Below, piece after piece: positions 1 to 32,984 of a stretch of 32,984 bases of DNA (position 1 is the first letter of the stretch; each line of letters begins with the position of its first letter). The stretch is from an uncultured Oscillospiraceae bacterium (GTDB lineage Bacteria > Bacillota > Clostridia > Oscillospirales > Oscillospiraceae). The notes under the pieces were generated by a model. The model saw only the letters and a list, made by a program, of their open reading frames with translations, did no database searches and had not been told where the DNA came from. The stretch lies in contig CALXGE010000014.1 in assembly GCA_944387775.1 (NCBI GenBank), forward strand, positions 1 to 32,984, given 5' to 3'. Both the position numbers and the translations under genes were made by a program.

Positions 1-158
1 GCCTCCAGCCGCCGGCGCCCCTGGGCCAGCCCGTCGTTGATGTCGGTCTCCACGGTGGTGTAGGCGGAGGCGGTGCCAAGGATTTGCTCCCCCTCTACAT
101 CCACTGCCGTCAGCTTGGTGTAGGTACTGCCGAAATCGATGAGCAGGACCGGCTTCAT
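1..158 (-). CDS. glmL: Glutamate mutase accessory protein GlmL/MutL (N-terminal fragment)
   Basis: Only the first 52 codons lie in the window; the gene continues past position 1. The product starts [20 protein letters not shown], the phosphate-1 loop of the ASKHA ATPase fold typical of MutL/GlmL, a protein encoded with B12-dependent glutamate mutase and thought to act in its reactivation. The start ATG overlaps the glmS stop codon (ATGA), so the two are translationally coupled. The catalytic subunit glmE and methylaspartate ammonia-lyase would be expected further along this operon, outside the window. Family assignment rests on the N-terminal motif and the neighbour. Confidence 0.85.
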
Positions 159-589
159 GCCTCCTCACCGTCCATATGCAGGATCTCCCGCAGGGCATCG
201 ATGGTCACCTGGGGATCTGTTCCCGGAGGGAAGGCCCGGTCAAAGCCCATAGCCTTGAACCGCTTCTCCACGTCCTCGAATTTCTGCTTGCCGATGACGA
301 TGTTGCCGCCCACCAGCAGGGGAATACCCTTGAGGCCCGCCTCATCGCACTTCTCCCGCATGCCCCGGCAGTCCAGCTCCCCCTGTCCGTAGAGAGAGGA
401 GACCACGATGGCATCCGCGTCGGACTCGATAGCAGCGGCGATGTACTCCTCCTGGGAGACCATGACACCCAGGTTTACCACATCGAAACCCGCCTCCGTA
501 AAAGCGTGGTAGAGGATCTTATTGCCCACTGCATGGACGTCAGCGCCAATGACGCCGATGACCAGCACTTTCTTCCTTTTTTGCTCCAT
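155..589 (-). CDS. glmS: Glutamate mutase sigma (S) subunit, cobalamin-binding
   Basis: The product (144 aa) is the small B12-binding subunit of glutamate mutase (methylaspartate mutase), which with GlmE converts L-glutamate to (2S,3S)-3-methylaspartate, the first step of the methylaspartate fermentation route. The base-off cobalamin motif D-x-H-x-x-G is at residues 17-22 (DVHAVG), with H19 as the lower cobalt ligand. The SSLYGQGE and [10 protein letters not shown] segments that line the nucleotide-tail cleft are present, and the length fits the family (about 137 aa). The ATG at 589 was chosen over an in-frame TTG at 601 because a GAGGTG ribosome site lies four bases upstream of it. It has its own promoter (644-672) and overlaps glmL by four bases. 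Confidence 0.95.
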
Positions 590-643
590 ATCACACCTCA
601 ATCAAGCTAAGGCAAAAAGCCCTGCCGATAAAACTATATCTAT

Positions 644-672
644 ATACTATATTCAGCTATATCTTTTGTCAA
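644..672 (-). promoter_or_regulatory. Sigma-A promoter of glmS-glmL
   Basis: Reading the minus strand, a perfect -35 TTGACA (667-672) is followed by a 17-base spacer and a -10 TAGTAT (644-649). The spacer and -10 region are very AT-rich and contain two direct copies of AGATATAG (657-664 and 634-641) 23 bp apart, which could be regulator half-sites. This gives the mutase genes a promoter separate from the upstream lyase operon. Confidence 0.75.
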
Positions 673-714
673 GGCAAAAAGAAGGATTTCCGCCACATTT
701 TTCTAATTTTGCAA

Positions 715-751
715 GAAAAATTGCGCCCCCTTGCGTCAGCAAAGGGGCGCA
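715..751 (-). terminator. Rho-independent terminator after gntR
   Basis: On the minus strand a hairpin (722-751) with arms TGCGCCCC and GGGGCGCA (one extra G in the second arm) is followed by an ATTTTT tract. It lies directly after the gntR stop codon and separates the citDEF-hydratase-gntR transcript from the glmS promoter. Confidence 0.8.
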
Positions 752-754
752 TAT

Positions 755-1738
755 TCAGCCGGTTTTCTTTTCACGCAGCCTGTTTAATTTTTCCTGCAAA
801 TAGAGGAGGGAGCCCTCGTCCATCTCGTAGGCGCAGCGGATCACTTTTCCGGTAACAGCAAAGGATCTGAGTTGGCTTAGCTGATCCTCTTTGGCATATT
901 TTTCCACATCCTCCGGTACCAGAATCGCCGTCTTTCCCCGGAGATATCCTGCCCAGTCCTCCACCTCAGACAACAGCTGCGGCCGGTCCACCGTCACATT
1001 TTCCGTATAGGCGGCACAGGCCTCATACAGCAGCTCCCCGAAGCGCTGGCTGCAGGAAAGGATGCCCAAAGATTCACCTGCCCGGATTTTTACAATGCCG
1101 GCCATGCTGGCCGGTGAAAGGCGCAGGGCGATTCTTGCAATTTTTTTGTCCTTCGGCAGGATGCTCTGAATGTAGTCGGCGTGTTCCACGGTGGTGACCA
1201 CCAGGTCCATCTCCTCCCCCAGGTTGTAGGGGTAGGCCTCCACGTGGCTGAGAAGGTAGGAGTAGAGCTCCACGCCCTCCAGGCCCCGCAGCTGATCAGA
1301 GAGCTGGGAGAGGGTCTCCGGGTTGCACTCCACCACCGCCACCTTCAGATCCGCCAGACGCTCCGTCCGCTCCCGCAGCTTCAGGCTCAGGAAGATGTTC
1401 ACCTCCGCTGGGGTAAAGCCCAGGTCCTCCATCTGATCCAGCAGGGCATCAATAGCGGCCATAGCCTGCTCCTTCCGTCCCGCAGTCTCCGGGGAGCGGT
1501 AGCACACAAAGGTACCTCTACCCTGGACTTTCTCCACCAGGCCCAGCAGCTCCAGTTCGTCATAGGCCCGCTTCACCGTACCCCGGGCCAGGCCCAGGCT
1601 GTCTGCCATGGCCAGCACCGTGGGCAGCTGCTCCCCGGTGGGAAGCTTTCCGGTTTTGATGGCTGAGCGGATTTCGTCCACCAGCTGCTGATAAATCGGG
1701 ATCCCGGAGGTCGGATCCACATGAAACAGTTCTGTCAC
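755..1738 (-). CDS. GntR-family transcriptional regulator, probable controller of the methylaspartate genes
   Basis: 327 aa. Residues about 10-78 form a GntR winged helix (IYQQLVDEIRSAI, then GEQLPTVLAMADSLGLARGT and the wing KVQGRGTF). The remaining roughly 240 residues do not match the FCD or UTRA effector domains I know. They contain two alpha/beta-looking blocks (VAVVECNPETLSQL and MDLVVTTVEHADYI), so a small-molecule-binding role is inferred only. The GTG at 1738 was chosen because GGAGG lies eight bases upstream; the open frame runs further back to 1909, but that part overlaps the hydratase gene and has no domain character. It is the last gene of the citDEF-hydratase operon, 37 bases after it, which suggests pathway-specific regulation. 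The palindrome at 5785-5800 is a candidate target. Confidence 0.88.
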   Translation of the reverse strand: MTELFHVDPTSGIPIYQQLVDEIRSAIKTGKLPTGEQLPTVLAMADSLGLARGTVKRAYDELELLGLVEKVQGRGTFVCYRSPETAGRKEQAMAAIDALLDQMEDLGFTPAEVNIFLSLKLRERTERLADLKVAVVECNPETLSQLSDQLRGLEGVELYSYLLSHVEAYPYNLGEEMDLVVTTVEHADYIQSILPKDKKIARIALRLSPASMAGIVKIRAGESLGILSCSQRFGELLYEACAAYTENVTVDRPQLLSEVEDWAGYLRGKTAILVPEDVEKYAKEDQLSQLRSFAVTGKVIRCAYEMDEGSLLYLQEKLNRLREKKTG

Positions 1739-1775
1739 GGCTTTCGCCTCCTCTCCACCGCTTCCTGTCGGGCTG

Positions 1776-2336
1776 TCACTCTCCAAGGCTCTCCAGGTAC
1801 GCCGCCCGGCCCGTCTCGTAGAGATTGTTGCCCTCGCTGTCGATGATGACCACCACCGGGAAGTTCTCCACCTCCAGGCGACGGATAGCCTCGGCTCCCA
1901 GGTCCTCATAGGCGATAATCTCCGCCTTCTTCACGCACTGGCTCAGAAGGGCGCCGCAGCCGCCGATGGCCCCGAAGTACACCGCGCCGTGCTCCTTCAT
2001 GGCGGCCACCACCTCGGGTCCCCGCTTGCCCTTGCCGATCATCCCTGTCTCCCCCAGGGCGATGAGGGTGGGGCTGTAGGCGTCCATGCGGTAGGAGGTA
2101 GTGGGGCCGGCAGAGCCGATGGCCTCGCCGGGCCGGGCCGGGGTGGGCCCCACGTAGTAGATGGTGGCGTCCTTGATCTCCAGGAGCAGCTCCTTCCCCT
2201 GGGCCACCAGCTCGCACAGCCGCTTGTGGGCGGCATCCCGTGCGGTATAGATCACCCCGGAGACGAGGCAGCTGTCCCCCGCCTTCAGGCTCCGGGCCTG
2301 CTCCCTGGTCAGGGGCGTATGAATGGTAATGGCCAT
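1776..2336 (-). CDS. Fumarase/mesaconase-type hydratase, beta (C-terminal) subunit
   Basis: 186 aa, matching the separate C-terminal subunit of two-component class I Fe-S hydro-lyases (fumarate hydratase, L-tartrate dehydratase, mesaconase). Typical segments are the substrate-binding GPTPARPGEAIGSAGPTTS (about residues 64-82), then YRMD, MIGKG and the AIGGCGALLSQCVK block. The partner alpha subunit is one base upstream. Sequence alone cannot separate fumarase from mesaconase. The neighbouring citramalate-type lyase and glutamate mutase favour mesaconase, which hydrates mesaconate to (S)-citramalate; this is inference from context. It is followed by gntR. Confidence 0.9.
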   Translation of the reverse strand: MAITIHTPLTREQARSLKAGDSCLVSGVIYTARDAAHKRLCELVAQGKELLLEIKDATIYYVGPTPARPGEAIGSAGPTTSYRMDAYSPTLIALGETGMIGKGKRGPEVVAAMKEHGAVYFGAIGGCGALLSQCVKKAEIIAYEDLGAEAIRRLEVENFPVVVIIDSEGNNLYETGRAAYLESLGE

Positions 2337-2337
2337 C

Positions 2338-3177
2338 TTACAGCACCTCCGTCTGATGTCTGGTCACGTGGCAGTTGATGTTCACCGCCACCGGAAGCCC
2401 CGCAATGTGGGTGGGGCAGGTCTCAATATTCACCGCCAGGGCGGTAGTTTTCCCGCCGAAGCCCTGGGGCCCGATGCCCAGGGCGTTGATCCGCTCCAGC
2501 AGCTCCGCCTCCAGGTCCTGATAGAAGGGATGGGGATGGCGCTGATCCAAGGGCCGCATCAGAGCCTTCTTGGCAAGGTAGGCAGCCTTGTCAAAGGTGC
2601 CGCCGATACCCACACCCACCACGATGGGGGGACATGGATTGGGCCCCGCCTCCTCCACCACCTTCACCACGAAGTCCTTGACTCCCTCCACACCGTCGGA
2701 GGGCCGGAGCATCTTGATCTGGCTCATATTCTCGCTGCCGAAGCCCTTGGGGGCCACGGTGATCTCCACCTGATCCCCGGGCACCAGGTCATAGTAGATC
2801 ATGGCGGGGGTGTTGTCCCCGGTATTCACCCGGTTCAGGGGATCTCCCACCACGGACTTGCGAAGGTACCCCTGGCTGTAGCCCTGGCGAACCCCCTCGT
2901 GGATGGCCTCCGCCACGTCGCCGTTGATGTGGACCTCCTGGCCCACCTTCAGGAACACACAGGCCATGCCGGTGTCCTGGCAGATGGGGCGGTCGTTTCC
3001 GTCGGCGATCTCATAGTTCTCTACAATGCGCTCCAGGATCTCCCGGGCCTGGGGCCAGGGCTCCCCGGCGTGACTGGCGGTGATCCGCTCCCGGACGTCC
3101 CGGGGCAGGTGGCAGTTGGCCTGGATACACAGCCGGCGGACAGTATCGGTAATTTGCTGCGCCGCAATCTCTCTCAT
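2338..3177 (-). CDS. Fumarase/mesaconase-type hydratase, alpha (Fe-S) subunit
   Basis: 279 aa, the N-terminal catalytic subunit of two-subunit class I hydro-lyases. The oxygen-sensitive [4Fe-4S] cluster is expected to be held by C66 (in RPICQDTG), C182 (in GPNPCPPI) and C269 (in [10 protein letters not shown]); the spacing is close to that of class I fumarases. The GFGSENMSQ and GIGGTFDKA loops are also family hallmarks. Start ATG 3177 has AGGAGG ten bases upstream. It sits 24 bases after citF and one base before the beta subunit. Likely substrate, inferred from context, is mesaconate/(S)-citramalate; fumarate/malate is the alternative. Confidence 0.9.
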
Positions 3178-3201
3178 GGTTGTTCTCCTCCTGTCTGTTC
3201 C

Positions 3202-4617
3202 TTATTCTTCATCGGGTACGCTGTAGATCACATCCTGCAGCGCACCCTCCCGACTGATGACATTGGCCACCACCCGGTCCCCGTGGGGCATCTGCCGGGG
3301 TTTTCCGGTAATGCGCTCCGCCTTCTCCTTGAGGGCGTGGATGTCCAGCACCGGTAGCCCCGCCGCCGTGAGGCGCTCCTTCAGCTCCCGGTTCTTCTCA
3401 TTGACGGCGATGCCCCCCTGGGTCACCAGCACGTCGATATCCTTGCCGGGGGTGGAGACGCAGGTCACATGGTCGGTGACGATGGGCAGTCTTGCCCGAA
3501 ACATGGGGGCGATGATCATAGAGAGCTTGGCCCCCGCCGCAGTGTCGCTGTGGCCGCCGGAGCCGCCCATGATACAGCCGCCGGAGTCGGTGTGGACGTT
3601 GACATTGAAGTCGGTGTCGATCTCCGTGGCACCCAAGATCACCACATCCAGGCTGTCCACCACCGCGCTGCGGTGGCTGGGGCTGGCATAGTGCATGGCG
3701 GAGATCTCCTGGTGCCGGGGATCAGTGCGGATGGACTCCACCGCCTTGAGGTCAAAGCACTGGACATCCAGCAGGGAGCGGAAGCACCCGGCCTGGAGCA
3801 TATCCACCATATAGCCGGTGATACCGCCCAGGCCAAAGCTGCCCTGGATCTGCTCGCGGAGCATGATGTCCTTGAGGAACTTGGCCGCCGCCAGTGAGGC
3901 GCCGCCCGCCCCGGTCTGGAAGGAGAAGCCCTCCTTGAGAAGGCCGGAGTATTCAATGACCTTGGCGGCGTGCTGGGCCATCACCAGGCCCACCGGGTCC
4001 CGGGTAATCTGGGTGGTGCCGGAGACGATACCTTTAGGGTTGCCGATCTCCTCCACGCAGACCACGTAGTCCACATAGCTCTCAGGGATGGACCAGTCCA
4101 GGAGGGGATAGTCCACCAGGTTATCGGTGATGACCACTACCTTTTTGGCGTACATAGCGTCGGGGTAGGCGTAGCCCAGGCTTCCGCAGGCGGACTTGCC
4201 GTACTTGCCGGAGCAATTGCCCATGGGGTCCGCCGCCGGGGCGGCGATAAAGGCCACGTCAATGGGGGTCCGACCCTGGGCGATGTCGCTGGGCCGCCCG
4301 CCGTGGGTGCGGAATTCCACCGGTCTCTCCAGGATCCCACGGGAGATCTCCCGGCCTAGAGCGGCGGACATGTAGTCCGTCTGGATGCCGGTGACCACGT
4401 GGTTCTGGATGTGGTCCAACAGGGGCAGATGGATGTCAAAGAGGGAGCTGGCGTTGACGGTGAGGTCCCTTATGCCCAGCTGGGCCACCGCCTCCATCAC
4501 CAGATTGAGCACATAGTCCCCGTTGCGCAGGTGGTGGTGGAAGGATACGGTCATGCCGTCCTTCAGCCCGGCGAGAGCCACCGCCTCCCGGATGGAGCCC
4601 ACTACTTTCCCTTTCAT
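3202..4617 (-). CDS. citF: Citrate/citramalate lyase alpha subunit (acyl-CoA transferase)
   Basis: 471 aa, CitF family. This subunit exchanges the acetyl group on the acyl carrier protein for the incoming citrate or citramalate. Seen are the family blocks VSFHHHLRNGDYV (residues about 25-37), FQTGAGGASLAAAKFL, FGLGGITGYMVDML and the HTDSGGCIMGGSGGHSDTAAGAK stretch. An in-frame GTG lies three bases upstream, but the ATG at 4617 is preferred: AGGGAGG sits seven bases before it, and its TGATG overlap with the citE stop mirrors the citD-citE junction. The adjacent mutase and hydratase suggest citramalate lyase, (S)-citramalate to acetate plus pyruvate. No citC, citX or citG, needed to build or acetylate the cofactor, is in the window. 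Confidence 0.93.
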   Translation of the reverse strand: MKGKVVGSIREAVALAGLKDGMTVSFHHHLRNGDYVLNLVMEAVAQLGIRDLTVNASSLFDIHLPLLDHIQNHVVTGIQTDYMSAALGREISRGILERPVEFRTHGGRPSDIAQGRTPIDVAFIAAPAADPMGNCSGKYGKSACGSLGYAYPDAMYAKKVVVITDNLVDYPLLDWSIPESYVDYVVCVEEIGNPKGIVSGTTQITRDPVGLVMAQHAAKVIEYSGLLKEGFSFQTGAGGASLAAAKFLKDIMLREQIQGSFGLGGITGYMVDMLQAGCFRSLLDVQCFDLKAVESIRTDPRHQEISAMHYASPSHRSAVVDSLDVVILGATEIDTDFNVNVHTDSGGCIMGGSGGHSDTAAGAKLSMIIAPMFRARLPIVTDHVTCVSTPGKDIDVLVTQGGIAVNEKNRELKERLTAAGLPVLDIHALKEKAERITGKPRQMPHGDRVVANVISREGALQDVIYSVPDEE

Positions 4618-5495
4618 CACGCATCCTCCCTTCCAAGGCCCATCTCCTGGGCCATGGCAATGGTCTGCCGGGCCCGCTCCACAATGGGCGCATCAATCAT
4701 TTTACCCCGGAGGGCCACTGCCCCCTTGCCCTGCTCCTTGGCAAGGCGGATGGTCTCCATCACCTCATAGGCGTAGTCGATCTCCGCCTGGGAGGGGCTG
4801 AACACCCGGTTGATGGTCTCCACATGGCGGGGGGAGATGGATGCCTTTCCTGTAAAGCCCAGGGCCTTGGCCAGGGCGGCGTCCGTCTCGATGCCCTCGT
4901 CGTCGTTGACGTCGGTAAAGGGGGTGTCGTACACGTCCACCCCGGCGGCCCGGGCTGCCGTCACCAGACGGGTCCGGGCGTACTCGATCTCCCGGCCCTC
5001 CTTGGTGCGCTTGCACCGCAGGTCCGCCGTCAGGTCCTCGGCTCCCAGGAACAGCGCCGCCACCCGGGGGCTGGCGGAGGCGATGGCAAAGGCGTTCTCC
5101 ACGCCCAGAGCCGTCTCAATGAGAGCTACCAGGCCCACAGCTCCAGCGGCAAGGCCCAGCCGCTTCTCCGTCTCTGTGATGTAGGTATCCGCCTCCTGAA
5201 TATCCGCCGCAGAGCTGGTCTTGGGCAGCAGGATCAGGTCCGGCCGGCAGGGCAGGACCTCATCCAGATCCTCCTTCCAGTAGGGGGTGTCGATACCGTT
5301 GATCCGCACCACCCGTTCACAGCCACGGAAGTCCATATAGGTCATAGTGTTGCGCACCAGGATGCGGGCCGCGTCCTTTTCCGCCGGGGACACCGCGTCC
5401 TCCAGATCGAAGATCACGGCATCCGCCCCCAGGCAGCTGCCGTTGATAAGCATATTGGGCGTGTTGCCCGGTAAAAACAACAGGGAACGCCGCAT
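4617..5495 (-). CDS. citE: Citrate/citramalate lyase beta subunit
   Basis: 292 aa, CitE/HpcH aldolase-like TIM barrel that cleaves the acyl-carrier-bound citryl or citramalyl group. Motifs include the N-terminal RRSLLFLPGNTPNML, FDLEDAV (residues about 29-35, carrying metal and substrate ligands), the RVVRING arginine block, LLPKT, ALIETALGVEN and LGAEDLTADL. Length is normal for CitE (about 290-300 aa). The start codon overlaps the citD stop as TGATG, and the stop codon overlaps the citF start the same way, so all three subunits are translationally coupled. Citrate and citramalate lyases are not distinguishable by these motifs. Confidence 0.94.
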   Translation of the reverse strand: MRRSLLFLPGNTPNMLINGSCLGADAVIFDLEDAVSPAEKDAARILVRNTMTYMDFRGCERVVRINGIDTPYWKEDLDEVLPCRPDLILLPKTSSAADIQEADTYITETEKRLGLAAGAVGLVALIETALGVENAFAIASASPRVAALFLGAEDLTADLRCKRTKEGREIEYARTRLVTAARAAGVDVYDTPFTDVNDDEGIETDAALAKALGFTGKASISPRHVETINRVFSPSQAEIDYAYEVMETIRLAKEQGKGAVALRGKMIDAPIVERARQTIAMAQEMGLGREDA

Positions 5496-5767
5496 CAGTT
5501 ATTCCCCCTTCCCCGCCGGACCGCCGTCTCTACTCTGGCCCGGATCACACAGTCCAGGGCCCCCCGGTCCCGTACCGATACATTGGCGTTCTCCACGCCC
5601 AGCTCCGCCAGCACCGCCCGGACCGTCTCCCGGATGGCCTCGCCGAACTGCTGCCGGACCACCGATTCCAGGTGCAGCTGGATCCCTTCCCGGCCGGGCT
5701 CGATCTCCACATACACGTCGCTGGATTCCATGGTGCCCGCACAGGCTCTTTGCACGATCTCTGCCAT
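5495..5767 (-). CDS. citD: Citrate/citramalate lyase gamma subunit (acyl carrier protein)
   Basis: 90 aa, the acyl carrier of the lyase. S15 in AGTMESSD corresponds to the serine (Ser14 in Klebsiella CitD) that carries 2'-(5''-triphosphoribosyl)-3'-dephospho-CoA. The [15 protein letters not shown] and [15 protein letters not shown] blocks are also conserved. Start ATG 5767 has a GGGAGGAG ribosome site. It is the first gene of the minus-strand operon, behind the promoter at 5809-5837 and the palindrome at 5785-5800. Confidence 0.94.
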
Positions 5768-5784
5768 ATGTTCGCTCCTCCCTT

Positions 5785-5800
5785 ATTGAACTAGTTCAAT
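5785..5800. promoter_or_regulatory. Perfect 16-bp palindrome, candidate operator of the citD operon
   Basis: ATTGAACTAGTTCAAT is exactly self-complementary. It begins about nine bases downstream of the citD -10 box and ends 18 bases before the citD start codon, so a bound protein would block transcription at or just after initiation. The GntR regulator encoded at the end of this operon is the obvious candidate, by inference. Confidence 0.65.
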
Positions 5801-5808
5801 TTGCCATT

Positions 5809-5837
5809 ATTATATAATACAATTTTTTGCTTTGCAA
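5809..5837 (-). promoter_or_regulatory. Sigma-A promoter of the citDEF-hydratase-gntR operon
   Basis: On the minus strand, TTGCAA (5832-5837), a 17-base spacer and a consensus TATAAT (5809-5814). It lies 42 bases upstream of citD with the palindromic operator in between. Confidence 0.8.
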
Positions 5838-5856
5838 TCAATTTTTCCCTTTCATC

Positions 5857-5885
5857 TTTTCAAATTTCTCTGCTTCCGCTATAAT
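5857..5885 (+). promoter_or_regulatory. Sigma-A promoter of the P-loop gene at 5992
   Basis: TTTTCA (5857-5862; or TTTCAA one base later), a 17- (or 16-) base spacer and a consensus TATAAT (5880-5885). It is divergent from and close to the citD promoter, so the two units could be co-regulated. The transcript would have about 100 bases of leader. Confidence 0.6.
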
Positions 5886-5991
5886 AGCGGCAAAGGGGTA
5901 CCGCCGGGGTGGCCAAAAGAGCTGCCGGACTGTCCGGCGATCCCGCCGGGACGAATACGTTCCGGAACGACACGGAAAAGGAGGCGCTCCC

Positions 5992-6936
5992 ATGCAGGAT
6001 CTGCAGAAAAGCCATATTATCAGCACCTACTTTGCCCCCCGGGGTCACGCCCGTATGTACGCCCTGGGCATGCAGCTGGTGCAGCTCTACCTCTCCCCCT
6101 TTGACAAGCTCATCGGCATCATCGGCGAGGCCGGCTCCGGCAAGAGCGCCCTCATCCGGGGCATGTTTCCCGGCCTGGAGCTGACCAACGACGACAACGG
6201 CGTATACGTCCGGCCTCTGCCTCTTCTGGAGCAGGACCGGGGCTTCAGTCTTTTTGCCCCTCACACCTACCATGTGGACATCCGCTTTGAGACCGGCTTC
6301 ACCCAGATGAGCGTACTGGCCGACGCCATCACCGAAGCCCTCCACAGCGGCAAACGGGTGATTGTGGAGCACTTCGACCTTATCTACCCCATGCTGGAGA
6401 TCAAGGCAGACCTCCTCATCGGCGTCGGGGAGGAGGTGGTCATCACACGGCCCACCATCTTCGGCCCGGAGCCCAAGGATATCTACGACATCGTCTACCG
6501 CTCCCTGCCCTACCGGCTCATGGCCCACACCGCCGAAGATCTGTGCGAATTCTGCCTGCCCCGGGAGGAGGTGGAGCGCTGCGGCCACGACGACGTGAAG
6601 CACGGCTTTGTTCTCTCCTTCCCGGACTACGCCCCGGATGTGGACCTCAAGGAGCTGGAGGAGAAGGTCTACGACCTGATCCGGCAGGACCTGCCCGTCA
6701 CCTATCTGGACGAAAACCACGTCTCCATCGGTGGGGCGATCCATCCCTGCACCGGTCCCCGGATCCATGTGCCCAGCACCGGCCAGATCAAGGACTTCCA
6801 CCTTCTCTACCACTTCATGCACGATATCTTCAACAAGCGCTATCTGTTGGTGGGCTGCGTGGGCAAGGACAACCTGGACAAGCTGCGGAGATTGGAGGAA
6901 CAGGCCAAATTCCTCCGCCCCATCGTCCCCGATTGA
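5992..6936 (+). CDS. P-loop protein with C-terminal AlaRS second-additional-domain-like segment
   Basis: 314 aa, no signal peptide or membrane segment. A Walker A motif, GEAGSGKS, is at residues 45-52 after a short hydrophobic strand (KLIGIIG). The C-terminal part holds HPCTGPRIHVPSTGQIKDF, which resembles the C-G-G-T-H-V...TGEI signature of the AlaRS/ThrRS editing-type second additional domain (tRNA_SAD), with two extra residues between Cys and His. Its biochemical role is unknown to me; an ATP- or GTP-dependent enzyme acting on a small ligand is possible. ATG 5992 is preferred because AGGAGG lies seven bases upstream; the longer open frame to 5827 has no support. Divergent orientation from citDEF suggests a link to that pathway, by inference. 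Confidence 0.8.
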   Translation: MQDLQKSHIISTYFAPRGHARMYALGMQLVQLYLSPFDKLIGIIGEAGSGKSALIRGMFPGLELTNDDNGVYVRPLPLLEQDRGFSLFAPHTYHVDIRFETGFTQMSVLADAITEALHSGKRVIVEHFDLIYPMLEIKADLLIGVGEEVVITRPTIFGPEPKDIYDIVYRSLPYRLMAHTAEDLCEFCLPREEVERCGHDDVKHGFVLSFPDYAPDVDLKELEEKVYDLIRQDLPVTYLDENHVSIGGAIHPCTGPRIHVPSTGQIKDFHLLYHFMHDIFNKRYLLVGCVGKDNLDKLRRLEEQAKFLRPIVPD

Positions 6937-6970
6937 TTCCACCGTCTTCTCCGGGTCTGAAAGAGAAAAC

Positions 6971-7077
6971 GGCAGGCACGCCTGCCGGCAAGGTGTGTGG
7001 AGGAATGTCCCTTGCCGCCGCGGTCTGTCCCACTGAAAATCAAACTGTTTCCGGCGGTCAAAGCCGGTGGTTTCACC
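6971..7077 (+). other. Hairpin-rich stretch downstream of the P-loop gene
   Basis: The 359 bases between the genes at 5992 and 7296 hold three stem-loops before the terminator: GGCAGGC/GCCTGCC (6971-6986), GGCAAGG/CCTTGCC (6987-7016) and CCGGC/GCCGG (7051-7067). On the minus strand the first hairpin is followed by GTTTTCTCTTT and would read as a terminator. The stretch lies upstream of the response-regulator promoter, so it is most simply a structured 3' untranslated region. I could not match it to a known riboswitch. Confidence 0.4.
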
Positions 7078-7086
7078 CCTTCTGAA

Positions 7087-7128
7087 GCGAGGCTAACTGC
7101 CCTTTTCCGGGCATTGGCCTCGCTTTTT
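7087..7128 (+). terminator. Rho-independent terminator after the P-loop gene
   Basis: A two-tier hairpin pairs GCGAGGC with GCCTCGC on the outside and TGCCC with GGGCA inside around a TTTTCC loop, followed by TTTTT. It separates the gene at 5992 from the two-component operon. Confidence 0.85.
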
Positions 7129-7212
7129 ATGCGGTTTCTGCCTGTGGTTTTCCTCCGCCGGACGGAGGGCCGAAACACCGGTGCCTTTTGTCGCTTCAGA
7201 CGGAAAAATGTT

Positions 7213-7241
7213 TTGCGGCATAGGAAAAAATTTGGTACAAT
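7213..7241 (+). promoter_or_regulatory. Sigma-A promoter of the response regulator-kinase-lipoprotein operon
   Basis: TTGCGG (7213-7218), a 17-base spacer and TACAAT (7236-7241). It sits 55 bases upstream of the chosen start codon and downstream of the terminator, which marks the start of a new transcription unit. Confidence 0.7.
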
Positions 7242-7295
7242 ACTGCATATCGGAATGAGATCGCCCTTTTGGCGAGGAAAGGACAGGTGCCCGCC

Positions 7296-8579
7296 ATGGC
7301 CGCCAAGACACTATACTCCGTTGTTGTGGCAGATGACGAGGACGAGCTGCGGGAAGCAGTATGTACCATGATTCCCTGGGAGGACTACGGTTTCCGCCTG
7401 GTGGGAAGCGCCGGCCATGGCCTGGATGCTCTCCAGCTGGTGGAAAAACACGAGCCCGACCTGCTGCTGACCGATATCCGGATGCCTTTTATCTCCGGTA
7501 TTGAGCTGGCAAGACAGGTCCGGGAGGTCCGGCCTGCTACCAATATTGCCTTTCTCAGCGGTTACGACGACTTCGAGTACGCCAAGCAGGCCATTCAATA
7601 CAATATTATCAGCTATATGCTCAAGCCCCTGACCATGGAGGGCCTCTGCAAGGAGCTGCGCATCATTCACCAAAAAATCGACGCTCAGTTCGCCATGTTC
7701 CGCCAGGCATCCCCCGGCCCCCGGGGAATGGACCTCCGGACAGCCATGCTGATGCCGCTGGTGCTGGACGGCTATGCCGAGGCGGACGGAGAGGAGCAGG
7801 CAGAGACCTATGCCCGGCAGTGCGGTCTGCTGCGGGACAGCGACGATAAGCCCTGCTACACCGTCATGGTATCCACCCTGCTGGAGGAAAACGGCGTCAA
7901 CTGTACCGCCCCCTCCTTTGTGGCGTCGGTGGATCGCCTGGCATCCAAGTACCTGCGCAGCGCCCACTTCTTTGCCTCCGGCAAGGTGGTATCCGTGCTG
8001 CTGGGCAACCCCTCCGACTTTGAGGAATATCTTCACATCCTGGCCGATGAGATCCCTCAGATGGCCGACCGCGTACTGAACCGGCGCTGCCGCATCGGGG
8101 TAAGCCGGATGGTAGGGAATCTGACCGCCCTCCACAGTGCCTATCGGGAGGCTATGGAGGCCCTCCGGCAAGGTGACCAGACCGAAGGCGGCGCTCAGTT
8201 CATCAGCGATCTGTCCCCCGCCGCCAAGGGCGGCGGCCTGCTGTGCATGCGGGCGTTGGAGGAACTGGATCAGCACTATATGGACGCGGATCTGTCCCTG
8301 GTATCCCTCAGCGGGATGCTGGCCGTCAGCCCCAACCACCTCTCTGCCTGCATGAAAAAATACGCCGGCGAGACCTTTATCAATATCCTTATCCGCAAGC
8401 GGATGGAGGCCGCCCGGGAGCTGCTGGTGTCCTCCTCTCTCCGGATCCAGGAGATCGCCCAGCGGTGCGGCTACACCGACCAGCACTATTTCAGCTATTG
8501 CTTTAAGAAGTACTGTGGGGAATCCCCCAACACCATGCGCCGCCGGCTGGGTCCTGAGAAAGCAGGTGAGGTCCTGTGA
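7296..8579 (+). CDS. YesN-type response regulator with AraC DNA-binding domain
   Basis: 427 aa. An N-terminal receiver domain (about residues 8-125) has the acidic pair D13/D14, phospho-acceptor D60 in LLLTDIRMP, the Ser of FLSGYDDF and the Lys of MLKPL. A linker domain of about 200 residues follows. From about residue 325 there is a double helix-turn-helix of the AraC class (LSLVSLSGMLAVSPNHLSACMKK and IQEIAQRCGYTDQHYFSYCFKK). Such regulators typically activate sugar-uptake genes in Clostridia; here the likely target is the mgl operon at 11436. ATG 7296 has AGGTG about six bases upstream; a GTG at 7287 is an alternative. The stop overlaps the kinase start by four bases. Confidence 0.93.
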   Translation: MAAKTLYSVVVADDEDELREAVCTMIPWEDYGFRLVGSAGHGLDALQLVEKHEPDLLLTDIRMPFISGIELARQVREVRPATNIAFLSGYDDFEYAKQAIQYNIISYMLKPLTMEGLCKELRIIHQKIDAQFAMFRQASPGPRGMDLRTAMLMPLVLDGYAEADGEEQAETYARQCGLLRDSDDKPCYTVMVSTLLEENGVNCTAPSFVASVDRLASKYLRSAHFFASGKVVSVLLGNPSDFEEYLHILADEIPQMADRVLNRRCRIGVSRMVGNLTALHSAYREAMEALRQGDQTEGGAQFISDLSPAAKGGGLLCMRALEELDQHYMDADLSLVSLSGMLAVSPNHLSACMKKYAGETFINILIRKRMEAARELLVSSSLRIQEIAQRCGYTDQHYFSYCFKKYCGESPNTMRRRLGPEKAGEVL

Positions 8580-10291
8580 AGGGTGTATCCCGTACGGAAC
8601 TGCGCATTACTACCATACTCGTCTCCATGGTGGTGGGGCTGGTAACAGTGATCCTTTGCTGCTGCATTTTCATCTTTCTTAATCGTTACCGCAGCGCCAT
8701 GGTACAGAGTGCCCGCACCAGCACCGCCCAGGCGGTGTCTCAGGTGTCCAACACAGTGAGCAACTATCTCCAGGACATGGATCAGGCCATGTCCATGGTG
8801 GAGCGCTCTATGCTGGAGGACGCCGATAACCGGGACCGGATGTTAACTGCCTTCCTGATCTTCCGGCCCGATGTGGTGGCGGTGACCAGCTACTCCTACT
8901 CCGGTCAGCTGCTGGACTGCTGGTGTCTGGACCGGGAGCCCCGGGAGACCATTTCCCAGAATCTGTCCTTTGATCTGAATCGGGCCCGCTCCTCCGGGGG
9001 AGCCTACATGACCGCCCCCCACGTGGAGACCATTTTTGAGGAGTACTACCCCTGGGTGGTAACCATGACCACTCCTTTGAAGCCAGGCAACAAAGCCGCC
9101 TGGGTCTCCCTGGATCTGAGCTTCTCCAGCATCTCATCCTATATTAATAATGTAAGCATCGGCCAGCGGGGCTATTGCTTTCTCATGGACAAGGAGGGCA
9201 ATATTGTCTACCACCCGCAGCAGCAGCTGCTGTACGCGGGGCTGAAATCGGAGGACACCGAAGCCCTGGCCTCTCTGGCGGACGGTGCCTATGCCGATGA
9301 CACGGTGATCTATTGCCTCACCAGTGTGGCGGACAGTGACTGGCGGGTAGTGGGCGTAAGCTATGTGGACGAACTGGTTAACCGCAGTGTCAGTGAAATG
9401 ATCCATCTCTCTGCAATCCTGGCAGCGGTGCTGCTGGCAGCGGCGGTGCTGACCAGCTGGCTGCTCTTCCGTCTGCTGGCCCGGCCCCTGCGGGGACTGG
9501 CAGACGCCATGGAGCGCTTTGAGACCGACGCCGACCACTTCACATACCTCTCTGTGGGCGGCACCCGGGAGATCCAGGAGCTCTCCGGTTCCTTTGGGCA
9601 CATGGTGCTGCGGATCCAACAGCTGATGGCCACCGTCCGCGAGGAGGAGGTAAATCTTCGCAAGACGGAGCTCAAAGCCCTTCAAGCTCAGATCAACCCC
9701 CACTTCCTTTACAACACGCTGGACTCCATTGCCTGGATGTGCGAGCAGGGCCGCAACGCAGACGCGGTAAAAATGGTCCACGCCCTGGCCCGTCTTTTCC
9801 GCATCAGCATCAGCAAGGGCCACGAGCTCATACCCATTGCCAAGGAGATTGAGCACGCCGAGAGCTATCTCCAGATCCAGAAATACCGGTACAAGAACCA
9901 GTTCACCTATCAGTTTGACGTGGACCCGGCATGCCTGGATTACTACTGCAACAAAATTACGCTCCAGCCCATCATTGAAAACGCCATCAACCACGGGCTG
10001 GATCTGCTGGTGGACGAGGGCAGCATCACCGTACAGGTGTGCCAGGACGGGGATGACATTGTCTTCTATGTCCGGGACAACGGGGTGGGCATGAGCGATG
10101 AACTGATCCACGCCATTCTGGAACAGGGACCGGAGGACCGCACCGGCATTGGAATCCGGAATGTCAACGACCGGCTGAAGATCTACTTTGGCAAGCAGTA
10201 TGGCCTGCACATCACCAGCGAACCGGACGTGGGGACCTGTGTGGAGATCCGCATGCCCAAGATTCAGGAGGGGAACTATGAGGCGAAATAG
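8576..10291 (+). CDS. YesM-type membrane sensor histidine kinase
   Basis: 571 aa, GTG start overlapping the regulator stop (GTGA). A first membrane helix (about residues 10-33) is followed by an extracellular Cache-like sensor region to about residue 275, with motifs such as YYPWVVTMTTPL and GYCFLMDKEGNIVYHP. A second helix (about 278-305) and a HAMP region follow. The His_kinase domain has the phospho-acceptor H376 in QAQINPHFLYNTLDSI. A C-terminal ATPase shows the N box LQPIIENAINHG, DNGVGM and GIGIRNVNDRL. It phosphorylates the regulator encoded before it. The next gene, a sugar-binding lipoprotein, starts inside its last codons, suggesting that the lipoprotein delivers the signal. Confidence 0.94.
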   Translation: MKGVSRTELRITTILVSMVVGLVTVILCCCIFIFLNRYRSAMVQSARTSTAQAVSQVSNTVSNYLQDMDQAMSMVERSMLEDADNRDRMLTAFLIFRPDVVAVTSYSYSGQLLDCWCLDREPRETISQNLSFDLNRARSSGGAYMTAPHVETIFEEYYPWVVTMTTPLKPGNKAAWVSLDLSFSSISSYINNVSIGQRGYCFLMDKEGNIVYHPQQQLLYAGLKSEDTEALASLADGAYADDTVIYCLTSVADSDWRVVGVSYVDELVNRSVSEMIHLSAILAAVLLAAAVLTSWLLFRLLARPLRGLADAMERFETDADHFTYLSVGGTREIQELSGSFGHMVLRIQQLMATVREEEVNLRKTELKALQAQINPHFLYNTLDSIAWMCEQGRNADAVKMVHALARLFRISISKGHELIPIAKEIEHAESYLQIQKYRYKNQFTYQFDVDPACLDYYCNKITLQPIIENAINHGLDLLVDEGSITVQVCQDGDDIVFYVRDNGVGMSDELIHAILEQGPEDRTGIGIRNVNDRLKIYFGKQYGLHITSEPDVGTCVEIRMPKIQEGNYEAK

Positions 10292-11249
10292 ATGGGCTGC
10301 GGCATGGGCGGCACTGCTGTGCGTGTTCCTGCTGGGCTGCGGAGCGGACACCACTTACTCCGAGCAGCACACGGTGGCTCTGATAGCCAAGTCCACGGAA
10401 ACGGAATTCTGGCTCTCCGTCTTTGCCGGAGCAGAGGCTGCCGCTACCGAGTACAACCTGAAGCTCACTATCACCGGCCCTGAGACCGAGGAGGATTATG
10501 AGACTCAGAACCAGATGGTAGCCGACGCGGTGGCGGAGGGCGCTCAGGCCATTGTCTTTTCCGCTATCGACTATGAGAACAATGCCGCCGCCATCGACGA
10601 TGCCGCCAAGAAGGGGGCAAAGATCGTGGCCATCGACAGCAGCGTGGACTCCCAGGCGGTAAGCACCTACATCGGCACCGACAACTATGCCGCAGGTCAG
10701 ATGGCGGCCCAGGCTGCTTTGGATCGAATAGTGGGAACTCTGCGGATCGGGATCGTCAACTATGATATGAACAGCGCCAACGGCCAGGAGCGGGAACGGG
10801 GTGCCCGGGATCTTTTTTCCAGCACTGGTCGGGCGGAGGTAGTCGCTGCCATCAACACGCTGGCGGAGGCAGGTCATGCCCGGGAGGATACCGCGCAGAT
10901 GCTGGCGGACCACCCGGGGATCAACGTGCTGCTGGCCTTCAATGAGCCCACCAGTGTGGGCGCAGCCCAGGCGGTGGAGGAGCTGGGACTCTCAGAAGAC
11001 GTCTTTCTGGTGGGCTTTGATTCCAACGTAGCCACTGTGGAGGGGCTGCAAACCGGGTCGGTGGACGCCCTCATCGTCCAGAATCCCTACGCCATGGGCT
11101 ACCTGGGAGTAGAGAGTGCCTACAAGCTGCTCAGCGGCCAAGGGACAGGGCTTACGGCTGTAGTGGATACCTCCACCCAGATCGTTGACCGCGACAATCT
11201 CTTCTCCATGGACAGTCAAAAAGCGCTGTTTGCCTTTGAGTCCCGTTGA
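10278..11249 (+). CDS. Sugar-binding lipoprotein of the sensory operon (periplasmic-binding-protein type I)
   Basis: 323 aa. It has a short lipoprotein signal with lipobox LLGC (C21) and then a ribose/galactose-type binding fold in the normal N-to-C order: VALIAKSTETEFWLSVFAGAEAA, then AIVFSAIDYENNAAAIDDA, VAIDSSV, YIGTDNYAAGQMAA, LLAFNEPTSVGAAQA and VFLVGFDS. Start ATG 10278 (GGAGGGG upstream) lies 14 bases inside the kinase gene. There is no ATPase or permease directly beside it, and a promoter separates it from mglBAC, so it is probably the ligand-sensing partner of the kinase. An auxiliary transporter component is the alternative. Confidence 0.88.
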   Translation: MRRNRWAAAWAALLCVFLLGCGADTTYSEQHTVALIAKSTETEFWLSVFAGAEAAATEYNLKLTITGPETEEDYETQNQMVADAVAEGAQAIVFSAIDYENNAAAIDDAAKKGAKIVAIDSSVDSQAVSTYIGTDNYAAGQMAAQAALDRIVGTLRIGIVNYDMNSANGQERERGARDLFSSTGRAEVVAAINTLAEAGHAREDTAQMLADHPGINVLLAFNEPTSVGAAQAVEELGLSEDVFLVGFDSNVATVEGLQTGSVDALIVQNPYAMGYLGVESAYKLLSGQGTGLTAVVDTSTQIVDRDNLFSMDSQKALFAFESR

Positions 11250-11340
11250 ATTGGTGAATTTACACAATTTTTACCCGGTGTTTTTGTGCATGGAAAGAAA
11301 TTTTAATAGAAAATTACCCTCTTCGCAGTGATTTTTCACC

Positions 11341-11369
11341 TTGTTTTCTCACCCTCTTTCCTCTAAAAT
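11341..11369 (+). promoter_or_regulatory. Sigma-A promoter of mglBAC
   Basis: TTGTTT (11341-11346), a 17-base spacer and TAAAAT (11364-11369), 66 bases before the mglB start. The upstream 90 bases are AT-rich. The two TCACC-containing blocks, TTTTTCACC and TTTTCTCACC, at about 11331-11352 form a direct repeat that could be a response-regulator site. Confidence 0.65.
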
Positions 11370-11435
11370 TAAGTTATGAGGTGCGGGACTTTTGCGCAAA
11401 GGCCTGCCCAAATAAAAGGAAAAAGGAGTGTCTCT

Positions 11436-12764
11436 ATGAAAAAGAAGTTACTTGCATTTCTCCTGATGGCTGCCATGCTGCTCAGCCTGGTAGCCTGCGG
11501 CGGCACCAACACCGGCAACACTGGCAACACTGGCAATACTGGCAATACCGGCGACACCGCCACCAATGATACCGGCGATACCGCCGACACCGGCGCTACC
11601 GAGGTCGCCAACAAGAACAAGCCCCTGGTGTGGTTCAACCGCCAGCCCTCCAACAGCTCCACCGGCGAGCTGGACATGAACGCTCTCACCTTCAACGAGA
11701 ACACCTACTACGTGGGCTTTGACGCCAACCAGGGCGCTGAGCTCCAGGGTACCATGATCCTGGACTACATCAAGGCCAACATCGACAGCATTGACAAGAA
11801 CAACGACGGCATCATTGGCTACGTGCTGGCTATCGGCGACATCGGCCACAACGACTCCATTGCCCGTACCCGCGGCGTTCGTTCCGCTCTGGGCACTGCC
11901 GTTGAGAAGGACGGCGTCATCGACAGCACCCCCGTGGGCACCAACGTGGACGGCACTTCCGCTTTCGTGCAGGATGGCACCCTGGAAGTCAACGGCAAGA
12001 CCTACACCGTCCGTGAGCTGGCCTCTCAGGAGATGAAGAACTCCGCCGGTGCCACTTGGGATGCCGCTACCGCTGGTAACGCCATCGGCACCTGGGCTTC
12101 CTCCTTCGGTGATCAGATCGACATCGTGGCCTCCAACAACGACGGTATGGGCATGGCTATGTTCAACGCCTGGTCCAAAGCCAACGGCATCCCCACCTTC
12201 GGCTATGACGCCAACTCCGACGCCGTTGCCGCTATCGCTGAGGGTTACGGCGGCACCATCAGCCAGCACGCCGACGTTCAGGCTTACCTGACCCTGCGTG
12301 TGCTGCGCAACGCTCTGGACGGTGTGGACATCGACACTGGTATCGGCACCGAGGACGACGCTGGCAACGTGCTCAGCCCCGACGTGTTCTACTATGATGA
12401 GGCCACTCGTTCCTACTACGCCCTGAACGTGGCTGTCACCGCTGACAACTACGAGGACTTCCTGGATTCCACCGTTACTTACGCCCCCGTATCCAACCAG
12501 CTGGATGCTTCCGCTCACCCCGAGAAGAGCGTGTGGCTGAACATCTACAACTCCGCTGATAACTTCCTGGGTTCCACCTATCAGCCCCTGCTGCAGAACT
12601 ACGATGATCTGCTCAACCTGAAGGTGGAGTACATCGCTGGCGATGGTCAGACCGAGGCCAACATCACCAACCGTCTGAGCAACCCCAGCGCCTATGACGC
12701 CTTTGCCATCAACATGGTGAAGACCGACAACGCTGCTTCCTACACCACTCTGCTGAACCAGTAA
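11436..12764 (+). CDS. mglB: Galactose/glucose-binding lipoprotein MglB, circularly permuted
   Basis: 442 aa (usual mature MglB about 310). It has a lipobox LVAC (C21), an Asn-Thr-Gly linker (residues 24-60), then sequence matching E. coli MglB from about residue 86 onward (NKPLVWFNRQPS) through to its C-terminus (about residue 342). After a linker, residues 365-442 match MglB residues 4-85 (NIYNSADNF, VEYIAGDGQTEANITNRL, YDAFAINMVKTDNAA). Sugar-contact residues are kept in permuted order: N68, H138, D140, R144, W208, N234, D258, then D375 and F377; N256 of E. coli is Q277. The Ca2+ loop DKNNDG is at 120-125. AAGGAG precedes ATG 11436. Codons rich in GCT and CGT, unlike neighbours, suggest high expression. 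Confidence 0.92.
   Translation: MKKKLLAFLLMAAMLLSLVACGGTNTGNTGNTGNTGNTGDTATNDTGDTADTGATEVANKNKPLVWFNRQPSNSSTGELDMNALTFNENTYYVGFDANQGAELQGTMILDYIKANIDSIDKNNDGIIGYVLAIGDIGHNDSIARTRGVRSALGTAVEKDGVIDSTPVGTNVDGTSAFVQDGTLEVNGKTYTVRELASQEMKNSAGATWDAATAGNAIGTWASSFGDQIDIVASNNDGMGMAMFNAWSKANGIPTFGYDANSDAVAAIAEGYGGTISQHADVQAYLTLRVLRNALDGVDIDTGIGTEDDAGNVLSPDVFYYDEATRSYYALNVAVTADNYEDFLDSTVTYAPVSNQLDASAHPEKSVWLNIYNSADNFLGSTYQPLLQNYDDLLNLKVEYIAGDGQTEANITNRLSNPSAYDAFAINMVKTDNAASYTTLLNQ
11508..11552 (+). repeat. Five tandem 9-bp repeats in the mglB linker
   Basis: Five copies of a nine-base unit (AACACTGGC and one- or two-base variants) encode (Asn-Thr-Gly)5 just after the lipidated cysteine. Degenerate Asp-Thr-Gly copies continue downstream. 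The repeat forms a flexible tether and could change length by slippage without breaking the frame. Confidence 0.85.
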
Positions 12765-12807
12765 TCTGGTTTATAACCCCTGTTGAGTTGAACATCAAGT
12801 AACTTGT

Positions 12808-12861
12808 GCTATTAGGGTGAGGGGATTCTTCCTGCGGGGAGATGACCCTCTCCCTAATAGC
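12808..12861 (+). other. Long intercistronic hairpin between mglB and mglA
   Basis: GCTATTAGGG-T-GAGGG pairs with CCCTC-T-CCCTAATAGC, a stem of 15 pairs with one T-T mismatch. No clear T tract follows; a second CTAATAGC copy lies directly after. In the 180-base gap after a binding-protein gene such a structure usually protects the upstream mRNA or partly stops transcription, giving more binding protein than ATPase. Confidence 0.7.
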
Positions 12862-12944
12862 CTAATAGCCGCTTTTCCTTGGAAGCTGGAGCGGGTCGTC
12901 GCGGTCCGCCCCATCGGGCAATATGATAAACGGGAGAAACAAGA

Positions 12945-14453
12945 ATGGCAGATGCGAGAGATGATATTGTTCTGTCCATACGTGGTATGAGCAAGTCTTT
13001 CGGCCGCAACCGGGTGCTCGACCGCATCAATCTGGATGTGAAGCGTGGCACGGTGATGGGGCTGATGGGCGAGAACGGCGCCGGCAAATCCACCATGATG
13101 AAATGCCTGTTCGGCACATACCAAAAGGACGAAGGAAAAATCTTCCTGAACGGCAAGGAGATCAGCTTCTCCGGGCCTAAGGATGCCCTGGAAAACGGGA
13201 TCGCTATGGTGCACCAGGAACTCAACCAGTGCCTGGAGCGCAATGTGATCGACAATCTGTTCCTGGGCCGCTATCCCACCAACTCTGTTGGAGTAGTGGA
13301 CGAGGGACGGATGAAGAAAAAAGCGTCCGAGCTGTTTCGTAAGCTCGGCATGACGGTGAACCTCACCCAGCCCATGCGGAACATGTCTGTATCCCAGCGG
13401 CAGATGTGTGAGATCGCCAAGGCAATTTCCTATAATTCCCAAGTAATTGTTCTGGACGAGCCCACCTCCTCCCTCACTGTCCAGGAGGTAAACAAGCTCT
13501 TTGAGATGATGCGCATGCTCAAGGAGCAGGGCATCGCCCTCATCTATATTTCCCACAAAATGGACGAGATCTTCGAGATCTGCGACGAGATCTCGGTGCT
13601 CCGGGACGGCAACCTGGTGATGACCAAGCCCGCCAAGGAGACCAACATGAACGAGCTCATCACCGCCATGGTGGGCCGCTCCCTGGAGAGCCGCTTCCCG
13701 CCGGTGAACAACACCCCCGGCGAGACGATTCTCTCCGTGCAGCACCTGTCCACCAAGTACGCCCCCTACCTCCAGGATGTGTCCTTCGAAGTGAAGGAGG
13801 GCGAGATCTTCGGACTATACGGCCTGGTGGGCGCCGGGCGCACAGAGCTGCTGGAGACCATCTTCGGCGTGCGGACCCGGGCGGCGGGCCGCGTTTACTT
13901 CAAAAACCGGCTCATGAACTTTGACAGCGCCAAGGAGGCCATTGAGCATGGCTTTGCCATGATCACTGAGGAGCGAAAGGCCAACGGCCTCTTCCTCAAG
14001 TGCGACCTCACCTTCAACACCACCATCGCCAACCTGGAGCAGTATAAGGCCGGTCCGGCCCTGTCTGACAACAAGATGGTCAAGGCCACCAACAAGGAGA
14101 TCAAGATCATGCACACCAAGTGCATGGGCCCGGACGACATGATCACCAGCCTCTCCGGCGGCAACCAGCAGAAGGTCATCTTCGGCAAGTGGCTGGAGCG
14201 TGAGCCTCAGGTCTTCATGATGGATGAACCCACCCGCGGCATCGACGTGGGCGCCAAGTATGAGATCTACGAGCTTATCATCAACATGGCCAAGCAGGGA
14301 AAGACCATCATCGTGGTCTCCTCTGAGATGCCTGAGATTCTGGGCATCACCAACCGCATTGGCGTCATGTCCAACGGCTACCTCTCCGGCATCGTGAACA
14401 CCAAAGAGACGAATCAGGAAGAGCTTTTGCGTCTGAGCGCAAAATATCTGTAG
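12945..14453 (+). CDS. mglA: Galactose/methylgalactoside ABC importer, ATP-binding protein MglA
   Basis: 502 aa with two ABC domains in tandem, as usual for sugar importers of the MglA/RbsA type. Domain 1 has Walker A GENGAGKST (42-50), the degenerate signature MSVSQRQMCEIAKA and Walker B VIVLDEPTSSLT. Domain 2 has the degenerate Walker A GLVGAGRTE, the canonical signature LSGGNQQKVIFGKWL and FMMDEPTRGIDVGAK. It powers uptake through MglC of sugar delivered by MglB. GGGAG lies about eight bases before ATG 12945. It is separated from mglC by 15 bases. Confidence 0.95.
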   Translation: MADARDDIVLSIRGMSKSFGRNRVLDRINLDVKRGTVMGLMGENGAGKSTMMKCLFGTYQKDEGKIFLNGKEISFSGPKDALENGIAMVHQELNQCLERNVIDNLFLGRYPTNSVGVVDEGRMKKKASELFRKLGMTVNLTQPMRNMSVSQRQMCEIAKAISYNSQVIVLDEPTSSLTVQEVNKLFEMMRMLKEQGIALIYISHKMDEIFEICDEISVLRDGNLVMTKPAKETNMNELITAMVGRSLESRFPPVNNTPGETILSVQHLSTKYAPYLQDVSFEVKEGEIFGLYGLVGAGRTELLETIFGVRTRAAGRVYFKNRLMNFDSAKEAIEHGFAMITEERKANGLFLKCDLTFNTTIANLEQYKAGPALSDNKMVKATNKEIKIMHTKCMGPDDMITSLSGGNQQKVIFGKWLEREPQVFMMDEPTRGIDVGAKYEIYELIINMAKQGKTIIVVSSEMPEILGITNRIGVMSNGYLSGIVNTKETNQEELLRLSAKYL

Positions 14454-14468
14454 TAGGGAGAAAAGGCT

Positions 14469-16124
14469 ATGGTTTCAGAGAATAAGATATTGACAGCGGA
14501 ACAGGAGGCTCAGCTTCGCCAGCCCATCGACGAGACCGTTGGTGCCATTCAGGCGAAGATCAACGAGCTGCGCGCAGACGGCACCGACAAGGTGATTGAT
14601 ATCCAGAACAGCCTTGACAGCCTGAAGCGGGATAAGATCTACACCGCCCAGGAGAAGGAAGTCAAAGCCCAGGAGCTCCGTACAGCTCTGGAGCAGGCCA
14701 AGGCGGTGGAAGCAAAGAACAAGGACGCCATTACCAAGCTCATCGCCCAGGCTGAGAGCTACCTGAAGGACAACTACCAGGGCTACTATCAGGCTGTGGC
14801 AGAGAGCTGCAAGCTCGAGAAGGCCCAGGCGGAGGAAAACTACCGCCAGTCGGTAGCCGCTCTGGAGAAGGAGCACCAGGCTACTGTGGCCAAGCTCACC
14901 GACGCCGGTGAGATCAAGGACGAGAAATACGTCCACAAGAACCGCCTCTTCGACGCTAAGATGAAGCGGGAGAAGGACCTGCAGCAGATTAAGGATCGGC
15001 GGCACGCCGCTTTTGACCACAAGTATCACCTGATCGACCTGCTGCGCATGTCCAAGTTCACCTTCGGTGAGTCCATGGCTCAGAAGTGGGAGAACTACCA
15101 GTACACCTTTAACCGTCGCAACTTCCTGCTGCGCAACGGTCTGTACATCGCCATCATTATCATCTTCATCGCCCTTTGCATTATCACCCCCATCGTGAAG
15201 GGCCCCAGCGTACAGCTGCTGACGGTGAACAACATCCTGAACATCCTCCAGCAGGCCTCCCCCAGAATGTTCCTGGCGCTGGGCGTGGCAGGGCTGATCC
15301 TTCTGGCAGGTACCGACCTGTCCATCGGCCGAATGGTCGGTATGGGCATGACGGCCGCCACCATCGTGATGCACCAGGGTATCAATACCGGCTCTGTGTT
15401 TGGTCACATCTTTGACTTTACCTCCCTGCCGGTCCTGGCCCGGGTGTTCCTGGCGCTGCTGGTGTGCATCGTCCTTTGTACCGTGTTCACCACCATTGCA
15501 GGCTTCTTTACCGCCAAGTTCAAGATGCACCCCTTCATTTCCACCATGGCCAACATGCTGGTAATCTTCGGTCTGGTGACCTACTCCACCAAGGGTGTGT
15601 CCTTCGGTGCCATCGACACCACGATCCCCGCCATGGTTATCCCCCGTATCGGCCGCTTCCCCACCATTATTCTGTGGGCCGTAGCCGCCGTCGTGGTGGT
15701 GTGGTTCATCTGGAACAAGACCACCTTCGGTAAGAACCTGTACGCCGTAGGCGGCAACCCCGAGGCTGCTTCTGTGTCCGGTATCTCCGTATTCCTGGTT
15801 ACCGTGGGCGCCTTCGTCATGGCTGGTATCCTCTACGGCTTCGGCTCCTGGCTGGAGTGCCTGCGTATGACCGGTTCCGGCTCCGCGGCTTATGGCCAGG
15901 GCTGGGAGATGGACGCCATCGCGGCCTGCGTGGTGGGCGGTATCTCCTTCACCGGTGGTATCGGTAAGATCTCCGGCGTGGTAGTGGGCGTGTTCATCTT
16001 CACCGCCCTGACCTACTCCCTCACCACCCTGGGTATCGACACCAACCTGCAGTTCGTCTTCTCCGGTATCATCATCCTGGTTGCGGTTATGCTGGACTGC
16101 CTGAAGTACGTCCAGAAGAAGTAA
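14469..16124 (+). CDS. mglC: Galactose/methylgalactoside ABC importer permease MglC with N-terminal coiled-coil extension
   Basis: 551 aa, against about 336 for E. coli MglC. Residues from about 212 to the end match the normal permease: RNFLLRNGLYIAIIIIF, then LGVAGLILLAGTDLSIGRMVG, the GGNPEAASVSGI cytoplasmic loop that contacts the ATPase, and VVGGISFTGGIGK. Residues 1 to about 210 are extra, highly charged and rich in Lys, Glu, Ala and Gln with heptad-like spacing and no hydrophobic segment, so probably a cytoplasmic coiled coil. Start ATG 14469 has AGGGAG eight bases upstream. There is no stop or frameshift between the parts, so it is a genuine fusion as read. Function of the extension is unknown. 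Confidence 0.94.
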   Translation: MVSENKILTAEQEAQLRQPIDETVGAIQAKINELRADGTDKVIDIQNSLDSLKRDKIYTAQEKEVKAQELRTALEQAKAVEAKNKDAITKLIAQAESYLKDNYQGYYQAVAESCKLEKAQAEENYRQSVAALEKEHQATVAKLTDAGEIKDEKYVHKNRLFDAKMKREKDLQQIKDRRHAAFDHKYHLIDLLRMSKFTFGESMAQKWENYQYTFNRRNFLLRNGLYIAIIIIFIALCIITPIVKGPSVQLLTVNNILNILQQASPRMFLALGVAGLILLAGTDLSIGRMVGMGMTAATIVMHQGINTGSVFGHIFDFTSLPVLARVFLALLVCIVLCTVFTTIAGFFTAKFKMHPFISTMANMLVIFGLVTYSTKGVSFGAIDTTIPAMVIPRIGRFPTIILWAVAAVVVVWFIWNKTTFGKNLYAVGGNPEAASVSGISVFLVTVGAFVMAGILYGFGSWLECLRMTGSGSAAYGQGWEMDAIAACVVGGISFTGGIGKISGVVVGVFIFTALTYSLTTLGIDTNLQFVFSGIIILVAVMLDCLKYVQKK

Positions 16125-16155
16125 GATTTCCGTTTCCCTGGATTATAGAGACAAC

Positions 16156-16195
16156 ATACGGCCCGGTGCGCATTTGCATGTGCACCGGGCCGTAT
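16156..16195 (+). terminator. Strong hairpin terminator after mglC
   Basis: ATACGGCCCGGTGC pairs with GCACCGGGCCGTAT, a GC-rich stem of 14 pairs. The following T content is modest (TGTGTTCC). It lies between convergent genes, mglC and the glycosyltransferase, and may stop transcription from both sides. Confidence 0.75.
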
Positions 16196-16260
16196 TGTGT
16201 TCCTGCGATCAGGAAAGGAACCACCCGCGGAGGGCCGACGCTGCGGTGCCAGTCCTGTTG

Positions 16261-17094
16261 TTACAGGCTTATCGGCCAGGTCCTGCGGGTCATTTGGGCG
16301 TAATGCTGGTACAAAATCCCAAAGCGCCGAAAATATTTTGGCTTCCAGGGTTTTTCTTTCCCGCAAAAGTGCAGGATGGCTGTATGCTCCATCACCCACC
16401 GAATATCACAGACGCCGCCGCTGCGCAGGAGATAATTGCTGTAGTTGCGGGCATCGTAATTCCATTGCACGTCCTCCAGTGGAAGAATCTGTTTGCTATA
16501 GAGGGCGTTGAGGACGTCCTGGTCCGGCAGTACCAGCTCCTTACGGTGCTGTGCTACATAATCGAACAGCACCTGAGGCCGGATTTCCTGCCGCCCGAGA
16601 TCCAGATCCATCAGCAACACGCCGGAGTTATAGTAGTCCTGTTCCGTTCCCAAACGCAGCTTATTGACGCTATTTGCCAGCTCCGTCTTGCCCGTGTGAG
16701 CAGCGGCGGCAAAGAGGTTTCCATTCAGCTCTGTCTCCCACAGTGGCCGGAGGGGATTGATAACCAGGATATCCGGGTCAAGATAGAGGACCCGGTTCAG
16801 CTCCGGGGGCAGAAGCTGCGGGGCCAGCAGGCGATAGTACATCTCCTTGGGATACTGCCGGCTGGCCGGCGCGTTTTTAAAAAGGCGCTCATCCACGCAA
16901 ATTGGGTAAAAGGAATACCCATATGCATCGCACTGCTGCCGCACGTCGCTGAGGGCCTCCGCAGGGATCCCGCTGTGGAGCAGATAGAGGGAAAACGTCT
17001 CTCCCGGGTTATTGACCTGCAAAGAGGTAAGCAATATCTGAAGCTGAGGCAAATAGCGGTGATCCAACGTGGTAAGAAGCGAAATTCTGTCCAC
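16261..17094 (-). CDS. Family 8 glycosyltransferase
   Basis: 277 aa. It starts ISLLTTLDHRYLPQLQILLTSL, typical of GT8 retaining transferases, and carries the metal-binding DxD motif at D106-x-D108 (RVLYLDPDIL), then NSGVLLMDLDL and DQDVLNAL, ending with the family HFCGKEKPW block. It likely moves a hexose from a UDP-sugar to a lipid or cell-surface acceptor; the acceptor cannot be told. GTG 17094 is supported by AAGGAGG eight bases upstream, and the sequence is family-like from its first residues. It is the last gene of the coiled-coil/ftsH/DUF308 operon. Confidence 0.9.
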   Translation of the reverse strand: MDRISLLTTLDHRYLPQLQILLTSLQVNNPGETFSLYLLHSGIPAEALSDVRQQCDAYGYSFYPICVDERLFKNAPASRQYPKEMYYRLLAPQLLPPELNRVLYLDPDILVINPLRPLWETELNGNLFAAAAHTGKTELANSVNKLRLGTEQDYYNSGVLLMDLDLGRQEIRPQVLFDYVAQHRKELVLPDQDVLNALYSKQILPLEDVQWNYDARNYSNYLLRSGGVCDIRWVMEHTAILHFCGKEKPWKPKYFRRFGILYQHYAQMTRRTWPISL

Positions 17095-17648
17095 GGATAT
17101 ACCCTCCTTACCGTCGCATTCCCATGCGGCTGACCGCCAACGACGCTGTCGACACCCAGCAAAATGAGATAGGCACTGGCAAAATACCGAATGGTAGTCA
17201 GGGTAAACAGCGGGCTCAGGAGCATCATAACGCCCAGGATCAGTCCGATAATGTTGATCGTCAGGATAAACGCATATATCCCGCTGCCGGCAATCAGGCG
17301 GATATGATACAGGTGGGTGAGCCGGGAAATGCAGTGGGCAATGAACCAGATAGGGAACAACAGTGTCAGCACCAGTGTCCCAGTCCGGGGATATACCACA
17401 AGCATGACACCGGACATCACGCTCAGGATACCCGCAACCAGCGACAGGGCAGGACCAAAGCCGGTGTATCGCTCCACCTGAACGAACAGGAGAATGTCTG
17501 CGATGCCCATGATGATGGCTGCAATGCCGTAGGCAATTACCATGCCGGTCAGAGCCAGGTTGGGATTGGCAAAGGCCCAGACTCCCAGGATGATCAGTAC
17601 AATGCCCAGCCCAAGCTCAAGCCAGCCAAAACCAGAGCGCGTTCTCAT
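16797..17648 (-). CDS. HdeD-like DUF308 membrane protein, open frame with probable 3' frameshift
   Basis: The open frame is 283 codons, but only about the first 170 look real. They encode six hydrophobic segments (GLGIVLIILGVWAF, MVIAYGIAAIIMGIADILLF, SLVAGILSVMSGVMLVV, LTLLFPIWFIAHCI, AFILTINIIGLILGVMMLL, YFASAYLILLGV), matching HdeD/DUF308 proteins of about 180-190 aa. After that the frame runs 298 bases into the glycosyltransferase gene in a different frame, with Arg/Cys/Ser-rich non-family sequence. A one-base shift near 17150 would give STASLAVSRMGMRR and a TAA at 17108-17110, placed just before the glycosyltransferase start, so an indel (real or sequencing) is likely. ATG 17648 overlaps the ftsH stop (ATGA). 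Confidence 0.75.
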   Translation of the reverse strand: MRTRSGFGWLELGLGIVLIILGVWAFANPNLALTGMVIAYGIAAIIMGIADILLFVQVERYTGFGPALSLVAGILSVMSGVMLVVYPRTGTLVLTLLFPIWFIAHCISRLTHLYHIRLIAGSGIYAFILTINIIGLILGVMMLLSPLFTLTTIRYFASAYLILLGVDSVVGGQPHGNATVRRVYPWTEFRFLPRWITAICLSFRYCLPLCRSITRERRFPSICSTAGSLRRPSATCGSSAMHMGIPFTQFAWMSAFLKTRRPAGSIPRRCTIACWPRSFCPRS

Positions 17649-19474
17649 TGCTTCTCCCCCTTTGTCAGAATCTCCATAAATTCCTCGCCGGTGATGGTCT
17701 CCTTCTCATAGAGGAACTTTGCCAGCTCATCCAGTTTCTCCCGGTTGTCCTCCAGGATCTTTCTGGCCTTCTCGTGCTGGGTCTTCACCAGCTCCACCAC
17801 TTTACGGTCGATCTCTTTTTGTGTGTCAGGAGAACAGGTCAGCGAGGTATCGCCTCCCAGGTACTGGTTATTCACCGTCTCCATGGCGACCATGTCAAAC
17901 TGATCGCTCATGCCGTACCGGCTGATCATAGCCCTGGCCAGCTTGGTGGCCTGCTCGATGTCGTTGGAGGCACCGGTGGTAATCTGGCCGAAGGCCACCT
18001 CCTCCGCCGCCCGGCCGCCGGTATAGGTGGCGATCTTGTTTTCGATCTCTTCCTTAGTCATCAGGTACTTGTCTCCGGTCTCCACCTGCATGGTATAACC
18101 CAGGGCACCGGAGGTGCGCGGAATAATGGTGATCTTCTGCACGGGAGCGGAGTGGCTCTGCATGGCCGCCACCAGAGCATGGCCGATCTCATGATAGGCC
18201 ACCACCTTTTTCTCCTGGTCGGAGAGCACGGCATTTTTCTTCTGGTAGCCGGCGATAACCACCTCAATACTCTCCTCCAGGTCAGCCTCATTGACGATGA
18301 TGCGCCCGCTGCGCACCGCCCGGAGAGCTGCTTCGTTGATGATGTTGGCCAGCTCCGCGCCGCTGGCCCCTGCTGCCATGCGGGCAATGGTGTGGAAATC
18401 CACGTCCTCCGCCGTTTTGATCTTCTTGGCGTGAACCTTCAAGATGGCCTCCCGGCCCTGGAGATCAGGCAGCTCCACCGGTACCCGCCGGTCAAACCGG
18501 CCGGGCCGTGTCAGCGCCGGGTCCAGAGATTCCGGACGGTTGGTGGCTGCCAGGATCATAACCCCGGTATTGCCCTCAAAACCGTCCATCTCGGTAAGCA
18601 GCTGGTTAAGGGTCTGCTCCCGCTCGTCGTTGCCCCCGCCGTAGCTGCCGGAGCTGCGCTTCTGACCGATGGCGTCGATCTCGTCGATGAACACGATGCA
18701 GGGGGCCTTCTCCTTGGCCTGCTTGAACAGATCCCGGACCTTGGAGGCTCCCATGCCCACAAACATCTCCACAAATTCCGATCCGGAGATGGAGAAGAAG
18801 GGGACGTCTGCCTCACCGGCTACCGCCTTGGCCAGCATGGTCTTGCCAGTGCCCGGAGGGCCTACCAACAAAATGCCCTTGGGCATAGAGGCACCCGCCT
18901 CGGTATACTTCTGCGGGTTGTGGAGGTAATCCACAATCTCCTGGAGGCTCTCTTTGGCCTCATCCTCCCCGGCCACGTCGGAGAAGCGGATACCCTTGGT
19001 AGACTGGACATACACTTTCGCGTTGCTTTTGCCCATGCCGAAGGACAGGGAGTTCTTGCCGCCGGCCTGCTCCATCAGCTTCTTGCTCATATACTGGCCC
19101 AGGCCCACAAAGATCAGGATAGGCAGCACAAAGGTCAGCAGAAAGCTCCATATCGGGGAGATGGGCTCCTCGATCACCCGGGCGAACTCCGCGCCGGCAT
19201 CATGGAGCCGCTCCGTAAGGGTGGGGTCCTCCATGGGCCCGGTCTTGTAGACCATGGTACCCTCCTTGTCAGTAAACAGGATCTGGGTATCCTCTACCTG
19301 CACCGCACCGATATCGCCCTCGTCGATCATGTCCATAAAGGTACCGTAGTCCACCTCCACTACCTGGGCCCGTGACAACATGGGGGTAATGAGCACATTG
19401 AACAGCAAAATGATCAGCAATACGATACCGTAATAATAAAGCAGCGGTTTTTTTGGTGATTTAACTTCCTTCAT
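17645..19474 (-). CDS. ftsH: ATP-dependent membrane zinc protease FtsH
   Basis: 609 aa. Two membrane helices (about 11-30 and 109-126) flank an extracytoplasmic domain. Then come the AAA+ ATPase with Walker A GPPGTGKT (205-212), the pore loop ([19 protein letters not shown]), Walker B IVFIDEID and the SRH ([20 protein letters not shown]), and the metalloprotease motif HEIGH at 428-432. FtsH degrades misfolded or short-lived membrane and regulatory proteins. Start ATG 19474 has GGAG upstream and overlaps the coiled-coil gene stop by four bases; the stop overlaps the DUF308 start. Its placement with a small coiled-coil protein and an HdeD-like protein suggests a dedicated, possibly second, FtsH copy; that is inference. 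Confidence 0.97.
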
Positions 19475-19905
19475 AACTTACTCCTTTCCTCTTTCTCCTG
19501 CCGGAGCCGTTCCGTATCGATGGCATCCATAGCCAGCAGCAGCGCCCGATCCGCCGCCTGATTAGCAAAATCCAGCGCATATTCAGCCAGCAACAGCTTT
19601 GCCTCCGCGCAGGTCTCCGGATCTTCACAGCATCCGGTCATGGTCTGGAGCCTGGATCTGGCGCTCTTCACAACCCGCTCCATCTCCTCATAGCTTTTGG
19701 CAAGGACTGTAACATACGTTGACCTGGACAGCTGCAGCTCCTGCTGCAGCGCCAGTTCTGACGCGGCACACTCCTGTTCCAGTGCAGTGATCTCCTGTCG
19801 GAGTTGGCTGTGATGCGCCGTCTCACTCATGTGGATGCGGCTATGCAGCTTTCCCATCCGCTCGTCCAACTGACAAAGCTTGACGGAGAGAATTTCACAC
19901 GCCAT
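19471..19905 (-). CDS. Small coiled-coil protein encoded with FtsH, function unknown
   Basis: 144 aa, soluble, no signal peptide, almost wholly helical by composition. Residues about 5-60 (SVKLCQLDERMGKL...LRQEITALEQECAASELALQQEL) and 70-90 have heptad-like leucine spacing. Cysteines at about 113-114 and 119 (GCCEDPETC) are notable. I do not recognise a family. It is the first gene of the operon, translationally coupled to ftsH (ATGA overlap), so an adaptor or substrate role for the protease is a reasonable guess only. Start ATG 19905 has GGGGG seven to eight bases upstream. Confidence 0.75.
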   Translation of the reverse strand: MACEILSVKLCQLDERMGKLHSRIHMSETAHHSQLRQEITALEQECAASELALQQELQLSRSTYVTVLAKSYEEMERVVKSARSRLQTMTGCCEDPETCAEAKLLLAEYALDFANQAADRALLLAMDAIDTERLRQEKEERSKL

Positions 19906-19928
19906 ATCTGCACCCCCTTTCTGTATGT

Positions 19929-19957
19929 ATTGTAGGCAGCTGCGTTCGGAGGCTCAA
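19929..19957 (-). promoter_or_regulatory. Sigma-A promoter of the coiled-coil/ftsH operon
   Basis: On the minus strand, TTGAGC (19952-19957), a 17-base spacer and TACAAT (19929-19934), 24 bases before the start codon, with a short leader and no obvious heat-shock operator. Confidence 0.65.
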
Positions 19958-19984
19958 TTAGCACATTCCCTGCCGTGTCATAAT

Positions 19985-20027
19985 AAAAGGGCCGAAGTGT
20001 AAAGTTTTTTTACACTTCGGCCCTTTT
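19985..20027 (-). terminator. Terminator after tetR (bidirectional form)
   Basis: AAAAGGGCCGAAGTGTAAA pairs with TTTACACTTCGGCCCTTTT around a short loop, 19 pairs. A-rich and T-rich flanks on both sides let it work on either strand; in context it ends tetR transcription before the ftsH promoter. Confidence 0.85.
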
Positions 20028-20039
20028 GACAGGTAGCCC

Positions 20040-20585
20040 TTATTCCTCTTTACCCCGGGGAGAGATCCCCTCCGTCATCAGGCGGTACACCACGTGGACA
20101 ATCTGATCCAGATTTTTTGTGTCCGCATCGGTCCAGCCCCAAAGAAGCCCCAAAATTGCCTGACTGTGATAGCGCAAAATCAGCTTAACTTCAAAACGGG
20201 TGCAATCCTGATAGAGGCCTTCCTCATCACACACCCGCTCAAACAGGCGCTGGATATACTGGGTAAGAAATTTCTCCAGCTCATCCCGGTAATTGCTCTC
20301 CATCCCCTTTTTCATATAGGGCAGAGCATTGATGGCCATCGTGAGCAAATACCGCAGACGCTGTTCCCCACTCTTCAGGGACTGGGCCTCCAGCATGGTC
20401 CGCTCCGTATCACGTTCCAGCATCCAGCGAAACAGATCGGGAATATCCTCAAAATGGTAATAAAACGCCTGACGGGTGATCTGGCACTCCTCCACAATAT
20501 CCTTCACCGTCAGCTTTTTTACATTTTTCTCCATCAGCAGGGTCTTCGCCGCCTGGGCGATGGTCTGTTTCATATCGGCTGCCAC
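20040..20585 (-). CDS. TetR/AcrR-family repressor
   Basis: 181 aa. N-terminal TetR helix-turn-helix at about residues 8-53 (IAQAAKTLLMEKNVKKLTVKDIVEECQITRQAFYYHFEDIPDLFRWML). The C-terminal ligand domain resembles the DhaS/TetR_C_8 type by its layout, but this is not certain. GTG 20585 is supported by AAGGAGG seven bases upstream; an ATG at 20573 is the alternative. It has its own promoter with a short palindrome in the spacer (20638-20648), suggesting autorepression. The patatin-like gene lies directly upstream on the same strand and may be a target. Confidence 0.9.
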   Translation of the reverse strand: MAADMKQTIAQAAKTLLMEKNVKKLTVKDIVEECQITRQAFYYHFEDIPDLFRWMLERDTERTMLEAQSLKSGEQRLRYLLTMAINALPYMKKGMESNYRDELEKFLTQYIQRLFERVCDEEGLYQDCTRFEVKLILRYHSQAILGLLWGWTDADTKNLDQIVHVVYRLMTEGISPRGKEE

Positions 20586-20629
20586 TATGGTTCCTCCTTG
20601 CTGTCCTCTGCAGAAATCTGATTTACTCC

Positions 20630-20658
20630 ATTATATGGACAATTTGTCATTTTTGCAA
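20630..20658 (-). promoter_or_regulatory. tetR promoter with internal operator-like palindrome
   Basis: On the minus strand, TTGCAA (20653-20658), 17 bases, then a consensus TATAAT (20630-20635). GACAA-N-TTGTC (20638-20648) sits within the spacer, a common position for a TetR self-operator. Confidence 0.7.
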
Positions 20659-20689
20659 GGACAGCCCGTGTTGTGGTATCCGCCAAGCT

Positions 20690-21529
20690 CTAGGCCATCC
20701 ACTCCAGCACCTTGCTCCCGTCCTGGACGCCCTCCTGATACAGGCGCTGCAGAGCCTGTTTGTCCCGCTTCAGGGTGTCCACCCCGAAGGTATCCGCCGG
20801 GGAGAGGATGAGGACGCGGCCCTCCCTCTGGTACCGCTTTGCCGTCGCAATAGCCGCGTTGTACCGCTGGGCCCGCAGCAGCAGCTGCCGCGCAGCCACC
20901 GGATATCTGCGCTGGATGGTGGAGGCAAGAATGGGATCCTTGCCCGGCTTCCGAATCACATCCGCCGGCTTTGTCAACAGCAGCACCACCCGGTCGCACC
21001 CCTCAGAAAACGCCTTTTCCACCGGCACCGGGTCGCTGAGAGCGCCGTCAAAATAGGGCACACCATTCAGAACAAAGGGCTTATTCACCCCGGGGACACA
21101 GCTGGAGGCCATGAAGATCCGGTAGTCATCCTGGCGGAGGTCCGCCTTGGTAAAATAGCGCGCCTCCCCTGTCTCCGCATGGGTAGCCACCACGAAGAGC
21201 CGGGCGGGGTTCGCCATCAAAGCTTCAAAATCCATGGGGTCCTCTCCTCCGGAGTTGCTCAGGGTGCCATAGACATAGTCCAGGTTGATATACGAGCCGG
21301 TGTGCAGCAGGTTTCCCATTCCCATGTACTCCTTGCGGAGAGCGTACTCCTGGTAGTAGCGGTAGTTGCGCCCCTGCTGCCCCGCCAGATAGGACGCCAT
21401 GTTGGCGCTTCCGGCGGATACGCCGATACAGCAGTCAAAGTGGACTCCATGCTCCATGCAGCAGTCCAGTATCCCTGCGGCATAGATGCCCCGCATCCCG
21501 CCGCCTACATCCACAATTCCGGCCACCAT
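20690..21529 (-). CDS. Patatin-like phospholipase (RssA/YjjU type)
   Basis: 279 aa. A glycine-rich oxyanion loop GGGMRG (9-14), the nucleophile elbow GVSAG with S38, and the second dyad residue D161 in YFDGALSDP give a complete Ser-Asp lipase dyad. There is no signal peptide, so it acts on lipids or acyl esters from the cytoplasm; the substrate is unknown. Start ATG 21529 coincides with the family start (VAGIVDVGGGMRGIY), although the ribosome site (AAAGGA) is unusually far upstream. tetR follows 104 bases downstream on the same strand. Confidence 0.9.
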   Translation of the reverse strand: MVAGIVDVGGGMRGIYAAGILDCCMEHGVHFDCCIGVSAGSANMASYLAGQQGRNYRYYQEYALRKEYMGMGNLLHTGSYINLDYVYGTLSNSGGEDPMDFEALMANPARLFVVATHAETGEARYFTKADLRQDDYRIFMASSCVPGVNKPFVLNGVPYFDGALSDPVPVEKAFSEGCDRVVLLLTKPADVIRKPGKDPILASTIQRRYPVAARQLLLRAQRYNAAIATAKRYQREGRVLILSPADTFGVDTLKRDKQALQRLYQEGVQDGSKVLEWMA

Positions 21530-21645
21530 AGCTTATCGCCAGTCCTTTCTTCCGCTGCCTACAAGGCAAATGCCTGGCAGCGAATATATTTCCTGCTGTT
21601 TCCACACGCCGTCTCAGCGCTGTACCAAATGGAAAATAATAGTAT

Positions 21646-21675
21646 AGTGTACCACAGTGGGCCCAAAAAGTGCAA
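21646..21675 (-). promoter_or_regulatory. Possible promoter of the patatin-like gene
   Basis: On the minus strand, TTGCAC (21670-21675), an 18-base spacer and TACACT (21646-21651), about 115 bases upstream of the start codon. This is a weak match; the neighbouring TATACT is an alternative -10. Confidence 0.4.
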
Positions 21676-21727
21676 ATCTAACACCGGCCTGTTCCACAAC
21701 GGAGCATTATGCGGAACCGGCTAAGCC

Positions 21728-21770
21728 AAAAACCGGCGGCACAACTGACGTGTGCTGCCGGTTTTCTTTT
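21728..21770 (-). terminator. Terminator after the lyxose isomerase operon
   Basis: AAAACCGGC and GCACA pair with TGTGC and GCCGGTTTT around a seven-base loop, with one internal mismatch. T tracts flank both sides. It ends the minus-strand isomerase operon before the patatin gene. Confidence 0.8.
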
Positions 21771-21823
21771 GCATTTATGCTTTCTGAAATTGGGAATCCC
21801 TTTGATCCGACCAGTCTGTCCCC

Positions 21824-22510
21824 TCAGCGGGCAGCAGGATACTCATTGCAGAGCAGGCGGTAGGGGGGCTCGTCCTCCTCAATGGTGGGGAAGCGGCCTA
21901 CCGGGGGCTCGAAGCGGTTGTCGGTGTTGTCGTCGTTGCACTGGCTCACCTCACCGATGACGATGGGACCGGTGCCGGGCTCTACGTTGAAGTCGTGGTA
22001 GAGGCCGGGCTGGATGGAGATGCTCATGCCCGGCTCCAGGCGCACTACGGTGCCGGCGGGCACCGTCATGGCGCAGCCGTCAATGTGTACGGTGACGTCG
22101 GACTCCCGGTCGATGGACTCATCGGGCAGGGAGTTGAACACCTTGATGAGCAGGACACCGCCGCAGCGGTTGATAATATCCTCCATCTTCTTCCAGTGGA
22201 AGTGGTTGGGAGAGTACTGGCCTTCCTTCAGATAGATGAGCTTCTCAGCATAGGTCTTGGGATACTTGTCCGCCAGGGCCAGGTTGCCGTTGCGCAGGGT
22301 GATGAGAGAAAAGCCCACCTTGTCGAAGTCGCCCAGGCCGTAGTCGGTGATATCCCAGCCCAGCATGTTCTCCCGGACTTCGTCGTACTCGTGGCCCTTC
22401 TCCTGCCACTGCTCCGGCGTAAAGTGGCAGAACTTGGGCAGGTTGATCTGATAGCGGTTGAGGGTAGCCTCCATCTCCTGGAGAGCCTTGTTGATTTCAC
22501 TGCGTTTCAT
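21824..22510 (-). CDS. D-lyxose (D-mannose) ketol-isomerase, cupin type
   Basis: 228 aa, D-lyxose isomerase family. The cupin metal site is complete: H103 and H105 (NHFHWKKME), E110 and H172 (GLYHDF), with spacing nearly the same as in the E. coli O157 enzyme. It converts D-lyxose to D-xylulose and usually also D-mannose to D-fructose, in the cytoplasm. It is the last gene of the operon with the epimerase and UroD-like genes, 14 bases after the epimerase. The divergent PfkB kinase could phosphorylate its ketose product, so together they would form a short catabolic chain; the true substrate is not shown by sequence. Confidence 0.9.
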   Translation of the reverse strand: MKRSEINKALQEMEATLNRYQINLPKFCHFTPEQWQEKGHEYDEVRENMLGWDITDYGLGDFDKVGFSLITLRNGNLALADKYPKTYAEKLIYLKEGQYSPNHFHWKKMEDIINRCGGVLLIKVFNSLPDESIDRESDVTVHIDGCAMTVPAGTVVRLEPGMSISIQPGLYHDFNVEPGTGPIVIGEVSQCNDDNTDNRFEPPVGRFPTIEEDEPPYRLLCNEYPAAR

Positions 22511-22524
22511 AGCACGATTTCTCC

Positions 22525-23406
22525 TTATCCTTCCGTAATCTGGATGCTCCAGTTGTTCTCATAGCGCTTGCCGGCAGGCAGATGGATCATATCCGGCTGC
22601 TGGCCGTAATCTTCCACGATGCCCACCCGGGCGGACACGCCGGTCCATGGCTCGATGCAGACATAAGGGGCCTGGGTGCCCAGGCACTTCCAGATGCCCA
22701 GATAGTTCATATCCGGGTAGGTAACAGTAACCTGCTTATGCCCCTTCTCCGCACGCAGGGTGACGGTTTTCGGCATATCGGTGAGAATCAGCACCCGGCT
22801 GGCAAACAGCTCGTGGGAGAGGGGAATCCGACTGTTCTCCAGCGGGTAGTCGGTGACTTCTCCCAGCATACGGCACTCCCCGGGGGTACACTCCGCCCGG
22901 CGGGCTGTTGCCCCCTCCGGAAACTGGAGAAAATAGTCCTCATACCCCAGGCCCGACTCCAGCGGGAGGTTAAAGCCGGGGTGTCCGCCCACGGAAAAAT
23001 ACATCTCCCGCTCCCCGGTGTTCTCCACCGTTATCGTCACATGGATGGTATCGCCCTCCAGGCGGTAGGCGATGGTGTAGCAGAAGGGAAAGGGGTAGTG
23101 CGCCAGCGTCTCCGCCGTATCCCGGCAGGTCAGGGTCAGCCGATCCGGCCCCACGAAGGCAGGGGTAAGGACCGTATCCTTGATAAAGCCGTGGTTATCC
23201 ATGGTGTAGGTCTTGCCGTCCACGGTGTACCGGTCATCGGTGCAGAGGCCAATCTGGGGAAACAGGTTCAGTGCCCGGTCGGACCAGTAGCGGGGATCCC
23301 CCTGCCAGAGGTACTCCGTACCGTCGGCGGAGCGGATGGACCAGAGCTCCGCGCCCTTTTCATTGATCTGTACGGTCAGTCTGTCATTGCTAATGGTGTG
23401 GATCAT
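22525..23406 (-). CDS. Aldose 1-epimerase family protein (LacX/mutarotase-like)
   Basis: 293 aa, galactose-mutarotase-like beta-sandwich. Likely catalytic residues are H72 (MDNHGFIK), H142 (SVGGHPGFNLP) and E252 (VCIEPWTG), at the positions expected for aldose epimerases. It interconverts alpha and beta anomers of a sugar or sugar phosphate. An upstream open frame to 23520 overlaps the UroD-like gene and is not family-like; ATG 23406 has GGAGG ten bases upstream. It stands between the UroD-like gene and lyxose isomerase, 22 and 14 bases away. Confidence 0.9.
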   Translation of the reverse strand: MIHTISNDRLTVQINEKGAELWSIRSADGTEYLWQGDPRYWSDRALNLFPQIGLCTDDRYTVDGKTYTMDNHGFIKDTVLTPAFVGPDRLTLTCRDTAETLAHYPFPFCYTIAYRLEGDTIHVTITVENTGEREMYFSVGGHPGFNLPLESGLGYEDYFLQFPEGATARRAECTPGECRMLGEVTDYPLENSRIPLSHELFASRVLILTDMPKTVTLRAEKGHKQVTVTYPDMNYLGIWKCLGTQAPYVCIEPWTGVSARVGIVEDYGQQPDMIHLPAGKRYENNWSIQITEG

Positions 23407-23428
23407 GTGATGTCTCCCTCCTCCGCAC

Positions 23429-24493
23429 TCAGGCCTGAAGGGCCTCCAGCTGCTCCCGGGTACCATAGAGCCGGGCAGAGGCCACCATGGCCTCCATATT
23501 CTCCGGCTTGGTGTTGGCACCCATAGCGCAGCCGGAGCTGAGAATCAGCCCTTTACCGCGGGTGGCCTCGATAATGTCCTTGGCCTGCTGGCGGACCTGA
23601 TCAGGTGTTCCCAGGCACAGAGGATCGCTGGGATTGAGGTTGCCCATGAGGACCACGTCCTCCGGTACGGCTTTCCGGGCCGCGCCCATATCTACCTTCC
23701 AGTCCACCTCCAGGATCCTGGCGCCGGTCTGGCCCATCAGAGGAACGATCCGGTTGGTGTCGCCGCAGATATGGACGGAGTAGGGCATACCGGTGTGGCG
23801 AACATTTTCCACCACCTTCTGCTCATAGGGGAAGGCAAAGTCCCGGTACATATCCGGGGATACCAGGTTGGGACTGGCGTAGGCATCGCCCATGCTGGTG
23901 GCGTGGGCTCCGGCCTTCAGCTGTGCCAGAGCAAACCGGGTATGGGCCTCGGTAGTCCACTCCAGGGCGTGGCGGATGACCTCCTCATCCTCGGTGAGCA
24001 GGTCCACCATGAACTCCTGGGTGCCCCGCAGCAGGCACAGCAGACTGAAGGGCCCCTGGTCTGCCCGACCCATAATGAATACATGATCTCCGATGGCGGC
24101 CTTCAGCCGCTCCACGGTCTCCAGCCACTCACAGATACGCCCATCCTTCAGGGGATCCGGCATTTTCAGGTCGTCTATTTCCCGCAGATCCTCCAGCACC
24201 GGGTGGTGCTCATCCACGGAGGCCACGTCCTGCTCCCGGAAGATTACCTTCGCGCCGCAGGCCTCGGCCAGGGTGGCGTCGTCCACATCCACCACACAGC
24301 CGTCGTAGCCGTATTTCTCCTGACTGATCCGATGGCTCTCCGCCATTTTGGCCGGATTGCGATTGATGGCCCCGATGTCGTAGCCGGCGGTCTTGGCGCT
24401 GAACATAAAGCCCTGAGGAATCACAGGTACCCGGTCGGGCATCTGCCCGGCCAGGACGGCCTGTACCCGTTCCAGCGATGTCATTTCTGCCAT
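23429..24493 (-). CDS. UroD-superfamily protein with MtaA-like zinc site
   Basis: 354 aa, uroporphyrinogen decarboxylase/cobalamin methyltransferase superfamily. Unlike true HemE it has the zinc triad of methylcobamide:CoM methyltransferases: H241-x-C243 (SVHICGD) and C322 (SSGCAMGANT), close in position and spacing to H237, C239 and C316 of MtaA. GNLNPSDPL and GNxxP-type turns are also present. This points to thiol-linked methyl or alkyl transfer rather than heme synthesis, but the donor and acceptor are unknown and no corrinoid protein is nearby. It is the first gene of the epimerase-isomerase operon; ATG 24493 has AAGGA eight bases upstream. Confidence 0.85.
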   Translation of the reverse strand: MAEMTSLERVQAVLAGQMPDRVPVIPQGFMFSAKTAGYDIGAINRNPAKMAESHRISQEKYGYDGCVVDVDDATLAEACGAKVIFREQDVASVDEHHPVLEDLREIDDLKMPDPLKDGRICEWLETVERLKAAIGDHVFIMGRADQGPFSLLCLLRGTQEFMVDLLTEDEEVIRHALEWTTEAHTRFALAQLKAGAHATSMGDAYASPNLVSPDMYRDFAFPYEQKVVENVRHTGMPYSVHICGDTNRIVPLMGQTGARILEVDWKVDMGAARKAVPEDVVLMGNLNPSDPLCLGTPDQVRQQAKDIIEATRGKGLILSSGCAMGANTKPENMEAMVASARLYGTREQLEALQA

Positions 24494-24603
24494 ATTACTC
24501 GTCCTTCCCTTCTGCCCCTGGATGAATCAAAAAAATAAATACAAAAACAGTTGTCCCGCCGCGCAGCGGAGGACAGAGCCCGCTCAAAGTCGCCGCTTCT
24601 GTG

Positions 24604-24620
24604 GATTGAGTACAAAAAAG
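24604..24620 (+). promoter_or_regulatory. AGTACAAAA-core motif (site 1), candidate AraC-regulon operator
   Basis: GATTGAGTACAAAAAAG matches both arms of the inverted repeat at 27580-27621 under the pattern GA-N3-AGTACAAAA-N2-G. It lies about 35-50 bases downstream of the predicted start of the minus-strand UroD/isomerase operon. The same 351-base gap (24494-24844) also has to serve pfkB; its plus-strand promoter is unclear (TTGCTG-18-TTATAC at about 24638-24667 is the best guess). Confidence 0.55.
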
Positions 24621-24660
24621 TCGGTAGAAACGGGCATTTGCTGACCATTGTGCTACATGG

Positions 24661-24689
24661 ATTATACCGGTGGTCAAAGAGCAAAGCAA
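24661..24689 (-). promoter_or_regulatory. Sigma-A promoter of the UroD-like/epimerase/isomerase operon
   Basis: On the minus strand, TTGCTT (24684-24689), 17 bases, then a consensus TATAAT (24661-24666), giving a leader of about 160 bases before the gene at 24493 that contains the AGTACAAAA site. Confidence 0.7.
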
Positions 24690-24844
24690 TACAATATCAT
24701 TCGCAGAACAAAATCGTTGGTGGGGCGAGACAGGCCGATTGGAGGGTCGGCCCCCTCTTGTGGAAGGGAAAAAACTGTGTTATCGTATGCAGTAGTGCCA
24801 AAGGCCGAATGCGGCCTGAGAATACGAGAAGGAGAACCGCCGAT

Positions 24845-25777
24845 ATGGATATTACCGCCATTGGAGAAGTATTGATCGATCTGACTCAGACCGGAGTAAA
24901 CGAGTACCGGGTACCTACCTTTGCCGCCAATCCCGGCGGTGCACCGGCCAATGTGGCGGTATCCGCCGCCCGCCTGGGCGCCTCTGCTGCCTTTGTGGGA
25001 AAGGTAGGGGCCGACGGCTTCGGCGCTTACCTCACCGGGGTCCTCCAGGAGAACGGAGTGGATGTGTCCGGTCTGCGCACCGGAGAGGCCGCCACCACCA
25101 TGGCCATCGTATCCGTGGACAAGACCGGAGAGCGGGACTTCCGCTTTGTCCGGGGCGCGGACTGTGAGCTGCGGGAGGATGAGGTGGACCTGGAGCTGAT
25201 CCGCCGTTCCCGGTTCCTCCACTTTGGCTCCGTGAGCCTTACCGCAGGTCCCGCCCGGGATACCACCCTCTTTGCTGCCCGGAAGGCCCGGGAGATGGGC
25301 GTACTGGTGAGCTACGATCCCAACTACCGGCAGGCCCTGTGGAACAGCGAGGCGGAGGCGGTGGAGTGGATGAAGAAGCCGCTGCCGCTGGTAGACATCC
25401 TGAAGATCTCCGAGGAGGAGCTGCCCCTGGTGACGGGCACCGCCGATCTGGCAGAGGGCACCAATATCCTGCGGAATCTGGGAATCACCCTGGTGCTGGT
25501 TACCCTGGGCGGCGACGGGGCTTTCTACCGTCTTGGGGATCACACCGGCCATGTACCCGGAGTAAAAACTACCATTGCCGATACCAACGGTGCCGGCGAC
25601 ACCTTCCTGGGCGCGGTGCTCAGTCGCCTATGCCGCCGGGGGGAGAAGCCTCTGGCAGGACTGACGGCGGAAGAAGTGGAGTCTGTTCTGGCCTTTGCCA
25701 ACCGGGCTGCCGCCAAGACCTGCTCCCGCAGCGGTGCCATCCCCGCCATGCCCACCCTGGCGGAACTGGAAAGCTAA
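24845..25777 (+). CDS. PfkB-family sugar kinase (fructokinase-like)
   Basis: 310 aa, ribokinase/PfkB fold. The substrate-binding GGAPANVA motif is at 31-38, typical of fructokinases. The C-terminal signature DTNGAGDTFLGA (246-257) has the catalytic base D252 and the anion hole. It transfers phosphate from ATP to a ketose or similar sugar. ATG 24845 coincides with the family start (MDITAIGEVLIDL) and has AAGGAG upstream; the frame stays open to 24551 without family character. It is divergent from the isomerase operon, which could supply its substrate (fructose or xylulose); the substrate is inferred. Confidence 0.92.
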   Translation: MDITAIGEVLIDLTQTGVNEYRVPTFAANPGGAPANVAVSAARLGASAAFVGKVGADGFGAYLTGVLQENGVDVSGLRTGEAATTMAIVSVDKTGERDFRFVRGADCELREDEVDLELIRRSRFLHFGSVSLTAGPARDTTLFAARKAREMGVLVSYDPNYRQALWNSEAEAVEWMKKPLPLVDILKISEEELPLVTGTADLAEGTNILRNLGITLVLVTLGGDGAFYRLGDHTGHVPGVKTTIADTNGAGDTFLGAVLSRLCRRGEKPLAGLTAEEVESVLAFANRAAAKTCSRSGAIPAMPTLAELES

Positions 25778-25789
25778 GAAAAAGAAAAC

Positions 25790-25832
25790 ACGCCTTCGGA
25801 CAGGCTCGTCTGTCCGAAGGCGTTTCTTTTTT
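25790..25832. terminator. Bidirectional terminator between pfkB and the SGNH gene
   Basis: ACGCCTTCGGACAG pairs perfectly with CTGTCCGAAGGCGT around a six-base loop, followed by TTCTTTTTT on the plus strand. On the minus strand the stem is followed by GTTTTCTTTTTC. It serves both convergent genes. Confidence 0.92.
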
Positions 25833-25867
25833 ATCGGGACAAACTGCTGTGAAGTTCAGCAGATCAG

Positions 25868-26515
25868 TTAAAAGTCCACCTCCCGGCGGATCAGGTCAGC
25901 CAGGGCCTCCGCCAAAGCGCGGTGTCCCTCAGCGGTCAGGTGGACGCTGTCCACCGGGCTGAGTACTGTCACATAGTCCCCCGCCTGACAATACAGGCAG
26001 TCGTACCGTTGGGCCAGCGGTGCAAAGTACCGGGGCAGCGCCCGGGATTCCGCCACGCTGTGGGCGGCGGTGAACATGCCGCCGATGGCACCGCTGTCCA
26101 CCTGATCCCCGATGGGCGGCGGGCAGACCAGCAAAATACGGGGCGGCTGCTTCTGGCCGTCGGGCAGGTGGGTGCGGATGATGCGGATCAGCCGCTCGGC
26201 TCCGGCGGCAATATCGAAGGCATTGAGGGAAAAGCGGGGCTTGAGGTCGTTGGTGCCCAGCATAAGGATCACCAGATCCACAGGGCTCTGACACTCCAGA
26301 GTACTGTACAGGGCAGTCTTGCCGTTTCGGTGCTCTTCAATGGGGTCGTCCCACACGGTGGTGCGGCCGGGCTGCCCCTCCTCCAAGACCCGGACGGCAG
26401 GCCCCAGCAGTCCCTGCAGCACGCCGGTCCAGCGGACATCCTCGGGAAAGCGATCCCCGGTCTCAGCATTGTAACCCCAGGTATTGGAGTCGCCGTAGCA
26501 CAAAATTCGATACAT
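25868..26515 (-). CDS. SGNH/GDSL-type esterase, cytoplasmic
   Basis: 215 aa. All four SGNH blocks are visible: S10 in CYGDSNTWG, G50 in GQPGRTT, N89 in LGTND, and the D189-x-x-H192 pair in DSVHLT. There is no signal peptide, so it acts inside the cell, probably removing an acyl (often acetyl) group from a sugar or other small substrate. ATG 26515 has GAGG seven bases upstream. It lies 47 bases after araC on the same strand and probably shares its transcript, linking it to the sugar genes. Confidence 0.9.
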   Translation of the reverse strand: MYRILCYGDSNTWGYNAETGDRFPEDVRWTGVLQGLLGPAVRVLEEGQPGRTTVWDDPIEEHRNGKTALYSTLECQSPVDLVILMLGTNDLKPRFSLNAFDIAAGAERLIRIIRTHLPDGQKQPPRILLVCPPPIGDQVDSGAIGGMFTAAHSVAESRALPRYFAPLAQRYDCLYCQAGDYVTVLSPVDSVHLTAEGHRALAEALADLIRREVDF

Positions 26516-26562
26516 ATACGGTCCTCACTTTCCGGCGCGGAAACCGCGCTATGGGTCTGTCT

Positions 26563-27549
26563 CTATGGATTTCCCGCCGCTGAGGCGGATCTTTTTTTAG
26601 GCGGCGGATCATCTTCATCTTTTGGTGCGTCCCGGTACCCCGCGTTGTCAGGGGAAATGCGGTTGGCGCCGGCCATATAGACCAGGTACTGGGAGGGCGA
26701 AAAAGAGGTGTACCGTCGGAAGACGCTGGAAAAGTAGTTGCTGCTGGAGAAATTCAGCTCCATGGCCACGTCAGTCACGCTGCGCCCCTCCAGGAGCAGG
26801 CGCTTTGCCGCCTCCACCTTGTGAAAATTGATGAAATTCCGGGGACTGGTGCCGATCTCCAGCTTGAACTTCTGCTTGAATCGGGACACAGACAGCAGAG
26901 CCACCTGGGCCAGTTCCTCCATAGGCAGCTCGTCCTGTATGTGTTCCAGAATGTAGTCCATGGTCCGACCAATATCCGGCGTAATACGGAAGGACGTCAG
27001 ATCTGCTCTCTCCACCGCCTGCAGCAGAAACAGCCCCAGCAGCTGGGTGCCCTGGATCTGCCCCAGCTCGGTACCGCTTCGAAAATACTGAAAAGCGTCG
27101 GACATAATGGTGGTGGCCTGATCGGCGTCCATCTTAATCACCCGGGCAGGCAGCTGGTAGAGGTGCTCCCGCAGCAGCTGTACGGCCGGTTCCGCCATGA
27201 AGAGGAATCCGTCCGGGTGATTGAGGTTGATCTGAAACCAGTACATCTGATGCAGGGACATGGGGGCGGACCCGGTGTCATGCACCTCATCGGGCAAGGT
27301 AATAAACAGGTCGCCGCCTGAGAGCGGATACATGCGCCCATCCACGGAAAATCTCACGTTGCCCTGTACAACATAAGTGAGCTCAAAACAGTCTTTATGG
27401 TAGTGGAGATCCAGGGCAGAAATGGCGTGAGCCGTACTGTGATGGCCGATCATCCGCAGACCGGGAACCCCCAGCTGGTCCCTGGTCATGATCTTCCGTT
27501 CCTTGGTTTCAATGGGGGAATCCATCCATTCGATCGGTGCCTGTGCCAT
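26563..27549 (-). CDS. AraC-family transcriptional regulator
   Basis: 328 aa. The N-terminal half has a cupin-like sugar-sensing segment (HYHKDCFELTYVVQGNVRFSVDG...GDLFITLPDEVH, about residues 48-95). The AraC double helix-turn-helix occupies about residues 205-290 (MEELAQVALLSVSRFKQKFKLEIG and VTDVAMELNFSSSNYFSSVFRRYTSFSPSQY). A charged, Pro/Lys-rich tail of about 40 residues follows. ATG 27549 has AGGGAGG about eight bases upstream; a GTG nine bases earlier overlaps that site and is less likely. It is divergent from the UroD trio and flanked by the AGTACAAAA inverted repeat, so it probably controls itself, the trio-ABC operon and possibly the isomerase operon. Confidence 0.92.
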   Translation of the reverse strand: MAQAPIEWMDSPIETKERKIMTRDQLGVPGLRMIGHHSTAHAISALDLHYHKDCFELTYVVQGNVRFSVDGRMYPLSGGDLFITLPDEVHDTGSAPMSLHQMYWFQINLNHPDGFLFMAEPAVQLLREHLYQLPARVIKMDADQATTIMSDAFQYFRSGTELGQIQGTQLLGLFLLQAVERADLTSFRITPDIGRTMDYILEHIQDELPMEELAQVALLSVSRFKQKFKLEIGTSPRNFINFHKVEAAKRLLLEGRSVTDVAMELNFSSSNYFSSVFRRYTSFSPSQYLVYMAGANRISPDNAGYRDAPKDEDDPPPKKRSASAAGNP

Positions 27550-27579
27550 GCTCTGCACCTCCCTTTTGGTGAAAATCTT

Positions 27580-27621
27580 CGATTTTGTACTGTGTCCGTT
27601 CTTGGATGCAGTACAAAAAGG
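27580..27621. promoter_or_regulatory. Inverted AGTACAAAA repeat (sites 2 and 3), candidate AraC operator
   Basis: Two copies of the 17-bp motif face each other: minus-strand GACACAGTACAAAATCG (27580-27596) and plus-strand GATGCAGTACAAAAAGG (27605-27621). The dyad of 15-base arms (27583-27618) differs at only two positions. It lies just downstream of the araC promoter and upstream of the UroD trio. Confidence 0.65.
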
Positions 27622-27637
27622 AAATGGCTATGATAGC

Positions 27638-27666
27638 AATATAGCAGATTGAATAAAAATAATCAA
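27638..27666 (-). promoter_or_regulatory. Sigma-A promoter of araC
   Basis: On the minus strand, TTGATT (27661-27666), a 17-base spacer and TATATT (27638-27643). The start site would fall about ten bases before the inverted repeat, fitting autoregulation. I could not place a convincing plus-strand promoter for the gene at 27707 in the same gap. Confidence 0.65.
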
Positions 27667-27706
27667 TATTTTGAAAAAAATTTGTGAATTAAAGGAGGAG
27701 CCGTTC

Positions 27707-28699
27707 ATGACGCCCAGAGAAAAATTTATCCAAGCCCTTCGGAGAGAACCGATTGAGGGTCATGTGCCCCACTTTGAGCTGGTCATGTTCCTGACCATGG
27801 AGGCCATCGGTCGGATCCATCCTTGTCACCGGAACTATGAGCAGTGGTACCAGATGAGTGCCGCCGAGCGGCGTCTCCACCTGGTGGATATGGCCAAGGC
27901 TTACATCGAGATAGCGGAAAAGTATGATCACAGTGCAATCTTTGTCCATCCCAATCCCGGCCCCATCGGCGAGATGCCTGACGACATCGAATCCACCCGG
28001 GCCATCCTGGAAACCATCCGTGAGCTGTCCGGCGACAAGTATTTCCTGATGATCCACGGCGATCCCACCTACCCCATTCCCACCGGGGACACCATGATGG
28101 AGTTCTCCACCATGATGTACGAGGAGCCGGAGAAGATCCACCAGGGCACCCAGGAGCGGGTAGCCTTCGCCAAGAAGCTCTGCGATGAGATGGCCAAGCA
28201 CCCCGGCCTTCTGGACGGTTGGTGCCTGTGCTCCGACTACTGCTTCAACGTCAACCCCTTCTACAGCCGGGATATGTTCGCTGAATTCGTGCAGCCCTAC
28301 CTCAAGGAGATCCTGGACTACTACCGCGCTGCCGGTTACTACTCCATCAAGCACACTGACGGCAACGTGATGCCCATTCTGGACATGATCGTAGACGCAG
28401 GCCCCGACGCTGTCCACTCCCTGGATCCCCAGGGCGGTGTCAGCCTCAGCAAGGCCAAGGAGCTCTATGGCGACCGGGTGTGCCTCATCGGCAACGTCAA
28501 CTGCGGCCTGATGCAGACGGGCACCGAGGAGGAGCTGGTAGCGGATGTTCGCCGCTCTCTCCGGGAAGGTATGCCCGGCTACGGCTACATTTTCTCCACT
28601 TCCAACTGCGCCTTCACCGGCCTTGCCCTCAGCCGCTATGAGCTGATGCACAAGGTCTGGAAGGAGGAGGGCTACTACGGTGGCCCCCTGTGCAAATGA
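27707..28699 (+). CDS. UroD-superfamily protein A (H-x-D type)
   Basis: 330 aa, uroporphyrinogen decarboxylase-like TIM barrel by its N-terminal MTPREKFIQALRREP and the C-terminal alternation of strands (IKHTDGNVMPILDMI, DAVHSLDP, VCLIGNVNCG). At the zinc-ligand position it has H216-x-D218 instead of H-x-C; a cysteine is found later (C301, TSNCAF). It is probably not HemE, because it lacks the heme-pathway N-terminal arginine motif and lies in a sugar operon. Function unknown. AAAGGAGGAG lies six bases before ATG 27707. Its stop overlaps the next gene (ATGA). Confidence 0.85.
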   Translation: MTPREKFIQALRREPIEGHVPHFELVMFLTMEAIGRIHPCHRNYEQWYQMSAAERRLHLVDMAKAYIEIAEKYDHSAIFVHPNPGPIGEMPDDIESTRAILETIRELSGDKYFLMIHGDPTYPIPTGDTMMEFSTMMYEEPEKIHQGTQERVAFAKKLCDEMAKHPGLLDGWCLCSDYCFNVNPFYSRDMFAEFVQPYLKEILDYYRAAGYYSIKHTDGNVMPILDMIVDAGPDAVHSLDPQGGVSLSKAKELYGDRVCLIGNVNCGLMQTGTEEELVADVRRSLREGMPGYGYIFSTSNCAFTGLALSRYELMHKVWKEEGYYGGPLCK

Positions 28700-29724
28700 C
28701 CGGCCGGGAGCGGGTGCTGCGGACCCTGGCCTTCCAGGGTACCGACCGCATCCCGATGGACATGTGGGTGCTGCCGGCAGCCCGGCTGCACCACGGCAAG
28801 GCCTTTGAGGACCTGTGCCAAAAGAATGCCGACAAGCTGGACATCGCCGCCTTTGTGGGACCCTTTGACCACGGCTTCACCCCGGAGTACTACCAGGTAG
28901 GTAAGTTCACCGATCCCTGGGGCAGCGTGTGGAGCAACCTTCAGGCGGGTGTCATCGGCGAGGTGAAGGAGCCGGTGCTGGCGGATTACGACCGGTTGGC
29001 GGGCTACAAAGCCCCCACCGAGCGCTTCCTACGGGAGTGGGCGGCGGAAAAGGACGCCCTGGCCGGACGGATTGCGGAGGCCCGGGCTCAGGGAAAGTTT
29101 ATCCTGGGCGGCTGGATCAGCATTTTCGAGCGGCTCCAGTTCCTCCGGGGTACCGAGGATCTCTACTGTGACATCGCCCTGGAGGAAGAGGGGATGTTCG
29201 CCATGATGGACCTTGTCATGGACTTCATGCGGGTCTATCTGGATGCCTGGCTGGAGATGGATATTGACGGTATCCCCTTCGGCGACGACTGGGGCTCCCA
29301 GCGGAGTCTGCTGATCTCCCCCAATGCCTGGGTCAAGCTGTTCAAGCCCCTCTATCAGGAGCTCTTTGACCGGATCCATGCCGCCGGAAAGAAAGTATTT
29401 TTCCACAGCGACGGCTACATCTGGGACCTCTATCCCCACTTTATTGAGATGGGCGTAGACGCGGTCAACTCCCAGCTGTGGTGCATGGGGGTAAAGAAGG
29501 TGGCGGAGCAGTTTGCCGGCAAGATCACCTTCTGGGGCGAGATCAGCCGTCAGGATATCCTGCCCCGGGGTACACCGGAGGAGGTCAAGGCGGCGGCAAA
29601 AGCCATGATCCGGGCCCTGCACGTCAACGGCGGTGGCCTGATTGGCCAGAGCGAGATCAACAAGGACGTGCCCCTGGCCAACGTGGAGGCCTTCTTTGAG
29701 GCCTGGAATGAGGAGAATACATAA
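28696..29724 (+). CDS. UroD-superfamily protein B (H-x-D type)
   Basis: 342 aa. It starts MTGRERVLRTLAFQGTDRIP, the usual UroD/MtaA superfamily opening. The motif at the metal-ligand position is H237-x-D239 (VFFHSDGYIWDL), and the C-terminal GLIGQSEINKD loop has no cysteine, so an MtaA-type zinc site is not expected. Key residues differ from both HemE and the gene at 23429. The start overlaps the previous stop by four bases; an in-frame GTG at 28690 is possible. Its partners on either side are paralogues, which suggests a heteromeric enzyme or sequential steps; this is inference. Confidence 0.85.
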   Translation: MTGRERVLRTLAFQGTDRIPMDMWVLPAARLHHGKAFEDLCQKNADKLDIAAFVGPFDHGFTPEYYQVGKFTDPWGSVWSNLQAGVIGEVKEPVLADYDRLAGYKAPTERFLREWAAEKDALAGRIAEARAQGKFILGGWISIFERLQFLRGTEDLYCDIALEEEGMFAMMDLVMDFMRVYLDAWLEMDIDGIPFGDDWGSQRSLLISPNAWVKLFKPLYQELFDRIHAAGKKVFFHSDGYIWDLYPHFIEMGVDAVNSQLWCMGVKKVAEQFAGKITFWGEISRQDILPRGTPEEVKAAAKAMIRALHVNGGGLIGQSEINKDVPLANVEAFFEAWNEENT

Positions 29725-29726
29725 CC

Positions 29727-30782
29727 ATGCAGTTTCAACCTGATTATAACAATGTGATCAAAGCGGCCCGTAACATCGAGGTGGAGCGGTTCCCGCTGTA
29801 TGAGCACAAGATCGATCCCAAGGTCATGGAGCGGGTCACCGGCAAGCAGTTTGCCGACCTGTACAACGGCGATGACCGGGATCTGGATGAGTTCTTCCGC
29901 AACTACTGCGGCTTCTACCGGGATATGGGGTATGACACCGTATCCTTTGAGGAACTCATCGGGCCGGCCATGCCGGGCAGCGGCGCCCTGGGCGAGCATG
30001 TGAAAGGCGTTATCCAGGACCGGGACGACTTTGAGAAGTACCCCTGGGACGGGATCTGTGACACCTACTTCAATATGTACAGCCGGGCCTTCCAGGCCCT
30101 GCGGCGGAACATGCCGGAGGGAATGAAAGCCATCGGCGGCGTGGGCTACGGCATCTTCGAGTGCGTGCAGGACCTGGTGGGCTACGAGGATCTGTGCTAC
30201 ATCCGGGCCGACGACGAAGATCTCTACCGGGATTTGTTCTTCAAGATCGGCTGGAGCAATCTGAAGATCTGGAAGCGGTTCCTCCAGGAATTTGGAGATA
30301 TCTACTGCGTTTGTCGGTTCGGCGATGATCTGGGCTTCAAGTCCACCACACTGCTGCCGCCTGACGATATCCGGGAACTGATCATCCCCCAGTACAAGCC
30401 CATTATTCAGGCGGTCCACGACGCCGGAAAGCCCTTCCTGCTCCACTCCTGCGGCAAGATCTTCGACGTCATGGAGGATATCATCGCCGCCGGCATCGAC
30501 GCCAAGCACTCCAATGAGGACCAGATCGCCCCCTTCCCCTACTGGGTGGAGCGCTACGGCGACCGGATCGGCAACTTCGGCGGTATCGACACCGACGCGG
30601 TGTGCCAGCTGGATGCTGACGCCATGTACGATTACATTGCCGATGTGGTGAGCAAGTCCGTGGGCCACGGCGGCTTCGCCTTCGGCTCCGGCAACTCTAT
30701 CCCCGACTATGTCCCCACGGAGGGATATCTCGCCATGAACAGCGCCATACGCCGGATCCGCGGCGACTATGACAAAGCGTAA
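29727..30782 (+). CDS. UroD-superfamily protein C (H-x-C type)
   Basis: 351 aa. The N-terminus is divergent (NVIKAARNIEVERFPLYEHKI), but the C-terminal half is clearly superfamily: FLLHSCGKIFDVMEDII with H240-x-C242, then IGNFGGIDTDAV and GGFAFGSGNSIPDYVPTEGYLAM. The third MtaA zinc ligand position is Asn/Ser (GSGNS) rather than Cys. Two bases separate it from gene B, and 79 bases separate it from the binding-protein gene that follows. A reductase/methyl-transfer or decarboxylase-like role cannot be decided from sequence. Confidence 0.85.
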   Translation: MQFQPDYNNVIKAARNIEVERFPLYEHKIDPKVMERVTGKQFADLYNGDDRDLDEFFRNYCGFYRDMGYDTVSFEELIGPAMPGSGALGEHVKGVIQDRDDFEKYPWDGICDTYFNMYSRAFQALRRNMPEGMKAIGGVGYGIFECVQDLVGYEDLCYIRADDEDLYRDLFFKIGWSNLKIWKRFLQEFGDIYCVCRFGDDLGFKSTTLLPPDDIRELIIPQYKPIIQAVHDAGKPFLLHSCGKIFDVMEDIIAAGIDAKHSNEDQIAPFPYWVERYGDRIGNFGGIDTDAVCQLDADAMYDYIADVVSKSVGHGGFAFGSGNSIPDYVPTEGYLAMNSAIRRIRGDYDKA

Positions 30783-30861
30783 CAGAGCGTTCCATACAGC
30801 GTGCGCCCCCTGGCCGCCGCTGCTGGAAATATAATGTCACTAAATATCGGAGGTAAAAAGA

Positions 30862-31941
30862 ATGAAAAAGCTGAACAAAGTGCTCGCCCTTGTCCTTGCT
30901 ATGGTCATGGCCTTGAGCCTGGCCGCCTGCTCCGGCGGCAACAACAGCACCAACAACACCGCCAATGCCGGCGCCAACAACACCGCCAACAACACTGCCG
31001 ACAATTCCGGCGACACCGAAAGCACCGATTCCGGCAATAAGCTCATCGCCGGCGTGGTCTTCCAGGAAGACCAGTTCTTCAAGCTCCTGTCTGCTGGCTA
31101 TCAGGCCGCTGCTGACGAGATGGGCTACGAGATCCAGCTGACCAACACCAACAACGACCAGAGCAAAGAGACCGAGGCTCTGAACACCTACGTGGCCCAG
31201 GGCGTGGCCGGTGTGGCTATCTCCCCCCTGAACACCCAGGTTTCCCCCGCTGCCATTGAGGATGCCCACAACAGCGGTATGGAGATTGCCATCTGCAACG
31301 CCGCCATCGATGCCTTCCCCTACGCTGTTGCTTCCTACTCCGCTGATAACTACGCTTTCTGCAAGCAGACCGGTGAGGCCGCTGTGAAGTTCATTCAGGA
31401 GAACTACTCTGCTGATGAGACCCTGAAGATCGGTGTCGTCCAGTTCAAGACCCAGGTGCCTGAGCAGTCCGCTGACCGTGTCAACGGCTTCTTCGCCGCT
31501 CTGGATGAGGCTGGCATCAAGTATGACATCGTGGCCGACCAGGACGCTTGGCTCCAGGATATGGCTGTTGAGACCGCTGGCGATATGATCAGCGCCAACC
31601 CCGATCTGGACATCATCTACGCTGCTAACGACGGTGGTACTGTGGGTTCCGTCATGGCCGTTGAGAACGCTGGCAAGGCCGGTGAGATCTTTGTGTTCGG
31701 TACCGATGGTTCCGAGCAGATCGTTGACCTGCTGAAGGCCGACAACAACATTCTCCAGGCTGTTACCGCTCAGGACGCTTTCCAGATCGGCTACTCCACC
31801 GTGGAGGCCCTGATCAACACTCTGGAGGGCAATGAGGTTGAAGGCGCTGGCCAGACCAACATCATCCCCGGTATCCCCCTGGTCCGCGGCGATGACGAGG
31901 CTCTGGACAGCTACCTGGCTGACCTGCAGAGCATGATGTAA
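30862..31941 (+). CDS. Ribose-type sugar-binding lipoprotein of an ABC importer
   Basis: 359 aa. Lipobox LAAC (C23), then an Asn/Thr-rich tether (about 25-58), then a type I periplasmic-binding fold in normal order: LIAGVVFQEDQFFKLLSAGYQAAADEMG, NDQSKETEALNTYVAQGV, GVAISPLNTQ, YSADNYAFCKQTGEAA, DIIYAANDGGTVGSVMA and IFVFGTDGSE. It delivers an unknown sugar or related solute to the ABC complex whose ATPase begins at 32149. GGAGG lies eight bases before ATG 30862. Codons are unusually rich in GCT and GAG compared with the UroD genes, suggesting high expression. It likely reads through from the UroD trio. Confidence 0.92.
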   Translation: MKKLNKVLALVLAMVMALSLAACSGGNNSTNNTANAGANNTANNTADNSGDTESTDSGNKLIAGVVFQEDQFFKLLSAGYQAAADEMGYEIQLTNTNNDQSKETEALNTYVAQGVAGVAISPLNTQVSPAAIEDAHNSGMEIAICNAAIDAFPYAVASYSADNYAFCKQTGEAAVKFIQENYSADETLKIGVVQFKTQVPEQSADRVNGFFAALDEAGIKYDIVADQDAWLQDMAVETAGDMISANPDLDIIYAANDGGTVGSVMAVENAGKAGEIFVFGTDGSEQIVDLLKADNNILQAVTAQDAFQIGYSTVEALINTLEGNEVEGAGQTNIIPGIPLVRGDDEALDSYLADLQSMM

Positions 31942-31976
31942 GCACCAAGTACGCTGCAGCGTACATATTGGGGAAA

Positions 31977-32071
31977 GCCCGCCGCCCCTCGGGACGGCGG
32001 GCCCCCTCCTGTCGGACAGGCAGGCCGACAGGGGAAAATCGCGGAATGTGCCGCCGGGACGATTCGGCGGC
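31977..32071 (+). other. Three consecutive intercistronic hairpins
   Basis: In the 207-base gap before the ATPase gene: GCCCGCCG/CGGCGGGC (31977-32002), CCTGTCGG/CCGACAGG (32008-32032) and GCCGCCG/CGGCGGC (32050-32071), the last followed by TTTCCCCTT. They probably stabilise the binding-protein mRNA or attenuate downstream expression. Confidence 0.65.
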
Positions 32072-32148
32072 TTTCCCCTTGCGGCCTGCCGCCTCAGCGC
32101 CGCCCGGCATACTCCGGGGGCACGCCTATGAAATGGAAGGAATACCAT

Positions 32149-32984
32149 ATGAGTGTATTGAGAACCGAGGGAATCGTAAAGGACTATCCCGGTACCCGGG
32201 CGCTGGATGATGTCAGCGTATCCTTTGAGGGCGGGAAGGTCCATGCGTTCATCGGGAAAAACGGCTCCGGCAAGTCCACCCTGGTAAAGGTATTCTCCGG
32301 GGCCATTCAGCCGACTGCCGGCAAGTTTTTCCTGGATGACAAGGAGCTGCATTTCTCTGCCCCTACCGATGCCTTTGCCCAGGGTATCGCCACGGTGTAC
32401 CAGGAGCTGAGCCTGGTGCCCTACCTGACGGTGGCAGAAAACATCTATCTGGGCCGCCTGCCCAAAAAGGGCAGGGTCGTGGACTGGAAAAAGACCTATG
32501 AGATGGCGAGAGACCTGCTCAAGAAGATGAATGTGGACATTGACCCCCATGAGAAGGTGTTCCGTCTGAGCATGTGGCAGTGCCAGGTGGTGGAGATCAC
32601 CAAGGCCATGAGCTTCTCCCCCAAGGTACTGATGTTGGATGAGCCCACCAGCGCCCTGGCACAGAATGAGACCCAGAGCCTGTTTGAGGTAATTCGCACC
32701 CTGCGGGATCAGGGCGTGGTAGTTATCTACATCTCCCATCGGCTTCAGGAGCTGTGGGAGATCGCGGACACCGTCACGGTCCTGCGGGACGGCAAGCTCA
32801 TTGGCAAGAAGGACATCAAGGATCTGGACCACAAGGGCATCATCAGCATGATGTTCGGCGATGTGGAACTCAAGACCCGTCCCAAGGACCTGAAGGTGTC
32901 TGACGAAGTGGTCATGAAGGTGGATCACCTGACCCGCTCCGGTAAGTTTGAGGACGTGAGCTTTGAGCTGAAGAAGGGCGAAGT
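32149..32984 (+). CDS. Sugar ABC importer ATP-binding protein (partial, runs off window)
   Basis: 278 complete codons of a protein normally about 500 aa. The first ABC domain is complete: Walker A GKNGSGKST (36-44), Q-loop VYQELSLVPYLTV, degenerate signature LSMWQCQVVEITKA, Walker B LMLDEPTSAL and the switch YISHRLQELW. The second domain has just begun (VDHLTRSGKFEDVSFELKKGE). This is the RbsA/MglA type with two fused ATPase domains. ATG 32149 is preferred because AAGGA lies seven bases upstream; an in-frame ATG at 32128 is possible. A permease gene should follow outside the window. Confidence 0.93.
   Translation, partial: MSVLRTEGIVKDYPGTRALDDVSVSFEGGKVHAFIGKNGSGKSTLVKVFSGAIQPTAGKFFLDDKELHFSAPTDAFAQGIATVYQELSLVPYLTVAENIYLGRLPKKGRVVDWKKTYEMARDLLKKMNVDIDPHEKVFRLSMWQCQVVEITKAMSFSPKVLMLDEPTSALAQNETQSLFEVIRTLRDQGVVVIYISHRLQELWEIADTVTVLRDGKLIGKKDIKDLDHKGIISMMFGDVELKTRPKDLKVSDEVVMKVDHLTRSGKFEDVSFELKKGE

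Follow-up and report, generated by a model that had tools for sequence, protein, structure and literature searches.

A known class of permuted sugar receptors

The closest described relative of the receptor analyzed here is MglB-2 of Treponema pallidum (Tp0684), the founding member of its class. Brautigam et al. 2016 (PMC4990184) report that TpMglB-2 is circularly permuted, its strands being ordered 5-4-6-1-2-3 versus 2-1-3-4-5-6, and that D-glucose binding changes its conformation. Its strands 300-307, 331-337, and 358-361 were equated with E. coli strands 1-3, and by that paper's comparison with TpMglB-2, E. coli MglB (GGBP; 2gbp and 2fvy) shares the bilobed fold. Homologues of similar topology were reported from treponemes and from many Gram-positive bacteria, often gut commensals, and the name Type Ic/Cluster Bc was proposed for the class. 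Membrane tethering was suggested as a reason for the permutation. Descent of the permuted segment from MglB was left undecided in that paper, which also raised a hybrid alternative.

An Oscillospiraceae protein of the Type Ic/Cluster Bc class

We analyzed a stretch of 32,984 nucleotides from an uncultured Oscillospiraceae bacterium (GenBank assembly GCA_944387775.1, contig CALXGE010000014.1), referred to as the window. A gene on its forward strand (11436 to 12764) encodes a 442-residue lipoprotein. Its assignment as a permuted mglB draws on a frame that is open throughout, Pfam, a PDB match, an AlphaFold model, and relatives. AAGGAG precedes the ATG at 11436, and the start of the signal peptide at 11436 makes a longer open reading frame from 11376 the less likely choice.

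The signal peptide and lipobox occupy residues 1 to 21 (11436 to 11498), with C21 as the predicted lipid anchor; we take LVAC at C21 to be the lipobox. A low-complexity linker rich in Gly, Asn, Thr, and Asp follows (residues 22 to 58, 11499 to 11609), and the model has pLDDT values below 50 over residues 14 to 53. After the linker the sequence reads NKPLVWFNRQPS, the counterpart of the fourth N-lobe strand of MglB. Residues 59 to 345 (11610 to 12470) correspond to E. coli MglB from about residue 86 to the C terminus, which comprises N-lobe strands 4 to 6 and the C-lobe. A connection (residues 346 to 363, 12471 to 12524) then leads into the permuted segment (residues 364 to 442, 12525 to 12761), the equivalent of the MglB N terminus with N-lobe strands 1 to 3.

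An earlier note on this DNA had claimed that the N-terminal segment of MglB was moved to the C terminus. Pfam matched residues 88 to 296 to the last two-thirds of Peripla_BP_4 (profile positions 94 to 256 of 258) and residues 363 to 433 to full-length Peripla_BP_7 (PF18610, 71 positions; 137.6 bits versus a cutoff of 36.8), the family to which the permuted segment belongs. The NCBIfam MglB equivalog NF011924 matched in two stretches at 86.1 bits. Its cutoff of 420 bits was not reached by the window protein, and no genome in a 199-genome phylum sample passed it either. In a PDB search, T. pallidum MglB-2 (5jx2, 6bgc, and 6bgd) was the best match, collinear over about residues 59 to 440 with E values of 1e-88 to 1e-86; E. 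coli-type MglBs aligned in two separate pieces. Because the Peripla_BP_4 part is followed by Peripla_BP_7 and the NCBIfam MglB model matches in two stretches, the permutation is confirmed, and collinearity with TpMglB-2 agrees with it. The earlier note was also unaware of any described example among MglB proteins. That suggestion of novelty fails, because the structure, permutation, glucose binding, and Gram-positive homologues were all published in 2016 (PMC4990184).

The AlphaFold model, made with 30 sequences, is of moderate confidence (mean pLDDT of 77.6; 61.0 to 77.6 among five models). It has predicted strands at residues 364-369, 395-400, and 422-427, equivalent to the three TpMglB-2 strands listed above. 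A predicted structure in which the C-terminal residues supply N-lobe strands 1 to 3 had been named beforehand as a check on the permutation, and the modeled strands are in agreement. When the model was used as a Foldseek query, the top four matches were 5jx2, 6bgc, and 6bgd entries (392 to 397 columns, TM-score by query of 0.62 to 0.69). Canonical MglBs came next with 295 to 298 columns, and an unnamed solute-binding protein (4z0n) ranked among these. The linker at residues 346 to 363 of the model matches the TpMglB-2 connection in position. By analogy with TpMglB-2 as described in PMC4990184, this stretch would comprise a fourth hinge crossing and an extended linker.

Collinearity with TpMglB-2, the Pfam order, and the modeled strands all place MglB strands 1 to 3 at the C terminus, and the window protein belongs to the Type Ic/Cluster Bc class. 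It resembles TpMglB-2 in strand order, in its collinear residues 59 to 440, in sequence (40 to 41% identity by Foldseek), in being a lipoprotein, and in an Asn256-to-Gln change. In contrast, E. coli MglB and canonical MglBs of the phylum (loci L097 to L103) have the canonical order, with this segment at the N terminus. The protein is placed in a solved class, and our additions to that class (an origin test, a permease extension, and a cyclase-linked form) touch questions left open in PMC4990184.

The sugar site is conserved

We took ten sugar-contact positions from the EcMglB/TpMglB-2 table in PMC4990184. Measured against this table, the claim that nine contacts are retained and the tenth is changed from Asn to Gln was correct. 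The retained contacts (EcMglB = window) are D14=D375, F16=F377, N91=N68, H152=H138, D154=D140, R158=R144, W183=W208, N211=N235, and D236=D258, and two of them, D375 and F377, sit in the permuted segment. The tenth, N256, is Gln277 in the window, and TpMglB-2 has Q215 there. Among 87 aligned permuted sequences, the window copy included, nine of the ten positions were invariant, and D140 was Asp in 86. The aligned sequences hold Asp at the D14 position (D375 in the window), whereas TpMglB-2 has Asn311. The nine contacts and the Mgl-type partner proteins are common to the window protein and E. coli MglB. The sugar bound is probably D-glucose and probably also D-galactose.

The permuted order is shared by relatives

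The window genome is an assembly of 151 contigs that is 84% complete, and an assembly or rearrangement artefact in this genome might in principle account for the gene order. A scan of genome contigs gave 477 pattern matches, 457 of which were confirmed as relatives, and we kept the best 80. Each of the 80 gave one unbroken alignment to the window protein that began no later than residue 60 and reached at least residue 440. The permuted order was therefore found in each of these best 80 of 457 homologues, which come from other records, and it is also the order in the solved T. pallidum structures. An artefact is extremely unlikely, and the earlier view that truncation or misassembly would not explain the gene is upheld. 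The nearest named relatives among the best 80 of 457 were Oscillospiraceae and Flavonifractor records. Two loci were left out of the permuted set, L001 as a duplicate of the window and L093 for its incomplete open reading frame.

Peripla_BP_7 was present in 2 of 398 genomes in a phylum sample, 4 of 391 in a class sample, and 6 of 120 in a sample of the window's family; the three samples overlap, and the window's genome is part of them. It was also present in 28 of 250 genomes of a second family and in none of 14 named control genomes. A scan of viral contigs gave 33 pattern matches and no confirmed relatives. Permuted MglB is widespread but patchy, and its presence in 5% and 11% of the species sampled from the two families is the pattern expected from gene loss or horizontal transfer.

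Origin of the permuted segment

The hybrid alternative raised by Brautigam et al. (PMC4990184) holds that the C-terminal segment was taken from another gene and converged on the MglB fold. Free gapped alignments of the permuted segment with MglB gave null results, which we at first took as support for such an origin. The hhalign probability was 1.9%. The score of our own Smith-Waterman profile alignment was reached by 89 of 400 shuffles, that of a semi-global alignment by 28 of 300 (95 of 300 with steeper gaps), and that of a piecewise alignment by 56 of 200. In the semi-global alignment, a nonequivalent MglB stretch (from column 140) performed nearly on a par with the N-terminal segment (35 versus 28 of 300 shuffles).

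A two-block test in structural register gave a different outcome. Its score was reached by none of 20,000 fixed-register shuffles, and the register ranked first of 1,946 slid positions. Slid shuffles reached the score in 0 of 2,000 cases at a slack of 3 and in 5 of 2,000 at a slack of 8; we chose the blocks already knowing the motifs, and this null answers that only partly. When the smaller profile of 30 sequences was used, the count was 3 of 2,000. This first profile held 30 permuted sequences; the later one held 34, with five divergent sequences added and L092, the same gene as in L130, dropped. The canonical set was used without L105, L114, and L119, in which the open reading frame at the locus center is not a binding protein.

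The matches to N-terminal MglB motifs that the earlier note quoted are significant in structural register only and gain no significance by free alignment. The two-block test speaks for permutation of MglB itself. In our reading, an MglB ancestor most likely underwent the permutation, and the hybrid origin, by addition of an unrelated piece, is unlikely.

The permuted operon encodes an extended permease

Directly downstream of mglB on the forward strand are mglA (12945 to 14453), encoding an ATPase of 502 residues identified by NCBIfam, and mglC (14469 to 16124), encoding a permease of 551 residues identified by Pfam and NCBIfam. Their best NCBIfam matches scored 665.6 bits (MglA) and 267.6 bits (MglC), below the curated cutoffs of 828 and 386. 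The locus has the linked MglA-type ATPase and MglC-type permease of an Mgl (CUT2) importer. Among the best 80 of 457 relatives, MglA was found at 76 loci, and at the other four (L027, L041, L048, and L066) the sequence stops at most about 240 bases from where mglB ends. Promoter and terminator patterns within 11200 to 16300 were at chance level, and Rfam and tRNA scans of the whole window gave no match.

The mglB-mglA-mglC operon most likely encodes a glucose/galactose importer. In such an ABC importer of the Mgl (CUT2) type, the permuted MglB would serve as the sugar receptor, anchored in the membrane. Its chain would run from the fourth N-lobe strand through the C-lobe and an extra (fourth) hinge strand to the first three N-lobe strands. 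It would close on D-glucose, and probably on D-galactose too, and pass the sugar to MglC, with MglA supplying power. Taken as a whole, it is highly probable that this gut bacterium has a permuted, MglB-derived Type Ic/Cluster Bc receptor serving such an importer.

The Mgl permease model covers residues 217 to 551 of the 551-residue MglC. Comparison with other MglC proteins and a structure model delimit an N-terminal helical extension before it (residues 1 to 215, 14469 to 15113). The extension is charged and mostly helical, with predicted helices at residues 10-36, 39-54, 60-142, and 146-196, and residues 1 to 210 had no Pfam match. In the MglC model, pLDDT was above 80 in ten-residue blocks from 11 to 190; the mean was 58, and the membrane part was poor. 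Because the extension is placed before the first membrane helix, it should be cytoplasmic.

We compared MglC across 82 permuted loci, the best 80 of 457 relatives plus L131 and L132. An extension of about 215 residues was present in 64 of the 65 operons with a complete MglC C terminus. In the 65th (L087), mglC is split, and an upstream fragment matches MglC residues 5 to 228. The 17 loci without a complete MglC were set aside; seven have a cut 5' mglC that begins with the extension, nine end before mglC, and the last is L056. There, the MglA match (L056:6150-7244) stops at residue 346, and about 3.7 kb of sequence held no MglC, unlike other loci with room for it.

None of eight MglC proteins encoded beside a canonical MglB had the extension (333 to 353 residues in length), and the partners of the canonical L097 to L103 differ from the window MglC in this way. 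The eight include a 337-residue MglC from a second, canonical-order MglB-like operon in the window's own genome (L133:3016-6889, on G000 contig C43). Of the 391 genomes in the class sample, three (G000, G069, and G628) had the extension, all among the four with a permuted MglB; the samples behind this comparison were without Treponema genomes. The T. pallidum permease is Tp0686. Because the permuted operons are related by descent, the tie between extension and permutation may reflect a single event. The two features are associated, and the association itself does not prove a functional link. The extension is a concrete partner feature of the permuted receptor.

These operons also bear on membrane tethering as a reason for the permutation. 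A lipoprotein-like signal peptide was present in seven of eight canonical-order MglB sequences, and the remaining one had been cut back to a later Met. Because seven of eight canonical MglBs are lipoprotein-like and the window genome has both operon types, tethering alone is a weak explanation.

An upstream sensor set

Three genes precede the mgl operon on the same strand. Pfam identified a response regulator with an AraC-type output (7269 to 8579), a histidine kinase with dCache, HAMP, His_kinase, and HATPase domains (8576 to 10291), and a second sugar-binding lipoprotein of canonical, nonpermuted order (about 10278 to 11249, with the start chosen by its lipobox). Of the 67 loci that had over 5 kb of upstream sequence, 29 carried all three genes. 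Clostridia have three-component sugar-sensing sets such as XylFII-LytS-YesN, which the window's regulator, kinase, and canonical binding lipoprotein resemble. The canonical lipoprotein is probably the sensor subunit of the two-component system. The three-gene set would most likely regulate the mgl operon.

Elsewhere in the window, three consecutive URO-D family proteins (27671 to 30782) are followed by a Peripla_BP_4 binding protein (30862 to 31941).

A cyclase-linked form in one genus

G732, the remaining one of the four class-sample genomes with a permuted MglB, has a divergent copy that is 55% identical (L130:9639-10901, reverse strand). No MglA or MglC match was found near it within a 16-kb stretch. 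Genes for a GGDEF protein and an HD-domain protein lie upstream of it in the same orientation, and both products carry hydrophobic segments at their N termini. We found the divergent permuted MglB in 5 of 61 genomes of this genus, G732 included. All five loci have the order GGDEF-HD-MglB, the genes being spaced by -23 to 33 bases. None had an MglA or MglC match within 13 to 16 kb. The units, each with a GGDEF protein, a degenerate HD-GYP protein, and a permuted MglB, are at L130:9639-13027, L165:3455-6829, L166:6383-9772, L167:3643-7033, and L168:3134-6529.

Compared with the GGDEF and HD-GYP consensus motifs, four of the five GGDEF proteins have a GGDE core and one has SGDE. In all five HD-GYP proteins, the HD pair is LD and GYP is GYY or GYH. 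Given these replacements, the HD-GYP protein probably lacks phosphodiesterase activity. The divergent MglBs match the window at nine of the ten sugar-site positions, and at the D140 position four have Ile and one has Ser. Gene order and sequence suggest that this MglB may be a membrane-anchored sugar sensor that acts on the GGDEF cyclase. If so, a permuted receptor would here have been turned into a sugar sensor. A limited search found no literature linking permuted MglB to GGDEF proteins, which does not establish absence from print.

Since, in one genus, a permuted protein is encoded behind a cyclase and an HD-GYP protein and the stretches searched gave no match to MglA or MglC, it could be asked if the permuted protein is mainly a sensor instead of a transport receptor. 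However, in the window mglA and mglC lie directly downstream, and the sensor genes upstream come with a canonical binding protein of their own. MglA was missing only from cut loci among the best 80 of 457 relatives, and in the second family's sample mglA adjoins all 27 permuted genes besides the cyclase-linked one. We consider a mainly sensory role very improbable and retain the transport receptor. A broader proposal is plausible, although we would stop short of calling it probable. In it, the permutation and the cytoplasmic helical MglC domain of about 215 residues would mark a distinct transporter subtype, and in one genus the receptor, withdrawn from transport, would have become the sugar sensor of a c-di-GMP switch, within a three-gene operon that also encodes a membrane GGDEF cyclase and a degenerate HD-GYP protein.

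A patatin/DUF6363 protein is encoded at 20690 to 21529 in the window, and a protein of the same two families is encoded at L130:8720-9574, perhaps by chance.
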